Positions 1-64,000 of a stretch of 64,000 bases of DNA are shown here, in pieces. The position numbers were made by a program, and so were the translations under genes. Positions within the stretch are counted from its first letter, which is position 1. Every line of letters begins with the position of its first letter. Source of the stretch: Mumia quercus (lineage in GTDB: Bacteria > Actinomycetota > Actinomycetes > Propionibacteriales > Nocardioidaceae); assembly GCF_025506335.1 (NCBI RefSeq), contig NZ_JANZYO010000002.1, positions 296,221 through 360,220 on the forward strand, in the 5' to 3' direction. The notes below the pieces were generated by a model. The model was not told the origin of the DNA. It was given only the letters and a program-made list of their open reading frames with translations, and ran no database searches.

Positions 1-315
1 GCGATCATCACCTTCGGCATCTACACGTGGGTCTGGTGGTTCAAGACGCACAACGAGATGAAGCGGCACAGCGGCGCCGGCGTGGGCGGCCCCGTCGCCC
101 TGATCCTCGCGATCTTCGTCCCGTTCGTCATGGCCTTCGTCAGCTCGAGCGAGGTCGGCGGGCTGTACGAGCGCCGCGGCGAGCGCAAGCCGGTCAGCGG
201 CGCGACGGGGCTGTGGTACTTCCCGGGCAGCTTCATCGTCATCGGCCCGATCGTGTGGTTCGTCAAGACCAACGGCACGCTCAACGCGTACTGGCGCTCG
301 CTCGGCGCCTCCTGA
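1..315 (+). CDS. DUF4234-like small membrane protein (5' end outside window)
   Basis: The frame is open from base 1, so the start lies upstream of the window. The 104 visible residues contain three hydrophobic stretches (about 1-14, 30-48 and 75-88). The first runs into a WVWWFKTHNEM turn, a pattern typical of DUF4234 integral membrane proteins, whose function is unknown. A short basic loop (residues 57-64) separates the last two membrane segments. The gene is convergent with the next one, 42 bp away. Membrane location is clear; the family name is from memory of the motif. Confidence 0.75.
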   Translation, partial: AIITFGIYTWVWWFKTHNEMKRHSGAGVGGPVALILAIFVPFVMAFVSSSEVGGLYERRGERKPVSGATGLWYFPGSFIVIGPIVWFVKTNGTLNAYWRSLGAS

Positions 316-357
316 CGTACGGGACCGGCGCTCTCGCCTCGGGGCGGGACGCCGGGC

Positions 358-930
358 TCAGCGTGCGTCGAGGACGTACGGCGCGTACGCGACGTAGACG
401 CACGCGACCGCCCAGATCACGCTGACCATCGTCCCGATGATGAAGCGCTCGGCAGCGCCGGAGTGCGGGACGCCGCGCGGTCGGGCGGTCTCCTGCGCGC
501 GCAGCTCCGGGTAGCGTCCGAGCCCCTTGACGGCGAGCACGATCGCGACGCCCTCCGGCCACCGGGCGGCCAGCGCACCGAACACCGCGAGCCGCTCCAG
601 CGCGCCGATCCAGGCACCCCCTCGCAGGACCTCGGCAGCCGCCCTGACGGTCGCACCCTCGGGCTCGGCCGGGCGACCGGAGTCGATCGCCTCGAACGCG
701 GCCGTGGTCACCACCGCTCCGCCGCACACGGCGAGCACGAGAGCGAAGAGCACCAGGACGTCGTGGCGTGAGCCGGTGACGGGGTCCTCGAAGATCGTGG
801 CGACGACCGCCAGTGCGAGCGCGACGGCGAGCCCTCCCCCGGTGACGAGCCGTACCGTCGTCGTGCGCGCGAACGCCCACCCGACGAGGGCCACCGCCGC
901 AGCGGCGATCACGATCACGTACGCGGTCAT
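358..930 (-). CDS. DUF3307-like multi-pass membrane protein
   Basis: 190 residues from the ATG at 930, beginning MTAYVIVIAA; longer upstream starts give a basic, non-membrane leader and are rejected. Hydrophobic segments lie at about 2-18, 26-45, 54-76 and 165-185. A GALERLAVF / LAVKGLGRYPEL / ERFIIGTMVS series resembles the conserved core of DUF3307 membrane proteins. Those are often encoded beside SatD-type proteins, and here a SatD-like gene lies 13 bp upstream on the same strand, so the two are probably one operon. Biochemical role unknown. Family assignment is moderate; membrane topology is well supported. Confidence 0.75.
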   Translation of the reverse strand: MTAYVIVIAAAAVALVGWAFARTTTVRLVTGGGLAVALALAVVATIFEDPVTGSRHDVLVLFALVLAVCGGAVVTTAAFEAIDSGRPAEPEGATVRAAAEVLRGGAWIGALERLAVFGALAARWPEGVAIVLAVKGLGRYPELRAQETARPRGVPHSGAAERFIIGTMVSVIWAVACVYVAYAPYVLDAR

Positions 931-943
931 CCGGGGTCCGTCC

Positions 944-1561
944 TCATCGACTCGCCTTCTGCTCGGGGTCGCTCGCGGCCAACAGGCGCGCGGCGAGCGT
1001 ACGACCCCGACGCTCCTCGGTCCACCCCGCAACCGCGAGTCGGCGACTCATCGCCTGTGCGGAGATGCCGAGGGCGCTGGCCGCCTCCCGCTGCGTCGGC
1101 GGGTGCGGTGAGCCGGCATGCCCCATCGCGTCGACGGCTTCCCAGCCGGCCTCGCTGCGGCGCCCCAGCAGGCTCGCGAGCAGCCAGAGCGCGGACTCGG
1201 CGTCCTCGGCCAGCTCCCCCTCCTCCGCGCGGACCACCACGGGTTGCGGCTCGACCTTGGCCCGTTCGACCGCCGCACGGGCTCGGACGTACGCCGGGCC
1301 GCGGCCGGCTCGCGTCGTGGCCGGGAGCGGCCCCTCGACCTCCCCGACGCCGACTCCGATCCACCAACGGCCGTCGCGCAGCGCGCGGACCACGACACGG
1401 ACCACGTCGTCCGGGGAGTCGAGGAGGCCCTGGACCTCGTCGCCCGCGGTGCGTTCGAAGGCACGGACGGGCTCGACCGTGGTGGCCAGGTCCTCCAGCA
1501 GCTCCGGGACCGCGTCGTTCCCGCGGCGGCTGCCGCGCTGATCCAGCGTCATCACGTACAT
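944..1561 (-). CDS. SatD-like protein with C-terminal helix-turn-helix
   Basis: 205 residues starting MYVMTLDQRGSRRG, with AGGAG six bases before the ATG. The N-terminal half (DQRGSRR, then AGDEVQGLLDSPDDV and WWIGVGVGEV) resembles SatD-family proteins. The C-terminal part (about 155-190: PPTQREAASALGISAQAMSRRL) is a recognisable helix-turn-helix, so DNA binding is likely. The DUF3307-like membrane gene follows 13 bp downstream. The region just upstream holds inverted repeats, which suggests self-regulation. The HTH is clear; the SatD name is an inference from the N-terminal motif, and the cellular role is unknown. Confidence 0.75.
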   Translation of the reverse strand: MYVMTLDQRGSRRGNDAVPELLEDLATTVEPVRAFERTAGDEVQGLLDSPDDVVRVVVRALRDGRWWIGVGVGEVEGPLPATTRAGRGPAYVRARAAVERAKVEPQPVVVRAEEGELAEDAESALWLLASLLGRRSEAGWEAVDAMGHAGSPHPPTQREAASALGISAQAMSRRLAVAGWTEERRGRTLAARLLAASDPEQKASR

Positions 1562-1568
1562 CGCGGCT

Positions 1569-1630
1569 CCTCAATGGTGAGGCATTGATCAGAAAGGATC
1601 AACTGCCGTTGATTGATTGCCTGTGATCAA
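1569..1630. promoter_or_regulatory. Cluster of inverted repeats upstream of the SatD-like/HTH gene
   Basis: Seen directly: CCTCA-N4-TGAGG at 1569-1582, TTGATC-N6-GATCAA at 1585-1602, TTGATTGATT at 1609-1618 and TGATCA at 1624-1629. These A/T-richer repeats stand out from the surrounding 70% GC sequence. They lie immediately upstream of the 944-1561 gene. A binding site for that gene's own HTH domain is the simplest reading (inference). Confidence 0.5.
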
Positions 1631-1656
1631 TCTACCATCATTGACGGTCGGTGTCC

Positions 1657-2742
1657 TCAGACCAGAGCAGCACGCACGCTCATCACGTCGGGAAGGTGCG
1701 AGGCCACCTCGCGCCACGACTCGCCCTCGTCGTCGCTCGCGAAGACGGACCCGTCCCGGGCGCCGAGGTAGAGACCGGCCGCGAGGCCGTGGGCCGGCCC
1801 GTCGTCAGCGCTGAACGCGTCCCGCATCACGGCGGCGTACGAGGTCTCGGGCAACCCCTTGCCAAGCTCGCGCCACGTCCGGCCCGCGTCGTCCGAACGC
1901 CACACGCGAGGCGCCCCTCCGGGAGGCATGCGGTCGGAGTCGGCGACCAGCGGGAACACGTACACGGTCTCCGGACGGCCGGGGTGGACGACGATCGGGA
2001 ACCCGAAGTCGCTCGGGAGCCCCTCGGCGATCGAGGTCCACGAGTCGCCGCCGTCGTCGGAGCGGTAGACGCCGTGGTGGTTCTGCGCGTAGAGCATGTC
2101 CGGGCGCGACGGGTGCATCGCGACCTTGTGGACGCACTGGCCGAACTCCGGCCACGGGTCGGGGAAGAAGTAGGCCGAGATGCCCGTGTTGTGAGGCGAC
2201 CACGACGCGCCCGCATCCTCGGTGCGGTAGACCCCACCAGTCGACATAGCGACCGTCACCCGCGCCGGGTCCGCCGGGTCGGGAACGATCGTGTGGATTG
2301 CCTGTCCGCCGAATCCCGCACCCCACTCGGGGCGGTGAGGGTGGTCCCACAAGCCCTGCACGAGCGTGAACGTCTCCCCTCGGTCGGTCGAGCGGAACAG
2401 CGCGGACGGCTGCGTCCCCGCCCACACCTCGTCGGGCTGCACCCCCGGCGTGAGCTGCCACACCTGCTCGAGCGCCGCGTCCGTCCCGTTGGGGAAGCGG
2501 ACGCCGCCCCCGGGCGTCTCCGACCACGTCGCTCCGAGGTCGTCGGACCAGCTGACCTGGGGACCCCAGTGCTCGCTCATCGTCCCGACCAGCAGGCGCG
2601 GGCGGTCGCCGCGGGTGTCGATGCACGTCGCGTAGACGGCGGTCATCGGGAAGTGCGGACCCTCCAGCTCCCACGAGACGCGGTCGCCGGAGCGGCCGAT
2701 CCAGAGTCCCTTGCGTGTCCCGATCAGCAGCACCGTGCCCAT
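1657..2742 (-). CDS. Asp-box beta-propeller protein (sialidase/sortilin-type fold)
   Basis: 361 residues from the ATG at 2742 (a GTG directly upstream is too close to the AGGAGG at 2747-2752). Six Asp-box motifs of the S-x-D-x-G-x-[TS]-[WF] type occur at regular spacing: SDDLGATW, STDRGETF, TEDAGASW, SDDGGDSW, SDDAGRTW and SDDEGESW. This is the signature of BNR/sortilin-like beta-propellers, and the length fits a six- or seven-bladed propeller. No signal peptide is visible, so it is probably cytoplasmic. Sialidase catalytic residues are not recognisable, so enzymatic activity should not be assumed. It is divergent from a PadR regulator and shares its operator region. Confidence 0.85.
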   Translation of the reverse strand: MGTVLLIGTRKGLWIGRSGDRVSWELEGPHFPMTAVYATCIDTRGDRPRLLVGTMSEHWGPQVSWSDDLGATWSETPGGGVRFPNGTDAALEQVWQLTPGVQPDEVWAGTQPSALFRSTDRGETFTLVQGLWDHPHRPEWGAGFGGQAIHTIVPDPADPARVTVAMSTGGVYRTEDAGASWSPHNTGISAYFFPDPWPEFGQCVHKVAMHPSRPDMLYAQNHHGVYRSDDGGDSWTSIAEGLPSDFGFPIVVHPGRPETVYVFPLVADSDRMPPGGAPRVWRSDDAGRTWRELGKGLPETSYAAVMRDAFSADDGPAHGLAAGLYLGARDGSVFASDDEGESWREVASHLPDVMSVRAALV

Positions 2743-2760
2743 CACGCCCTCCTCACGCCG

Positions 2761-2777
2761 TATTCCTAATTGGAATA
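2761..2777. promoter_or_regulatory. Palindromic operator between propeller gene and padR
   Basis: Perfect inverted repeat TATTCC-N5-GGAATA in the 52-bp divergent intergenic region. It lies just upstream of the padR -10 box (TACGCT, 2783-2788) and 19 bases from the propeller start. PadR proteins bind palindromic sites in their own divergent promoters, so this is the likely PadR operator controlling both genes (inference from position). Confidence 0.65.
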
Positions 2778-2782
2778 CTCGC

Positions 2783-2788
2783 TACGCT
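2783..2788 (+). promoter_or_regulatory. -10 box of padR, leaderless start
   Basis: TACGCT followed by six bases and the ATG at 2795, with no ribosome binding site. This spacing puts the transcript start at or next to the start codon. It is the same arrangement as at several other genes of the window. Confidence 0.55.
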
Positions 2789-2794
2789 AGGGAC

Positions 2795-3370
2795 ATGGCG
2801 GCAGACCTGTCAACGACCTCGTACGCGCTCCTCGGACTGCTCGCGCTCGACCCCGACGACCCTGCGGAGGGACTGACCGGCTACGAGCTCAAGCAGCGCT
2901 GCGACTTCACCATGCGCTACTACTGGGTCTCCCCCGCGACCAGCCAGATCTACACCGAGCTGGCCCGGCTCGACCGCCTCGGGCTCGTCGACGTGACCGA
3001 AGAGGGCACCGGACGCCGCAGCACCCGCCGGTACGCCCTCAGCGACGCCGGACGCGAGCGGCTCCTGACCTGGCTCACCACGAGCGAGCCGGACTTCCCC
3101 GTCCTCAAGCACCCGGTCGCCCTGCGCCTCATGTTCGGCCACATGGTCGAGCCCGAGCAGGTCGAGCGCTGGCTGGCCACCTACATCGCCCAGCTCGAGG
3201 AGCGTACGACCGAGCTGCGGGCCGTACGGGAGATGCTCGGCGACGACGCGCGGCTGCGCTCACCGGCGCGTGTCGCCGAGTGGGGACTCGCCTACTTCGC
3301 CAGCGAGCGCGCGATCTCCGAAGACCTGCGCAAGCAGGTGGCTGACGGTGACGGTGGACCCGTCACGTAG
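2795..3370 (+). CDS. PadR family transcriptional regulator
   Basis: 191 residues starting MAADLSTTSYALLGLLAL. The winged helix covers about 5-95. It has the PadR pattern of SYALLGLLAL followed by GYELKQR, YYWVSPATSQIYTELARLDRLGLV and a wing with RRSTRRYALSDAGRERL. The C-terminal alpha-helical half (about 105-190) is the dimerisation region of the Vir_act_alpha_C type. The ATG at 2795 is chosen because the domain starts there and a -10 box lies six bases upstream. It is divergent from the beta-propeller gene and probably represses it and itself through the palindrome at 2761-2777. Ligand unknown. Confidence 0.92.
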   Translation: MAADLSTTSYALLGLLALDPDDPAEGLTGYELKQRCDFTMRYYWVSPATSQIYTELARLDRLGLVDVTEEGTGRRSTRRYALSDAGRERLLTWLTTSEPDFPVLKHPVALRLMFGHMVEPEQVERWLATYIAQLEERTTELRAVREMLGDDARLRSPARVAEWGLAYFASERAISEDLRKQVADGDGGPVT

Positions 3371-3409
3371 CGTCGTACCCGTCCCTGCAGTCCCGCACGA
3401 AGGATCACC

Positions 3410-4309
3410 GTGGCCCTCATCGCCCTGGCAAGCGCCGCCACCACGACCGACGACCCCGAGATCAAGCTGCTGAGCGAAGCGCTCGTCGCCCTGGGCCACG
3501 AGGTCGGTGTCGAGGTCTGGGACGACCCCGACGTCGACTGGCACCGCTACGCGCTGACGGTCGTGCGGACGACATGGGACTACACGCCGCGCCGCGACGA
3601 GTTCCTCGCGTGGGCGCGACAGGTCCCGCGCCTGCGCAACCGCGCCGACGTGCTCACGTGGAACACCCACAAGACCTACCTGCGCGACCTCGCCGTCCAC
3701 GGCTGCCCGGTGATCCCGACGGCGTGGGACGTAACCGACGAGGAGGCGCTCGCCGCCCACGCGGCCGCGCTCGGGATCGCCGTCGACGACGTCGAGTGGG
3801 TCGTCAAGCCGGCCGTCTCGGCAGGCTCGGCCGACACCGGCCGCTGGGCGGACGCGGCCAGCGCGCTCGCGCACAGCCGCGAGCTGGTCGCCGCCGGGCG
3901 GACCTCCATGCTCCAGCCGTACGTGGCGTCGGTCGACGCGGAGGGCGAGACGGCGCTGCTGTTCGCCGGAGGAGAGTTCTCGCACGCGGTCATGAAGGGC
4001 GCGATGCTCGCGCCCGGTGAGGGTGTGCGCGACAACCGCGACGCCCGCGAGCGCCTCACCCCCACGACGCCGACTGCCGACCAGCTCACCGTGGCCGGGC
4101 AGGCGCTGCGGGCCGCGCGCAAGGCGCTGGGCGGCGGACTCGACCTCCTGTACGCGCGGGTCGACCTCGTCACGGGCGCCGACGGCAAGCCACAGGTCAT
4201 CGAGCTGGAGCTCACGGAGCCGGCACTCTTCCTCCCCTGCGTCGAGGGTGCCGCGGAGACGTTCGCGCGCGCCGTGACCGCGTCGGTGACCTCGATGGGC
4301 CGCGTCTGA
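3410..4309 (+). CDS. ATP-grasp domain protein (RimK/DcsG-like)
   Basis: 299 residues from a GTG with AAGGA about seven bases upstream. ATP-grasp architecture: N-terminal pre-grasp region (1-85), WNTHKTYLRDL (about 84-94), the VVKPAVSAGSADTGRW nucleotide-binding segment (about 131-146), a QPYV strand ahead of the second lobe, and the metal-binding VIELELTEPALF near 263-274. Such enzymes join a carboxylate to an amine or thiol through an acyl phosphate. The closest remembered relatives are RimK/glutathione-synthetase-like and DcsG-like stand-alone proteins. Neither substrate is evident and the neighbours give no pathway clue. Fold confident, reaction unknown. Confidence 0.85.
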   Translation: MALIALASAATTTDDPEIKLLSEALVALGHEVGVEVWDDPDVDWHRYALTVVRTTWDYTPRRDEFLAWARQVPRLRNRADVLTWNTHKTYLRDLAVHGCPVIPTAWDVTDEEALAAHAAALGIAVDDVEWVVKPAVSAGSADTGRWADAASALAHSRELVAAGRTSMLQPYVASVDAEGETALLFAGGEFSHAVMKGAMLAPGEGVRDNRDARERLTPTTPTADQLTVAGQALRAARKALGGGLDLLYARVDLVTGADGKPQVIELELTEPALFLPCVEGAAETFARAVTASVTSMGRV

Positions 4310-4322
4310 CGGAACCCGCCCG

Positions 4323-4328
4323 TACGCT
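4323..4328 (+). promoter_or_regulatory. -10 box of the MpaB-type gene, leaderless start
   Basis: TACGCT, six bases, then the ATG at 4335; no ribosome binding site. The box lies 13 bases after the ATP-grasp stop codon, so this gene probably has its own promoter despite the short gap. Confidence 0.5.
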
Positions 4329-4334
4329 GGCTCC

Positions 4335-5174
4335 ATGAGCGTCCGAGAGGTCCTCGCGGAGGCAGTCTTCTCCCGCGTCGCCGGAGACGACGGCGCGGGC
4401 CGACGTGCGCGCATCCACGGCGACGAGGGGCCGCGACGCTTCGGACCCGACGACCCGATCTGGGCGGTCCACGGCGACGCGTCGATGTTCGTCGGCGGCA
4501 TCCGCGCGCTGCTCCTCCAGTCGCTGCACCCGCTGGCGATGGCGGCGGTGGATCAGCACTCCGGCTACCGGGGCGACCCATGGGGCCGGCTCCAACGCAC
4601 GAGCGGCTTCATCGCCGAGACGACATTCGGCACGGTCGAGACGTCGGAGCGGGCGGTGCGGATCGTCCGGGCGATCCACGGGCGGGTCCGCGGCACGGCA
4701 CCGGACGGGCGACCGTACGCCGCCGACGACCCTCACCTGCTGACGTGGGTGCACGTCGCGGAGGTCGACAGCTTCCTGCGGGCTCACGACCGCTACGGCG
4801 CGCGCCGCCTCAGCCGGTCCGAGCGCGACACCTACGTCGCCCAGGCGGCGGAGGTCGCGTACGCGCTCGGCGCGGACGACCCACCGACCGACACCGACGG
4901 GCTGGCGTCCCGGCTGGAGGCGTTCCGGCCCGAGCTCGCCTCGACGGCGGCCGCCCGTGAGGCGGCGCGGTTCATCTTGCTGACCCCGCCGGTGCCGTGG
5001 TCGCTGCGTCCCGGCTACACGGCGCTCGGCGCGGCCGCCGTCGGCCTGCTGCCGGTGTGGGCGCGCCGACCGCTGCGCCTGCCGTGGCTGCCGATCGTCG
5101 AGGGCACCGCGTTCCGCGCGGCAGGCGGCGCTGCCACGCGGACGATCCGGTGGGCGATGCGGCCGCCGAGCTGA
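4335..5174 (+). CDS. MpaB-type oxygenase (DUF2236)
   Basis: 279 residues. The N-terminal third has the DUF2236 core: DPIWAVHGDASMFVGGIRALLLQSLHPLAM, then HSGYRGDPWGRLQRTSGFI and a FGT segment (about 35-105). This is followed by TWVHVAEVDSFL and a C-terminal helical region with a PWLPIVEG motif. The family includes heme-dependent MpaB and latex-clearing proteins; the HP in QSLHPLAM and the H of WVHV are the likely heme-region histidines. No signal peptide is seen. It ends 3 bp from a convergent dehydrogenase gene. Substrate unknown. Confidence 0.88.
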   Translation: MSVREVLAEAVFSRVAGDDGAGRRARIHGDEGPRRFGPDDPIWAVHGDASMFVGGIRALLLQSLHPLAMAAVDQHSGYRGDPWGRLQRTSGFIAETTFGTVETSERAVRIVRAIHGRVRGTAPDGRPYAADDPHLLTWVHVAEVDSFLRAHDRYGARRLSRSERDTYVAQAAEVAYALGADDPPTDTDGLASRLEAFRPELASTAAAREAARFILLTPPVPWSLRPGYTALGAAAVGLLPVWARRPLRLPWLPIVEGTAFRAAGGAATRTIRWAMRPPS

Positions 5175-5177
5175 CGC

Positions 5178-6095
5178 TCAACGCCCGAGCGGCACCTCGT
5201 TGGCCAACTCCTCACCGGCGGCCAGCCGCCTGACCTGCTCCTGGACGAGCGCGAGCATGCGCGGACGCATCGCTGTCGTCCCGCCTGCGACGTGCGGGCT
5301 GATCAGCACCCCCGGGGCGCTCCACAGCGGATGCCCCGGCGGGAGCGGCTCCGGGTCCGTCACGTCGAGCGCCGCCCGGAGACGACCGGTCTCCACCTCG
5401 GCGAGGAGAGCGTCGGAGTCCACGACGGGTCCGCGCGCGAGGTTGACGAGGAGGGCGCCGTCCTTCATCGCCGCGAGGAACCCGGCGTCGGCGAGGTGTC
5501 GCGTCTGGTCGGTCAGCGGTGTCAGCAGCACGACGACGTCGGCAGACGGGAGGAGGTCGGGAAGCTCGGACGTGGTGTGCACCCCGTCACGGGCACGCCG
5601 CGCCACGCGTACGACGTCCACCTCGAAGCCGGCGAGCCGCCTCTCCAGCGCCTGCCCGATGCTCCCGTACCCGACGATCATCACGGTCTTGTCGGCGAGC
5701 GCGTCCCACCACCGGTACGCCAGCCAGCGCTGCTCGTCCTGCGCCCGGACGAACGCCGGGATCCCGCGCAGCGAGGCGAGGATCAGCCCGACGCCGAGCT
5801 CGGCGGTCGCCGCGTCGTGGACGCCGCGGGCGTTGCACAGCCGCACGCCGTCAGGGATCTGCGCGACGATCCCGTCCGTACCGGCCGACTGGGCCTGGAT
5901 CACCTCCAGCCGCGGCATCCGCGACGTGGTGGACCGCAGGTCGGCGGACAGGTCGTACGGCAAGACCCACATCGTCACGTCGGCGAGCACGTCGTCCGAG
6001 GGCAGGTCGGCGGTCGCGCCGGAGTAGGAGACGAGGTCGACACCAGGCGGGACCTCGAAGGCGTCGGGGGCGAACGGAGACAGGACGAGCGGCAT
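5178..6095 (-). CDS. D-isomer 2-hydroxyacid dehydrogenase, NAD-binding
   Basis: 305 residues from the ATG at 6095; the longer frame upstream lacks family sequence. The Rossmann motif VGYGSIGQ is at about 149-156. The catalytic set is present: Arg in VNLARGP, Glu in DVTDPEPLPPGHPLW and His in ISPHVAGGT. It probably interconverts a 2-keto acid and a D-2-hydroxy acid with NAD(P)H; the substrate cannot be read from sequence. It is divergent from the alpha/beta hydrolase gene. Its promoter has TAGGGT seven bases before the ATG. Confidence 0.9.
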   Translation of the reverse strand: MPLVLSPFAPDAFEVPPGVDLVSYSGATADLPSDDVLADVTMWVLPYDLSADLRSTTSRMPRLEVIQAQSAGTDGIVAQIPDGVRLCNARGVHDAATAELGVGLILASLRGIPAFVRAQDEQRWLAYRWWDALADKTVMIVGYGSIGQALERRLAGFEVDVVRVARRARDGVHTTSELPDLLPSADVVVLLTPLTDQTRHLADAGFLAAMKDGALLVNLARGPVVDSDALLAEVETGRLRAALDVTDPEPLPPGHPLWSAPGVLISPHVAGGTTAMRPRMLALVQEQVRRLAAGEELANEVPLGR

Positions 6096-6102
6096 GGGGA
6101 AC

Positions 6103-6108
6103 ACCCTA
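6103..6108 (-). promoter_or_regulatory. -10 box of the 5178-6095 dehydrogenase, leaderless start
   Basis: On the minus strand: TAGGGT, seven bases, then ATG at 6095. No ribosome binding site is visible. Confidence 0.5.
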
Positions 6109-6148
6109 GAGGCGGGCCGGTGACACCAAGACTGCGACAGCGGTCCTG

Positions 6149-6154
6149 TAACGT
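6149..6154 (+). promoter_or_regulatory. -10 box of the alpha/beta hydrolase gene, leaderless start
   Basis: TAACGT, six bases, then the GTG at 6161. The same bases (GAAGG) could instead serve as a ribosome binding site for the ATG at 6167. Confidence 0.45.
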
Positions 6155-6160
6155 TGAAGG

Positions 6161-7066
6161 GTGAGAATGCGCGTGTCGACGACGACACCGACGCCTCGCG
6201 TCCAGCACCACGACGTGCTCAGCGACGACGGCACCCGCATCCGTGCGTGGACCAACGGCGCCGACGGGCCGACGGTGCTGCTCTGCAACGGCCTCGGCAC
6301 CAGCCCGTACGCGTGGCCGGCGCTGCTCGAGCCAGACTGCGGCGTGCGGGTCGTCTCGTGGTACCACCGCGGCATCGGCGGCTCCGAGCGTCCTCGCGAC
6401 CGTACGCGGGTGGACGTCGACGCCCACCTCGAGGACGCGCTCGCCGTGATGCGCGCGTTCGAGATCGAGCACGCCACGGTCGTGGGCTGGTCGATCGGCG
6501 TCAACCTCGCGTTCGAGCTCGCCGTGAGGTGGCCTGAGCGGGTCGACGCCGTGCTGGGTGTCGCAGGCGTCCCCGGCGACACGTTCGCGACCATGCTCGG
6601 TCCGGCACGACTGCCCGGACCGGTCGCCCGCGCGACCGCGCTGTCTGTCGTCCGGCTCGCCCAGGTGGCGGGTCCGGCGCTCAACCCGGTGACGCAGCGG
6701 TTCCACCAGGTGCCGTACCTGTTCGACCTCGCGCGCTACACCGGCCTCATGCTCCCGAAGGCCGACCCCGAGGCGGCGGCGGAGACGCTCACGGCGTTCT
6801 TCGCCCTCGAGTGGCGCTGGTACACCCATCTCGCCCGGCACGCGGCGCGGCACCCGCGGGTGAGCCTGTCGAAGGTCACCCAGCCGACGACGCTGATCGG
6901 CGGTCGCTGGGACGTCTTCGCCGGAGCGCGCTCGATGCGCACCGCCGCCGACCGCATCGCGGGGGCACGGTACGTCGAGCTCGGCGCGTCCCATTTCGTG
7001 ACCCTCGAGCATCCCGAGGCCGTACACGCCGAGCTCCTCGCCCTCCTCCGCCGGGTCCCTTCCTGA
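6161..7066 (+). CDS. Alpha/beta hydrolase
   Basis: 301 residues from the GTG at 6161 (ATG at 6167 is the alternative). Alpha/beta hydrolase fold: LLCNGLGTSPYAW oxyanion-hole loop (about 44-56), nucleophile elbow GWSIGVN (Ser at about 110), and a C-terminal GASHFVTLEHPE carrying the catalytic His. The acid is probably the Asp of GGRWDVFAGARSM. The overall pattern fits small cytoplasmic hydrolases of the epoxide hydrolase/haloperoxidase type; substrate unknown. No signal peptide. It is convergent with gatB. Confidence 0.9.
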   Translation: MRMRVSTTTPTPRVQHHDVLSDDGTRIRAWTNGADGPTVLLCNGLGTSPYAWPALLEPDCGVRVVSWYHRGIGGSERPRDRTRVDVDAHLEDALAVMRAFEIEHATVVGWSIGVNLAFELAVRWPERVDAVLGVAGVPGDTFATMLGPARLPGPVARATALSVVRLAQVAGPALNPVTQRFHQVPYLFDLARYTGLMLPKADPEAAAETLTAFFALEWRWYTHLARHAARHPRVSLSKVTQPTTLIGGRWDVFAGARSMRTAADRIAGARYVELGASHFVTLEHPEAVHAELLALLRRVPS

Positions 7067-7082
7067 CTCGCGAGCGGTCAGG
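7062..7082. terminator. Short hairpin between convergent hydrolase gene and gatB
   Basis: CCTGAC (7062-7067) pairs with GTCAGG (7077-7082) across a nine-base loop and overlaps both stop codons. There is no T-tract. A weak bidirectional terminator is plausible. Confidence 0.4.
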
Positions 7083-8592
7083 CGAGCTTGTCGAGGATGA
7101 GCTCGCGGACGCGACCGGCGTCGGCCTGTCCGCGCATCTCCTTCATGACGGCACCGATCAGCGCACCGGCGGCCGCGACCTTGCCGTCGCGGATCTTCGC
7201 GGCGACGTCCGGGTTGGCCTCGATCGCACGCTCGACCGCTGCGGTGAGCGCGCCGTCGTCCGAGACGACCTCGAGCCCGCGGGCCACCACGATCTCCTCA
7301 GGCGTCCCCTCCCCGGCGACGAGCCCGTCGAAGACCTGGCGGGCGAGCTTGTCGTTGATCCGCTTGGCGTCGACGAGCGCCTGCACCTCGGCGACGTGCG
7401 CGGGCGTCACGCCCAGCGCGTCGATCGGCGTGCCGGTGTCGTTCGCGCGACGGGCGAGCTCGCCGAGCCACCACTTGCGGGCGGCCGTCGGGCTCGCACC
7501 CGCGGCGACCGTCGCCTCGATGAGGTCGAGCGCACCCGCGCCCACGACGTCACGCATCTCGAGGTCGGAGTAGCCCCACTCCCCCTGCAGGCGCGCGCGG
7601 CGCTGGGCCGGCGGCTCGGGCAGGGTCGCGCGAAGCTCCTCGATCCACTCCTCCGACGGCGCGACCGGGACAAGGTCGGGCTCGGGGAAGTAGCGGTAGT
7701 CCTCGGCGTCGGACTTCTCACGGCCCGACGTCGTGACGCCGGTGTCCTCGTGCCAGTGACGCGTCTCCTGGACGATCTTCTGGCCGGAGTCGAGAACGCC
7801 CGCGTGCCGCTCGACCTCGTAGCGCACCGCCCGCTCCACCGAGCGCAGCGAGTTGACGTTCTTGGTCTCCGAGCGGGTCCCGAAGACGTCGGCGTCCTTG
7901 CGCATCAGCGAGAGATTGACGTCGCAGCGCATGGACCCCTGCTCCATCCGGGCGTCGGAGACGTCGAGCGCCTTGACGAGCTCGCGCAGGTGGGCGACGT
8001 ACGCACGCGCGACCTGCGGGGCGTACTTGCCGGCGCCGACGATCGGCTTCGTGACGATCTCGATCAGCGGGATGCCGGCACGGTTGTAGTCGACCAGCGA
8101 GTAGTCGGCACCGTGGATGCGGCCCGTCGCGCCGCCCACGTGCAGCGACTTGCCGGTGTCCTCCTCCATGTGCGCACGCTCGATGTCGACGCGGAAGACC
8201 TGCGGCCCCTCGTCGGTCTCGACCGTCACCTCGGTCCAGCCGTCGTACGCGATGGGCTCGTCGTACTGCGACGTCTGGAAGTTCTTCGGCATGTCCGGGT
8301 AGAAGTAGTTCTTCCGGGCGAAACGCGACCACGGCGCGATCGAGCAGTTCAGCGCCAGCCCGATCCGGATCGCCGACTCGACGGCCTTGCCGTTGACGAC
8401 GGGAAGCGCTCCGGGGAGCCCGAGGCAGGTCGGGCAGACCTGCGTGTTGGGCTCCGCGCCGAACACGGTCGAGCATCCGCAGAACATCTTCGACGCGGTG
8501 TTGAGCTCGACGTGGACCTCGAGCCCCATCACGGGGTCGTACGTCTCGAGCGCCTGGTCGAACGGGACCAGCTCCGTACGGGTGGCGGTCAC
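7078..8592 (-). CDS. gatB: Aspartyl/glutamyl-tRNA amidotransferase subunit B
   Basis: 504 residues from a GTG that overlaps the gatA stop (GTGA). GatB kinase-like core: [80 protein letters not shown] and MRCDVNLS, then [10 protein letters not shown]. The C-terminal 150 residues are the YqeY-like tail. It phosphorylates Glu-tRNA(Gln) or Asp-tRNA(Asn) before transamidation with ammonia from GatA. Last gene of gatCAB. The length is normal for the family. Confidence 0.98.
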
Positions 8593-10112
8593 TTGCTCTC
8601 CTCCTGGGGCGTCGCGACGAGCTCGGGTGCACGGCTCAGCAGCGGCGCCCCCCACTGCTCGAGCAGCAGCCGCTCGAGGGCGGCTCCGACGTTGTAGAGA
8701 CGGTCGTCGGCCATCGCAGGCGCGAGGACCTGCATGCCGACCGGCAGCCCGTCCTCGTCGGTGACGCCGACCGGCAGCGAGAGGCCCGGGATGCCGGCCA
8801 GGTTCGCCGGGATCGTGGCGACGTCCTGCAGGTACATCGACATCGGGTCGTCGAGCTTGCTCCCCAGCGGGAACGCCGTCGTCGGCGACGTCGGCGAGAC
8901 GAGCACGTCGACCTGCTCGAACGCGCGGGCGAAGTCCTGCGCGATGAGCGTGCGGACCTTCTGCGCGGAGCCGTAGTACGCGTCGTAGTAGCCGCTCGAC
9001 AGCGCGTACGTGCCGATGATGATGCGGCGCTTCACCTCGTCGCCGAAGCCGGCCTCGCGGGTCGCCGCCATCACCTGCTCGGCGCTCGGGGCCGCGACGC
9101 CCGACGGGTTGACCCGCAGGCCGTACCGCATCGCGTCGAACTTCGCGAGGTTGCTGGACGCCTCGGCCGGGAGGATCAGGTAGTACGTCGACAGCGCGTA
9201 CGCGAAGCTCGGGCACGAGACCTCGACGATCTCGGCGCCGGCCTTCGTGAGCAGCGCGACGGCCTCGTCGAAGCGCGCGCGCACGCCTGCCTGGTAGCCC
9301 TCGCCACCGAGCTCGCGGACGATGCCGATGCGCAGTCCGGAGACGTCAGCACGCCGAGCGGCCTCGACCACGGGCGGCACGGGTGCGTCGATGCTCGTGG
9401 AGTCGAGCGGGTCGTGCCCGCCGATCAGCTCGTGCAGCAGCGCGGCGTCGAGGACGGTCCGCGTGACCGGGCCCGCCTGATCCAGCGACGACGCCAGCGC
9501 GATCAGGCCGTAGCGCGACACGCCCCCGTACGTGGGCTTCACGCCGACGGTGCCGGTGACGGCGGCCGGCTGGCGGATCGAGCCGCCGGTGTCGGTGCCG
9601 ATCGCGAGCGGAGCCTCGTACGCGCCGACGGCCGCGGCCGAGCCGCCGCCGGAGCCGCCGGGGATGCGGTCACGGTCCCACGGGTTGCGGGTGGGGCCGT
9701 ACGCGGAGTGCTCGGTGGAGCTGCCCATCGCGAACTCGTCCATGTTGGTCTTGCCGAGGATCGGCAGGCCGGCGGCGCGGATGCGGCGAGTCAGGAACGC
9801 GTCGTACGGGGGCACCCAGCCCTCGAGGATCTTCGAGCCTGCGGTGGTGGCGATCCCCTCCGTGGCGACGACGTCCTTGACGGCGATCGGCACCCCGGCC
9901 AGCGGGTGGAGCTGCTCGCCCGCCGCGCGGCGCGCGTCGACGTCGCGCGCGGTCGCGAGCGCACCCTCGGGGTCGAGGGCGAGGAAGGCGTTGAGGTCAC
10001 CGTCGACGGCGGCGATCCGGTCGAGGTGGTCCTGCGTGACCTCGGCCGACGAGACCTCGCCCGCGGCGAGCTTCTCGGCGATCTCGGCGGCGCTCAGGCG
10101 GATGGTGCTCAT
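8589..10112 (-). CDS. gatA: Aspartyl/glutamyl-tRNA amidotransferase subunit A
   Basis: 507 residues. Amidase-signature enzyme with the Ser-cisSer-Lys triad: Lys in PIAVKDVV (about 78), the glycine/serine stretch [12 protein letters not shown] (about 153-164), and the nucleophile Ser in [10 protein letters not shown] (about 178). The usual GGSSGGS is GGSGGGS here; the cis-Ser remains. It hydrolyses glutamine and supplies ammonia to GatB. Its ATG overlaps the gatC stop by four bases and its stop overlaps the gatB start, so the three subunits are translationally coupled. Confidence 0.98.
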
Positions 10113-10411
10113 GCGTCCTCCCCGAGGATCCGCGGCACGGCGAAGCGCTGCTGCTCGACCGCCGGTGCTCCGGCGAGCGCCTGCTCCGGCGTCAGCCCGG
10201 GCGTGACGACGTCCTCGCGGAAGACGTTGGACAGCGGCACGGCGTGCGAGGTGGGCGGCACGTCGGCGTCGGCGACCTCCGCCACCTGGGCGACGGACTC
10301 GAGGATGACCGTGAGCTCCGGGGTGAGCCGGTCGAGCTCGGCGTCGGTGAGGTCGATGCGCGCGAGGTTCGCCAGGTGGGCGACGTCAGCGCGCGAGATC
10401 CCGTCGGACAA
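10109..10411 (-). CDS. gatC: Aspartyl/glutamyl-tRNA amidotransferase subunit C
   Basis: 100 residues; start codon is TTG at 10411 with a GAAGGGA about eight bases upstream. It has the typical [22 protein letters not shown] opening, a helical middle and the C-terminal [14 protein letters not shown] / [10 protein letters not shown] signature. Small subunit that stabilises GatA on GatB. First gene of the gatCAB operon; the next gene upstream starts beyond a 74-bp gap. Confidence 0.96.
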
Positions 10412-10485
10412 CGGAGAGTCCCTTCGAGCGTGGGTGGGGATTACCGATCCATCCTAGGGCGTCGCCCCGCACCGGCCCCGTACGG

Positions 10486-11724
10486 TCACCGGACCTGCCG
10501 CACCGACGCCACCACGCTCGCGTCCTGACCGGACGTGTAGACACCGAACTCCAGCACGTACCCCGCGAAGTCACCGTGCTGCCGGTCCGCGGCAGCCGCC
10601 ACCCACGTCGCGCCGGCGTCGTCGCTGAGGCCGAGGGCGACCAGCTCCTGCGCCACGACGGCACGGGCATCCTTCTCGCCGAGCGGCGCGTCGTACGAGG
10701 CGCCGCGGGCCGAGACCGTCCACCCGGCCACCTCCGCCTCGAGGTCGATGCCGAGCACGCGGACGGACGCACCCCCGTCGGTCTTCTCGCACGAGAGCGT
10801 CTCGGCGTCGTCGCGCTCGCAGGAGAATCCTCTGGCCTCGAGCTTCGGCTCCAGCGTCGCGGTGCTCGCCGGCGACGGGCCGCCGGCCGGCGTGACAGGC
10901 GCGTCGCCGACCCGGAGCTGGAATCCTTCGCCGTACGTGGTGAAGGAGGCGTCGGCCCCGAGCGCGCTGGAGCCGAGCTCACCCTCCGCAGCTGCGGCCT
11001 CCGCGAGCGCCTGCCCCCGGCCGTCGAGCAGCGTGTCGCCGACCACCGTCGCAGCGACCTTGGTGACCGAGGCCGGGTCGTCGACGAGGAACGCGGCGAG
11101 CTCCACGTTGGTGATGGCCCCGTCAGCGAGGTCCACACGCAGCGTCGCGCGCTGCGGATCCTCGCCGGCGACGAAGTAGTGGCACCGCACCAGGGAACCG
11201 GCGACCGTGGTGTAGCAGGACCAGCCGTCCTGCTCGCCGAGCGCGGCCGTCAGGCGCGCCACTGCACCCTCGCTCAACGCCTCGCCCTCCCCGGCGGGGA
11301 CGGGCTTCTCGGATCCACCGGAGCTCGACCCGGACTCGTTCGACCCGGACTCGTTCGACTCCGAGTCCTTGCTGAGGACGCTGATCCCGACCACGACGGC
11401 GGCAGCGACGAGGGCGAGCGCGACGACGACCCCCACGATGATGAGGACCAGGTTGCGTCGGCTGTTGCCGCCGCCTCCACCTTGGGGCGGAGGCGGCCAT
11501 CCCTGACCCCCGTACGCAGGGTGCGGCGGATAACCGGGCTGACCCTGGCCGGGAGGTCCGTACGGAGCCTGTGGCGGGCCCCACGCCTGCGGCGGTGGGC
11601 CCTGCGGCGGAGCCCCCTGCGGAGGAGCCCAGCCCGGCGGCGGAGGCCCCTGCGGAGGAGTCCAGCCCGGCGGCGGGGGTCCCTGCGGAGGGACGGGCGG
11701 TCGGGGGCCGTTCGGGTGCGACAT
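10486..11724 (-). CDS. Membrane-anchored protein with proline-rich cytoplasmic tail
   Basis: 412 residues from the ATG at 11724. Residues 1-86 are repeats of PPQG / PPPPGW built on a Pro-Gln-Gly-Trp vocabulary, and the DNA (about 11590-11700) is correspondingly repetitive. Residues 91-117 form one transmembrane helix preceded by SRR, followed by an Asn/Ser/Gly linker with a duplicated NESGS. The outside part (about 140-412) holds four Cys and three similar segments ending in ...VSARGA / ...LRVGDA-type strands. Proline-rich tails of this kind are common in actinobacterial one-pass sensors and cell-envelope proteins. Function unknown. It lies upstream of gatC on the same strand. Confidence 0.85.
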   Translation of the reverse strand: MSHPNGPRPPVPPQGPPPPGWTPPQGPPPPGWAPPQGAPPQGPPPQAWGPPQAPYGPPGQGQPGYPPHPAYGGQGWPPPPQGGGGGNSRRNLVLIIVGVVVALALVAAAVVVGISVLSKDSESNESGSNESGSSSGGSEKPVPAGEGEALSEGAVARLTAALGEQDGWSCYTTVAGSLVRCHYFVAGEDPQRATLRVDLADGAITNVELAAFLVDDPASVTKVAATVVGDTLLDGRGQALAEAAAAEGELGSSALGADASFTTYGEGFQLRVGDAPVTPAGGPSPASTATLEPKLEARGFSCERDDAETLSCEKTDGGASVRVLGIDLEAEVAGWTVSARGASYDAPLGEKDARAVVAQELVALGLSDDAGATWVAAAADRQHGDFAGYVLEFGVYTSGQDASVVASVRQVR

Positions 11725-11903
11725 CGATCCTCCGGGGGCAAGGGTGGCGCTCCATTGTGGACACCCCGCGGTCCATCCCTCGCACGGGTCCCTCACCGCA
11801 GCGGAAAGCGGCCAGTGACAAACCGTGCAACTCACCAGTAACCTCACGTTCGCACGCGCTGGGGCGCCCCCGCCCCCGGTGCCACGTCTTGGGAGGGACA
11901 GAC

Positions 11904-12887
11904 ATGCGTAAGCCCGTCCTCGCCGCTCTGGCGACCGCCGCGCTCGTGACCGGCGGACTCGCCGGCGCCCCGGCCGCGAACGCCGACAGCCAGGTGGTCC
12001 TGCCGATCACCGGCACGACTTCTCTGGCGAACCCGCTCGCCGGGGGCGCCGTGCTCGACATGCCGGCCGGCGCCCAGCTCGCCGGGAGTCTCGACATCTT
12101 CCGCGATCCCCTGCTCGTCGGCGACATGGTGATCCCGCCGATCACGGCGAAGGTCCGTGCGCTCGGCATCCCGGTGCTCGGCGACACGACCTCGACCGTG
12201 GTGCTGGAGCCCGTGGGCAAGACCGAGGCCCGCAGCATCGAGGGCGGGTACATCGAGGCCCGCACCAGCTTCCGCATCGCCCTGCCCGAGGTCCGCAGCG
12301 ACCTCCCGCTGGCCGACAAGCTCAACCTCGGTGGACCCGACTGCAAGACCGACGTCATCTCGACGACGCTCACCAGCACCGAGCCGCTGAGCCTCACCGA
12401 GGCTTTCCCGATGAAGGCGACCTTCACGATCCCCGAGATCTCGGGCTGCCCGAAGTTCCTCACGATCCCGCTGAGCAACTGGGCGCTCAACGCGCTCATG
12501 GGCGGCGACGGCAACACGCTGGACCTGATGGTCGGTCCGATCACGACGCTGCCCAGCCCGGCACCGGCACCTTCTCCCGCGCCGAAGCCGACGGCCGTCG
12601 CCAAGGTCGCCTCCTCGCTGAAGGCCAGCGCCAAGAAGGTCACCTACGGCAAGGCCGGCAAGGTCAAGGTCGCGGTGCGGTCGTCGCGTACGGCGACAGG
12701 CGCGGTCCGCATCTACAAGGGCAAGAAGCTGCTGGCCACCAAGCGGCTCGCCCACGGCAAGGCCTCTGTCACCTTGCGCAAGAAGTCGCTGAAGGCAGGC
12801 AAGCACAAGCTGCGCGTCGTGTACGCCGGCAGCAGCACGGTCCGTTCCTCCAAGGGGACGGTGGTCGTGCGCGTCGTCAAGCGCTGA
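11904..12887 (+). CDS. Secreted protein with C-terminal Ig-like domain
   Basis: 327 residues, with GGGAGG seven bases before the ATG. Residues 1-27 are a Sec signal peptide ending ANA-DS. The middle (28-210) has two conserved Cys and no recognised family. A Pro/Ala hinge (about 215-230) leads to a strongly basic Ig-like bacterial domain (about 235-327, Big_3_5 type) with GAVRIYKGKKLLATKRL and KHKLRVVYAGSSTVRSS. The same basic Ig-like domain recurs in the amidase at 15755-18121. It is divergent from the proline-rich membrane gene and convergent with ligA. Probably cell-wall associated. Confidence 0.85.
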   Translation: MRKPVLAALATAALVTGGLAGAPAANADSQVVLPITGTTSLANPLAGGAVLDMPAGAQLAGSLDIFRDPLLVGDMVIPPITAKVRALGIPVLGDTTSTVVLEPVGKTEARSIEGGYIEARTSFRIALPEVRSDLPLADKLNLGGPDCKTDVISTTLTSTEPLSLTEAFPMKATFTIPEISGCPKFLTIPLSNWALNALMGGDGNTLDLMVGPITTLPSPAPAPSPAPKPTAVAKVASSLKASAKKVTYGKAGKVKVAVRSSRTATGAVRIYKGKKLLATKRLAHGKASVTLRKKSLKAGKHKLRVVYAGSSTVRSSKGTVVVRVVKR

Positions 12888-12913
12888 CCCCGAGGCCCGC
12901 AGGCCGCGCGGGA

Positions 12914-15754
<2,841 letters not shown>

Positions 15755-15768
<14 letters not shown>

Positions 15769-18121
15769 GCGTCAGCGTCTTCGAGCGGTACGGGAGGACG
15801 TAGCCGTTCGGCACGATCTGCACCCGCAGCTTCTGCGTCCCGCGCTTAGAGGTCGGGATACGGATCGTCACCTTGCTCTTGAGGCTCTTCGTCATCGCCG
15901 CCGAACGCAGCACCTTGCCCCTGCGGTAGACCGAGACGCGACCGGTGATGCGCGTGTATCCCGGCGCCTTCGCCTTGACCCGCAGCACGACCTTCTGGCC
16001 CCGCTTGACGCGCTTGTCGCTGAGCTTGCGGGTGACCTTCATCTTCGCCTTGTGGATGGTCGCCGTCTTCGCGATCGACGGTGCCGCGTAGAGGTTCGCC
16101 GACCCTCCGTACGAGATCGTGACCGTACGCCGCTTGGTGCGGCTGGCGGTCAGCCGGACGTCGGCCACGCCGCTGGACAGCGTCTTCTTGCCGACGACCG
16201 TCCCGCCCTCCCGGACGACGACCGTCCCGGTCGGGTGCTGGCCGTTGGCTCGGGCGCGCACCCGCAGCACCGGCTTCGCGCGCCACCGCGGAACGCCGAC
16301 GTACGAGGCCGACAGCGTGCTGCGGCCCTTCGCGACCGCGAGGGTCGCCGCGCGCGTCGCCGACGAAGGAGCGATCGCGTAGTGCCCGTCGTAGCGCGCG
16401 ACGAGCCGGTGCGTCCCCGCCCGGAGGTCGCGTCGCAGTCGCACGGTGGCGGTCGAGAAGTCGCCGGTCGACGACAGCGTGAGCGACGCCCGGCCCATCA
16501 CGGTCGAGCCGGACCGGACCGTCACGGTCCCGCGTGGCTTCACGTTCGCCCCGTCGACCCGGACGCGCGCGGTCACCTGGTCACCTGAGGTCACCGACGT
16601 CTTGTCGTACGTCGCGGTGGTCGTGGTGGCGGCCCGGACCACGGTGACGACGAAGGTTCCGCTCTGCCCCCACGCCACAGCGGAGTCTCCGCTGTAGAGG
16701 ACGGCCAGCCGCCGCGCGCCGGCATGCATGAGCTTCGGCAGCTTGATCGAGGCCTTGCCCGCCGTGTCGAGGGTCGCCTCACCCAGGACGTCGCCGCGCT
16801 CGGTGTCGACGATCTGGACGGACCCGGTCGGCACCCGCCCGGACGAGGTGACCGCGACGGCGACGTCGGTGCGGTTGCCGCCGACCGTGTACGTGGTCGG
16901 GACCGCGGACGCGCTGATCGTCGGCTTCAAGCCGGAGTTCTTCATGACGGCGTTCACCCGCGTACGGATGGTGCCCATCTTCGCGTACAGGTTGCGCCCC
17001 GGGCAGGCGGTCTGACCGACGTCGCGGTGACCGACGACCTTCGGCTTGACGACCTTCTTGCCGGTGTTGGTGGTGAACGTCCGGGTGCCGGTCGGGACGA
17101 CGTGGTTGAGCGAGAACTTCCACGCGATGACGCGTGAGACGGTCTCGACGACGGCGGCCGAGGCGGCGGCGGACTCGAAGTTGCCGAGCACCGAGACGCC
17201 GAAGGTCGTCGAGTTGTTGTTGAGCGCGTGCGCGCCCACGACGTTGCGCGTGAGTCCGCCCCAGCGGCCCTCCCACGCGCGACCCCACTTGTCGACGACG
17301 ACGTTGTAGCCGATGTCGCGCCACTTCAGCGCCTTCACGTGGTAGGCGTAGATCGCCCGGATCACCGAGGGCACCTCGGCCTTGGAGTACGAGTTGGAGC
17401 CCGCCGTGTGGTGGACGACGGCGCCCTGGACCTTGCCGTAGTCCGGCGCGGACTTGTCGCGGATCTTCTCGTCGGCCCCCCACGCGGCGCGCGAGCGGAT
17501 CGTCGGCATCGGCGTGGCGGCCTGCGCAGCCGCCAGCGGCTTCGACTCCTTCGTCGTCGTGGTCGTGCCGAGGTCGAGCAGGTCCACCTGGACGTCGGCC
17601 GGGGCGTCCCCGTCGGCCGTGGCGACCTTCACCTGGACGGCGTCCGACGGGCCGACGATCAGCGGAGCGGTGCCGGCACGGGCCTTGGCGGCCTCGCGCG
17701 AGCCGGGGTCCGGACCGTCGTCCGAGACGTCGTCGAGGCGGTACCAGTCGGTCCACCCGCTCTCCTCGCGCGTCCGCACGTAGGTGAGGACCTCGCCGTC
17801 GACTGAGCCTGCGTCCCAGGTCACCCCGGCGACACGGAACTCGTCGGTGGGCAGCGTGGGTGTCTCGACCGCGGTCGCCACCTCGTCGGTCGGGTCGGGT
17901 GCGGGCGTCCCGTCCTGCGCGAGCGCTCCCTCGACCGGAGGTTCGGTGCTCGGAGGCTCCGCGTCCGCGCCGTCGACGGCGTACGCCGCGAGCGCGTAGC
18001 GGTGCGGATCGGGTGTCGTCCCCACGACGACCGCGTCGTTCCACGCGATCACCGGTACGGCGACGAGACCGGCCACCATCGTCGGCAGCACGGCAAGTGC
18101 GGTCTTGGTCCGAGACGTCAT
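15755..18121 (-). CDS. Secreted N-acetylmuramoyl-L-alanine amidase with Ig-like repeats
   Basis: 788 residues from the ATG at 18121, with GGGGGAG upstream. N-terminal hydrophobic segment (about 7-27) acts as a signal or anchor, followed by an acidic Pro/Thr linker. Amidase_2/PGRP domain (about 210-400): RAAWGADE, VVHHTAGSNSYS (zinc His), WRDIGYNVVVD, WEGRWGG and VVGHRDVGQTACPG (zinc His and Cys). Then four or more beta-rich Ig-like repeats (about 410-788) such as PTGSVQIVD, PRGTVTVRSGS, PTGTVVVREGG and ITGRVSVYRRG, increasingly Lys/Arg-rich. It cleaves the peptide from muramic acid in peptidoglycan; the basic repeats probably bind anionic wall polymers (inference). Confidence 0.92.
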
Positions 18122-18194
18122 CGAGGGCTCCCCCAGCCGTGTGTTCCCTCCAGGCAGGGTACGTGAGCCTCTCCGAGCCGCGACTCGGAAAGAC

Positions 18195-19151
18195 TCAGAG
18201 GCGCGTCGCCTCTTCCAGAGTAGCGAGCGTGCGTCGTGCCTGGTCAGGGCTGTCCAGGGCGAGACCGCAGGGCGGGGAGACGACCGCACGCGGAACCGTG
18301 TCGGCCTCTCCGAAGCCCAACGCCGCGAAGAACTTGTCCACCCGCCGACGTACGTCGCTCGCGTCCTGGCGGGGTGCGGCCACGCCGGGCCACAGGTCGA
18401 CGCCGGCCTCGAAGACGGCGGCGAAGGCGTCGTACGACGTGGAGGCGACGAGGTCCAGGTCGAAGGAGATCGCCGCGAACCCGGCGCCGCCGAGCAGCGC
18501 GACGGGAACGTCCGGCGCACAGGTGTGCACGACCGGGCGGCCACCGGCACCACGGATCCCCCGGACGACCTCGGCGAGCGCCTCATCCGCCTCCGGGTCG
18601 TGGACGCGCCGGTGCCGACCGATCCCGCTGGCGGTCGGGACCTGTCCGTCGAGGACGGCCCGCAGTGCGGGCTCGTCGACCTGCACGAGGACCGAGGCGC
18701 CGGAGACACGGCGGCTCACCTCGACCACATGGTCGGCGACCCCGGACGCGAGCGACTGGGCGAGCTCGCGGCGGGCCCCGTGGTCGGCGAGGATGCGGTC
18801 GCCGCGGGGTCGCTCCATCGTCGCAGCGAGCGTCCACGGGCCGGCAACCTGGATCTTCAGGTCGCCCTCGTACCCCTGGAGCTCCTCCTCGAGGACGTCC
18901 AGGTCGTGCGCGAGCAGCGAGCGGGCCCTCCGCTGGTCGAGTCCTGGACGGTCCGTCAACCTCCAGCCCGCGGGCTGGAGGTCGGCGCCGAGGCCGTCGA
19001 GGAGGGCGGCGCCTCGTGCGACCATCCCGGCGCTGTCGCCGCGGGCGGGGAGCTCGGGCAGGAACGGGAGCCCGGCAAAGGTCTCGACCACGAAGCGCAC
19101 GACGCCGCGGAAGTCCTCCCCCGGCATCGATCCGACACCGGTGGCCCTCAT
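18195..19151 (-). CDS. Short methionine-synthase-like protein (MetE/UROD fold)
   Basis: 318 residues, ATG overlapping the mnmA stop by four bases. It corresponds only to the C-terminal catalytic barrel of cobalamin-independent methionine synthase: ATGVGSMPG opening, [29 protein letters not shown] (zinc His and Cys) and a late VVSPPCGL (zinc Cys). Zinc-thiolate methyl transfer to a thiol is therefore plausible, but the N-terminal folate-binding half of full MetE is absent. In many actinobacteria this gene follows the cysteine desulfurase and mnmA genes, as here, which hints at sulfur metabolism. True substrate not known. Confidence 0.9.
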
Positions 19152-20257
19152 GCGCGCCCTGCGGTGGCGGCGCGGGTCGTCGCCGCGATGGTCGCCGACC
19201 CGACGACCCGACTCCCGTCGTACAGCACGGCCGCCTGCCCCGGCGCGATCCCGTACGCGGGGTCGTGGAGGGTGATGTGGACACGGTCGCCGTCGTCGCG
19301 GGACTCGACCTCCACGGTCGCGCGGTGCTCGTCGCCGTGCGCACGCAGCTGGACGGTGCACGACACCCGACCCGCCGGCGGTGTCGCGCACCACAGCGGG
19401 CGGATGCCCTCGATCTTCTCGACCACGAGATGCTCGCGCGGGCCGACCGTGACGGTGCCGGAGACCGGCTCGATGTCGAGCACGAAACGGGGACGTCCGT
19501 CGGCGGCGGGTCGACCGAGCCGCAGCCCGCGGCGCTGCCCGATCGTGTACGCGAAGGCGCCGTCGTGCTCGCGCAGGACCTCGCCCTCCTCGTCGACGAT
19601 CACGCCGGGCTTGGTGCCGAGCTTGTCGTGCAGCCAGCCCGGGGTGTCCCCGTCGGCGACGAAGCAGATGTCGTGGCTGTCGGGCTTGTGGGCGACCTGG
19701 AGACCACGGCGCTCGGCCTCCCGGCGCACCTCGTCCTTCGTGTCGGTGCCCAGCGGGAAGAGGGAGTGCGCCAGCTGGTCCGCGGTGAGGACACCCAGCA
19801 CGTACGACTGGTCCTTGGCATGGTCGACTGCGCGGTGCATCGCGACCGTCCCGTCGGGTCCGGTCTCGAGCCGGGCGTAGTGGCCCGTCACGACCGCGTC
19901 GAACCCGAGCGCGAGGGCACGGTCGAGCACCGCGGCGAATTTGATCTTCTCGTTGCAGCGCAGGCACGGGTTGGGGGTGCGGCCCGCGGTGTACTCGGCG
20001 AGGAAGTCCTCGACGACGTCGGCGTGGAACTCCTCGCTCATGTCCCACACGTAGAACGGGACGCCGATCACGTCGGCGGCGCGGCGCGCGTCGTTGCTGT
20101 CCTCGATCGAGCAGCAGCCGCGGGCGCCGGTCCGGTACGACTTCGGGTTGCGCGACAGCGCGAGGTGCACGCCGGTGACGTCGTGCCCGGCGTCCTTCGC
20201 CCGTGCCGCAGCCACGGCGGAGTCGACCCCGCCGGACATCGCAGCGATCACACGCAT
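19148..20257 (-). CDS. mnmA: tRNA 2-thiouridylase MnmA
   Basis: 369 residues. PP-loop motif [11 protein letters not shown] at 7-17; catalytic Cys in [12 protein letters not shown] and in the later [16 protein letters not shown] and [10 protein letters not shown] typical of the central domain; C-terminal beta domain ending with an ALYDG-like [17 protein letters not shown]. It activates U34 with ATP and inserts sulfur to make s2U in tRNA Lys, Glu and Gln. The ATG shares one base with the stop of the upstream cysteine desulfurase gene (TGATG), which probably supplies the sulfur. Confidence 0.97.
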
Positions 20258-21465
20258 CAGGTCCTCACCCCCACGCGGGCGGCGGCGCACGCCCGCTCGT
20301 ACACGCCGGGAAGGGCGGCCAGCAGCCGGTCGACGTCGGCCTCGGTGGTCGTGTGCCCGAGGCTGAAGCGCAGCGAACCGCGTGCCGCGGGCTCCTCCAT
20401 GCCCATAGCGAGGAGGACGTGGCTGGCCTGCGGGACTCCCGCCGTGCAGGCCGATCCAGTGGAGCACTCGATGCCCTGGGCGTCGAGGAGCATGAGGAGC
20501 GAGTCGCCTTCGGCCCCGGGGAACGTCACGTGCGCCACGTGCGGGAGGCGGTGCTGCGGGCCCGCCTGCGGGTCACCGTTGACGACCGCCTCCGGGACGG
20601 CCGTACGGAGTCCGTCGACGAGACGCTGCCGCAGCGCCTCGAGGCGTGCCGACTCTGCGACCCGCCGGCCGACGGTGACCTCGAGCGCGGCGGCGAACGC
20701 GGCGATCGCCGCCGTGTTGAGGGTGCCGGAGCGCAGGTCGCGCTCCTGCCCACCACCGTGCAGCAGCGGGACGGCCTCGACCTCGCGGCGGACGACGAGC
20801 GCCCCGACACCCGTCGGCCCGCCGATCTTGTGCGACGAGACACTCATCGCGTCGAGCCCGCTCGCGGCGAAGTCGACCGGCAGGTAGCCGACCGCCTGGA
20901 CCGCGTCGCTGTGGACCGGGATGCCGTGCTCGGCGGCGCGTGCGACCACCTCCGCGACCGGCTGGACCGTCCCCACCTCGTTGTTGGCCCACATACAGCT
21001 CACGAGCGCCACGTCGGAAGGCATGTGCTCGAGCTGGGCACCGAACGCGTCGAGGTCGAGACGACACTCGCGGTCGACGGCGGCGAGGTCGACGACCGCG
21101 CCCTCGTCCTTGGCCAGCCACGTCAGGGGGTCGAGCACGGCGTGGTGCTCGACGACAGAGGTGATCACGCGGCGGCGCGCCGGGTCGGCCGTGCGCCGCG
21201 ACCAGTACAGGCCCTTGACGGCGAGGTTGTCGGCCTCGGTGCCGCCGGACAAGAAGACGACCTCGCTGGGCCTGGCTCCCAGCAACCGCCCGACGAGCTC
21301 GCGGGCCTCCTCGACCGTACGCCGGGCGGCCCGACCCGAACCGTGCAACGACGAGGGGTTGCCACCCTGCAGCATCGTCGCGTTCATCGCCTCGATCGCC
21401 TCGGGAACCATCGGCGTGGTCGCCGCGTGGTCGAGGTAGGAGATCGGGCTCTGCGCGAAAGTCAT
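20257..21465 (-). CDS. Cysteine desulfurase, NifS/IscS family
   Basis: 402 residues. Class V PLP enzyme: [10 protein letters not shown] start, [40 protein letters not shown] Lys in [12 protein letters not shown] (about 209), [13 protein letters not shown] and the mobile-loop active Cys in [10 protein letters not shown] (about 340). It releases sulfur from cysteine as an enzyme persulfide. First gene of a tightly overlapping operon with mnmA and the MetE-like gene, so tRNA thiolation is the likely main use. Whether it also serves Fe-S assembly cannot be told from sequence. Confidence 0.96.
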
Positions 21466-21529
21466 GACGAATCCAGACTAGTCGGCCACCTGTCGTGTAC
21501 GTACGCCTGCCGGGTGCCAGGCTGGGTGG

Positions 21530-22805
<1,276 letters not shown>

Positions 22806-22806
22806 C

Positions 22807-23679
22807 ATGGACGTGTCGATGCACCTTCCGCGGTTCGACGTCGCGGGCGGTGCCGCCGCGGTCGCCCCCACGTACGCCGAGGTCGGCGCGATCGCCGACG
22901 GCGGCGGGGTGCGCACGCTGTCGGTGATGGACCACTACTTCCAGATGGAGCACTACGCGGGCGGCCCCACCGACCCGATGCTCGAGGCGTACACGACGCT
23001 CGGGTTCCTCGCCGGGCGGACCGAGCGCGTGGGGCTCCAGGTCCTGGTCACCGGCGTCCCGTACCGGCATCCCGGTCTGCTCGCGAAGATCGTCGCGACG
23101 CTCGACGTGCTCAGCGGAGGTCGCGCCACGCTCGGGATCGGCGCGGGGTGGTACGAGCGCGAGCAGCTCGGGCTCGGCATCCCGGTGTGGCCGGCGGCCG
23201 AGCGGCTCGCGCGGCTCGAGGAGACGCTGCAGATCGTCGCGCAGATGTTCGGCGACGACGACGGCCCGTACGAGGGGCGCTACTACAGGCTCGCGGAGAC
23301 GCTCTGCGAGCCGAAGCCGCTCGGCCCGGTGCCGGTCATGGTCGGTGGCGGCGGCGAGCGCAAGACGTTGCGGCTGGTCGCGCAGTACGCCGACGCGTGC
23401 AACCTGTTCGCGCAGCCCGGGTCCGGGACCGACGGCGTCCGGCACAAGCTCGCGGTGCTGCGCGACCACTGCGACGCGCTCGGGCGCCCGTACGAGGAGG
23501 TCCGCAAGACCATCCTGTGGAACGGTCCCGTGCCCTTCGACGGCTCCTTCACCGACACCTTGGCCTCGTACGCGGAGGTGGGGGTCGACGAGGTGTTCGT
23601 GATGCCGATGGAGGCGGACCTGGTCGCGTTCGCGCGCGGGGTCGTCGACCACGTCGTCGAGCCGGCCGCCGCGCTGTAG
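22807..23679 (+). CDS. LLM-class F420/flavin-dependent oxidoreductase
   Basis: 290 residues beginning MDVSMHLPRF. Luciferase-like monooxygenase fold: VMDHYFQMEHYAGGPTDPMLEAYTTLGFLAG, VLVTGVPYRHPGLLAKIVATLDVLSGGRATLGIGAGWYERE and a PVPVMVGGGGERKTLRLVAQYAD core, which fit the actinobacterial F420-dependent subgroup. F420 as cofactor is inferred from subfamily look and host. Last gene of the SRPBCC-AKR-LLM operon; the epimerase gene beyond it is convergent, 9 bp away. Confidence 0.93.
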   Translation: MDVSMHLPRFDVAGGAAAVAPTYAEVGAIADGGGVRTLSVMDHYFQMEHYAGGPTDPMLEAYTTLGFLAGRTERVGLQVLVTGVPYRHPGLLAKIVATLDVLSGGRATLGIGAGWYEREQLGLGIPVWPAAERLARLEETLQIVAQMFGDDDGPYEGRYYRLAETLCEPKPLGPVPVMVGGGGERKTLRLVAQYADACNLFAQPGSGTDGVRHKLAVLRDHCDALGRPYEEVRKTILWNGPVPFDGSFTDTLASYAEVGVDEVFVMPMEADLVAFARGVVDHVVEPAAAL

Positions 23680-23688
23680 CGCGGGTCG

Positions 23689-24639
23689 TCACAGCCCCTG
23701 CGCGGCCCTCCACGCGTCGAACGCCTGCACAGACGTGTACGCCGGCACGTAGCCGAAGACGGTCTTGAGGCGGGTGTTGTCGAGGACGGGCCGGTACTGG
23801 AGGAACTTCGTCTGCTCCGGGCCGTACTGCGTCAGGCGCAGCGGCTTGGCGACGGCGAGCCCCGCGCGCAGGACCACCTCGGGGATCGGCAGGGTGCCCC
23901 GGCCGAGACGCGCGGCGATCTCGTCGATCGTCAGCGCCCCGTCACCGGCCACGTTGAAGACCCCCGACACGTCGGCGGTCACCGCCCGGACGACGATCGC
24001 GGTGAGGTCGGTGTCCCAGACGAACACGAACGGCGAGTCGGACCCGGCGATCTTGAGCAGCCGCTTCTTGCGGAACAGGTCGGTGATCTGGTTGTCGACC
24101 CGCTCCCCCAGGATCGTGCCGATGCGCAGCACGGTCTGCTCGAGCTCGGGATGGTCGCGGCGCGCGTCGGCCAGCATCTCCTCGACGAGCCGCTTGTGGC
24201 GGCTGTACGCGAAGGCGTCGTTGCCGCGGACCGGCTGGTCCTCGGTGATCCACGCAGGGTTGTCGGCGTGGTACCCGTACGCGGCGCCGCTGGAGGAGAC
24301 GACCAGCCGGCGTACGCCGTGGGCGAGGGCCGCGTCGAGGACGTGGCGGGTGCCGTCGACGTCGACGCGGAACGCGAGGTCGTCGGTCATCCCCGGCGGC
24401 GGATTCACGATCGAGGCGAGGTGGACGACCGTGTCGATCTCGTACGAGGCGACCGCGTCGGAGACCGCCTGGGCGTCGGTGACGTCGACGGTCTCGTACG
24501 TCACCCCCGCGACGCGCTCACGCGGGTCGCGGACATCAGCGCTGACGACCAGCGCTACCCCGGGATCGGCGGCGAGCCCCGGGACGACCGAGGAGCCGAG
24601 GAACCCGGAGCCGCCCGTGACGAGCACACGACGGCTCAT
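23689..24639 (-). CDS. NAD-dependent epimerase/dehydratase family protein (extended SDR)
   Basis: 316 residues. Rossmann motif VTGGSGFLGSS (about 7-17), DVRD acidic cofactor residue, VVHLASIVNPP, catalytic Ser in VVSSSGAAYG and the YSRHK pair (Tyr-x3-Lys). Extended short-chain dehydrogenase acting on a nucleotide sugar or similar hydroxylated substrate. The ATG overlaps the stop of the upstream BASS transporter gene, so the two are co-translated. The substrate may be what the transporter moves, but nothing in the sequence identifies it. Confidence 0.9.
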   Translation of the reverse strand: MSRRVLVTGGSGFLGSSVVPGLAADPGVALVVSADVRDPRERVAGVTYETVDVTDAQAVSDAVASYEIDTVVHLASIVNPPPGMTDDLAFRVDVDGTRHVLDAALAHGVRRLVVSSSGAAYGYHADNPAWITEDQPVRGNDAFAYSRHKRLVEEMLADARRDHPELEQTVLRIGTILGERVDNQITDLFRKKRLLKIAGSDSPFVFVWDTDLTAIVVRAVTADVSGVFNVAGDGALTIDEIAARLGRGTLPIPEVVLRAGLAVAKPLRLTQYGPEQTKFLQYRPVLDNTRLKTVFGYVPAYTSVQAFDAWRAAQGL

Positions 24640-25583
24640 GCGGCGACCTCCGTCCGCTCCTCACGTACGGGCCGTCGTGCCCACAGGGAGGCGACGACGA
24701 GCCCGGCGATGATGTCCCAGATCCCCCACCAGGCGGCGACGAGCGCCATCCCGCCGAGGCCGTCGAAGAACTCGAACACGAGCAGCAGCCCGAGCCCGGC
24801 GTTGCGGATGCCGACCTCGAAGGTCATCGCGCGCGTGCTCCGGTCGGGCAGGCGAGCGCTCCGCGCGATGCCGTACCCGAGGGCCATCGCCAGCGCGTCG
24901 TGCAGGAAGACCGCGATCACCACGACGCCGATGTAGGCGACGAAGATGTCCCAGTTCGTCGAGATGCCGACGAGGATGATCGCGCCGAGGGCGAGGAACG
25001 CGACCTTGCTGACGATCCCGTGCGCGCGGGCGGCGAGGCCCGGCCACAGGCGCGCGACGGTGATGCCGAGGACGAACGGCAGGCCGATCACGAGCACGAC
25101 TTCGCTCAGCATGTCCCAGGGCGTCACCTCGATGGTCTCGAGGAAGTCCTTGCCGCTGGGGTGCAGGCCGCCCCAGAACGCGAAGTTGAGCGGCATGAGG
25201 AAGATCGCCAGCACGTTGCCGACCGAGGTCATCGCGACGGAGAGCGCGACGTCGCCGCGGGCGCGGTGCGTGAGGATGTTGGAGACGTTGCCGGGCGGGC
25301 AGCACGCCACGAGGATCATGCCGAGCGCGACCGAGCCCCGGACGTTGAGCGCCAGGGTCAGGACGAAGGTGATCGCCGGGAGCAGCAAGAACTGGCCGGC
25401 GATCGCGACGCCCATCGCCAGCGGCTTGCGGGCGGCGGCCCGGAAGTCCTCGAGGCGGGTGTCGAGCGCGATGCCGAACAGGATCGTGCCGATGACGATC
25501 TTGAGCAGCGTCAGCGACGACTCGTTGAAGGTGATGCTGATCGCGTCGACGTCGCCGGCGGCGAGCAGAGCGAGGTCGGTCAC
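24636..25583 (-). CDS. BASS-family (bile acid:Na+ symporter-like) transporter
   Basis: 315 residues from a GTG with GAGGAG seven bases upstream. Nine or ten hydrophobic helices. The family core is clear: VACCPPGNVSNILTHRARGDVALSVAMTSVGNVLAIFLMP in the first half and FEVGIRNAGLGLLL in the second. Sodium-coupled uptake of an organic anion is the usual role. An arsenite role (Acr3) is unlikely because Acr3 signature residues are absent. In operon with the SDR gene downstream. Confidence 0.9.
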   Translation of the reverse strand: MTDLALLAAGDVDAISITFNESSLTLLKIVIGTILFGIALDTRLEDFRAAARKPLAMGVAIAGQFLLLPAITFVLTLALNVRGSVALGMILVACCPPGNVSNILTHRARGDVALSVAMTSVGNVLAIFLMPLNFAFWGGLHPSGKDFLETIEVTPWDMLSEVVLVIGLPFVLGITVARLWPGLAARAHGIVSKVAFLALGAIILVGISTNWDIFVAYIGVVVIAVFLHDALAMALGYGIARSARLPDRSTRAMTFEVGIRNAGLGLLLVFEFFDGLGGMALVAAWWGIWDIIAGLVVASLWARRPVREERTEVAA

Positions 25584-25669
25584 GAGGGCTCCTCGGGGGC
25601 GGTACAGGCGGTGTGACCTAAGGCACGCGGCTCAGTGTGCCAGACCACATCCGCGGGCCCGACGCGTGC

Positions 25670-28600
25670 TCACCGGAAGTCCCGCGACACCGTGCGCATC
25701 GTGATCGGCAGCCGCTCCAGCCGGTCGGCGTGCAGGTTGGTCGCGCCGTCGCGCCGCTCCACGATCCCCCGGACGATCAGCGCGCTGGAGTCACGGGCCA
25801 CCCGTCGGTAGCGCGACCACAGTCCGGCCGTGCAGATCACGTTGAGCATGCCGGTCTCGTCCTCGAGGTTGAGGAACGTGACTCCCCCGGCGGTCGCCGG
25901 CCGCTGCCGGTGCGTCACCAGCCCCGCGACCTCGACGCGCGACCCCGGCTCCACCCCCGCGAGGTCCGCGACCCGCAGCACCCCGCGTACGCGCATCGCG
26001 TCGCGGACGTGGTCCATCGGGTGGCTGTCCGGGGCGATCGTGGTCGCCCACAGGTCGGCCATCGTGACCTCGGCGTCGCTCATCCCCGGCAGCATCGGCG
26101 CCTCGCTGAGCACCGTCGTCCCCTCGAGCTGACCGGGGCTCTCCTGCGCGGCCGGGCCCGCCGACCACAACGCCTCGCGCCGCGACAGCCCGAACCCCTC
26201 GAACGCCCCCGCCGTCGCCAGCGCCTCCACCTGCGCCGACGTCAGGGCGACCCGACGCGTGAGGTCGGTCATCGACGCGTACGCTCCGCCGCGGGCGCGT
26301 TCGGCGACGATCCGCTCCGCCGCGTCCTCACCCACCGAGGTGACGCCCGCGAGCCCGAGCCGTACGACGAACCGTCCGTCGCGGCGGTGCCACACGTGGT
26401 CGAACGGCGCGTCCGGGTCGAAGTCGCCGACCGGCGGCTGGTCCTGCAGGAGGCAGGAGTCATGGCCGGACGCCTCGCGAGTCACCCGCGAGTGCGCGAG
26501 GAGTGACTCGCGGGTGCGCGCGGAGTGGCTCGCGGGCTCGAGGTCGGCCTGGGCGCCGGAGAGGTTCACGTCCGGGCGCAGCACCTCCACGCCGTGGCGC
26601 CGGGCGTCCGCGACGAGACTCGCCGGCGAGTAGAACCCCATCGGCTGCGCCCGCAGCAGCCCTGCGAGGAAGGCGCCGGGGTAGTGCAGCCGCAGCCACG
26701 TGCTCGCGTACACCAGCAGCGCGAAGCTGATCGAGTGGGACTCGGCGAACCCGAAGCTCGCGAACGCCTCGATCCGCAGGTAGATCTCGTCGGCGAGGTC
26801 GCCGGTGATGCCGTGCGCGGCCATCCCCGCGTACAGCTTCGCCCGGAGCCGCTCGATCTTCTCGACACCCCGCTTGGACCCCATCGCCCGCCGCAGCAGG
26901 TCGGCGTCGTCGCCGGTGCAGCCGCCGATCTGCATCGCGATCTGCATGAGCTGCTCCTGGAACAGCGGCACCCCGAGCGTGCGGCGCAGCACCGGCTCGA
27001 GCGCCGGGTGGAGGTAGGTGATCGCCTCCTCCCCCGTCCGCCGCCGGATGAACGGGTGCACCGCACCGCCCTGGATCGGCCCCGGCCGGATCAGCGCGAT
27101 CTCGCAGACCAGGTCGTAGAACTCGCGCGGCTTCAGCCGGGGCAGCGTCCCGATCTGCGCCCGGCTCTCCACCTGGAACACCCCGACCGAGTCGCCGCGG
27201 CAGAGCTGGTCGTAGACCCCCTTCTCCTCCTTCGGGATCGACGCCAGGCTCCACTGCTCGCCCACGTGCTCGGCCACGATGTCGAACGTGTGCTGGATGG
27301 CGCCGAGCATCCCGAGGCCGAGCAGGTCGAACTTGACCAGCCCCATCCAGGCGCAGTCGTCCTTGTCCCACTGCAGGACGGTGCGGTCCTCCATGCGGGC
27401 GTGCTCGATCGGGCACACCTCCCCCACCGGCCGGTCGGTGAGCACCATCCCTCCGGAGTGGATGCCGAGGTGGCGCGGTGCCTTGAGGAGCTGGTCGGCC
27501 AGGTCGAGCACCGGCTCGGGGACGTCCTCGGTCGCCTCGTCACGCGGCAGGCTGCTCCAGCGGTCGATCTGCTTGGACCACGCGTCCTGCTGCCCCTGGG
27601 AGTAGCCGAGCGCCTTGGCCATGTCACGGACGGCCGACTTCGGCCGGTACGAGATGACGTTGGCGACCTGCGCGGCGTTGTGGCGCCCGTACTGCGCGTA
27701 CACCCACTGGATCACCTCCTCGCGCCGGTCGGAGTCGAAGTCGACGTCGATGTCCGGCTCCTCCTCGCGGCTGGCCGACAGGAACCGCTCGAACGGCAGG
27801 TCGAACTTCACCGAGTCGACCGCGGTGATGCCGAGCGCGTAGCAGACGGCGGAGTTCGCCGCCGAGCCTCGGCCCTGGCAGAGGATCCCGCGGCTCTTCG
27901 CGAACGCGACGATGTCGTGGACGATGAGGAAGTAGCCCGGGAAGTCGAGCTCCTCGATCACCGCGAGCTCGGCCTCGAGCCGCTCGTACGTGCTGGGCGG
28001 GGCGTCGCGGTAGAGCTCCGCGGCACCTCGGCGTACGAGCTCGCGCAGCCACGACATCGGCGTGTGGCCGGCCGGGACCTTCTGCTTCGGCAGCCGCGGC
28101 TTGGCGCGCCGCAGCTCGAACGCGAGGTCCGCGGCCACCTCCGCCGTCCGCTCGACCGCGCCGGGGTAGCGGGCGAACAGGCGCGCCATCTCGGCGCCGG
28201 AACGCAGGTGCGGCGGACCGGCCGCGGGCAGCCAGCCGTCCATCGCGTCCAGGCTGCGCCGCGCCCGGACCGCGGCGACCGCCCCCGCGAGCCGCCGGTC
28301 CTCGGGTGTCGCCGCGTGCACGTTGCCGGTCGCCACGACGGGCAGGCCGAGCCGCTCGGCGATCGCCGCGAGCGCGTCGTTGCGCACCGAGTCGTACGGG
28401 TCGCCGTGGTCGGTGAGCTCGACGAGGACCTGGTCGGCGCCGAACCGGTCGAGCAGCGCCCGCACCTCCTTCTCGGCAGCCACGTCGTCGACGTCCGTGC
28501 CGGACGGTCCTACGAGCGCGCGGCGTACGGCGCCCTTGCGGCAGCCGGTCAGCACCACCGCGTGCCGGCCGAGCCGGTCCGCGAGGTCGTCGAGGTCGTA

Positions 28601-29146
28601 CGCCGGCTTGCCCTTCTCCCCTCCGGCGAGGTGCGCAGCGGTGAGCGCACCGGCGAGGCGGTGATAGCCCTCCTGCCCCCGGGCCAGCACGAGCAGGTGC
28701 GTGCCCTCGGGGTCGGCGGCGCCGTTCTGGGGCCCGGACAGGCCGAGCGACAGCTCCGCCCCGAACACCGTCGGCAGACCGTGCACCGCAGCCGCCTCCG
28801 CCATCCGGACCACTCCGTAGAACCCGTCGTGGTCGGTCAGCGCCAGCCCGGCCAGCCGCAGCCGCACCGCCTCCTCCACCAGCGCCTCGGGGCTGCTCGC
28901 GCCGTCGAGGAAGCTGAAGTCGGAGTGCGCGTGCAGCTCGGCGTACCCGACGTACGGCTCGTCGGGTGCGGGCACCTCGAGCGCCTCGGTCGGTGCGTAC
29001 GGGGCGCGCTTGCGCGAGAACGCCGGGCCGTCCCCGCCGTCGGGTACGTCGAAGCCCTCGGGCGCCGGGTGCTCCTCCGGCAGCAGCCGTCCCGACAGCC
29101 GGCGCTCGAGCTCCGACCAGGGCATGTCCGGGTTGTTGAACCCCAT
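25670..29146 (-). CDS. dnaE2: Error-prone DNA polymerase DnaE2
   Basis: 1158 residues. The PHP domain opens with YAELHAHSDFSFLDGASSPE (about 67-86). The C-family polymerase core carries the catalytic acids in EPDIDVDFDSDRREEV (about 462-477), then YGRHNAAQVANVISYRPKSAVRDMAKALGY, RPGPIQGGAVHPFIRR and LFQEQLMQIAMQIGG. The C-terminal OB domain ends with NLEDETGMLNVI. The variable linker near 868-888 contains an in-frame DNA repeat. Partner of ImuA and ImuB in the SOS mutasome that performs damage-induced translesion synthesis. GGAGGAGG lies about 11 bases before the ATG. It follows imuB by 85 bp, a gap filled by a palindromic repeat. Confidence 0.96.
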   Translation of the reverse strand: MGFNNPDMPWSELERRLSGRLLPEEHPAPEGFDVPDGGDGPAFSRKRAPYAPTEALEVPAPDEPYVGYAELHAHSDFSFLDGASSPEALVEEAVRLRLAGLALTDHDGFYGVVRMAEAAAVHGLPTVFGAELSLGLSGPQNGAADPEGTHLLVLARGQEGYHRLAGALTAAHLAGGEKGKPAYDLDDLADRLGRHAVVLTGCRKGAVRRALVGPSGTDVDDVAAEKEVRALLDRFGADQVLVELTDHGDPYDSVRNDALAAIAERLGLPVVATGNVHAATPEDRRLAGAVAAVRARRSLDAMDGWLPAAGPPHLRSGAEMARLFARYPGAVERTAEVAADLAFELRRAKPRLPKQKVPAGHTPMSWLRELVRRGAAELYRDAPPSTYERLEAELAVIEELDFPGYFLIVHDIVAFAKSRGILCQGRGSAANSAVCYALGITAVDSVKFDLPFERFLSASREEEPDIDVDFDSDRREEVIQWVYAQYGRHNAAQVANVISYRPKSAVRDMAKALGYSQGQQDAWSKQIDRWSSLPRDEATEDVPEPVLDLADQLLKAPRHLGIHSGGMVLTDRPVGEVCPIEHARMEDRTVLQWDKDDCAWMGLVKFDLLGLGMLGAIQHTFDIVAEHVGEQWSLASIPKEEKGVYDQLCRGDSVGVFQVESRAQIGTLPRLKPREFYDLVCEIALIRPGPIQGGAVHPFIRRRTGEEAITYLHPALEPVLRRTLGVPLFQEQLMQIAMQIGGCTGDDADLLRRAMGSKRGVEKIERLRAKLYAGMAAHGITGDLADEIYLRIEAFASFGFAESHSISFALLVYASTWLRLHYPGAFLAGLLRAQPMGFYSPASLVADARRHGVEVLRPDVNLSGAQADLEPASHSARTRESLLAHSRVTREASGHDSCLLQDQPPVGDFDPDAPFDHVWHRRDGRFVVRLGLAGVTSVGEDAAERIVAERARGGAYASMTDLTRRVALTSAQVEALATAGAFEGFGLSRREALWSAGPAAQESPGQLEGTTVLSEAPMLPGMSDAEVTMADLWATTIAPDSHPMDHVRDAMRVRGVLRVADLAGVEPGSRVEVAGLVTHRQRPATAGGVTFLNLEDETGMLNVICTAGLWSRYRRVARDSSALIVRGIVERRDGATNLHADRLERLPITMRTVSRDFR
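26483..26537. repeat. Palindromic plus tandem repeat inside the dnaE2 coding sequence
   Basis: An 11-bp perfect inverted repeat (26483-26493 with 26506-26516, core ACCCGCGAGT) sits next to an imperfect 22-bp tandem duplication (26494-26515 and 26516-26537, three mismatches). The frame stays open and it encodes about 19 residues with repeated RTRES / RVTRE in the linker before the last polymerase domain. It looks like a small palindromic element tolerated in a variable linker. Confidence 0.6.
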
Positions 29147-29170
29147 AGGTCAGGTCACCTCCTCCCTCCT

Positions 29171-29216
29171 GACGTCATACGTTCAGCGGGTCGGGACCCC
29201 CGTTGCGTATGACGTC
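29171..29216. repeat. 46-bp palindromic repeat, copy A (imuB-dnaE2 gap)
   Basis: GACGTCATACG and its exact complement flank a 24-base centre containing GGGTC-GG-GACCC. It occupies most of the 85-bp space between imuB and dnaE2. Two further copies with the same ends and the same 24-base spacing are at 56742-56787 and 57796-57841. Within an operon it could form an RNA hairpin that changes expression of dnaE2. Confidence 0.8.
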
Positions 29217-29231
29217 CCGACGTGGCTCCGC

Positions 29232-30782
29232 TCAGTCGTAGCGGGCTTCCACGCACCAGGCGCCGTCGCTGACCCGCAGCAGCCAGGCGCTGCCGTCGAC
29301 GCCGACGATCTGGAACCGTGCCGCACGCACCGCCTGCTCGGCGTCCCACCAGCGCTCGTCGACCGGCCACGGCCCCGTCCACGCCGCGACGGGTTGCAGC
29401 CGCTCCTCGACGCCGAAGCGCGCCGGCGCCGCCGTCACCATCCCCCGCTCGCTCACGGCGACCTGCTGGCCCGAGGCCCCGACCACCCGAGCCGGACGGG
29501 GCGGGTCGTACACGGTGGCCGGAGCCGGGGCGGGCAGGCTTCCCGGCCACGGCGGGACCGGCGACCGCTCGGCGGTGAGCGGGTCGCCCCAGGGCACCAG
29601 CGTCTGCCGGTCCGACGGGCTCCTCCCGCCGCCCACGACGGCCGACACCACCGCCTCCCGGCCCAGCATGCTCTGCACCTTCGACGCCGCGCGGTGGACG
29701 CGTGCGTCGGCACCGCTCCCCCACAGGCCTTCGGCGTGGTCGGTGACCGGGGCGACGTCGGCCGGGACGAACCGCACCGCGCTCACCGGCGCGCCCACCG
29801 CCGACACCGCACCGGCCGGCCCCGGACGTGCCTGCAGCTGCCAGCGCACGCGGTCGACGAGGTCGCCGGCGTCGAACCACCGCGGGTGCAGCCACTGCCG
29901 CTCGGCGGTCTCGCCCTGCTCGGTGTGCACCTCGATCCAGACGCTGGTGCACACCATCTGCCGCGCGGCGATCGCGGACACGAACGCCTCCGCCGTACGC
30001 CGCACGCTGAAGGCGACCGCCTCCGCGTCCTCCAGCGGCGGCTCGAACCTGACCTCGCGCTCGAGGTCCGACGGCGGGCGCCGTCCCGCGAAGGGCCGGT
30101 CGTCGACCCCGCGGGCGAGCCGGTGCGCGAGCGCACCGTCGTCGCCGAACCGGGTGCGGACGTCGGTCGGCGGCAGCGCGGCGAACGCACCGAGTGTACG
30201 CAGCCCGAGCCGCTGCAGGAGGCTCACCAGCTCGGGCCGGTCGAGCACACCCACCGGCAGGTCGCGCAGGAACGCCCCCGCCTCCCCCGGCGGGACGACC
30301 ACGCAGTCTTGCGGGAGCGCCTGGCGTGCCGCCTGCTCGGCGGCGAAGACCGCGTCGGCGACACCGAACCGGACGTCGTCGACACCGAGCTCGACGAGCC
30401 GCTCCGCCAGCACCGCCGCCGCATGCTCCTCGCCGCCGAAGTAGCGACCCGGGCCCGTCACCCGCACGGCGCACGTCCCCGGGCGCAGCGGCTGGACCCC
30501 GGGCGCGATCTCCTCCACGGCGGCCAGCACCGGCTCGAACGCGCGGACGTCCAGAGCAGGGTCGTAGTCGAGGGTCACGAGGTCGGGGCACCGGGCCTGC
30601 GCGTCACGCATCCGCTGACCGCGGCGCACCCCGTCGGCGCGCGCCGAGGCCGAGCACGCCCGCACCTCTCCGTGCTCGAACAGCGCGATCGGCGCCCCGC
30701 GCGGGAGATCGACCCCGGCCCCGGTGTGCGTCACCGCCCGGACCGGCCAGTCCGGGCACCACAGCACGAGGGTGCGCGTCAT
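29232..30782 (-). CDS. imuB: ImuB, inactive Y-family polymerase-like mutasome subunit
   Basis: 516 residues from the ATG at 30782, sharing one base with the imuA stop. Y-family fold: LVLWCPDWPVRAV opening, ARADGVRRGQRMRDAQARCPDL, RYFGGEEHAAAVLAERL, FGVADAVFAA and the LQRLGLRTLGAFAALPPTDVRTRFGDDG hairpin. The acidic catalytic residues of active Y polymerases are missing at the first motif (CPDWP instead of D-x-D-x-F-F), as is usual for ImuB. It bridges the beta clamp, ImuA and DnaE2. Middle gene of the imuA-imuB-dnaE2 cassette, SOS-controlled from the LexA box before imuA. Confidence 0.94.
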   Translation of the reverse strand: MTRTLVLWCPDWPVRAVTHTGAGVDLPRGAPIALFEHGEVRACSASARADGVRRGQRMRDAQARCPDLVTLDYDPALDVRAFEPVLAAVEEIAPGVQPLRPGTCAVRVTGPGRYFGGEEHAAAVLAERLVELGVDDVRFGVADAVFAAEQAARQALPQDCVVVPPGEAGAFLRDLPVGVLDRPELVSLLQRLGLRTLGAFAALPPTDVRTRFGDDGALAHRLARGVDDRPFAGRRPPSDLEREVRFEPPLEDAEAVAFSVRRTAEAFVSAIAARQMVCTSVWIEVHTEQGETAERQWLHPRWFDAGDLVDRVRWQLQARPGPAGAVSAVGAPVSAVRFVPADVAPVTDHAEGLWGSGADARVHRAASKVQSMLGREAVVSAVVGGGRSPSDRQTLVPWGDPLTAERSPVPPWPGSLPAPAPATVYDPPRPARVVGASGQQVAVSERGMVTAAPARFGVEERLQPVAAWTGPWPVDERWWDAEQAVRAARFQIVGVDGSAWLLRVSDGAWCVEARYD

Positions 30783-31468
30783 CAGCTCGCCACCTCGAGC
30801 CGGCCGGGGAGCGTGACGACAGGGGCGTCCGGCTCGACCATCGTGTCCAGCCAGAGCGGGGTGCGGTGCGGACGCCCTCCGCGTCCGGTCGCCGAGACGG
30901 TGACCCGCCGGCGCTGCAGGTGGCCGTGGCCCTCGCCCACGCCGGTCCAGCTGCTCTCGCTGACCTCGAGCCGCCCCTGCGGCCGCGGCCACACCCCGGG
31001 ACGGTCGGCGAGCACGACGAGGGTGGTCCGGTGCTGACGGAGCCGGGCGGCGACCCGCTGCGCCTCGCCGTCGCGTACGGCCAGGGGCGGGCGCAGCAGG
31101 ATCGCGTCGGTCACGTCGGCCAGCGCGCCCACGACGTGGGGCCAGTGCTCCCCGGGGCTCGGGACGAGGATGGTCCGCTCCAGCGCGACCCCGAGGGCGG
31201 CGGCCGCCTCGGCCCCCAGCTCGGGGACCCCGACGACGGCGCACCATCCCCCGGCGGCCGACGGACCGGCGAGGAGCGCGGTGGAGAGGCTGAGCGACGC
31301 GGCGACCTCGTACGTCGCGCCCCGGAGGAGGCCTCCGGGGACGACCCGGCTCAGCGCCGGAAGGGTCGGCAGCGGGTCACGCGCAGGGGCTGTGCCCTCC
31401 ATCGCGCGGACCCGCGCGGCGAGCTGGTCGAGAAGTGCTGCACCCGTCACGCCTCCATGTTCGAACAC
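30782..31468 (-). CDS. imuA: ImuA-like mutasome protein (RecA-like remnant)
   Basis: 228 residues from the GTG at 31468, which lies inside the LexA box; a GTG at 31450 (222 residues) is an alternative. The protein resembles a shortened RecA core: LSRVVPGGLLRGATYEVA, STALLAGPSAAGGWCAVVGVPELGAEAAAALGV, DAILLRPPLAV and RRRVTVSATGRGGRPHR. A proper Walker A lysine is not visible, as in the actinobacterial ImuA' group. It is needed with ImuB and DnaE2 for induced mutagenesis in mycobacteria. First gene of the cassette. The start codon is uncertain; the identity rests strongly on context. Confidence 0.85.
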   Translation of the reverse strand: MFEHGGVTGAALLDQLAARVRAMEGTAPARDPLPTLPALSRVVPGGLLRGATYEVAASLSLSTALLAGPSAAGGWCAVVGVPELGAEAAAALGVALERTILVPSPGEHWPHVVGALADVTDAILLRPPLAVRDGEAQRVAARLRQHRTTLVVLADRPGVWPRPQGRLEVSESSWTGVGEGHGHLQRRRVTVSATGRGGRPHRTPLWLDTMVEPDAPVVTLPGRLEVAS

Positions 31469-31477
31469 ATGTTCGAA
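31460..31477 (-). promoter_or_regulatory. LexA (SOS) box upstream of imuA
   Basis: Perfect 18-bp palindrome TTCGAAC-ACAT-GTTCGAA, matching the actinobacterial SOS consensus TCGAAC-N4-GTTCGA at all fixed positions. It overlaps the proposed imuA start region and is the only such site seen at this cassette. LexA repression with release after DNA damage is expected. Confidence 0.9.
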
Positions 31478-31511
31478 GGAGTCAAACGGGAGGCCCGCAG
31501 GTCGACCGTGA

Positions 31512-32768
31512 CTATCCTCTCCCGTGCTCGCTGCGGCTGCGACGCGACAGCGAGTCGACCATCACCGCGAGCACGAGCACCGCTCCCGTCACCATGAAGC
31601 GCAGCGACGAGTTCAGGTTGAGCAGGATCAGACCGCTCGAGATCGCCTGGATCACCAGGATCCCGAGCAGGGCCGAGAACGCCGACCCCCGGCCGCCGAA
31701 GAGGCTCGTGCCGCCGATCACCGCGGCGGCGATCGCGTTGAGGTTCACGTCGCCCGTGCCGCTGCTCTGCGACGCGGCGGCGATCCGGCCTGCAGCCAGC
31801 AGGCCGCCGACAGCGGCAAGGGTCGAGCAGATCACGAACACCGACGTGTAGATCCGGCGCACGTTGATGCCGGCGCGACGCGCCGCCTCCACGCTGCCAC
31901 CCACGGCGTAGACGTGGCGGCCCCAGCTCGTACGGGTGAGGGCGTAGTGCATCACGAGGACCAGCGCCACGAAGAAGACGAACATCCAGCCGACACCGCG
32001 CGACTGGTTGAGGTACCAGACGGCGAACAGCAGCGCGACCAGCAGCACGCCCGCCTGGACGGCCATCACCTGGACGGACTTGGCGACCAGCCCCCGACGC
32101 CTGCGCTCGCGCGCCAGCAGCCACTGCGAGACGAAGTAGCCGCCGCTCGCGACGACCACGAGCACGTACGACAGCCAGGCCGGCACGAAGGAGAGCTGGC
32201 CGAACTGCACCAGCCACGAGTCGTACGGGAGGTTGATGGTGCCCGAGGGACCGAGCACGAAGAGCTGGAGGCCGAGGAAGCCGAGCAGGCCGCCGAGCGT
32301 GATCACGAACGACGGGACCCCGAACCGGTTGAAGATCTGGCCGTACACCCAGCCGATCACGAGGCCGACGGCCACCGCGCCGACCACCGCCAGCACCAGC
32401 GGCCACCCCTCCTTGACGAAGAGCGTCGCGAAGACGGCCGCGGCCAGGCCGCTCACCGAGCCGACGGACAGGTCGATCTGCCCGACGAGCAGCACGCAGA
32501 CGATGCCGAGGGAGATGACCCCGACCGCGGCGGACTGCAGGAGCAGGTTCACCAGGTTTGCCGACGAGAGGAAGTTGGAGTTCAGCGACTGGAAGATCAC
32601 CGCGATGATCACCAGGCCGACGAGGACCGGGAAGGCCCCGAGGTCACCGCTGCGGATCCGCCCCCAGGTGCCGGAGAGGAGTCCGCGGAGGTCCTGCTGC
32701 TCGCGGACGGACTGGTCCTCGAGCTCGCGTGCGATAGTCGTGGAGCTGGGTTCGTTCACGCTGCTCAC
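31512..32768 (-). CDS. Xylose-type sugar ABC transporter permease
   Basis: 418 residues from a GTG that overlaps the ATPase stop (GTGA). About ten or more hydrophobic helices after a 40-residue polar N-terminus. The XylH/RbsC-type core reads VNLLLQSAAVGVISLGIVCVLLVGQIDLSVGSVSGLAAAVFA, GVPSFVITLGGLLGFLG and late VNLNAIAAAVIGGTSLFGGRGSAFSALLG, with the EAA-like loop YAVGGSVEAARRAGINV. It is longer than RbsC, as for XylH. It forms the membrane channel with the ATPase and binding protein encoded upstream. Confidence 0.94.
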   Translation of the reverse strand: MSSVNEPSSTTIARELEDQSVREQQDLRGLLSGTWGRIRSGDLGAFPVLVGLVIIAVIFQSLNSNFLSSANLVNLLLQSAAVGVISLGIVCVLLVGQIDLSVGSVSGLAAAVFATLFVKEGWPLVLAVVGAVAVGLVIGWVYGQIFNRFGVPSFVITLGGLLGFLGLQLFVLGPSGTINLPYDSWLVQFGQLSFVPAWLSYVLVVVASGGYFVSQWLLARERRRRGLVAKSVQVMAVQAGVLLVALLFAVWYLNQSRGVGWMFVFFVALVLVMHYALTRTSWGRHVYAVGGSVEAARRAGINVRRIYTSVFVICSTLAAVGGLLAAGRIAAASQSSGTGDVNLNAIAAAVIGGTSLFGGRGSAFSALLGILVIQAISSGLILLNLNSSLRFMVTGAVLVLAVMVDSLSRRSRSEHGRG

Positions 32769-33544
32769 TCCTGCTCGGTCCTGGTCGAGGCGGCGATCCG
32801 ACGGGAGGCCGCGTTGTCGGTGGCGCCCGTGATCGCGGAGACGATGTCCTCCTGGGACACGTCGGCGACGGCGAACGTGCCGTTGTTGCGCCCCAGCCGC
32901 AGCACCGAGACCCGGTCTGCCACGGCCCGCACGTCCGCCATGTTGTGACTGATCATGATGACGGCGAGCCCGTTCTCACGGAGCCGCTCGACCAGGTTGA
33001 GGACCTCCGCGGTCTGCTCGACGCCGAGGGCAGCCGTCGGCTCGTCCAAGATGATCAGCTTCGGGTCGCGCAGCAGCGACCGCGCGATCGCGACGGTCTG
33101 GCGCTGACCGCCCGACAGCGAGGCGATCGGGATCCGTACCGACGGGATCTTCGCCGAGAGCTGGCGCAGCAGCTCCCACGACCGGACCTCCATCTCGACC
33201 TCGTTGAGGCGCGTCCCGCGGATCTCGCTGCCGAGGAAGAGGTTGCTGACGACGTCGAGGTTGTCGCACAGAGCGAGGTCCTGGAAGACGGTCGCGATCC
33301 CCAGGTTGAGCGCAGCGTTCGGACCGGGGATCGTCACCTCGTCGCCGAGGAACTCGATCGTCCCGGAGTCGGGCGCGTGCACCCCGGCGAGCGTCTTGAC
33401 CAGCGTCGACTTGCCGGCGCCGTTGTCGCCGACGAGCGCGAGCACCTCACCGGCCGACACCTCGAGGTCGACGTCGGTGAGCGCCGCGACCGCACCGAAG
33501 CTCTTGGACACGCCCCGGAGCTGGATCACCGGTCGTGAAGACAT
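32765..33544 (-). CDS. Sugar ABC transporter ATP-binding protein (single domain)
   Basis: 259 residues. One nucleotide-binding domain only: Walker A GDNGAGKST (about 38-46), Q-loop FQDLALCDN, signature SLSGGQRQ, Walker B KLIILDEPTAALG and H-loop ISHNM. Classic RbsA/XylG proteins have two such domains, so this one must act as a homodimer, as in FrcA-type systems. It lies downstream of the binding-protein gene, beyond a strong hairpin, and upstream of the permease gene (4-bp overlap). Confidence 0.95.
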   Translation of the reverse strand: MSSRPVIQLRGVSKSFGAVAALTDVDLEVSAGEVLALVGDNGAGKSTLVKTLAGVHAPDSGTIEFLGDEVTIPGPNAALNLGIATVFQDLALCDNLDVVSNLFLGSEIRGTRLNEVEMEVRSWELLRQLSAKIPSVRIPIASLSGGQRQTVAIARSLLRDPKLIILDEPTAALGVEQTAEVLNLVERLRENGLAVIMISHNMADVRAVADRVSVLRLGRNNGTFAVADVSQEDIVSAITGATDNAASRRIAASTRTEQE

Positions 33545-33570
33545 CTGCGTCCCTTCGTTCTCGTCCTGCA

Positions 33571-33606
33571 GGGCTCGGCCCCCACGAGCGCGTGGGGGCC
33601 GAGCCC
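33571..33606 (-). terminator. Strong hairpin between sugar-binding protein and ATPase genes
   Basis: A perfect 16-bp GC-rich stem (33571-33586 with 33591-33606) closed by an AGCG tetraloop, no T-tract. It sits eight bases beyond the binding-protein stop codon. Such intercistronic hairpins usually make partial terminators or protect the upstream mRNA, giving more binding protein than ATPase and permease. Confidence 0.8.
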
Positions 33607-33614
33607 TGATGGTG

Positions 33615-34685
33615 CTACTGGATCTGCAGCTTGGCGCACGCGGCCGCGTACTCGGCCGTGCAGATCTGCTCGGCCGTGTAGATGCCGCCGTCGAAGATGA
33701 CCTCCTTGACGTTCTCCTGCGTCACGACGGTCGGCTCGAAGAGCTGCGACGGCGTGTCGAAGAGCTCGGTGGTCGCCTCCGGCTCCTCACCCTTCATCAG
33801 GGCGACGGCGACCTCGGCCGCGGCGTCGGCCACGGTCTTGATCGGCTTGGAGATGGTGTTGAACTGGTCGCCCGCGATGACGCGCTGGATCGCGGCCACC
33901 TCGGCGTCGTTGCCGGTCACCGGCGGGAGCGGGGTCACGCCCGCCGCCTTGAGGGCCGCGATGCTGCCGCTGGCGGTGCCGTCGTTGGCCGCCACCACGC
34001 CGGCGATCTGGTCGCGGTACTTCGTGATCTGGCCGCTCACCCAGTCCTGGGCCTTCTGGGGGTCCCACTCGGGGGTGTCGAACGAGGCGAGGACCTTGGT
34101 GTCACCCACCCCGTCCTCGGCGCCCTGCTTGATGAGGCCGGCCGCACGGTCCGTGGGCGAGCCGTTGACCATCAGCACGCCGCCGGTGGCGCCGGTGCTC
34201 TCGAGGTGCGTGACCAGCGACTCGGCGATCGAACGACCGATGGCCTCGTTGTCGAAGGAGACGTAGAAGTCGGCCGGGACGTCGGTGACCGGGCGGTCGT
34301 AGGTGACGATCGGGATGTCGGCACCCTGCGACTGCGTCACCATCGCGGCCGCGGCCTTGGAGTCGACCGGGTCCAGGACGATGACCTTCACGCCCTGGGC
34401 GATCATCGACTCGACCTGCTGCTGCTGCTTCGCGGGATCGGAGTCGGCGTTCTGGTAGAGGACCTCGCAGTCGTCGCAGAGCTCGGCGACCTTCTTCTTG
34501 AACAGCGGCGAGTCCTGCTCCTCGTAGCGGGTCGACGCGCGGTCCGGCATCAGGAAGGCGATCTTGCCGGCCGCGTCACCGCTGCCGGAGCCGCCGTCAT
34601 CGTCCGACCCGCAGGCCGTGACGCCCACCGCTGCGAGCACCGCGGCCCCGCTCAGCGCGGCGATCCGCGTAGGAAACTTCTTCAT
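33615..34685 (-). CDS. Sugar ABC transporter substrate-binding lipoprotein (XylF-like)
   Basis: 356 residues; AAGGAGC precedes the ATG by about five bases. Lipoprotein signal with lipobox VTAC-GS (Cys at about 25) and a Ser/Gly/Asp tether. Periplasmic-binding-protein type I fold: KIAFLMPDRASTRYEEQDSPLFKKKV, IVLDPVDSKAAAAMV, IPIVTYDRPV, YVSFDNEAIGRSIAE and GVVAANDGTASGSIAALKAAG. This matches xylose/ribose-type binding proteins, nearest to XylF in memory. It delivers a pentose- or polyol-sized ligand to the permease. The exact sugar is not evident. Confidence 0.94.
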   Translation of the reverse strand: MKKFPTRIAALSGAAVLAAVGVTACGSDDDGGSGSGDAAGKIAFLMPDRASTRYEEQDSPLFKKKVAELCDDCEVLYQNADSDPAKQQQQVESMIAQGVKVIVLDPVDSKAAAAMVTQSQGADIPIVTYDRPVTDVPADFYVSFDNEAIGRSIAESLVTHLESTGATGGVLMVNGSPTDRAAGLIKQGAEDGVGDTKVLASFDTPEWDPQKAQDWVSGQITKYRDQIAGVVAANDGTASGSIAALKAAGVTPLPPVTGNDAEVAAIQRVIAGDQFNTISKPIKTVADAAAEVAVALMKGEEPEATTELFDTPSQLFEPTVVTQENVKEVIFDGGIYTAEQICTAEYAAACAKLQIQ

Positions 34686-34775
34686 TGACGCTCCTTCGAG
34701 TCACCGACCAAATCGGCCTCGTTCGTGGATGATGTGGACAGCCTGTGAGGGCCATCACAACAATGGCCGGGATCC

Positions 34776-34792
34776 TAACATCACGTACGTTA
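34776..34792. promoter_or_regulatory. DeoR-type operator 1 (binding-protein/deoR divergent region)
   Basis: TAACAT-CACGT-ACGTTA, a 17-bp palindrome with one mismatch. It overlaps a minus-strand TATAAC -10-like box (34791-34796). A near-identical site lies upstream of the dehydrogenase gene at 35700-35716. The same region also has GGCCAT-N7-ATGGCC at 34750-34768. Confidence 0.65.
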
Positions 34793-34862
34793 TACCTGTC
34801 AACGAAGGTGTTAAGACGCGGTCCGCTGTACGACCGAGGCCATGCCTGAACGAGGAGAAGCG

Positions 34863-35651
34863 ATGCCCGACCAGAAGTCGTCCCGTCCGTCCCGGACGCA
34901 GCGGCAGCGCCAGATCATCGACACGGTCCTGGCGTCGGGCTTCGCCAGCATCGCCCAGCTCGTGGAGATGACCGGCGTGAGCGCGATGACCGTGCACCGC
35001 GACGTCGACGACCTCGCCGCCCGCGGTCTGGTGAGGAAGCTGCACGGGGGCGTCTCCGCACTTCCCACGAGCGTGTTCGAGTCGAGCTCCGACTTCCGTC
35101 TGCAGCGCAACGCCGAGGCCAAGGCGGCGCTGGCGAAGGCTGCGCTGGAGTTCGTCGAGCCCGGGATGTCGGTCCTCCTCGACGACTCGACCACCGTCCT
35201 CGCCCTCGCCGGCCTGCTCCCCCAGACCGCGCCGCTGACCGTCCTCACGAACTACCGCCTCGCCATGGAGACGCTGCGCGAGGAGCCGGACATCCAGCTC
35301 ATCGCGATCGGCGGCCAGTACTCGCGCACGCACGACTCGTTCATCGGCCCACCCAGCGACACGGGCCTGGACGCCTACGCCGTCGACATCGTCTTCCAGT
35401 CGACCTCGACGGTCGACGGGGCCACCGCCTACCACCAGGAGCAGGACGTCGTCGTGATGAAGCGGGTGATGCTGCGGGCGGGCACGCGCCGGGTGCTCAT
35501 GATCGACGGCAGCAAGACCGGGCGTACGAGCCTCCACCGCTTCGTCGCGCTCTCGGAGTTCACCGACGTCATCGTCACCGACGACGCTCCGCCGACCGTC
35601 TTGCAGGCCATGCGTGAGCAGACCCGCGTACACGTCGCTGCGTTGGCGTGA
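34863..35651 (+). CDS. DeoR/GlpR family transcriptional regulator
   Basis: 262 residues from the ATG at 34863, with GAGGAG six bases upstream; an in-frame ATG at 34842 lacks such a site. N-terminal winged HTH: RQRQIIDTVLASGFASIAQLVEMTGVSAMTVHRDVDDLAARGLVRKLHGGV, the DeoR signature (about 12-62). The C-terminal DeoRC sensor domain (about 80-250) has TVLALAGLLPQ, ITVLTNY-like TVLTNYRLA and IDGSKTGRTSLHRFV, which bind a phosphorylated sugar in this family. It probably represses the flanking transport and catabolic genes through the two TAACAT palindromes until a sugar phosphate accumulates. Confidence 0.93.
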   Translation: MPDQKSSRPSRTQRQRQIIDTVLASGFASIAQLVEMTGVSAMTVHRDVDDLAARGLVRKLHGGVSALPTSVFESSSDFRLQRNAEAKAALAKAALEFVEPGMSVLLDDSTTVLALAGLLPQTAPLTVLTNYRLAMETLREEPDIQLIAIGGQYSRTHDSFIGPPSDTGLDAYAVDIVFQSTSTVDGATAYHQEQDVVVMKRVMLRAGTRRVLMIDGSKTGRTSLHRFVALSEFTDVIVTDDAPPTVLQAMREQTRVHVAALA

Positions 35652-35699
35652 ACCCTGCCTAGCAGAAGACGGACGTCCTCACGTGCAGTTTGGGATCTT

Positions 35700-35716
35700 T
35701 AACATCCCCTATGTTA
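35700..35716 (+). promoter_or_regulatory. DeoR-type operator 2 (dehydrogenase promoter)
   Basis: Perfect palindrome TAACAT-CCCCT-ATGTTA. Its right half contains TATGTT, a possible -10 box, so a bound repressor would block the promoter of the dehydrogenase-kinase-kinase-phosphatase operon. It matches operator 1 in arm sequence and in the five-base spacer. Confidence 0.65.
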
Positions 35717-35770
35717 CGGTGCGCGACGTACGTCACAAGGGACTCCGGGGATCCGGAGAAGGAGAAGCCG

Positions 35771-36820
35771 ATGACACGCATCCTCGCCGCTGGAGACCAC
35801 TTCGTCCTCCCCGAGATGTTCGAGGAGGCGCTGCGTGCAAGGGTCGCCGGTGACGTGGAGGTCGTCCCGCTCACGCTCGAGTGGCCGATCGAGCCCTTCG
35901 GCCCCGTCGACGGTGTGCTCGAGGCCAGCGGGACGGCGGCGGACATCATCGCAGCCCTCGGCGACGCCGAGATCGCCGTGACCCAGATGGGTGCCTTCAC
36001 CGCGGAGGTCTTCCGTGCGTGCCCCCAGCTCCGCTTCGTCGGGGTGTGCCGAGGAGGGCCCGTCAACGTCGACCTCGCCGCCGCCACCGAGGCCGGCGTC
36101 GTCGTGTCCTTCACGCCCGGCCGCAACGCCGCCGCCGCGGCTGAGTTCGCCGTCGGCATGATCCTGGCCGCGATGCGCCGCCTGACCAGCGCCGACGCAG
36201 AGCTGCACGCCGGCATCTGGCGCGGCGACTACTACACGTACGCCAACGCCGGCACCGAGCTCGGGGACTCGACCGTCGGGCTGGTCGGCTACGGCGCGAT
36301 CAGCCGCCTCGTCGCCCGCATCCTCCGCGCGTTCGGCGCCGAGGTGCTCGCGTACGACCCGTACGTCGAGGCCGCGGACGCCGACGGGGTCGAGCTCGTC
36401 GACCTCGACGACCTCATGCGCCGCAGCGACGTCGTCAGCCTCCACGCGCGCCTGACCGACGAGACCCGGCACCTCATCGACCGCCGGCGCCTCGCGCTCC
36501 TCCCCCACGGCGCGGTGCTCGTGAACACCGCCCGCGGCGGCCTGCTCGACTACGCGCCGCTCCCCGAGATGCTCGAGAGCGGACGTCTCGGCGCGCTCGC
36601 GCTCGACGTCTACGACGTGGAGCCGCCGCCGGCCGACTGGCCCCTGCTCAGCAGTCCGCGCGTCGTGCTGTCGCCGCACCTGGCCGGCGCCACCCGCCAG
36701 ACGGCGATGCGGGCCGCAGCGATCACGGCAGACGAGACCGCGCGCTTCCTGCGCGGCGAGCGCTGCCTGCACGTCGCCAACCCGGAGGTGCTCGACCGGC
36801 TGGAGAGCGGGCGCTCGTGA
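35771..36820 (+). CDS. 2-hydroxyacid dehydrogenase (PGDH-like) of the sugar locus
   Basis: 349 residues; a GGAGAAGGAGAAG tract precedes the ATG at 35771. NAD domain motif VGYGAISRLVARI has Ser where the third Gly of GxGxxG is usual. Catalytic Arg in VNTARGGLLD, Glu in DVYDVEPPPADWPL and His in LSPHLAGAT are all present. The N-terminal part has GVCRGGPVNVD, as in phosphoglycerate-dehydrogenase-like proteins of sugar clusters. It may oxidise a phosphorylated sugar acid made by a neighbouring kinase (inference). First gene of a four-gene operon; GTGA overlap with kinase 1. Confidence 0.92.
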   Translation: MTRILAAGDHFVLPEMFEEALRARVAGDVEVVPLTLEWPIEPFGPVDGVLEASGTAADIIAALGDAEIAVTQMGAFTAEVFRACPQLRFVGVCRGGPVNVDLAAATEAGVVVSFTPGRNAAAAAEFAVGMILAAMRRLTSADAELHAGIWRGDYYTYANAGTELGDSTVGLVGYGAISRLVARILRAFGAEVLAYDPYVEAADADGVELVDLDDLMRRSDVVSLHARLTDETRHLIDRRRLALLPHGAVLVNTARGGLLDYAPLPEMLESGRLGALALDVYDVEPPPADWPLLSSPRVVLSPHLAGATRQTAMRAAAITADETARFLRGERCLHVANPEVLDRLESGRS

Positions 36821-38298
36821 TCGTCGGGGTCGACGTCGGGACCACCGTCACGAAGGCGGCGCTCATCGGCACCGACGGGCGCTCCGTACGCTCGGCGGCC
36901 GCGCCGTCACGCCTCGTGCGGCGCGGCACCGAGGTCGAGCAGGACCTCGAGGACGTGCTGAGCACGGTCGCCTCGGTCGTCCGCGAGGTCTGCGCCGGGC
37001 TCGACGGCCCGGTCGACGCGGTCGCCCTCACCGGCCAGGGTGACGGGTTGTGGCTGCGTGACGCCGAGGGGCGCGCCGTACGGCCGCCGATCTCGTGGCA
37101 GGACGGGCGCGCGTCGGCGCTCGTCGAGCAGTGGCGGGCCGAGGGTGACCCGGACGGCGTCATGGCCAGGGTCTTCGCCTTGACCGGCTCGGGGCTGTTC
37201 CCCGGCTCTCACGCTGCGCTCCTGGCCCACCTCGCCGCCCACGAGCCGGACTCGCTGCACCGCGCGACGGTCGCCGGCTACTGCATCGACGCCGTCCTCC
37301 AGCGTCTCACCGGCGTGGTGTCCGTCGATGCTTCCGACGCGTCCCTGCCGTTCCTCGACGTCCGTCGCCGGGCCTACGTGGACGAGGCGCTCGAGCTCTG
37401 CGGGGTCGCGCCGTGGCGCCACCTGCTGGCCGAGCCCGCTCCCCCGGGCACCGTCTTCGCGCTCGACGCCGCGGGCGCCGAGATGCTCGGCCTGCCCGTC
37501 GGCACCCCGGTCACCGCGGGGCCGTACGACCTCCAGGCGTGCGGCTTCGGCTCCGGCACCGTGGACGAGGGCGACGCGACCATGGTCGTGGGCACCACGC
37601 TCGCGTGCCAGGTCCTGACGACCGACGCGACGGTACGGCCGGGCGACGAGCCTGCGGGCATGTGGCTCTGCACGCCCGACCCCGCCACGTACCTGCACGT
37701 CATGCCCTCGATGGTGGGCACCGCAGGGGTCGACTGGGCGTTGCGCACGCTCGGCCTCGAGGTCGGCGCGCTCGACGGCCTCCTCGCCGACAGCACGCCC
37801 GGTGCCGGCGGTGTACGTGCGCTCCCCTACTACTCCGGTGCGGGCGAGCGGGCACCGTTCGTCGACCCCCGCGCCCGGGGCCGGCTGGACGGCATGACGC
37901 TGGCGACGACCCCCGCCGACCTCGTCCGGGCGGTCTGCGAGTCCGTCGCGTACGCGGCGCGGCACTGCTTCGACCGTCTCGGGCTCTCTGGCGAGGTGGC
38001 CGCGTGCGGCGGCGGCACCCGCTCGCAGGGCTGGCTGCAGATCTTCGCCGACGTCCTCGGCACTGACGTCCACGTCCCCCGCGAACCGCTGGTCGGTGCC
38101 CGCGGTGCCGCCCTCGTCGCCTGGAACTCCCTCGGCGTCGCCGTCGACGTCGAGGCGTGGCGCGCCGACCGTGACGTGGTCCGTCCCTCGGCCGCGGCGC
38201 CCGGCTACGAGACCGGCTACCGTCGCTACCTCGACGACCTCGCCCTCGCCCGTACGTCGTGGGGCCACGAGTCGTCCGGTCTGGGGGCGGCGTCATGA
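36817..38298 (+). CDS. FGGY-family carbohydrate kinase 1
   Basis: 493 residues from a GTG overlapping the dehydrogenase stop. FGGY fold: phosphate-binding GVDVGTTVTKAALIG at 4-18, VALTGQGDGLWL, ISWQDGRASALV, the catalytic Asp region GPYDLQACGFGSG (about 232-244), VGTTLACQVL, and the C-terminal VAACGGGTRSQGWLQIFADVLGTDV. It transfers phosphate from ATP to a sugar, polyol or sugar acid; the family covers xylulose, ribulose, erythritol, glycerol and others. Only about a third of its sequence resembles the second kinase next to it, so the two probably act on different compounds. Confidence 0.93.
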   Translation: MIVGVDVGTTVTKAALIGTDGRSVRSAAAPSRLVRRGTEVEQDLEDVLSTVASVVREVCAGLDGPVDAVALTGQGDGLWLRDAEGRAVRPPISWQDGRASALVEQWRAEGDPDGVMARVFALTGSGLFPGSHAALLAHLAAHEPDSLHRATVAGYCIDAVLQRLTGVVSVDASDASLPFLDVRRRAYVDEALELCGVAPWRHLLAEPAPPGTVFALDAAGAEMLGLPVGTPVTAGPYDLQACGFGSGTVDEGDATMVVGTTLACQVLTTDATVRPGDEPAGMWLCTPDPATYLHVMPSMVGTAGVDWALRTLGLEVGALDGLLADSTPGAGGVRALPYYSGAGERAPFVDPRARGRLDGMTLATTPADLVRAVCESVAYAARHCFDRLGLSGEVAACGGGTRSQGWLQIFADVLGTDVHVPREPLVGARGAALVAWNSLGVAVDVEAWRADRDVVRPSAAAPGYETGYRRYLDDLALARTSWGHESSGLGAAS

Positions 38299-39776
38299 GC
38301 GACGCACTGTGGGTGGGGCTCGACCTCGGGACGCAGAGCGCGAAGGCGGTCGCCGTCGACGAGGCCGGAGTGGTGAACGCCTCGGCCCAGGCACCGATCG
38401 CGGGCACGCGCGACGGCGTCCGTCACGAGCAGCGCGTCGCCGACTGGGTGGCCGCCGCGCGGACGACCCTGGCGGGGCTCGCTCGCGACCTCGGCGCCGC
38501 GGCCGGGCGGATCGCTGGCATCGCCCTCGACGGGACGTCCGGCACCCTCGCCGTGCTCGACGAGGCCGGCCGGGCGACCGGACCCGGGCTCATGTACGAC
38601 GACGGACGTGCGGCGACGCTCGCCGACGAGGTGGCGAGCGCCGGTCACGCGCTGTGGTCACGCCTCGGCTACCGCATGCAGCCGTCGTGGGCGCTGCCGA
38701 AGATCGTGTGGCTCGTCCGCGAGGGTCTTCCTGCGGGCGCACACATCGTCCATCAGACCGACGCGGTCGCCTCCGCGATGACGGGCACCCTGGTCGCGAC
38801 CGACTGGAGCAACGCCCTCAAGAGCGGGTACGACCTGCTCGCTCTCGAGTGGCCAGCCGACGTCCTCGCCCGGCTCGGCGTCGATCCCGCCGTGCTCCCG
38901 GACGTGGTGGCGCCAGGCTCGGTCCTGGGCGTCACCAGCACCGCCTGGGCGAACGAGACCGGCATCCCCGCGGCGACCCCGGTCGTCGCCGGGACGACGG
39001 ACGGCTGCGCCGCGCAGCTCGGTGCCGGCGCCCTCACGGTCGGCGACTGGCACAGCGTGATCGGCACGACTCTCGTCCTCAAGGGCGTCAGCGCGAGCCC
39101 GGTGCACGACGCCGCAGGTGCGGTGTACGCGCACCGCGGCCCGGAGCCGGGCACGTGGCTGCCCGGCGGCGCCTCGAGCATCGGCGCCGGCGCGCTCACA
39201 TCGTTGCTCGCCGCGGCGCCCGGGACGTACGAGGAGGCCGCGCGCCGGCTGTGGGACAGCGGTGCACCGTTCCCGCTTCTCTACCCCCTGACCGGCACCG
39301 GCGAGCGGTTCCCCTTCGTCCGGCCGGACGCCACCGGCTTCGCCTTGGTCGACGGCCAGGTCCGTCCGCTGTCGGCGCTCGCGGGTGTCGACGAGGCGGC
39401 TGTGCTCCTCGGGACGATGGTGGGTGTCGCCTGCGTGGAGCGGCTGTGCCTCGAGGTCCTCGTACGCCGCGGCGCCCAGGCAGGCGGCCGGCTCAGCACC
39501 TCAGGCGGCGGAAGCCGCAGCCGCCTCTGGAACGAGCTGCGCGCGGCGGCGCTCGACCGGCCGCTCTCCTTGCTCACCTCGGCCGAGCCGGCCACCGGCA
39601 TGGCCGTCCTGGCACGCTGGGGTGTCGGCGGGGGCAGCGAGTCGCTCGGCGACCTGGCGCGTGCCGCCAACCCCGTGACCGCGCTCGTCGAGCCGCGCAG
39701 CGAGGATGTCTCGAGGATGCAGGCGGCCGCCGCCGAGCTCGGAGTCGCGTTCCAGACGAAAGGGTGGCTGACGTGA
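38295..39776 (+). CDS. FGGY-family carbohydrate kinase 2
   Basis: 493 residues from the ATG at 38295, overlapping the kinase 1 stop. FGGY features: WVGLDLGTQSAKAVAVD at 6-22, IALDGTSGTLAV, LMYDDGRAATL, a VVAGTTDGCAAQLGAG catalytic-Asp segment (about 231-246), VIGTTLVLKG and C-terminal LSTSGGGSRSRLWNELRAAAL. The GTSGT and TTDG motifs resemble xylulokinase-like and AI-2-kinase-like members. Same length as kinase 1 but clearly diverged. Substrate unknown. GTGA overlap with the phosphatase gene. Confidence 0.93.
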   Translation: MSDALWVGLDLGTQSAKAVAVDEAGVVNASAQAPIAGTRDGVRHEQRVADWVAAARTTLAGLARDLGAAAGRIAGIALDGTSGTLAVLDEAGRATGPGLMYDDGRAATLADEVASAGHALWSRLGYRMQPSWALPKIVWLVREGLPAGAHIVHQTDAVASAMTGTLVATDWSNALKSGYDLLALEWPADVLARLGVDPAVLPDVVAPGSVLGVTSTAWANETGIPAATPVVAGTTDGCAAQLGAGALTVGDWHSVIGTTLVLKGVSASPVHDAAGAVYAHRGPEPGTWLPGGASSIGAGALTSLLAAAPGTYEEAARRLWDSGAPFPLLYPLTGTGERFPFVRPDATGFALVDGQVRPLSALAGVDEAAVLLGTMVGVACVERLCLEVLVRRGAQAGGRLSTSGGGSRSRLWNELRAAALDRPLSLLTSAEPATGMAVLARWGVGGGSESLGDLARAANPVTALVEPRSEDVSRMQAAAAELGVAFQTKGWLT

Positions 39777-40375
39777 CCGACCTGATCCTCGTCCGGCACG
39801 GCGAGACCGTGTGGCACGCGGAGAACCGCTACGCGGGCGTCTCCGACGTCGGGCTCACCGACCGCGGTGCTGCGCAGGGCGAGGCCCTCGGCCGCTGGGC
39901 CGCCGCACACCCCGTCGACGCGGTCGTCGCCTCGACGCTGTCGCGGGCTCGGCTCACCGCGCAGCCGGCCGCCGACGCGCTCGGCCTGCCCCTGCGCACC
40001 GACGCGCGGCTCTGCGAGGTCGACTTCGGCGAGGGCGAAGGCCTGACACGTACGGAGATGGCCGCGCGCTTCCCGGACGCGCTGGAGGCGTTCCTCGCCG
40101 CACCTGCGCGGCAGCCGCTCCCGTCCGGCGAGCCCGGGACCATCGCCATCGCGCGTGCCCGCACCGCGCTCGACGCCCTCGTGAACGAGCACCCGGACGG
40201 GCGGGTGCTCGTCGTCATGCACTCCACGCTCCTGCGGCTCGTCCTCTGCGACCTGCTCGGGATCGACCCCGACCGCTATCGCACCGTCATGCCGTCGGTG
40301 ACCAACGGGGCGCTGACGACGCTGCGGACCGACGGCAGGCGCTGGGCGCTGCTCGGGTTCAACGTGCCGGTCTGA
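39773..40375 (+). CDS. Histidine phosphatase family protein
   Basis: 200 residues from a GTG overlapping the kinase 2 stop. Catalytic RHGE at 8-11 (LVRHGETVWHAENRYAG), ASTLSRARLTAQ, the acid region CEVDFGEGEGLTRTEM and the second His in VLVVMHSTLLRLVL. It belongs to the phosphoglycerate-mutase-like superfamily; small stand-alone members are usually sugar-phosphate phosphatases or mutases. Being last in the kinase operon, it may remove a phosphate from a pathway intermediate or overflow product (inference). A strong terminator follows. Confidence 0.92.
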   Translation: MTDLILVRHGETVWHAENRYAGVSDVGLTDRGAAQGEALGRWAAAHPVDAVVASTLSRARLTAQPAADALGLPLRTDARLCEVDFGEGEGLTRTEMAARFPDALEAFLAAPARQPLPSGEPGTIAIARARTALDALVNEHPDGRVLVVMHSTLLRLVLCDLLGIDPDRYRTVMPSVTNGALTTLRTDGRRWALLGFNVPV

Positions 40376-40392
40376 CGCCGCTACCGCGTACG

Positions 40393-40447
40393 GACGAACG
40401 ACGAGGCCGTCGCCCCCTTGCCGGGAGCGACGGCCTCGTCGTTCGTC
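40393..40447. terminator. 21-bp stem terminator between convergent operons
   Basis: Perfect 21-bp inverted repeat (40393-40413 with 40427-40447) and a 13-base loop. It lies between the phosphatase stop (40375) and the dipeptide-transporter ATPase stop (40461). It has no T-tract, but the stem is the longest in the window. Bidirectional terminator. Confidence 0.85.
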
Positions 40448-40460
40448 GCGGAGACGCTGC

Positions 40461-42170
40461 TCAGGCGGTGGTGAGCAGGTCCCGACCGGGGATCGCGTCC
40501 AGCAGCTTGCGTGTGTACTGCTCGCGCGGCGAGTCGAACACCTCGGTCACGCTCGCCGTCTCGACCACCCTGCCGTCCTGCATCACCAGCACGTCGTCGG
40601 CGATCTGACGGACCACCGCGAGGTCGTGCGTGATGAAGAGGTAGCTCAGACCCATCTCGGCCTGCAGGTCGTTGAGCAGCTCCAGGATCTGCGCCTGGAC
40701 CAGCACGTCGAGTGCGGAGACTGCCTCGTCGAGGACGACGACCTCGGGCTCCAGCGCCAGGGCGCGCGCGATGGCGACACGCTGACGCTGACCACCAGAC
40801 AGCTCGTTCGGGTAGCGGCGCATCACCGAGGTCGGCAGCGAGACCTTGTCGAGCAGGTCACGGACCTTCCCCTCGCGCTCCTTGGACGTCCCGATGCCGT
40901 GGGTGTCGAGCGGCTCGGCGATCGACTTGAACACGGTGTACATCGGGTCCAGCGACGCGTACGGGTTCTGGAAGACCGGCTGCATCTGCCGACGCAGCGC
41001 CATCGCACGCTTGCCCTTGAGCTTCGCGGTGTCGTACCCGTCGAACTTCACGGTGCCCTCGGTGGGCTCGAGCAGGCCGAGCACCATCCGCGCAACCGTC
41101 GACTTGCCCGAGCCCGACTCCCCCACGATCGCGGTGGTGGTGCCGCGGGGAAGCGCGAAGCTGACGTCGTCGACCGCACGCAGCTCGGTCTTCCGCCACG
41201 GGCGGTCACCCGGCAGGCGGAAGATCTTCGTGAGGTTCTCGACGACGATGATGTTGTCCTCGCCCTTGCCGACCACGCCCTCGGTCGTCGCGATCTCCGC
41301 CGCGATCTCACCGGCGGTCTGGATGGCGCGCTCGCGGACCTTCTCGCGCTCCTTGACCGACGAGAGGCGCTGCGACGCGATCGACGGGGCCGACGACACG
41401 AGACGCTGCGTGTAGGGGTGCTCGGGATTCTTGAGGATCTCCAGCGCAGGACCCGACTCGACGACCCGCCCCTTGTACATCACCACGATGTGGTCGGCGC
41501 GCTCGGCGGCCAGACCCAGGTCGTGGGTGATGAGCAGGACCGCGGTGCCGAGCTCGTCGGTGAGACCGTCGAGGTGGTCGAGGATCTGCTTCTGCACCGT
41601 CACGTCGAGAGCCGAGGTCGGCTCGTCGGCGATCAGGAGCTTCGGGCGTGCCGCGAGACCCATCGCGATCAGCGCACGCTGCCGCATGCCGCCCGAGAAC
41701 TCGTGCGGGTACTGGCGTGCGCGACGCTCGACGTCGTTGAGGCCGGCCTCGGCGAGCAGCTCGTGCACACGCCGGTCGGCGTCCTTGCCCTTGGCGACGT
41801 CGTTGGCGATCAAGGACTCCTTGATCTGCGTCCCGACGCGCCACAGCGGGTTGAGGTTCGACATCGGGTCCTGCGGGACCAGGCCGATCTGGTCACCGCG
41901 CAGGGCCTGGAACTCCTTCTTGCCCGAGCGTGCGACGTCCTCGCCGTCGAAGACGATCTGGCCGCCGGTCACCTTGCCGGTGCCCGGGAGGAGGCCGATG
42001 ATCGCGTGCGCGGTCGTCGACTTGCCCGACCCGGACTCGCCGACGATGGCGACGGTCTGTCCCGGGTACACGGTGAGGTTGGCGCCCTGCACCGCAGGGA
42101 TCGCCTTCTTGTCGGCGTAGAACGCGACGTCGAGGTCGCGGACCTCGAGGAGGGGCTGCTGAGTGCTCAT
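40461..42170 (-). CDS. Dipeptide/oligopeptide ABC transporter, fused double ATPase
   Basis: 569 residues containing two complete nucleotide-binding domains, equivalent to DppD and DppF in one chain. Domain 1 (about 8-260): GESGSGKST, FSGGMRQR, LLIADEPTSALDV. Domain 2 (about 300-565): GESGSGKST, LSGGQRQR, VVVLDEAVSALDV (Ala instead of Pro, frequent in DppF). Each domain ends with the oligopeptide-type HPYTQRL / REQYTRKLL tail that precedes the usual Fe-S-like Cys motif, which is missing here. It drives peptide or nickel-type import. Four-base overlap with the upstream permease gene. Confidence 0.95.
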   Translation of the reverse strand: MSTQQPLLEVRDLDVAFYADKKAIPAVQGANLTVYPGQTVAIVGESGSGKSTTAHAIIGLLPGTGKVTGGQIVFDGEDVARSGKKEFQALRGDQIGLVPQDPMSNLNPLWRVGTQIKESLIANDVAKGKDADRRVHELLAEAGLNDVERRARQYPHEFSGGMRQRALIAMGLAARPKLLIADEPTSALDVTVQKQILDHLDGLTDELGTAVLLITHDLGLAAERADHIVVMYKGRVVESGPALEILKNPEHPYTQRLVSSAPSIASQRLSSVKEREKVRERAIQTAGEIAAEIATTEGVVGKGEDNIIVVENLTKIFRLPGDRPWRKTELRAVDDVSFALPRGTTTAIVGESGSGKSTVARMVLGLLEPTEGTVKFDGYDTAKLKGKRAMALRRQMQPVFQNPYASLDPMYTVFKSIAEPLDTHGIGTSKEREGKVRDLLDKVSLPTSVMRRYPNELSGGQRQRVAIARALALEPEVVVLDEAVSALDVLVQAQILELLNDLQAEMGLSYLFITHDLAVVRQIADDVLVMQDGRVVETASVTEVFDSPREQYTRKLLDAIPGRDLLTTA

Positions 42171-43141
42171 CGCTTCTTCGCCTTCGGGTCGAGGGCATCA
42201 CGGACGGCGTCACCGAGCAGGATGAAGCTCAGCACGGTGAGCGCGAGCGCGGCCGCGGGCACGAACATCACGCCGAGCCGGGTGCCGGAACGGACGAGCC
42301 GCTGAGCCTCGGCGATGTCGTTGCCCCAGGAGACCACCGAGAACGGCAGGCCGAGGCCGAGGAACGACAGCGTGGCCTCGGCGACGATGAAGACACCGAG
42401 CGACACGGTCGCGGTCACGATCACCGGGGAGATGGCGTTCGGAACGATGTGCCGCCAGAGGTTGCGGCGGTTGCTCGCCCCGATCGCACGGGCGGCGTCG
42501 ACGAACTCGTAGTTCTTCACCTCGATGACCGACCCTCGCATGATGCGCGCGATCTGCGGCCAGCCGAACAACGCCAGCGTCAGGACGACCGCCATGATGC
42601 CGCCCCAGAATCCGCGGTCAGGGAACCAGTTCTTGACCGACGACAGGGTGACGATCGCGGCGAGGATCAGCGGGATCGCGAAGAAGATGTCCCCGACGCG
42701 TGAGATGAGCGCGTCGGCCCAGCCGCCCTTGAATCCGGCGACCGCGCCGGTGATGCCACCGACGAGGACCACGAGAAGCGTCGTCAGGACACCGACGGTG
42801 ACCGATGCTCGCGCTCCGTACAAGGTGCGCGACCACACGTCGCAGCCCTGGAAGTTGAAGCCGAACGGGTGTCCCGGCTCGGCGGGGTCGAGGCTGCGCG
42901 ACAGCTCGCAGAAGCGCGGGTCGGCGTTCGTGAAGAGCCCGGGAAACGCGATGACCACCGCGAGGATGGTGAGCAGCACGGCCGACGCGAGGAACAACGG
43001 GTTGCGGCGGAGCTGCTTCCACGCCTCGCGCCACTGGCTGGCAGGAGTCTCGTCCACCTGGACCGAGTCCACCGCCGCGAGGGGCGTCTCCTCGGCCGGG
43101 GCCACGTAGCGCTCCTGGCCCGGGAGCGTCGGCTTAGGCAT
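42167..43141 (-). CDS. Dipeptide/oligopeptide ABC transporter permease (DppC-like)
   Basis: 324 residues. The cytoplasmic N-terminus (1-45) contains WREAWKQLRRNPLFLAS, the OppC_N hallmark, followed by six predicted membrane helices. The EAA loop reads YEFVDAARAIGASNRRNLWRHIVPNAISPVIV. A periplasmic Cys pair (FCELSRSLD and FQGCDVWSRT) lies in the first loop, as in many actinobacterial DppC. Its ATG overlaps the upstream permease stop by eight bases. Confidence 0.95.
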   Translation of the reverse strand: MPKPTLPGQERYVAPAEETPLAAVDSVQVDETPASQWREAWKQLRRNPLFLASAVLLTILAVVIAFPGLFTNADPRFCELSRSLDPAEPGHPFGFNFQGCDVWSRTLYGARASVTVGVLTTLLVVLVGGITGAVAGFKGGWADALISRVGDIFFAIPLILAAIVTLSSVKNWFPDRGFWGGIMAVVLTLALFGWPQIARIMRGSVIEVKNYEFVDAARAIGASNRRNLWRHIVPNAISPVIVTATVSLGVFIVAEATLSFLGLGLPFSVVSWGNDIAEAQRLVRSGTRLGVMFVPAAALALTVLSFILLGDAVRDALDPKAKKR

Positions 43142-44060
43142 AACGGATCCTTGGGTCGAGAAGGGCGTACAGAAGGTCGACGAGCAGCGCCGCCAAGATG
43201 TACACGAGCACCATGATCGTCACGACCGAGACGATCGTCGGCGTCTCGCCGCGCACAACCGCCTGGTAGGCGAGGTTGCCGACGCCAGGGATGTTGAAGA
43301 TGCCCTCGGTCACGATCGCTCCTGCCATCAAGGCTCCGATGTCGACACCGAGGTAGGTGACGACCGGGATGAGCGAGTTGCGGAGGACGTGCCGGCGGAC
43401 GACGACACCCTCGGCAAGGCCCTTCGCACGGGCGGTGCGCACGTGGTCGGCGCTGAGGTTCCCGGCGACCGAGGTTCTCGTCAACCGGAGAACGTACGCG
43501 AACGAGACGAGTCCGAGCACGATCGCGGGGAGCAAGAGGTTGTAGAACGAGGTGTTGCCGCCGACGGTCGGTGGGAACCACTCCAGCTTCACACCGAAGA
43601 TGAGCTGGAAGACGAAGCCGAAGACGAAGATCGGGACGGCGATCACGAGGAGCGAGACGACGAGCATCGTCGAGTCGAAGAGCTTGCCCTTGCGAAGCCC
43701 TGCGATCGTGCCGGCGATGATGCCGAGGACGGCCTCGATCACGAGCGCCATCAGGGCGAGCTTGATCGTGACCGGGAACGCCTCGGCGATCAGGTCGATG
43801 ACGGGACGGCCGGTGAACGACTGCCCGAAGTCACCAGTGAGCGCGCCCTTGAGGAAGAGGAGCCACTGGATCAGGAAGGGTTCGTCGAGGTTGTACTGCT
43901 CGCGCACCTGGGCGATGGTGGCCTCGGAGACCGGCTTGTCGCCGAACAAGGCACGGACAGGATCACCTGGGCGAAGGAAGACGAGCGCGTAGATCAGCAG
44001 CGTCGACCCGAGGAGGACGGGGATCGTCTGCAGGATTCGCCGCGCGGTGTACCACCACAT
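43134..44060 (-). CDS. Dipeptide/oligopeptide ABC transporter permease (DppB-like)
   Basis: 308 residues starting MWWYTARRILQTIPVLLGSTLLIYALVF, the standard DppB opening. LRPGDPVRALFG and REQYNLDEPFLIQWLLFLKGALTGDFG follow. Six membrane helices; EAA loop DHVRTARAKGLAEGVVVRRHVLRNSLIPVVTYLG and a final GIFNIPGVGNLAYQAV segment. It pairs with the DppC-like permease. Separated from the binding-protein gene by 154 bp with hairpins, so it may be expressed at a lower level. Confidence 0.95.
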   Translation of the reverse strand: MWWYTARRILQTIPVLLGSTLLIYALVFLRPGDPVRALFGDKPVSEATIAQVREQYNLDEPFLIQWLLFLKGALTGDFGQSFTGRPVIDLIAEAFPVTIKLALMALVIEAVLGIIAGTIAGLRKGKLFDSTMLVVSLLVIAVPIFVFGFVFQLIFGVKLEWFPPTVGGNTSFYNLLLPAIVLGLVSFAYVLRLTRTSVAGNLSADHVRTARAKGLAEGVVVRRHVLRNSLIPVVTYLGVDIGALMAGAIVTEGIFNIPGVGNLAYQAVVRGETPTIVSVVTIMVLVYILAALLVDLLYALLDPRIRYA

Positions 44061-44081
44061 CAGTGGCCTCCTACGGGATGG

Positions 44082-44159
44082 GCTCTCCTCCCGAGGAGAG
44101 CGGTGGATTCAGGCCCGTCGGCACCGGTAGGCACCGGGAGCCCGCGCAGGTCGCGCGGG
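44082..44159 (-). terminator. Hairpins between peptide-binding protein and permease genes
   Basis: Two inverted repeats in the 154-bp gap: a 9-bp perfect stem GCTCTCCTC/GAGGAGAGC with a two-base gap (44082-44101), and CCCGCGC-N5-GCGCGGG (44141-44159). They probably cause partial termination or mRNA processing after the binding-protein gene. Nothing else is seen in this gap. Confidence 0.5.
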
Positions 44160-44214
44160 GGGCAGCCGGTGAGCTGCACCCCCGCGCGCCCCGCATGCGG
44201 TGGTGTGGAACCTA

Positions 44215-45843
44215 CTACTTCGTGATGTTCTGGTAGATCGGCACACCCTGCCAGTTGAACTTGACGTTCTTCACGCCCTTGGCAGCAGCACCGGTGGAGT
44301 CGGTGTACCACATCGACAGACCCGGCAGCTCCTCCATGAGGATGGCCTGCGCGTCGACGAACGCCTGGTAGCGATCCTCGTCGCTCTCCGCGCCTGCCGC
44401 CTTGGCGATCAGGGCGTCGAACTCCTTGTTGGACCAGCGGGCGTCGTTCGAAGCCGCGCCGGTGCCGTAGATCGGGCCGAGGTAGTTCGAGATCGACGGG
44501 TAGTCCGGCTGCCATCCGGCACGGAACAGAGCGCCGGTCTTGTTGTTGTCACGCGCGTCGAGGAACTCGTCGAACGTGGCGTAGTACTTCGGCTCGGCGT
44601 TGATGCCCAGGGTGTTCTTGATCTGGTTGGCCATCGCGTCGACCGAAGCCTTGTTGCCGGCGCCATCGGTGTTGGTGGCGATCAGCAGCTTCTTGTCGCC
44701 CCAAGGCTCGATCTTCTCGGCCTCGGCCCAGCGCTTCTTGGCCTCGTCGGCGTTGAACTCGAGAACCTCGTTGCCGGGGATCTCGTCGGTCCAGCCCGGC
44801 ATCGGCGGGGCGCTGAAGTCCTTGGCAGGCGTACGCGTGCCGAAGAACAGCTTCTCGGTGAGCTCCTCACGGTTGAGGGCCATCGAGACCGCCTGGCGGC
44901 GGAGCTTGCCGGCCTCGCCGGTGAAGCCCGGGAGGTCGACCGGGAACTGGAACGAGCCGTTGACCGAGCCCGGCGCCTCGATGGGCGTGATGCTCGAGTC
45001 GTTCGCGAAGGTCTGCAGCGCGCTGTCCGGGACGGTGTCCAGGACGTCGAGGTTGCCGGCCTGGATGTCGGTGTACGCAGCCTCGGTGTCGGTGTAGACC
45101 ACGAAGGTCACGCCGCCGTTCTGAGCCTTGCGGGCGCCGTCGTACTCCTCGTTCGGGACGAGACGGAGCTCCTTGTTGTGCTCCCAGGCCTCGAGCTTGT
45201 ACGGGCCGTTGCCGATCGGCGACTCGCCGTACGCCTTGATGTCGGAGTAGGCCGACTCAGGCAGCGGGTAGTAGGCCGAGTAGCCGAGACGCAGCGGGAA
45301 GTCCGACTCGGGCTGGTTCAGCTCGATGGTGAAGGTCTTGTCGTCGACGACCTTCAGACCCGACATCGTCTTGACGGTCGGGTTCTCCTTCTGGACCTCG
45401 TCGTAACCCTTGATCGGGTAGTAGAAGTACGAGGCGTTCTGCGCGTTCGTGCTCAGGGCGCCGTAGTTCCAGGCGTCGACGAAGGACTTGGAGGTGACGG
45501 GGGTGCCGTCGCTGAACTTCCAGTCCTTCAGCTTGACGGTCCACGTCTGGTTGTCGTCGGAGGTGATCGACTCGGCGACCTCGAGCTCCTGCGACCCGTC
45601 TTCCTTGTACGTGATGAGACCCGCGTAGAGCAGGTCGATGACGTTGCCGCCGCCGACCTCGTTGGTGGCCTGCGGAACCAGCGGGTTCTGAGGCTCGGTG
45701 GTACGAGCGGTGATGACGGCGTCGGTCGAGTCGCTCGAACCGTTGTCGTCATCTCCCCCGCCGCCGCCGCACGCGGACACGGTGAGTCCGATAGCAGCGA
45801 GCAGCGCCACGCCTCCGAGGCGAGTACGCCGGGAGAGTCGCAT
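44215..45843 (-). CDS. Dipeptide/oligopeptide ABC transporter substrate-binding lipoprotein
   Basis: 542 residues; AGGAGG lies seven bases before the ATG at 45843. Lipoprotein signal with VSAC-GG lipobox (Cys at about 25) and an acidic Gly/Asp/Ser tether. SBP family 5 fold: [92 protein letters not shown] and [10 protein letters not shown]. It captures peptides for the DppBC-ATPase transporter encoded downstream. Long leader upstream with a palindrome. Confidence 0.95.
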
Positions 45844-45936
45844 TGGAATCCTCCTGTTGTGTTGGGAACGCGCAGAAAAACTTCCGCACACCCATGGTTA
45901 CTCCGGATCAATCGACCAGAACAGGTCGGGGGCCGG

Positions 45937-45952
45937 ACACTTACCGAAGTGT
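45937..45952. promoter_or_regulatory. Palindrome upstream of the peptide-transport operon
   Basis: ACACTT-ACCG-AAGTGT, perfect six-base arms, 94-109 bases upstream of the binding-protein start. A TTGTAAC motif on the minus strand borders it (45951-45957) and could be a -35 element. Candidate operator; regulator unknown. The rest of the 274-bp gap (45844-46117) holds only the terminator at its far end. Confidence 0.45.
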
Positions 45953-46060
45953 TACAACCACCAGGCCCCCTGATCGTGACAGCATTCTTATCAGACCCTG
46001 GCAAGCCGAGTTTCGACGGGCCCCTTTTGGGGGCTTTTGTCCGACCCTGAAACACGGCAA

Positions 46061-46095
46061 GGCCGTCACACCCCGCGGGACGGGGTGTGACGGCC
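46061..46095 (-). terminator. Terminator after etfBA
   Basis: Perfect 15-bp stem (46061-46075 with 46081-46095) with a five-base loop, starting 22 bases beyond the etfA stop codon. It is the end of the etfBA transcript. Confidence 0.8.
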
Positions 46096-46117
46096 TCAAG
46101 ACGCGGACGACGTGGCG

Positions 46118-47074
46118 TCAGCCCTTGCGCTTGTTGACCTCGTCGGTCGCCTGCGGCAGGACCTCCTTGAGGTCGCCGACGACGCCGAAGTCGACGAGCT
46201 CGAAGATCGGCGCCTCCTCGTCCTTGTTGACGGCGACGATCGTCTTGGAGGTCTGCATGCCGGCGCGGTGCTGGATCGCACCGGAGATGCCGTTGGCGAC
46301 GTACAGCTGCGGCGAGACCGTCTTGCCGGTCTGGCCGACCTGGAAGCTGTGCGGGTACCAGCCCGAGTCGACGGCCGCGCGCGAGGCGCCCACGGCAGCG
46401 CCGAGAGCATCGGCGAACGCCTCCACCTGGCTGAAGTCACCACCGGTGCCACGGCCGCCGGAGACGACGATCGCGGCCTCGGTCAGCTCCGGACGGCCGG
46501 TGGCCTCACGCGGCTTGGAGTCGGTGATCTTGGCGCCCTTGGCGGCGTCGGAGACGGTGACGGACACCGCCTCGAGGGCCGCAGCGGCAGGAGCCTTCTC
46601 CGGGGTCGCCGAGTTCGGCTTGACGGCGACGATCGGGGTGCCCTTGGTGACGGTCGCCTCGACGGTGAAGTTGCCCGCGAAGACCGACTGCGTGGTCTCC
46701 ACGCCCTCGCCGCCTGCACGGACGTCGACGGCGTCGGTGAGCAGGCCGGACTCGGTCTTGATCGCGAGACGGCCCGCGATCTCCTTGCCCTCGGCCGAGG
46801 AGGAGACGAGGACCGCGCCGGGCTGCTTGTCGGCGACGAGCTGGGCGAGCGCCTCGGCCTTGGGGGCGACGAGGTACTCGGTCAGCTCGGGGGCGTCGAG
46901 GACGTAGACCTTCTCCGCGCCGTACTCGGCGAGGTAGGACTGCGCCGTGTCCGCGCCGGAGCCGATGAAGACGGCCGACGGGGTGCCCAGACGACGGGCG
47001 AGCGTCAGGAGCTCGCCGGTGGTCTTGCGGACGGTGCCGTCGACGTGGTCGACGAGAACGAAAATCTCACTCAT
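46118..47074 (-). CDS. etfA: Electron transfer flavoprotein alpha subunit
   Basis: 318 residues. N-terminal nucleotide-fold domain ([27 protein letters not shown]) and C-terminal FAD domain (about 195-318) with [64 protein letters not shown] and [24 protein letters not shown]. It accepts electrons from acyl-CoA dehydrogenases and passes them toward the quinone pool. Downstream of etfB with a 13-bp gap. Confidence 0.97.
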
Positions 47075-47087
47075 CTGTCGCTGCTCC

Positions 47088-47867
47088 TCAGACGAACTTC
47101 TTCGACGCGAGGAACTCGGCCAGCTTGACGCCGCCGTCTCCCTCGTCGGTGACGATCTCGCCGGCGGTCCGCGGCGGGCGCGGCGCGAACGAGAGGACCT
47201 TGGTCCAGGCGGCGTCGAGGCCGACCTCGGACGACTCGATGCCGAGGTCGGAGAGGGTGAGGTCCTCGACCGGCTTCTTCTTCGCCGCCATGATGCCCTT
47301 GAAGGACGGGTAGCGGGGCTCGCCCGACTGGTCCGTCACCGATACGACCGCCGGGGCGGTGGCGGTGATGGTCTCGGTCGCGACGTCGCCGTCACGGCGG
47401 ACGGTGACCGTCGAGCCGTCGACGGTGATCTCCGAGCCGTAGGTGACCGCGGGGAGGCCGAGGCGCTCGGCGACCATGGTCGGGACGACACCCATCGTGC
47501 CGTCGGTCGAGCTCATGCCGAAGAACACGAGGTCGTACTCGAGGGTCCCCAGCGCCTTGGCGAGGATCAGCGACGTCGCGACGGCGTCGGAGCCCGCGAT
47601 GTCGTCGTCCTCGACGTGGACACCCTTGTCCGCCCCCATCTGGAGCGCCTTGCGGACGGCGTCGGCAGCGTCGGCCGGGCCGACCGTCAGGACGGTCACC
47701 TCGCCGTCGTTGTTCTCGGCGACCTGCAGGGCCTGCTCGACGGCGTACTCGTCGAGCTCCGAGAGCAGACCGTCGACGCCTTCGCGGTCCACGGTGTTGT
47801 CCGACGAGTCAAAGGACCGGTCCGCCGTAGCGTCCGGTACGTACTTCACACAGACGACGATGTTCAT
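47088..47867 (-). CDS. etfB: Electron transfer flavoprotein beta subunit
   Basis: 259 residues from the ATG at 47867, beginning MNIVVCVKYVPDATADRSF. AMP-binding ETF-beta core: LDEYAVEQALQVAE, VTVLTVGPADAADAVRKALQMGADKGVHV, LVFFGMSSTDGTMGVVPTMVAERLGLP and PRYPSFKGIMAAKKKPVEDLTLSDLGI, the ETF-beta signature. Works with EtfA in fatty-acid and amino-acid oxidation. A palindromic operator lies 115-139 bases upstream. Confidence 0.97.
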   Translation of the reverse strand: MNIVVCVKYVPDATADRSFDSSDNTVDREGVDGLLSELDEYAVEQALQVAENNDGEVTVLTVGPADAADAVRKALQMGADKGVHVEDDDIAGSDAVATSLILAKALGTLEYDLVFFGMSSTDGTMGVVPTMVAERLGLPAVTYGSEITVDGSTVTVRRDGDVATETITATAPAVVSVTDQSGEPRYPSFKGIMAAKKKPVEDLTLSDLGIESSEVGLDAAWTKVLSFAPRPPRTAGEIVTDEGDGGVKLAEFLASKKFV

Positions 47868-47981
47868 GGCCTTCTCGGCCCCTCCTGTGGAGTCGACTTC
47901 GTACACGGCGCTCGCACGGGACGCGCGTCGCGGCAGCCGCGGGCGACTGCGTTGCGGAGCCGTGAGACGTCCCCGCAACCC

Positions 47982-48006
47982 TGATGTTACCGACTGGTAA
48001 CCATCA
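47982..48006. promoter_or_regulatory. Palindromic operator upstream of etfBA
   Basis: TGAT-GTTACC-GACT-GGTAAC-C-ATCA: a six-base perfect arm pair around GACT, extended by TGAT/ATCA. TTACC-N4-GGTAA sites of this shape are typical for TetR-type regulators of fatty-acid and acyl-CoA metabolism in actinobacteria. No such regulator is encoded nearby. The rest of the 270-bp gap (47868-48137) shows no gene. Confidence 0.55.
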
Positions 48007-48137
48007 TGACGAGGTCGTCTTGGGTGGCGTGGGTCACACGGCGAACCGCTCACCCACGGCGCTCCCGCGTCGGTGGCTCGTACGCCGAGGGCCTTCTTGA
48101 GAGGTCGAGCGCACGACACGCTGCGACACTGAGCCAC

Positions 48138-49181
48138 ATGACCGAGCCTAGGGCACGTCAACGCACGTTCACCATCCTGGTCGGGTCCGCCGCGTTCGTC
48201 GTCGTGGTGGCAGGCGTCATGAACATCAACGGCATCATCGGACCGACGTTCCTCGCGGTCTGCCTCACCGTGACCGTGCACCCGCTGCGGCACCTGGTCG
48301 AGCGCGTGGGACTGCCCACCTGGGCCGGGACTGTCGCGTGCGTCGTCGCCGTCTACGCGATCCTCCTGCTGCTGGCCGGCGCCCTGGTGCTCGCAGGAGC
48401 ACGGTTCGGCGAGCTGCTCACCACGTACGAGGACGAGTTCCAGCGGTGGCTCGCCGACGTGAAGTCGCTGCTGAACAACCTGGGCGTCCAGCAGAGCGAC
48501 CTGGACCAGATCTTCCAGCACCTCGACATCAAGTCCCTCGCCCCCTACGTCGCCGACGCCGTGTCGAGCGCGACCACCGTCACCGGCAACCTGCTCCTCA
48601 TCTTGGTGCTGCTCCTCTTCATGGCCCTCGACGGCTCGGTGGTCCCCCGTCTGGTGGACAAGGTCCCCGACCGCCACCGCGCCACCGTCGACGCGCTGGC
48701 CGACTTCGCGAGCGGGACGCGCCGCTACTTCGTGGTCGCGACGGTCTTCGGACTGATCGTCGCGGTCGGCGACGTGATCCTGCTCTACGCCCTCGGCGTC
48801 CCCGAGCCGTGGTTGTGGGGCGTGCTCTCGCTGATCACCGGCTACATCCCCAACATCGGCTTCGTCCTCGGCCTCGTGCCGCCGGCCATGCTGGCGCTCT
48901 TCGACTCCGGGTGGGAGACGGCGCTGTGGGTGATCGTCGGCTACTGCGTGATCAACTTCGTCGTCCAGTCGATCTTCCAGCCCAAGATCGTCGGCGACTC
49001 GGTCGGGCTCTCCGCGACGATCAGCATGCTGTCGCTGATCTTCTGGACCCTCATCCTCGGCGCGTGGGGCGCGATCCTCGCGATCCCGGCGACGCTCCTC
49101 GTCAAGAAGCTCCTCGTCGACAGCGACCCCGACGCCCGTTGGATGTCGCCCCTCATCGCCGGCCGAGAACCGGTAGCGTGA
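48138..49181 (+). CDS. AI-2E family transporter (YdiK/TqsA-like)
   Basis: 347 residues from the ATG at 48138. Eight or so hydrophobic helices with the family layout: two early hairpins, a polar amphipathic insert (TTYEDEFQRWLADVKSLLNNLGVQQSDLDQIFQHLDI) and the C-terminal conserved block GVLSLITGYIPNIGFVLGLVPPAMLAL followed by NFVVQSIFQPKIVGDSVGLSATISMLSLIFW. The family includes the putative autoinducer-2 exporter TqsA and Na+/H+ antiporters, so the substrate is uncertain. It is divergent from etfBA. Confidence 0.92.
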   Translation: MTEPRARQRTFTILVGSAAFVVVVAGVMNINGIIGPTFLAVCLTVTVHPLRHLVERVGLPTWAGTVACVVAVYAILLLLAGALVLAGARFGELLTTYEDEFQRWLADVKSLLNNLGVQQSDLDQIFQHLDIKSLAPYVADAVSSATTVTGNLLLILVLLLFMALDGSVVPRLVDKVPDRHRATVDALADFASGTRRYFVVATVFGLIVAVGDVILLYALGVPEPWLWGVLSLITGYIPNIGFVLGLVPPAMLALFDSGWETALWVIVGYCVINFVVQSIFQPKIVGDSVGLSATISMLSLIFWTLILGAWGAILAIPATLLVKKLLVDSDPDARWMSPLIAGREPVA

Positions 49182-49206
49182 CGGCCACCGCGAGCTAGGA
49201 GGCACG

Positions 49207-49698
49207 ATGTCCTACCAGCAACCTCCCGCCGGCTCCCCCGAGCCCGACCGCGATCCCGACACCCCCAGCGGCCTGTCCGTGGACGCCGGCAAGCTGTGGG
49301 CGGGCGGTGTCGCGACGGCGGTCGTCGCCGCGCTGGGCGCCGCCGTCGGCCTGCTCGTCTGCCGCGGCGTCTTCGACATCGCGGTCCTCGTGCCGAGCGG
49401 CGGCGGGCGGTGGGACGTCGCCTCGACGCTGCCGTACGCGTTCCTCGCCGCCGGTGCCGCGCTGCTCGCGACCGCGCTGATGCACCTGCTGCTGCTCACG
49501 ACGCCACGACCACGCCTCTTCTTCGGGTGGATCGTGGTGCTCATCGCCGTCCTGATCGGCGTGCTCCCCTTCACCGTCGACATCCCGCTGGAGGAGCAGA
49601 TCGCCAGCGCCGTGGTCGGCGTCCTCCTCGCGGTGATCATCGGCTCGCTGGTCTCCGGCACCGCCGACCGCGCGGTCCGCAACGCCCCCCGCGCCTGA
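49207..49698 (+). CDS. DUF6069-like four-helix membrane protein
   Basis: 163 residues; AGGAGG precedes the ATG by five bases. A polar Pro/Asp-rich N-terminus (1-27) is followed by four hydrophobic segments (about 32-52, 72-95, 103-122, 130-150). The order and the short Arg-rich tail fit the actinobacterial DUF6069 family. Function unknown. It starts 25 bp after the AI-2E gene and may be in the same transcript. Confidence 0.8.
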   Translation: MSYQQPPAGSPEPDRDPDTPSGLSVDAGKLWAGGVATAVVAALGAAVGLLVCRGVFDIAVLVPSGGGRWDVASTLPYAFLAAGAALLATALMHLLLLTTPRPRLFFGWIVVLIAVLIGVLPFTVDIPLEEQIASAVVGVLLAVIIGSLVSGTADRAVRNAPRA

Positions 49699-49718
49699 GC
49701 GCGTCGCGCACACGCCCG

Positions 49719-49724
49719 TACGCT
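49719..49724 (+). promoter_or_regulatory. -10 box of the 49731 methyltransferase gene, leaderless start
   Basis: TACGCT, six bases, then the GTG at 49731, with no ribosome binding site. Supports the GTG as start rather than the much longer upstream frame. Confidence 0.5.
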
Positions 49725-49730
49725 GCGGGC

Positions 49731-50480
49731 GTGAGCAGCGAGGGCACGGGCGGCGGCGAGAAGCCGCAGATGGTGATCACCGGGGAGCGGACCGTGCCGG
49801 GGATCTGGCACGAGAACTACTGGTTCCGCCGCCACGAGGTCGTCTACGAGGCGCTGCGCGACGTCGTCCGCGACAAGCTCGTGCTGGAGGCGGGCTGCGG
49901 CGAGGGGTACGGCGCGGACCTCCTGAGCCGCGAGGCGCGTTCGCTGGTCGCGCTGGACTACGACGCGTACGCGACCGGGCACGTCCGCAGCGCGTACCCG
50001 CAGGTCCCGGTGGTCCGGGGCAACCTCGTCGCTCTCCCGTACGCCGACGCCTCCTTCGACGTCGTCGTGAGCCTGCAGACGATCGAGCACCTGTGGGACC
50101 AGGACGCGTTCCTCGCCGAGTGCGTCCGTGCGCTGCGTCCCGGCGGCACGCTGGTCGTGAGCACGCCCAACACGCTCACGTTCCCTCCCGGCAACATCTA
50201 CCACCCGAAGGAGCTCGAGCCGGCCGAGCTGCGCGACCTCGTCGGCACGCACGCACGCGTCGCGTCGCTGGCCGGCCTCCACCACGGCGCGCGGCTGGCC
50301 GCCTGGGAGGAGCAGCACGGCTCGCTCGTCGACGCGCAGATCGCCGGACCGTACGAGGAGTGGCCGGCGCACGTCGCCGACGTGGTCCGGTCGGTGGAGA
50401 CCGCCGACTTCGTCGTGCGCGAGGGTGACGACGCCGACCTGGCGGCCTCCCTCGACCTGGTCGTCACCGCGCGCGTCTGA
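49731..50480 (+). CDS. Class I SAM-dependent methyltransferase
   Basis: 249 residues from the GTG at 49731. After a Gly-rich start comes ERTVPGIWHENYWFRRHEVVYEAL, then motif I VLEAGCGEGYGADLL (about 49-63), acidic VALDYD, VVSLQTIEHLWDQDAFLAECVRALRPGGTLVVSTPN and a C-terminal lid. In mycobacteria a methyltransferase gene stands in the same position next to the etf genes (from memory, Rv3030), and this may be its counterpart. Acceptor unknown, possibly a polysaccharide. Confidence 0.88.
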   Translation: MSSEGTGGGEKPQMVITGERTVPGIWHENYWFRRHEVVYEALRDVVRDKLVLEAGCGEGYGADLLSREARSLVALDYDAYATGHVRSAYPQVPVVRGNLVALPYADASFDVVVSLQTIEHLWDQDAFLAECVRALRPGGTLVVSTPNTLTFPPGNIYHPKELEPAELRDLVGTHARVASLAGLHHGARLAAWEEQHGSLVDAQIAGPYEEWPAHVADVVRSVETADFVVREGDDADLAASLDLVVTARV

Positions 50481-50483
50481 CGC

Positions 50484-50498
50484 TCTGCCGCCAGCAGA
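50484..50498 (+). promoter_or_regulatory. PopR-type box upstream of the clpP pair
   Basis: TCTGCC-GCC-AGCAGA, 11 of 12 fixed positions of the TCTGCC-N3-GGCAGA site that I recall for PopR in Streptomyces. It starts four bases after the methyltransferase stop and lies 57-71 bases before the clpP ATG. That position suits an activator. A second box precedes the popR-like gene itself. Confidence 0.75.
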
Positions 50499-50554
50499 TC
50501 CGCCCCGGGAGGAATCGCTGGATCCGGTCGTCGCCGCGCGCCAGCGTGGGAGGC

Positions 50555-51169
50555 ATGGCACACGACGGAGCACCACCACAGTTCGACACCGCGACCCGCC
50601 AGCAGCTGCTCGGCCGACGCATCCTCGTCCTCGACGGTGTCCTCGACGACGACAACGGCACGCTGCTCACGACGCAGCTCCTCTCCCTGGCCGCGGACGA
50701 CCCGGCCGCCGACATCGCCTTGTGGATCCACTCCCCCGGCGGGTCGGTCCCCGCGATGCTCGCGCTGCGCGACACCGTACGGCTCGTCCCGTGCGCCGTG
50801 TCGACGCTCGCCCTCGGCCTCGCCTGCAGCGCCGGGCAGTTCCTGCTGTCGGCGGGGACGCCGGGCCGGCGCTACGCCCTCCCCCATGCGCGGGTGCTCA
50901 TGCACCAGGGCTCGGCAGGCATCGGCGGGAGCGCCGTCGAGATCGAGGTCCAGGCCGACGACCTGCGCCACACCCGCGACACCGTCCTCGCCCTCATCGC
51001 CGAGGACACCGGCCAGCCGATCGAGCGGGTCTTCGAGGACTCGCTGCACGACCGGTGGTACACCGCCGAGGAGGCGCGCGCGTACGGGTTCGTCGACCAC
51101 GTCGTCGGGTCGTTCGACGACGTCATGCCCAACCGGCGCCGTACGGTCGGGATCGGGGTGGCGGGATGA
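50555..51169 (+). CDS. clpP3: Accessory ClpP protease subunit, catalytically complete (ClpP3-like)
   Basis: 204 residues from the ATG at 50555 (GTG at 50546 possible). ClpP fold with the full triad: Ser92 in GLACSAGQFLLSAG, His117 in VLMHQGSAGIGG and Asp162 in EDSLHDRWYTAEEARAYGFVDHV. The oxyanion region HSPGGSVPAM is intact. First of two overlapping clpP genes next to a PopR-like regulator, the arrangement of the inducible clpP3-clpP4-popR system of Streptomyces. It probably forms a mixed tetradecamer with the second subunit. The name is given by analogy with that system. Confidence 0.9.
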   Translation: MAHDGAPPQFDTATRQQLLGRRILVLDGVLDDDNGTLLTTQLLSLAADDPAADIALWIHSPGGSVPAMLALRDTVRLVPCAVSTLALGLACSAGQFLLSAGTPGRRYALPHARVLMHQGSAGIGGSAVEIEVQADDLRHTRDTVLALIAEDTGQPIERVFEDSLHDRWYTAEEARAYGFVDHVVGSFDDVMPNRRRTVGIGVAG

Positions 51170-51759
51170 GCACCTACACGATCCCCAACGTCATCGCGAG
51201 CCACCCGCGCGGCGAACGCGTGATGGACGTCTACTCGCACCTGCTCGCCGAACGCATCGTCTACCTGGGCACCGGCATCGACGCCGGGGTCGCCAACGCG
51301 CTCATCGCCCAGCTGCTCCACCTCGAGGCGGACAACCCCGACTCCGAGATCAGCCTCTACGTCAACTGCGAGGGCGGCGACGAGACGGCGATGCTCGCGG
51401 TCTACGACACGATGCAGCACGTCCGCTCACCGATCGCGACGTTCTGCGTCGGGCAGGCGATCGGCCCCGGCGCGGTGCTCGTGGCGGGCGGTGCTCCCGG
51501 CAAGCGCGCGGCGTTGCCCCACGCACGTTTCGTGCTCCACCAGCCGGCGGCCCGGGGCCAGGGGACGATCCCCGACCTCATCCTTCAGGCCGACGAGGTG
51601 GTGCGGGTGCGCAACGGCATGGAGGCGATCCTGTCGACGCACACCGGTCAGAGCGTCGAGAGGCTGCGGCACGACACCGACCGGGACCGGGTGTTCTCCG
51701 CCGAGGCCGCGCGGGCGTACGGGCTCGTCGACGTGGTCATGGAGCCACGGGCGCGCTGA
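51166..51759 (+). CDS. clpP4: Accessory ClpP-like subunit lacking the catalytic serine (ClpP4-like)
   Basis: 197 residues; ATG overlaps the clpP3 stop by four bases. ClpP fold is clear, with His125 (FVLHQPAARGQG) and Asp170 (HDTDRDRVFSAEAARAYGLVD) kept. The nucleophile motif GQAAS is GQAIGPGAV here: the serine position is Gly100. The usual NSPGGS is NCEGGD. This subunit should not cleave peptide bonds itself. It may shape the chamber or axial face of a mixed particle with the active partner. The gene is intact, so loss of activity looks selected rather than decayed (inference). Confidence 0.9.
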   Translation: MSTYTIPNVIASHPRGERVMDVYSHLLAERIVYLGTGIDAGVANALIAQLLHLEADNPDSEISLYVNCEGGDETAMLAVYDTMQHVRSPIATFCVGQAIGPGAVLVAGGAPGKRAALPHARFVLHQPAARGQGTIPDLILQADEVVRVRNGMEAILSTHTGQSVERLRHDTDRDRVFSAEAARAYGLVDVVMEPRAR

Positions 51760-51768
51760 CCTGCGGGC

Positions 51769-52116
51769 TCAGGCGGCGAGCGCCTTCGGACCCCGGATCG
51801 GCGAGGGGGCGAGCGTACGGGTGGTGAGGTCGCGATGAACGGTGCCGGTGAGCTCGCGCAGGCTGGTCTGCAGCGCACCGGCGACCGCGGCGATGATCTC
51901 GCTCGACGGCTCCTTGCGGCCGCGCTCGACCTCGGACAGGTACTGGACCGAGATGCCAGCGACGTCGGCGACGTCGACCAGCCGGAGTCCCAGGTCGGTA
52001 CGGCGCCGGCGCATCCGGGCGCCGAGCACCTCCCGCCAGAGCGGCTCGGGCTCGCGCGGCGTGCGCGGCTCGTGCTCGTGCTCGTGCGGTGCAGGGAAGC
52101 GGATCAGGTCACCCAT
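51769..52116 (-). CDS. popR: PopR/ClgR-like XRE-family regulator of accessory clpP genes
   Basis: 115 residues. The HTH domain (about 31-92) reads VLGARMRRRRTDLGLRLVDVADVAGISVQYLSEVERGRKEPSSEIIAAVAGALQTSLREL, the layout of ClgR/PopR. The N-terminus has a His/Glu-rich stretch. The chain ends KALAA; terminal Ala-Ala residues mark PopR for degradation by the main ClpP1P2 protease in Streptomyces. It is convergent with the clpP pair, 9 bp apart. TAGCAT lies six bases before its ATG (leaderless), and a PopR-type box lies about 50 bases upstream. Likely activates both itself and clpP3-clpP4 when house-keeping Clp activity falls. Confidence 0.85.
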   Translation of the reverse strand: MGDLIRFPAPHEHEHEPRTPREPEPLWREVLGARMRRRRTDLGLRLVDVADVAGISVQYLSEVERGRKEPSSEIIAAVAGALQTSLRELTGTVHRDLTTRTLAPSPIRGPKALAA

Positions 52117-52122
52117 GCCGCG

Positions 52123-52128
52123 ATGCTA
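52123..52128 (-). promoter_or_regulatory. -10 box of popR, leaderless start
   Basis: TAGCAT on the minus strand, six bases, then ATG at 52116. Confidence 0.5.
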
Positions 52129-52154
52129 GGACCGCCGACTCCTCCAGGTACACC

Positions 52155-52177
52155 CGTTCTGCCCAGCGCAGAACGGC
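52155..52177 (-). promoter_or_regulatory. PopR-type box upstream of popR
   Basis: CCGTTCTGC-CCAGC-GCAGAACGG, perfect nine-base arms. It contains TCTGCC-CAG-CGCAGA, again 11 of 12 positions of the PopR consensus with the same three-base spacing as the clpP box. It is centred about 50 bases before the popR start. Suggests self-activation. Confidence 0.75.
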
Positions 52178-52197
52178 TCCCCGGAGGGGGCCGTACG

Positions 52198-52881
52198 TCA
52201 GGTGCCGCGGGCCTCGCGCTGCTCCTCGGCGACCTCGGTGGTGTAGCGCTGGATCTCGGCCCACTCCGCGAGGTCGTCGCGGCGGCTCTTGACGACCCGC
52301 CCGGGCAGCCCGGCGACGATCGCGAAGTCCGGGTACTCGCCGCGCGCGACGGTGTGCGCGGCGAGCACGACACCCCGACCCGTACGGGTGCCGCGGAGCA
52401 CCGTGGCCTTCACACCGATCCACGAGTCGGGCCCGATCCGGACCGGCGAGACGACGAGCCCCTGGTCCTTGATCGGCTTCGCGAGGTCGAGCGTCACGTG
52501 GTCGAAGTCGCAGATGTAGGTCCAGTCCGAGATGATCGTCGCCGCCCCGATCTCGATGTCGAGGTGCGCGTTGACCGTGTTGTCGGACCCCATGACGACC
52601 TTGTCGCCGAGGCGCAGCGTGCCGTTGTGTGCCCGCAGCGCCGTACGGTCGCCGAGGTGCACGAACTTGCCGAGGACCACCCGCCCGTACGGAGGCTTCG
52701 TCTCGATCTGCACCCCGCGGCCGAGGAAGACGAACCCCTCGGTGATCACGTCGGGGTGGCGCCGCTTGAACCGCCAGAACCGCCAGTAGCGCACCAGGTG
52801 GTAGCGCGACCACGCACGGTGACGCCGCACCCACCGCAGGGAGTCGACGGTGAGGAAGCGGGCCTGGCGGGGAGCGGTCAT
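52198..52881 (-). CDS. Hexapeptide-repeat acyltransferase
   Basis: 227 residues. A basic, Trp-rich N-terminus (RWVRRHRAWSRYHLVRYWRFWRFKRRH) may lie on the membrane. Residues 45-195 are left-handed beta-helix repeats (VFLGRG, VQIETK, VVLGKF, VHLGDR, LRLGDK, VVMGSD, IEIGAA, VRIGPD, GVVLAA) with a catalytic-type His in the AAHTVARG turn and VAGLPGRVV at the end. LacA/WbbJ-like O-acetyltransferase of envelope sugars is the likely role. Encoded next to a methyltransferase on the same strand (16-bp gap), suggesting a shared glycan or lipid target. Confidence 0.9.
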   Translation of the reverse strand: MTAPRQARFLTVDSLRWVRRHRAWSRYHLVRYWRFWRFKRRHPDVITEGFVFLGRGVQIETKPPYGRVVLGKFVHLGDRTALRAHNGTLRLGDKVVMGSDNTVNAHLDIEIGAATIISDWTYICDFDHVTLDLAKPIKDQGLVVSPVRIGPDSWIGVKATVLRGTRTGRGVVLAAHTVARGEYPDFAIVAGLPGRVVKSRRDDLAEWAEIQRYTTEVAEEQREARGT

Positions 52882-52897
52882 CGCAGGCGCGTCGGTG

Positions 52898-53848
52898 TCA
52901 GGGCTTCGTCGCCGAGACGGAGACGTTGTAGTAGAGGCCCTTCGGCACCACCGGGGTCAGCGCCTTGTCGAGCGCGGACAGCCGCAGCCAGGACTTGTAC
53001 GCGAACATGCGCCAGCGCAGCCCGAGCTTCTCCTCCGGCACCGCTGCCTCGAACGTCCGGACGGGCCAGCCGAACCACGACGCCGTCAGCTCCTCGGTCG
53101 CCGTACGGACGTTGACGCCGCCGGCGCGCAGGACCGTGCGCTCGAGCTCGGACGGCTCGAACGTGTGGAGGTCGACGACCGCCTCCAGCGCCGCCGCGCG
53201 CGAGGACTCGTCGAGCTCCTCGGCCGGACGCGACCAGGCGCGCAGCGGGCCGAGCTTAGTGGCGTTCGTGGTGGCCCACCAGGTGAGCCGCGACAGACGA
53301 CGCGCGACGAAGTCGCCCCGCTTGGTCGGCTCGCCGCAGATCACGACGCGACCGCCGGGACGCAGCACGCGGAACATCTCGCGGAACGCCTTCTCCACGT
53401 CCGGGATGTGGTGGATGACCGCGTGACCGATGACGAGATCGAACGACTCGTCGGGGAACGGCAGCTCCTCGGCGTCGGCAGCCTGCCCGTCGAGGGAGAA
53501 GCCGAGGTTGTCGGCGTTGCGCTTGGCGACCTCGACCATGCCGGGCGAGATGTCGGTGACCGTGCCCTTGTCGATCACGCCCGCGAGCATGAGGTTGAGC
53601 GTGAAGAACCCAGTGCCCGCACCGATCTCGAGGCTGCGCCCGTACGGCCAGCCGCTCTCGCCGGCGACAGCGGTGAAGCGGTCGCGGGCGTAGCTGATGC
53701 AGCGCTCGTCGAAGGAGATCGACCACTTCTCGTCGTACGTCTGCGCTTCCCAGTCGTGGTACAGCACCTGGGCCAGCTTCGTGTCGGACCAGGCGGCCTC
53801 GACCTCGTCCGCGCTCGCGTGCGGGTTGGGGGTGTCGATCGTGCTCAT
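52898..53848 (-). CDS. Class I SAM-dependent methyltransferase
   Basis: 316 residues. Motif I LEIGAGTGFFTLNL (about 72-85), then VTDISPGMVEVAKRNA, FDLVIGHAVIHHIPDVEKAFREMFRVLRPGGRVVICGEPT (about 136-175). The C-terminal third (about 200-316) is basic and partly hydrophobic with FGWPVRTFEAAVP, so it may sit at the membrane. UbiE-like small-molecule or lipid methyltransferase. Seven bp downstream of the enoyl-CoA hydratase gene and upstream of the acetyltransferase gene, probably one transcript. Confidence 0.9.
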   Translation of the reverse strand: MSTIDTPNPHASADEVEAAWSDTKLAQVLYHDWEAQTYDEKWSISFDERCISYARDRFTAVAGESGWPYGRSLEIGAGTGFFTLNLMLAGVIDKGTVTDISPGMVEVAKRNADNLGFSLDGQAADAEELPFPDESFDLVIGHAVIHHIPDVEKAFREMFRVLRPGGRVVICGEPTKRGDFVARRLSRLTWWATTNATKLGPLRAWSRPAEELDESSRAAALEAVVDLHTFEPSELERTVLRAGGVNVRTATEELTASWFGWPVRTFEAAVPEEKLGLRWRMFAYKSWLRLSALDKALTPVVPKGLYYNVSVSATKP

Positions 53849-53855
53849 GGTGGTG

Positions 53856-54635
53856 CTACTTCCCCTCGAAGGTGGCCTTGCCAGGCCCGTTCTCGACGAA
53901 CGAGCGCATGCCCGTCGCCTGGTCCTCGGTCGCGAACAGCGCCGCGAAGAGGTGACGCTCGATCTCGAGCCCGGTCACGAGGTCCACCTCGAGACCACGG
54001 TCGACCGCCTCCTTGATGCCGCGCAGCGCGAGCGAGGCGGCACCGACGAACTGGCGCGCCCATGCGAGCGCCTCCTCGTACACCGACTCCGCCGGCACGA
54101 CACGGTCCACGAGCCCGATCGCGAGCGCCTCGGCGGCGTCGACCTGGCGACCGGTGAACATGAGGTCCTTCGCCTTGGCGGGCCCGACCAGCCGCGACAG
54201 CCGCTGCGTCCCGCCCGCGCCGGGGATGATGCCCAGCAGGATCTCGGGCTGGCCGAGCTTGGCGTTGTCGGCGGCGAAGCGCACGTCGGTGCACATCGCG
54301 AGCTCGCAGCCACCACCGAGCGCGTAGCCCGTGATCGCGGAGACGGTCGGCTTCGGGATCGCGGCGACCGCGTTGAGGGCGGCCTGCAGCGCCTGGGCGC
54401 GGACGTTCATCGCCGGGAACGACAGGTCGGCCATCTCCTTGATGTCCGCACCGGCCGCGAAGACGCGCTCGCCGCCGTAGACGACCACCGCGGCGACGTC
54501 CTCGCGTGCCGTCGCCTCCTCGGCGCACGCGCGCAGCTCGTCCTGGAGCTGGGCGCTGATCGCGTTCATCTTGGGTCGGTCGAGACGGATCGTGCCGACG
54601 CCGTCGGCCACCTCGAGCCTGACGAGCTCACCCAT
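53856..54635 (-). CDS. Enoyl-CoA hydratase/isomerase family protein
   Basis: 259 residues. Crotonase fold: RPKMNAISAQLQDELRACAEEA, VVYGGERVFAAGADIKEMADL (oxyanion hole), PTVSAITGYALGGGCELAMCTDVRFAADNAKLGQPEILLGIIPGAGGTQRLSRLVG. The two catalytic Glu of hydratases are present (GCEL and QPEI). It hydrates trans-2-enoyl-CoA in beta-oxidation. Reads in the same direction as the methyltransferase and acyltransferase genes and away from glgX; the etfBA genes 6 kb away serve the same pathway. Confidence 0.95.
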   Translation of the reverse strand: MGELVRLEVADGVGTIRLDRPKMNAISAQLQDELRACAEEATAREDVAAVVVYGGERVFAAGADIKEMADLSFPAMNVRAQALQAALNAVAAIPKPTVSAITGYALGGGCELAMCTDVRFAADNAKLGQPEILLGIIPGAGGTQRLSRLVGPAKAKDLMFTGRQVDAAEALAIGLVDRVVPAESVYEEALAWARQFVGAASLALRGIKEAVDRGLEVDLVTGLEIERHLFAALFATEDQATGMRSFVENGPGKATFEGK

Positions 54636-54763
54636 GCGCGTGCCTTCCGTGTGGTGCCTGTCGTGACAGTCCTGCTGTCGACGTCGTGGCTACCGAGGGT
54701 AGCGAACACCGTACGGGCGGGACCGAGCGCGTGCGCCACCGGCGGTACCCGATGATGGAGGGC

Positions 54764-56743
54764 ATGGCCGAGACCTGGGCGTACGAGCGTCATCCGAGTG
54801 CGCCGGGGAGCCCGCACCCCCTCGGCGCCCGTCAGGTCGTCTCGGGAGTCAACTTCGCGATCCACGCTCCTCGCGCCCGTCAGGTCGTGCTCGACCTCCC
54901 GGGCGTCGGGGAGTTCGAGGTCGAGTCGCGGACCGGGTCGGTCTGGCACGTCGAGGTCCTCGGGGTGGGGCCCGGGCAGGAGTACGGCTTCGTCGTCGAC
55001 GGGGTCTCCGTGCTCGACCCGTACGCCCTGCACGTGACCGGCGGGCTCGACGGCAACACCTCGCGGCTGCGGGCGTTCGTCGCCGAGACGGCGTTCGACT
55101 GGGGCGCCGACGTCGCGCCGCGGGTGCCCTGGGACCGCACCGTCCTGTACGAGGCGCACGTGCGCGGTCTGACGATGCGTCATCCCGACGTGCCCGAGGA
55201 GCTCCGTGGCACGTACGCCGGGCTGGCGCACCCGGCGGTCCTGGACCACCTCGTCTCGCTCGGCGTGACCACCGTCGAGCTGCTCCCGGTGCACCACTTC
55301 GTCACCGAGCCGACGATCGCCGAGCGCGGCCTCGTGAACTACTGGGGCTACAACTCCGTCTCCTTCCTCGCCCCGCACGCCCCGTACGCCGCCGGCGACG
55401 ACCCCGTCGGCGAGTTCAAGGAGATGGTGCAGGCCCTGCACGCGCGCGGGCTCGAGGTCGTCCTCGACGTCGTCTACAACCACACCGCGGAGGGTGGCCA
55501 GGACGGTCCGCGGATCCACCTGCGGGCGCTGGACGAAACCGGCTACTACCGCCACGCCCAGGGGCACTACTTCGACGTCACAGGCTGCGGCAACACCGTG
55601 CGCGCCGACTCCGCCGCCGCCTCGGCGCTGATCGTGGAGTCGCTGCGCTACTGGGTGCGCGAGATGCATGTGGACGGGTTCCGGTTCGACCTCGCGTCCG
55701 CGCTGGCGCGGGTGGGACGGGGGCGTGTGGACGTCGCGCAGTCGCTGATCGCGACGATCGGGCGCGACCCGGTGCTGCGTGGGGTGAAGCTGATCGCCGA
55801 GCCGTGGGACGCGAGCATGGACGGCTACCTGGTCGGCGGCTACCCGCACGGCTGGGCGGAGTGGAACGACCGCTTCCGCGACGACGTGCGCGACTTCTGG
55901 CGCGGCGCCGCGCACGGGATCGGCGGTGTCGCAGGGATCGCGCGACGCCTGGCGGGGTCGTCGCAGGAGTTCGAGCCGAGCGGACGACCGCCGCAGGCCT
56001 CGGTGAGCTTCGTGACGGCGCACGACGGGTTCTCGCTGCGCGACCTCGTCTCGTACGACGAGAAGCACAACGAGGCCAACCGCGAGGACAACCGCGACGG
56101 CCACACCGACAACCGCTCGTGGAACTGCGGGGTCGAGGGCGAGACCGACGACGTCGGCGTCCTCTCGCTGCGCCGGCGCCAGTCCGCGAACCTCATCGCC
56201 ACCACGCTGCTCGCCGCCGGGGTGCCGATGCTGCGCGCCGGTGACGAGCATGGTCAGACGCAGGACGGCAACAACAACGCGTACTGCCACGACAGCCCGC
56301 TCACGTGGGTCCCGTGGATCCCGGACGTGGGGTGGGAGCACCTCCGCGGCGTCGTCACCCGGCTGACGGCGCTGCGGGCGGAGCACCCGGCGCTGCGGAC
56401 GACCCGGTTCTTCACCGGCGAGGTCTCGGAGCTGACCGGCCGGCAGGACGTCCGCTGGTTGCATCCCGACGGGCGCGACTGGGAGGAGCACGACTGGCAC
56501 GACACGTCGCTGCACCGGCTCGGCATGGCGCTCGACGGCGGACCGGACGAGCGGTGCGCCGTCCTGCTGCTCAACGCCGGTGGCGAGGCGCTGTCCTGGA
56601 CGTTGCCCGGCGCCCCGTGGCCGGACGCGTACGAGGTCGTGCTCGACACCGCCGACCTGGACCGCTGCGGCCCGTTCGACGGCGAGGTCGCCCCGCACTC
56701 CCTCGTGGTCCTGCTCTCCGCGACCCCCACGCCCCTCCCGTAA
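54764..56743 (+). CDS. glgX: Glycogen debranching enzyme GlgX-like
   Basis: 659 residues from the ATG at 54764 (ATG at 54752 also possible). N-terminal CBM48-type domain (HPLGARQVVSGVNFAIHAPRARQVVLDLPG), then the GH13 barrel: VNYWGYNSVSFLAP, VVLDVVYNHTAEGG, nucleophile Asp in VDGFRFDLASALAR, acid Glu in KLIAEPWDAS and third Asp in FVTAHDGFSLRD, DGNNNAYCHDSPL. It removes short alpha-1,6 branches from glycogen-like glucan. Starts a glycogen/trehalose cluster shared with glgE, treS, maltokinase and glgB. Its stop codon lies inside a palindromic repeat. Confidence 0.95.
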   Translation: MAETWAYERHPSAPGSPHPLGARQVVSGVNFAIHAPRARQVVLDLPGVGEFEVESRTGSVWHVEVLGVGPGQEYGFVVDGVSVLDPYALHVTGGLDGNTSRLRAFVAETAFDWGADVAPRVPWDRTVLYEAHVRGLTMRHPDVPEELRGTYAGLAHPAVLDHLVSLGVTTVELLPVHHFVTEPTIAERGLVNYWGYNSVSFLAPHAPYAAGDDPVGEFKEMVQALHARGLEVVLDVVYNHTAEGGQDGPRIHLRALDETGYYRHAQGHYFDVTGCGNTVRADSAAASALIVESLRYWVREMHVDGFRFDLASALARVGRGRVDVAQSLIATIGRDPVLRGVKLIAEPWDASMDGYLVGGYPHGWAEWNDRFRDDVRDFWRGAAHGIGGVAGIARRLAGSSQEFEPSGRPPQASVSFVTAHDGFSLRDLVSYDEKHNEANREDNRDGHTDNRSWNCGVEGETDDVGVLSLRRRQSANLIATTLLAAGVPMLRAGDEHGQTQDGNNNAYCHDSPLTWVPWIPDVGWEHLRGVVTRLTALRAEHPALRTTRFFTGEVSELTGRQDVRWLHPDGRDWEEHDWHDTSLHRLGMALDGGPDERCAVLLLNAGGEALSWTLPGAPWPDAYEVVLDTADLDRCGPFDGEVAPHSLVVLLSATPTPLP

Positions 56744-56787
56744 CGTCATGCGTTCTGAGGGTCGGAGCCCGCAGGACGTATGACGTC
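56742..56787. repeat. 46-bp palindromic repeat, copy B (glgX/DUF559 3' ends)
   Basis: Same ends and spacing as copy A, with two changes in the left arm (AACGTCATGCG). It contains the last bases of glgX and the stop plus the last 13 codons of the DUF559 gene. Positions 56767-56790 are identical to 57821-57844 of copy C, in the same orientation. As a hairpin between convergent genes it could also terminate transcription. Confidence 0.8.
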
Positions 56788-57729
56788 CGGAGGGGTCCAC
56801 CCGCCGGCGACGAGCGCCTCGACGATCTGCCCGAAGAAGGCGTCCACCGCCACGCGCAGGCCGAGCAGAGGGAGCCGGAGCACCGTCGCGTCGCGCAGCG
56901 TCACCGCGTTGTGGCGCAGCGCGTCGTTGACGAGGTTCTGCGCGAACGCGTGGTGGATGCCGTCGATCTCGACGACGACCGCGAACGCCTCCCAGACGAC
57001 GTCGAGGTAGATCCGGCCGTCGCGTCCCCGCCGTACGACCTGTCGATCCGGCTCGGGCAGACCGCGCCGGCGCGCCATCCCGGCGAAGTCGAGCTCACCG
57101 AGCGACTGCGCCCCGCCGATGAGGTCCAGCACGATCATCTCCACGAAGCGTCGACGGCGGTCGCGTCGCACGTCGAGCAGCGCGGCCCCGATCCGTTCGG
57201 CCGTCGTGAGCCGCTGCTGGACGACCATCGCGAGCAGCGTCGCCGCCTCCCGATCCGTGCGCGCCCACAACGCTCCCCGTACGGCGGCGATCCAGGGCCA
57301 GACGCGCGGAATCCCGGCGCCGACACGGTCGGACGGACGCAGCCGCCTCGTCTGCCGGATGTCGATCCCCGCGATCTTCACGACCCGGGCCCCACGCGGC
57401 ACCGACACCCGTACGGCGGGGATCGTGAACCCCGTGAGCCCCGCGGCGACGAGGGCGCTGACCCCGTCGAGGACGCCGCGTGCTCCGGCCTCGATGACCG
57501 CGTGCCACAGCATCGCGTCGCCTGCGAGGTCACCGGTGTGGACAGCGATGGTCTGGCGCCCGTGCAACCTCCACCGCTGCGCCCTCAGCTCCGCGTCGAC
57601 CTCCCAACGACTGAGCCCCATCCCGTACAGCTGTCGGCGGGACAGAACCCCGTCCTGCGTCTGCGCCTCGCGCCCTACCCGACGGCGCCGCGCGCGCCGT
57701 ACCTCGTCCCTCGTCATCTGCTGGTGCAT
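56746..57729 (-). CDS. DUF559 endonuclease-like protein with AbiEi-type N-terminus
   Basis: 327 residues from the ATG at 57729 (ATG at 57717 possible). The N-terminal part (about 15-60, QDGVLSRRQLYGMGLSRWEVDAELRAQRWRLHGRQTIAVH) resembles the winged helix of AbiEi-like proteins. The C-terminal DUF559 domain (about 225-315) has a PD-(D/E)xK/Vsr-like pattern: Asp in YLDVVWEAFAVVVEIDGIHHA followed by N-DALRHN and a final strand. Nuclease activity is a family-level guess. The last 13 residues (DVIRPAGSDPQNA) are encoded by a palindromic repeat, and a second copy lies 67 bp upstream of the start. It separates glgX from glgE. Confidence 0.85.
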   Translation of the reverse strand: MHQQMTRDEVRRARRRRVGREAQTQDGVLSRRQLYGMGLSRWEVDAELRAQRWRLHGRQTIAVHTGDLAGDAMLWHAVIEAGARGVLDGVSALVAAGLTGFTIPAVRVSVPRGARVVKIAGIDIRQTRRLRPSDRVGAGIPRVWPWIAAVRGALWARTDREAATLLAMVVQQRLTTAERIGAALLDVRRDRRRRFVEMIVLDLIGGAQSLGELDFAGMARRRGLPEPDRQVVRRGRDGRIYLDVVWEAFAVVVEIDGIHHAFAQNLVNDALRHNAVTLRDATVLRLPLLGLRVAVDAFFGQIVEALVAGGWTPPDVIRPAGSDPQNA

Positions 57730-57795
57730 GCCGTGAGCGTGTGTCCGCCAAGACCCTGCGGGCTCGTCTACGCCACCACCTGTGGACGACGCCAG

Positions 57796-57841
57796 GACGT
57801 CATACGAATCGGTGGTCCCCGCCCGCAGGACGTATGACGTC
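57796..57841. repeat. 46-bp palindromic repeat, copy C (upstream of DUF559 and glgE)
   Basis: Perfect GACGTCATACG/CGTATGACGTC ends around 24 bases. It lies in the divergent region between the DUF559 gene start and the glgE promoter, ending 29 bases before the glgE -10 box. Its right half is identical over 24 bases to copy B. Confidence 0.85.
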
Positions 57842-57870
57842 CGGGCGAGAGGGGCGGGGGCCAGGTCGGA

Positions 57871-57876
57871 TAGCGT
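57871..57876 (+). promoter_or_regulatory. -10 box of glgE, leaderless start
   Basis: TAGCGT, seven bases, then ATG at 57884. The 13 bases from CGT through the ATG are identical to those before treS. Confidence 0.5.
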
Positions 57877-57883
57877 GGCGCGC

Positions 57884-59815
57884 ATGCTGCGTATCCCAGT
57901 GATGGACGTGTGCCCGGTCGTCGAGCACGGGGAGTACGCCGCGAAGGCGACGGTCGGCGAGCCGTTCCCGATCCGTGCGCGCATCTTCCGCGAGGGCCAC
58001 GACGACCTCGGCGCCGGCGTCGTGCTGACCGGCCCGGACGGCAAGGAGCGGCCGCTGCTCGCGCTCCCCCACCTCGACAACGACCACCACGAGCTGTGGG
58101 TGACCCTCGACGAGGTCGGCCCCTGGTCGTACCGCATCGAGACCTGGTCGGACCCGTACGGCACGTGGCTGCACGACGCGCCGATCAAGGTCGCCGCCGA
58201 CGTCGACGCCGAGCTGATGCCGGTCGAGGGCGCGCTGCTGCTCGAGCGCGCCGCCACGGCTCTCCCCCGCGGGCGGACCGCCGAGCGCGCGACGTTGCGC
58301 ACGGCCGCCAAGATCCTGCGTGACAAGAACCGTCCTCCCGCCGAGCGCCTGGAGGCCGCGACCACGCCTGAGGTGCTAGAGGTGATGAGCCGGTTCCCGC
58401 TGCGCGACCTGCTCGGCAGCACGGCGGCGTACCCGCTCTTCGCCGACCGGGAGCGCGCCCTCGCGGGCGCCTGGTACGAGCTGTTCCCCCGCTCGTACGG
58501 CGGGTTGCGCGCGGCGGTCGGCGAGCTGGACCGCGTGGCCGCGATGGGGTTCGACGTCGTCTACCTGCCGCCGATCCACCCGATCGGACGGGTCAACCGC
58601 AAGGGGCGCAACAACGCGCTCGTCGCCGAGCCGGGCGACCCTGGCTCGCCGTGGGCGATCGGCGCTGCGGAGGGAGGCCACGACGCCGTGCACCCCGAGC
58701 TCGGCACCCTCGAGGACCTCGACGCGTTCGTCGCCGCGACCCGCGAGCGCGGGATGGAGGTGGCGCTCGACCTGGCGCTGCAGTGCGCGCCCGACCACCC
58801 CTGGGTCAAGGCGCACCCCGAGTGGTTCACCCACCGCGCCGACGGCACGATCGCGTACGCGGAGAACCCGCCGAAGAAGTACCAGGACATCTACCCGCTC
58901 AACTTCGACACCGACCCCGACGGCCTGTACGAGGAGGTGCTGCGGGTCGTGCGTCACTGGATGGCGCACGGGATCCGGATCTTCCGCGTCGACAACCCGC
59001 ACACCAAACCGGTGCCGTTCTGGGAGCGGCTCCTCGCCGAGGTGCGCCGCACCGACCCCGACGTCGTGTTCCTCGCCGAGGCGTTCACCCGGCCGGCGAT
59101 GATGCGCGCGCTCGGCACGGTCGGCTTCCACCAGTCGTACACGTACTTCACGTGGCGCGAGACCAAGGAGGAGCTCGAGGCGTACCTCGAAGAGGTCTCC
59201 GGCCGCAAGGCGGCGGTGATGCGTCCCGCGTTCTGGGTGAACACGCCCGACATCCTCCCCGTGCACCTCCAGACCGGCGATCCGGCGATGTTCCGGCTGC
59301 GTGCCGTGCTGGCCGCGACCGGGGCACCGACGTGGGGCATGTACTCGGGCTTCGAGATCCTCGAGCACACCCCGCTGCGCCCGGGGTCGGAGGAGTATCT
59401 CGACTCGGAGAAGTACGAGGTCAAGCACCGTGACTTCGACGTCCCGCAGTCGCTGGCACCGTTCGTCGCCCGGCTCAACGAGATCCGGCGCGAGCACCCG
59501 GCGCTGCGCCAGCTGCACCGGCTGCGCGTGCACGAGACGGAGTCGGACCAGATCCTGTGCTTCTCCCGGCGACACCTCGACGAGAGCGGTCCGGAGGTGC
59601 GCGACGACGTGGTGATCGTGGTCGCCAACCTGGAGCCGTCGCTCACCCACGAGACGACCGTCCACCTCGACCTCCCGGCGCTCGGGATCGGGTGGGGTGA
59701 ACGGTTCACCGTCCGCGACGAGCTGACCGGTGAGGTGTTCGAGTGGGGCGAGGACGACTACGTGAAGCTCGGCGGCGACTCCCCCGTCGCGCACGTGCTG
59801 ACCGTCGTGCGCTGA
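57884..59815 (+). CDS. glgE: Alpha-1,4-glucan:maltose-1-phosphate maltosyltransferase
   Basis: 643 residues from the ATG at 57884, beginning MLRIPVMDVCPVVEHGEYAAKATVGE as GlgE proteins do. N-terminal domain N and helical insert S (about 115-185), then a GH13_3 barrel with GFDVVYLPPIHPIGRVNRKGRNN, ALQCAPDHPWVKAHPEWF, nucleophile Asp in IRIFRVDNPHTKPVPFWE and Glu in VVFLAEAFTRP. FWVNTPDILPVHLQ and GMYSGFEILEH complete the family pattern. It extends glucan with maltosyl units from maltose-1-phosphate made by the downstream TreS-maltokinase pair. Confidence 0.96.
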   Translation: MLRIPVMDVCPVVEHGEYAAKATVGEPFPIRARIFREGHDDLGAGVVLTGPDGKERPLLALPHLDNDHHELWVTLDEVGPWSYRIETWSDPYGTWLHDAPIKVAADVDAELMPVEGALLLERAATALPRGRTAERATLRTAAKILRDKNRPPAERLEAATTPEVLEVMSRFPLRDLLGSTAAYPLFADRERALAGAWYELFPRSYGGLRAAVGELDRVAAMGFDVVYLPPIHPIGRVNRKGRNNALVAEPGDPGSPWAIGAAEGGHDAVHPELGTLEDLDAFVAATRERGMEVALDLALQCAPDHPWVKAHPEWFTHRADGTIAYAENPPKKYQDIYPLNFDTDPDGLYEEVLRVVRHWMAHGIRIFRVDNPHTKPVPFWERLLAEVRRTDPDVVFLAEAFTRPAMMRALGTVGFHQSYTYFTWRETKEELEAYLEEVSGRKAAVMRPAFWVNTPDILPVHLQTGDPAMFRLRAVLAATGAPTWGMYSGFEILEHTPLRPGSEEYLDSEKYEVKHRDFDVPQSLAPFVARLNEIRREHPALRQLHRLRVHETESDQILCFSRRHLDESGPEVRDDVVIVVANLEPSLTHETTVHLDLPALGIGWGERFTVRDELTGEVFEWGEDDYVKLGGDSPVAHVLTVVR

Positions 59816-59821
59816 GCGCCG

Positions 59822-60343
59822 CTAGTCGACCAGGGATCCGCGGCGGAGCATGTCGAGGTAGTCGTACGCGTCCGCGAGACGCATCGTGGTCCGGCGGCGC
59901 AGCAGCTTGAGCGCACGCGGGCGACCGAACCGCCGCTGGAGCATCTCGCGCAGCTCGTCGGCCAAGGCGTCGTCGACCTCGTCGTGCTCGAGGTTCGCGG
60001 CGTCGGCGTAGGCCTGCGCGATCATCCGCTGCTCGACCGCCTCGGCCCACTCCTCGATCCGGGCCTTGGCCTGCAGCAGCGACATGTCCGTGCTCGCGTG
60101 CAGGAGACGGACGGCCTCCATCCTGCGCCCGGTCTGGAGCAGCCGGGTGATCTCCGAACGTGTCACGTTGTCCAGGGGCCGGTTGCCGCGGGTCTGGAGG
60201 TGTGCCTTCTCCAGCTCCGGCGCTACGGGGATCAGCACACGGCCCGTGACGGGCTCGGGCGGGTCGCGGCGGCTCGCCCACCACACCACGACGGCACCGA
60301 TGGCGATCCCGCAGAGCAGGGCGGCGAGCGCGGCCAGGAGCAT
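59822..60343 (-). CDS. Membrane-anchored protein with ribosomal-L7/L12-C-terminal-like repeats
   Basis: 173 residues from the ATG at 60343, chosen because TAGGCT lies six bases upstream. One N-terminal membrane helix (1-22). Two helical segments resemble the L7/L12 C-terminal pattern of G-R-x-x-A-x-x-L-x6-L-x-x-[30 protein letters not shown] (about 69-97) and [28 protein letters not shown] (about 138-165). It is opposite in direction to, and wedged between, glgE and treS. Cytoplasmic-facing scaffold or regulator is a guess; no function known. Confidence 0.8.
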
Positions 60344-60349
60344 GGGCAC

Positions 60350-60355
60350 AGCCTA
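60350..60355 (-). promoter_or_regulatory. -10 box of the L7/L12-like gene, leaderless start
   Basis: TAGGCT on the minus strand, six bases, then ATG at 60343. It argues against the GTG at 60349. Confidence 0.5.
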
Positions 60356-60402
60356 GTGGCGCGCAGGCGCCCGACCGTGGAGGCGGACACGAGGCAGGGG
60401 GT

Positions 60403-60408
60403 TATCGT
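60403..60408 (+). promoter_or_regulatory. -10 box of treS, leaderless start
   Basis: TATCGT, seven bases (GGCGCGC), then ATG at 60416. The spacer is identical to that of glgE, suggesting shared control of the two genes. Confidence 0.5.
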
Positions 60409-60415
60409 GGCGCGC

Positions 60416-62125
60416 ATGAACGCCCCCGCCCCTACGCCGGCGTCCCTCCCCGACCGGCGTGACGACGACCCGCTGTGGTTCCAGCGCGCCGTCTTCTACG
60501 AAGTGCTCGTCCGCTCGTTCCACGACTCGACCGGCGACGGCATCGGCGACCTGGCCGGCCTGACGAGCAAGCTGGACTACCTGGCGTGGCTCGGCGTGGA
60601 CTGCCTGTGGCTGCCCCCGTTCTTCCCCTCGCCGCTGCGCGACGGCGGCTACGACGTCGCCGACTACACCTCGGTCTCGCCCGAGCTCGGCACCGTCGAG
60701 GACTTCAAGGAGCTCCTCGACGCCGCCCACGCCCGCGGCATCCGCATCATCATCGACGTCGTCATGAACCACACCTCGGACGCGCACCCGTGGTTCCAGG
60801 CGTCGCGCACCGACCCGGACGGCCCGTACGGCGACTTCTACGTCTGGCGCGACACCGACGAGGCGTACGCCGACACCCGCATCATCTTCGTCGACACCGA
60901 GGCGTCCAACTGGACGTACGACCCGGTGCGCGGGCAGTACTACTGGCACCGCTTCTACGGGCACCAGCCCGACCTCAACTTCGAGAACCCCGCCGTCCAC
61001 GAGGCGATGATGGAGGCGCTGCGGTTCTGGCTCGACCTGGGAGTCGACGGGTTCCGGCTCGACGCGGTCCCGTACCTGTACGAGGAGGAGGGCACGAACT
61101 GCGAGAACCTCCCCCGGACCCACGAGTTCCTCAAGAAGGTCCGCCGCTACGTCGACGACCACTACCCCGGCCGCGTGCTGCTCGCCGAGGCGAACCAGTG
61201 GCCCTCCGACGTGGTGGACTACTTCGGTGACCCCGAGGTCGGCGGCGACGAGTGCCACATGTGCTTCCACTTCCCGGTGATGCCGCGCCTGTTCATGGGC
61301 GTGCGTAGGGAGTCGCGCTACCCGATCAGCGAGATCATGGAGCAGACGCCCGACATCCCCGACGGCTGCCAGTGGGGCATCTTCCTCCGCAACCACGACG
61401 AGCTGACCCTCGAGATGGTGACCGACGAGGACCGCGACTACATGTGGCGCGAGTACGCCACCGACCCGCGGATGAAGGCCAACATCGGCATCCGTCGGCG
61501 CCTCGCCCCGCTGCTCGACAACGACACCAACCGCATGGAGCTGTTCACGGCGCTGCTGCTGAGCCTCCCGGGCTCGCCGGTGCTCTACTACGGCGACGAG
61601 ATCGGGATGGGCGACAACATCTGGCTCGGTGACCGCGACGGCGTCCGTACGCCGATGCAGTGGACGCCGGACCGCAACGCCGGCTTCTCCGTGGCGACCC
61701 CGGGCAAGCTCAGCCTTCCGGTGATCATGGATCCGGTCTTCGGCTACCAGGCCGTCAACGTGGAGGCGCAGCAGGAGAACACCTCCTCGCTGCTGCACTG
61801 GACGCGCCGCATGATCCACATCCGCAAGCAGCACCGTGCCTTCGGCGTCGGGACGTTCCGTGACCTCGGCGGCTCGAACCCGTCGGTGTTCTCGTTCGTC
61901 CGCGAGCACGACGGCGACGTGATGCTGTGCGTCAACAACCTGTCGCGGTTCCCGCAGCCGGTCGAGCTCGACCTGCACGCGTACGAGGGCATCCGGCCGG
62001 TCGAGATGTTCGGCGGCGTCGAGTTCCCCGCGATCGGCGAGCTGCCGTACCTGCTGACGCTGGCCGGCCACGGCTTCTACTGGTTCCGCCTGGGCCGTAC
62101 GGTCGACACCGAGGAGGCCAGATGA
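60416..62125 (+). CDS. treS: Trehalose synthase (maltose alpha-D-glucosyltransferase)
   Basis: 569 residues. GH13_16: [76 protein letters not shown], nucleophile Asp in [23 protein letters not shown], Glu in [10 protein letters not shown] and third Asp in [12 protein letters not shown], with [29 protein letters not shown]. It interconverts trehalose and maltose. Its stop overlaps the maltokinase start (ATGA). Length is that of TreS without a fused kinase. Confidence 0.97.
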
Positions 62126-63549
62126 GCAACGAGCGCACTGTCCAGGGCCGGCGCGAGGTTCTCGACTACCTGGTCCGCCAGCGGTGGTTCGCCGGCGACG
62201 GCGAGGGGTGGGAGCTGGCCGCGATCGCGCCGCGGGGGTGGCTCCAGCGCCCGTCGACGGGGCTCGGGGTGCGCTTCGAGCTCGTGACCGTACGAGGTCC
62301 TGGCGGCGGCACGCAGACGTACAACATGCCGCTGGCCTACCGCCAGGAGCCGGTCGAGGCGAACGCGTACGGGCTCCTCGGCGTGTACGCGCCGGGGGCG
62401 GGCGAGATGGCGGACGAGCTGTACGTCTACGACGCCCTCCACGACCCCGACGCGCGGCAGGTCCTCGTACGAGGGTTCTTCGGCGAGACGCCCGACGACA
62501 CCACGTACACCTCGCTGCTGCCGTCCGACGACGACGGCGAGCCCGTGATCGGCCCCGAGTCGGGGTCGGTCCTGCTGGCCGTGGAGCAGTCCAACACCTC
62601 GATGGTGATCGACGAGACAGCGCTGATGAAGGTCTTCCGCAAGGTCGTGGCCGGGCGCAACCCCGACGTTGAGGTGCACGACGCCCTCGCGGGGCCCGGC
62701 GACGAGGCGATCGCGACGCTGTGGGGCGTCATCAGCACGACCACCGACGGGCCCGACGCCACCTCGTACGACCTCGCCATGCTGCAGCGGTTCCTGCGGA
62801 CGGCGAGCAACGGCTGGGACAGCGCGCGGGCGAGCGTGCGCGACCTCCTGGCCGAGCCCGAGCTGGCACCCGAGGACGCGGGCGGCGACTTCGCCGGCGA
62901 GTCCGAACGGCTGGGTGAGACCGTCCGGCTCGTCCATGCCCTGATGGCAGAGCACCTCGAGACCGCGACGTGGGGCGAGGCCGACCTGGTCGCGCTCGCG
63001 GACAAGCTCGACGCCCGTCTCGCCGACGTCCTCTCCCGCACGCCCGACCTGGAGCCGTACGCCGACGCGGCGCGTGCGCGCTACGACCGGCTCCGCTCCG
63101 CGCCGGTCCCGGTGCTCGCGCAGCGCGTCCACGGCGACCTGCACCTCGGGCAGACGCTGCGGACGACGGCGGGTTGGAAGCTCATCGACTTCGAGGGCGA
63201 GCCGACGGCGCCGCTGGCGGCCCGCGTCGCGCTGGACTCGGCGTGGCGCGACGTCGCGGGCATGCTCCGCTCGTTCGACTACGCCGCGCACTCCTACCTC
63301 GTCCAGACCGGTGGCGGTGAGGGTGACCAGGTCACCCGTGCGCAGGCCTGGGTGGACCGCAACCGGCAGGCGTTCCTTCGCGGGTACGACGGCCCAGACT
63401 CCGCCGACACCTCCACGGAGCCCGTCTCGGACCTGCTCGCGGCGTACGAGATGGACAAGGCTCTGTACGAGTACGTCTACGAGCGCGACCACCGGCCCGA
63501 CTGGGCGGCGATCCCGCACGCCGCGCTCGAGCGCATGCTGGGTGGCTGA
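62122..63549 (+). CDS. mak: Maltokinase
   Basis: 475 residues. N-terminal cap domain with [14 protein letters not shown] (about 14-27) and a bi-lobed aminoglycoside-phosphotransferase-like kinase: catalytic [10 protein letters not shown] (about 336-345), metal-binding IDFEGEP (about 354-360) and [17 protein letters not shown]. Phosphorylates maltose to maltose-1-phosphate with ATP (Pep2/Mak). Translationally coupled to treS, so maltose from trehalose is directly channelled toward GlgE. Confidence 0.96.
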
Positions 63550-63586
63550 GACCTGGCCTCGCAGCACCCATGAAAGACTCCACCGC

Positions 63587-64000
63587 ATGACGCGAGACCT
63601 GTGGCGCGACCTCGGTGCTCATGTCCGTGACGGCGGCGTGGAGTTCGCCGTGTGGGCTCCGAACGCCCTCGACGTGCAGGTCCTCGGGGACTTCAACGGC
63701 TGGGACGGCGCGGGGCACGACCTCGTCCGCGACGCCGAGGGCGTGTGGCGCGGCCGCGTCGACGGGATCGGTGACGGCGCGCTCTACAAGTATGCGGTCC
63801 ACGGCGCCGACGGGGTGTGGCGCCAGAAGGCCGACCCGTTCGCCACCTGGGCGGAGGTCCCGCCGGCCAACGCCTCGCGCGTGTTCACCTCGCGGCACGT
63901 GTGGAGCGACGACGCATGGATGCGTGCTCGGCCCGACGGCAGGCCGTGGGCCGAGCCGATGAGCGTGTACGAGGTGCACCTCGGCTCGTGGCGGCGCGGC
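63587..64000 (+). CDS. glgB: 1,4-alpha-glucan branching enzyme, N-terminal part (runs off window)
   Basis: Only the first 138 codons are present. CBM48 domain: LGAHVRDGGVEFAVWAPNALDVQVLGDFNGWDG, GDGALYKYAVHG and KADPFATWAEVPP, then the linker into the GH13 barrel, PMSVYEVHLGSWRRG. The sequence starts at the second CBM48 domain, so this is the shorter type without the N1 domain. It makes alpha-1,6 branches in the glucan from GlgE. AAGACT lies seven bases before the ATG, again suggesting a leaderless start. Confidence 0.93.
   Translation, partial: MTRDLWRDLGAHVRDGGVEFAVWAPNALDVQVLGDFNGWDGAGHDLVRDAEGVWRGRVDGIGDGALYKYAVHGADGVWRQKADPFATWAEVPPANASRVFTSRHVWSDDAWMRARPDGRPWAEPMSVYEVHLGSWRRG

Follow-up and report, generated by a model that had tools for sequence, protein, structure and literature searches.

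A nuclease-type AbiEi-DUF559 gene between copies of its own 44-bp palindrome in Mumia quercus: a candidate REP/RAYT-like system

Background

The closest described counterparts of the locus presented here are the REP/RAYT systems (TnpA-REP, the GTAG superfamily and REPtrons), whose partner is a REP-associated tyrosine transposase. These are characterized by short palindromes dispersed between genes, a dedicated gene that is flanked by copies and whose repeat type goes with it, and a patchy distribution (PMC3733652). CGTC-tagged REPs carry an unpaired tag at one end, a short tail at the other and a stem of 8-9 bp, and the survey of these elements names five phyla, the actinobacteria not among them. 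GC-rich motifs have been described in more than 260 genomes, and the same report records no transposase or integrase remnants around the E. coli motifs (PMC4666352). Many bacterial palindromic repeats have no known mover. Proteins with a DUF559 domain have been placed in other settings. A DUF559-containing intein gene was assigned to the EDxHD homing family (PMC9403480), and a Caulobacter DUF559 protein was proposed to act like Vsr (PMC12907096).

We analyzed a 64,000-nucleotide stretch of Mumia quercus DNA, referred to as the window, in which a nuclease-type gene lies between two copies of a palindrome. In the literature searched, this type of enzyme is not connected with such repeats.

Results

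The nuclease-type gene (P0001; 56746..57729, minus strand) encodes 327 aa with an AbiEi-like N-terminal domain and a DUF559/Vsr-like C-terminal domain of predicted PD-(D/E)XK fold. It was predicted to separate glgX from glgE, and HMM searches confirmed both neighbors, glgX on the left (54686..56743, plus strand; start codon uncertain) and glgE on the right (57884..59815, plus strand). Hairpin copy B (56743..56786) is located at the glgX stop codon and contains the TGA stop of the DUF559 gene, and copy C (57797..57840) lies in the gap from which the DUF559 gene and glgE diverge. A solitary copy A (29172..29215) lies in the gap between an imuB-like IMS-family gene and an error-prone DNA polymerase gene. 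The original prediction that palindromes flank the gene held; the unit, given there as 46 bp, is best described as a 44-nt core, ACGTCATACG-N10-N4-N10-CGTATGACGT, forming a fixed-length hairpin with symmetric arms and a stem of up to 20 bp. Coordinates and sequence verified the predicted 24-base identity in direct orientation (56767..56790 and 57821..57844, both plus strand), which like the starts of copies B and C is spaced 1054 bp apart.

When folded with a few flanking bases, the three window copies were 4.0 to 5.6 SD below dinucleotide shuffles. A covariance model spanning all 44 positions placed the hairpin at 16 sites in the 4.1-Mb genome, and 13 copies lie outside the window, mostly between other genes; among 11 own-genome copies, two of five covariation measures were not above shuffles. 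A reversed-pattern control gave zero matches in each of 245 genomes, and no match to the window was obtained from Rfam at the gathering threshold. Copy C scores 23, just below the 24 applied to other genomes. Hairpins are mainly intergenic and dispersed, with 11 of 112 within an ORF compared to 273 of 345 random positions, and they fell in 36 convergent versus 15 divergent gaps (15 versus 20 for random positions), these gene contexts being taken from a crude ORF picker that may choose shadow frames. At most 83 hairpins were present per genome where counted. Local amplification has produced a tandem hairpin array at one locus (L030), and flank words of 2-8 bases around 128 hairpins displayed no clear excess of matches indicative of target-site duplication.

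The AbiEi part of the predicted domain assignment was upheld, since PADLOC AbiEi models matched all 28 aligned subfamily members, the window protein included. AbiEi-type domains are antitoxin-like regulators. The DUF559 part was upheld for the subfamily, in which 19 of 28 members matched at E<=0.01 (best 4.9e-7); the window protein is outside the 19 and as a single sequence scored 14.4 bits against Pfam DUF559 (PF04480), under the 20.6-bit cut-off. NCBIfam PRK09767, which we take to be the YcjD model, was matched by 10 of the 28. Residues E212, D243, E254, D256 and H260 are invariant in the 28-sequence alignment and correspond to the conserved acidic and histidine residues of DUF559 / PD-(D/E)XK, from which a catalytic role is predicted. 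Matches from Pfam, NCBIfam and PADLOC included AbiEi and DUF559 models, but none to a Y1 transposase. A plasmid search using the protein's C-terminal part returned three records with a best E of 0.08, and a phage search returned one 48.8% match, to a faecal 'Bacteriophage sp.' record of 7.6 kb.

Within the genus, the subfamily gene was found in only two of six genomes (G000 and G003; 513 and 508 bits), the best other match to the subfamily profile in any of the six being 164 bits. G000 has 15 hairpins and G003 has 24, and the four remaining genomes have 0, 0, 0 and 1, counts with which a model search agrees; with n=6, the genus-level association by itself gives a Fisher value of 0.067. The relatives do not all share the arrangement. 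The cassette occupies the site in G000 and G003; in G001, G002, G004 and G005, glgE comes directly after glgX and neither the gene nor a hairpin intervenes. Solo hairpin A is likewise present in G003 and absent from these four. Two species of the genus carry both the cassette and the solitary copy, and four others have neither. An empty site carrying one leftover repeat had been anticipated, and none was seen, as the four empty glgX-glgE sites hold no repeats.

Across 245 genomes of the family, at least three hairpins of the two tested arm types were present in 65 of 79 gene-positive and 26 of 166 gene-negative genomes (Fisher 2.6e-24). The threshold was set above two because hairpin counts include copies beside the gene. 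Genera g5, g20 and g7, taken singly, showed the same trend. Hairpin number thus tracks the gene, contrary to what repeats scattered independently of DUF559 genes would show. Among the exceptions, nine gene-negative genomes carry at least ten hairpins, and seven gene-positive genomes have neither of the counted arm types; six of these seven show a 44-bp palindrome with other arms near the gene, and G063 shows an unusual one. In 117 loci selected by hairpin, all ten gene matches (nine genes, one split over two loci) had a hairpin no more than about 250 bp away.

Scoring flanks at or above the 99th percentile of 1233 control windows, a 44-bp palindrome was found on at least one side of 78 of 89 genes and on both sides of 39; a strict count gave 55 of 89. 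At the median, flanking palindromes lie about 149 bp ahead of the matched region and 21 bp beyond its end. They are enriched at even lengths only, with the count peaking at 44 and the near/far ratio at 46, and those found beside the 89 genes without an assumed sequence start mostly with ACGT or GCGT. More distant DUF559 homologues had no flanking 44-bp palindrome in six of eight cases examined; the palindrome link therefore belongs to particular DUF559 lineages and not to all.

The repeat-gene link extends to sequence, as the arms differ between gene lineages. Arms were identical at 19 or more of 20 positions in 36 of 39 same-gene pairs versus 225 of 1482 between-gene pairs, and palindrome interiors agreed at 18.8 of 24 versus 10.0 of 24 positions. 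Two genes, each with both flanks, were found in three of ten multi-gene genomes (G153, G163 and G187), and in all three the two flanks of a gene share their arms, whereas the two genes have different ones. Arm and protein are modestly correlated (Mantel r 0.26), in part through shared descent. The TGGC/TGGT arm type has 3-30 copies in eight genomes whose gene carries such arms, chosen by eye from the flank listing, and reaches ten copies in none of 49 other gene-positive genomes of that genus, which include G201 with six copies and with TGGC/TGGT palindromes beside its own gene. In G095, two of three TGGC copies are those beside the gene. The TGGC type is for the most part that of one fixed locus; the number of neighbor groups, 26, is approximate, since the groups come from the crude ORF picker and may include shadow frames.

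Discussion

We consider it probable that the locus represents a REP/RAYT-like system in which an AbiEi-DUF559 protein of PD-(D/E)XK type takes the place of a Y1 transposase. The original prediction had drawn a parallel with REP elements mobilized by a dedicated protein. Gene and hairpin are linked, and the cassette is present in some genomes and absent from others, whereas binding, cutting and moving of the palindrome by the protein are steps that we infer. The mobile unit would be a cassette some 1.1 kb long in which a single nuclease-type gene has its own 44-bp palindrome on either side, accompanied by a dispersed population of further copies. The N-terminal AbiEi-like domain may recognize the conserved outer arms, and the hairpin could form by cruciform extrusion or from single-stranded DNA and be nicked at or near its position by the Vsr-like domain. 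Repair or template switching would then copy the palindrome or the whole cassette to a new site, presumably intergenic in most cases and without target duplication.

Beyond the traits shared with REP/RAYT systems, the partner here is of DUF559/PD-(D/E)XK type with an AbiEi-like domain and not an HUH Y1 transposase, there is no GTAG tag, the repeat is a full palindrome fixed at 44 nt whose arms are symmetric, and no genome counted has more than 83 copies. Arms here often begin aCGTCAT, the CGTC tag followed by AT, which resembles CGTC-tagged REPs; unlike in those elements, the tag is paired, occurs at both ends and has no CCA tail. Vsr and the EDxHD homing endonucleases belong to the same nuclease superfamily, but a homing enzyme cuts one allelic site, whereas the palindromes here are spread over many sites. 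The cassette has inverted-repeat ends around a gene plus gene-less copies elsewhere, as do MITEs and TIR transposons, although each end is a complete palindrome and the 128 hairpins revealed no target-site duplication. It also differs from AbiE toxin-antitoxin loci, as no AbiEii nucleotidyltransferase gene adjoins the cassette gene, whose neighbors are glgX and glgE.

Alternatively, the palindromes could be binding or self-recognition sites (operator, immunity or loading) of a defense or repair nuclease, kept for autoregulation and spread by selection, not mobilization. The antitoxin-like AbiEi domain in every aligned subfamily member and the short distances between copies and gene fit this reading, as does the Vsr-like action put forward for the Caulobacter protein (PMC12907096). 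We regard it as unlikely, since an operator leaves unexplained why a matching second copy lies at the stop codon and why 13 copies occur beyond the window, as well as the clean empty sites and the paralogue-specific arms with agreeing flanks, and the missing AbiEii neighbor also speaks against it. Amplification of the palindromes independently of the gene, in a terminator- or REP-like manner through host replication or repair, would make the gene a passenger recombining between two copies. This would suit the intergenic position of the hairpins with their excess in convergent gaps, the hairpin-rich gene-negative genomes and the tandem array. A passenger, however, is not expected to track arm lineage, and the same domain recurs beside unrelated palindromes in Proteobacteria, Deinococcus and other DUF559 genes of G005, leaving this explanation quite improbable. 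A plain terminator is rejected as the whole story because copy C sits between divergent genes and the arms follow the gene. Actinobacteria commonly have both DUF559 genes and palindromes, and a widespread repeat might by coincidence flank a widespread gene; given the proximity of gene matches to hairpins in the hairpin-selected loci, the empty pattern control and flanks that match each other, we find this scarcely credible, and the family survey refutes chance.

A REP/RAYT-like system with a nuclease-type partner could be one case of something broader. Somewhat tentatively, and at slightly less than even odds in our estimation, DUF559/Vsr-like proteins may form a second, independent class of palindrome mobilizers parallel to RAYTs, spanning Actinobacteria, Proteobacteria and Deinococcota, each lineage spreading its own repeat family, including GC-rich triplex/BoxC-type repeats and E. 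coli YcjD. A nuclease-type family that lies between matched repeats of its own and changes with them provides an enzyme to test, and the finding would point to a role for the Pfam domain DUF559, whose function is not known.

A different palindrome adjoins the small DUF559 genes of Proteobacteria and Deinococcus in 12 of 14 loci, and in seven of the 14 palindromes are on both sides or overlap annotated gene ends. These plasmid-collection loci, 14 of 23 records found, are not independent (four Azospirillum, four Deinococcus, two Sinorhizobium, one Shinella, one E. coli and two Sphingomonas, the last being two plasmids of one strain). In the plasmid loci examined from alphaproteobacteria, CTCTCCCC-type palindromes lie in the flanks of the DUF559 genes and no CGTC repeat was seen by eye, and DUF559 as the partner of alphaproteobacterial CGTC REPs is not supported. 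Through the E. coli relative ycjD, the general idea can be put to the test in laboratory strains. At ycjD, a clean empty site was rejected, as efflux genes are there in the two ycjD-less strains read. YcjD is a small DUF559 protein in which no AbiEi domain was seen, and downstream of ycjD are GC-rich repeats whose sequence differs from that of the 44-bp palindrome and whose likeness to BoxC/PIT/triplex repeats was judged by appearance.

The gene and its flanking hairpins

The original prediction placed a DUF559/AbiEi-like gene between matching palindromes, and this is confirmed: palindromes B (56743-56786) and C (57797-57840), copies of a 44-nt unit, enclose a minus-strand gene of 327 aa (56746-57729) whose stop codon is supplied by copy B. 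The predicted position of this cassette was also correct, the gene adjoining glgX on one side and glgE on the other. An IMS-family (imuB-like) gene and a gene for an error-prone DNA polymerase flank copy A (29172-29215). In an alignment of 28 members of the window protein's subfamily, PADLOC AbiEi models match the N-terminal domain of all 28, and the DUF559/Vsr-like domain joined to it gives a Pfam match in 19 of the 28; the window protein alone falls below the Pfam DUF559 cut-off. Residues E212, D243, E254, D256 and H260 are invariant in the 28 sequences.

The hairpin, ACGTCATACG-N10-N4-N10-CGTATGACGT, has a fixed length of 44 nt; its stem reaches up to 20 bp and its loop has 4 nt. At 117 loci of public genomes the flanks continue the palindrome as CGGG...CCCG. 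Folded with a few flanking bases, the window copies were 4.0 to 5.6 SD below dinucleotide shuffles. A covariance model built from 11 copies found 16 places in the 4.1-Mb genome, with all 44 positions matched in each. Inner stems are variable and outer arms nearly invariant. Five measures were tested on the 11 own copies: pairing occupied 85.9% of cells (7/500 shuffles equally high) and the covariation score was reached by 3/500 shuffles, and two of the five measures failed against shuffles, namely two-sided pair changes (387/500) and further pair types (103/500). Among 126 distinct hairpins from other genomes, selected by exact outer arms and with shared descent not removed, all ten inner stem pairs were Watson-Crick above independence by 0.02 to 0.32; in this same set, shared descent included, columns 17/28 were Watson-Crick at 0.68 against 0.36 predicted.

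Co-occurrence of gene and hairpin

Gene and repeat are linked. Exact outer arms occur in at least 117 stretches of public genomes, and the 80 titles among the matches listed are all Nocardioides, Marmoricola or Aeromicrobium. A tblastn search of these 117 loci with the window protein gave 10 matches, every one within ~250 bp of a hairpin; they represent nine genes, since two of the matches cover the two parts of a single split gene on the same contig. Among six genomes of the genus (G000-G005), the subfamily gene is present only in G000 (513 bits) and G003 (508 bits), the best other profile match in any of the six scoring 164 bits, and hairpin counts are 15 (G000) and 24 (G003) versus 0, 0, 0 and 1 in the remaining genomes.

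In a survey of 245 family genomes, the subfamily gene was found in 79 (E<=1e-75). Two arm types were counted, and the threshold was set above two hairpins because the counts take in copies beside the gene. The anticipated link between repeat and DUF559 gene was borne out by this search of genome and relatives, with at least three hairpins in 65/79 gene-positive versus 26/166 gene-negative genomes (Fisher 2.6e-24) and medians of 10 versus 0. By genus, at least three hairpins were present in 7/7 genomes with the gene versus 3/17 without it (g5), 3/10 versus 0/39 (g20), 51/57 versus 18/62 (g7) and 2/2 versus 0/4 (g1). A reversed-pattern control gave 0 in every genome surveyed. Two groups run counter to the link. 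Seven gene-positive genomes are without hairpins of either counted arm type, and nine genomes in which the subfamily gene was not detected carry at least 10 hairpins (G018, G039, G047, G067, G115, G118, G132, G182 and G221); these nine may reflect orphan hairpins, lost genes or assembly gaps.

Empty and filled sites

Between sister species, cassette and hairpin are present or absent at corresponding positions. Comparison of the glgX-glgE region, proposed as a check on a mobile cassette, found the 1.1-kb cassette in G000 and G003 and cassette-free sites in G001, G002, G004 and G005, where glgX and glgE are ~30-60 bp apart. Solo hairpin A is likewise in G003 and missing from those four, and all three window copies are shared with G003. 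When 12 own hairpin loci outside the window (two overlapping) were compared with 19 hairpin loci of G003, 4/12 aligned over most of their length and a fifth over 378 bp only. There is strong support for a linked gene-repeat system that, at one defined site, is either there as a whole or missing as a whole.

Neighbors of 90 genes fall into approximately 26 groups, including glgX/glgE, site-2-type protease/ispG and pstB/phosphate transporter (names by inspection, glgX and glgE excepted). Hairpins are scarce in coding sequence, lying within an ORF in 11/112 cases versus 273/345 random positions, and they occur more often in convergent than in divergent gaps (36 versus 15; random, 15 versus 20). 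No target-site duplication is visible at the hairpins. Tandem hairpin-like units with a 62-bp period occur in Nocardioides sp. GY 10127 (locus L030, 3322-3861).

Palindromes specific to each gene lineage

Flanks of 89 genes were surveyed over ~3 kb on each side (three stretches shortened by contig ends) for 44-bp palindromes of no presupposed sequence. By a strict rule, a palindrome lies no more than 400 bp from 55/89 genes (on both sides of 23 of them), and 34/89 have none in that range; density was 100 in 151 kb near genes versus 17 in 458 kb elsewhere. With a score cut-off of 24, the 99th percentile of 1233 control windows, 78/89 genes have a palindrome on at least one side and 39 on both; window copy C, at 23, is narrowly under it. 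Across lengths 34-60, strong enrichment was confined to even lengths, counts being maximal at 44 and the near/far ratio at 46.

Arm variants include ACGTCATACG, ..TCCG, ..TTCG, ..TGCG, ..TGGC, GCGTCATACG, ACGTGTGACG and ACGTCCTGCC, and their matching is lineage-specific. Arms agree at 19/20 or better in 36/39 same-gene pairs versus 225/1482 between genes, and interiors at 18.8/24 versus 10.0/24. Genes with more distant proteins tend to have more distant arms (Mantel r 0.26, 0/2000 permutations, n=79). More than one gene is present in ten genomes; in three of these (G153, G163, G187) two genes each have both flanks, and each gene has its own arms, alike on its two sides. In a swap test, the TGGC arm type was sought: eight genomes whose gene bears TGGC/TGGT arms have 3-30 copies, with 2/3 copies adjoining the gene in G095. 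Among 49 other gene-positive genomes of the same genus, 7 have at least three copies and 0 at least ten; among 62 gene-negative ones, 2 have at least three, one of which (G067) has 10.

A possible mechanism

We infer a mobilization mechanism in which the AbiEi-like domain would read the arms, the hairpin would be extruded, the Vsr-like domain would make a nick and the unit would be copied by repair. The EDxHD homing family is a mobility precedent for this nuclease type (PMC9403480), and in a Caulobacter methylase mutant the DNA-damage response requires a DUF559 protein (PMC12907096). In the way it works the window system resembles REP/RAYT, yet it falls outside that group, since it lacks the transposase and the tag that define it. 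Passages on E. coli triplex motifs report no transposase or integrase remnants around them (PMC4666352). A search of listed open-access titles, abstract openings and some passages found no link between DUF559 and palindromic repeats.

Other DUF559 genes

A generic small DUF559 bait matched 23 plasmid-collection records, of which 14 were examined; in 12/14 the gene has CTCTCCCC-type palindromes no more than 250 bp away, at a density of 27 in 12.1 kb near the gene versus 1 in 75.9 kb at greater distance. Two more distant DUF559 genes, both in G005, are enclosed by 44-bp palindromes (scores 28/28 and 24/23), and the other 6/8 distant homologues examined have no flanking 44-bp palindrome (scores 17-20). 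DUF559 genes with their own palindromes are suggested to be a general class. At the G005 loci (L292, L296) the palindromes flank the gene (3001 to end minus 3000), with arms CGTCTCGACAT.. and AGACCAGACAT.. unrelated to those of the window.

Some small DUF559 genes are inside metabolic clusters (sufB/sufC, paaD/paaZ, hpa); in five of the loci (L306, L309, L310, L311, L313, near 2940-3360) palindromes of the CTCTCCCC or CTCCCCC type border such genes. In E. coli the member is ycjD, which has GC-rich repeats downstream of it; its locus lacks, within 250 bp, a palindrome of the kind found at 12/14 plasmid-collection loci. Of 5426 E. coli genomes, 3361 carry 80% or more of the stretch queried around ycjD, and in E. 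coli DH1 (L327, 1757-2340) ycjD lies between sapF and fabI. A homologue 48.8% identical is encoded at 3694-4530 of MT837139.1, a 7.6-kb 'Bacteriophage sp.' phage-collection record that is perhaps a bacterial contig.
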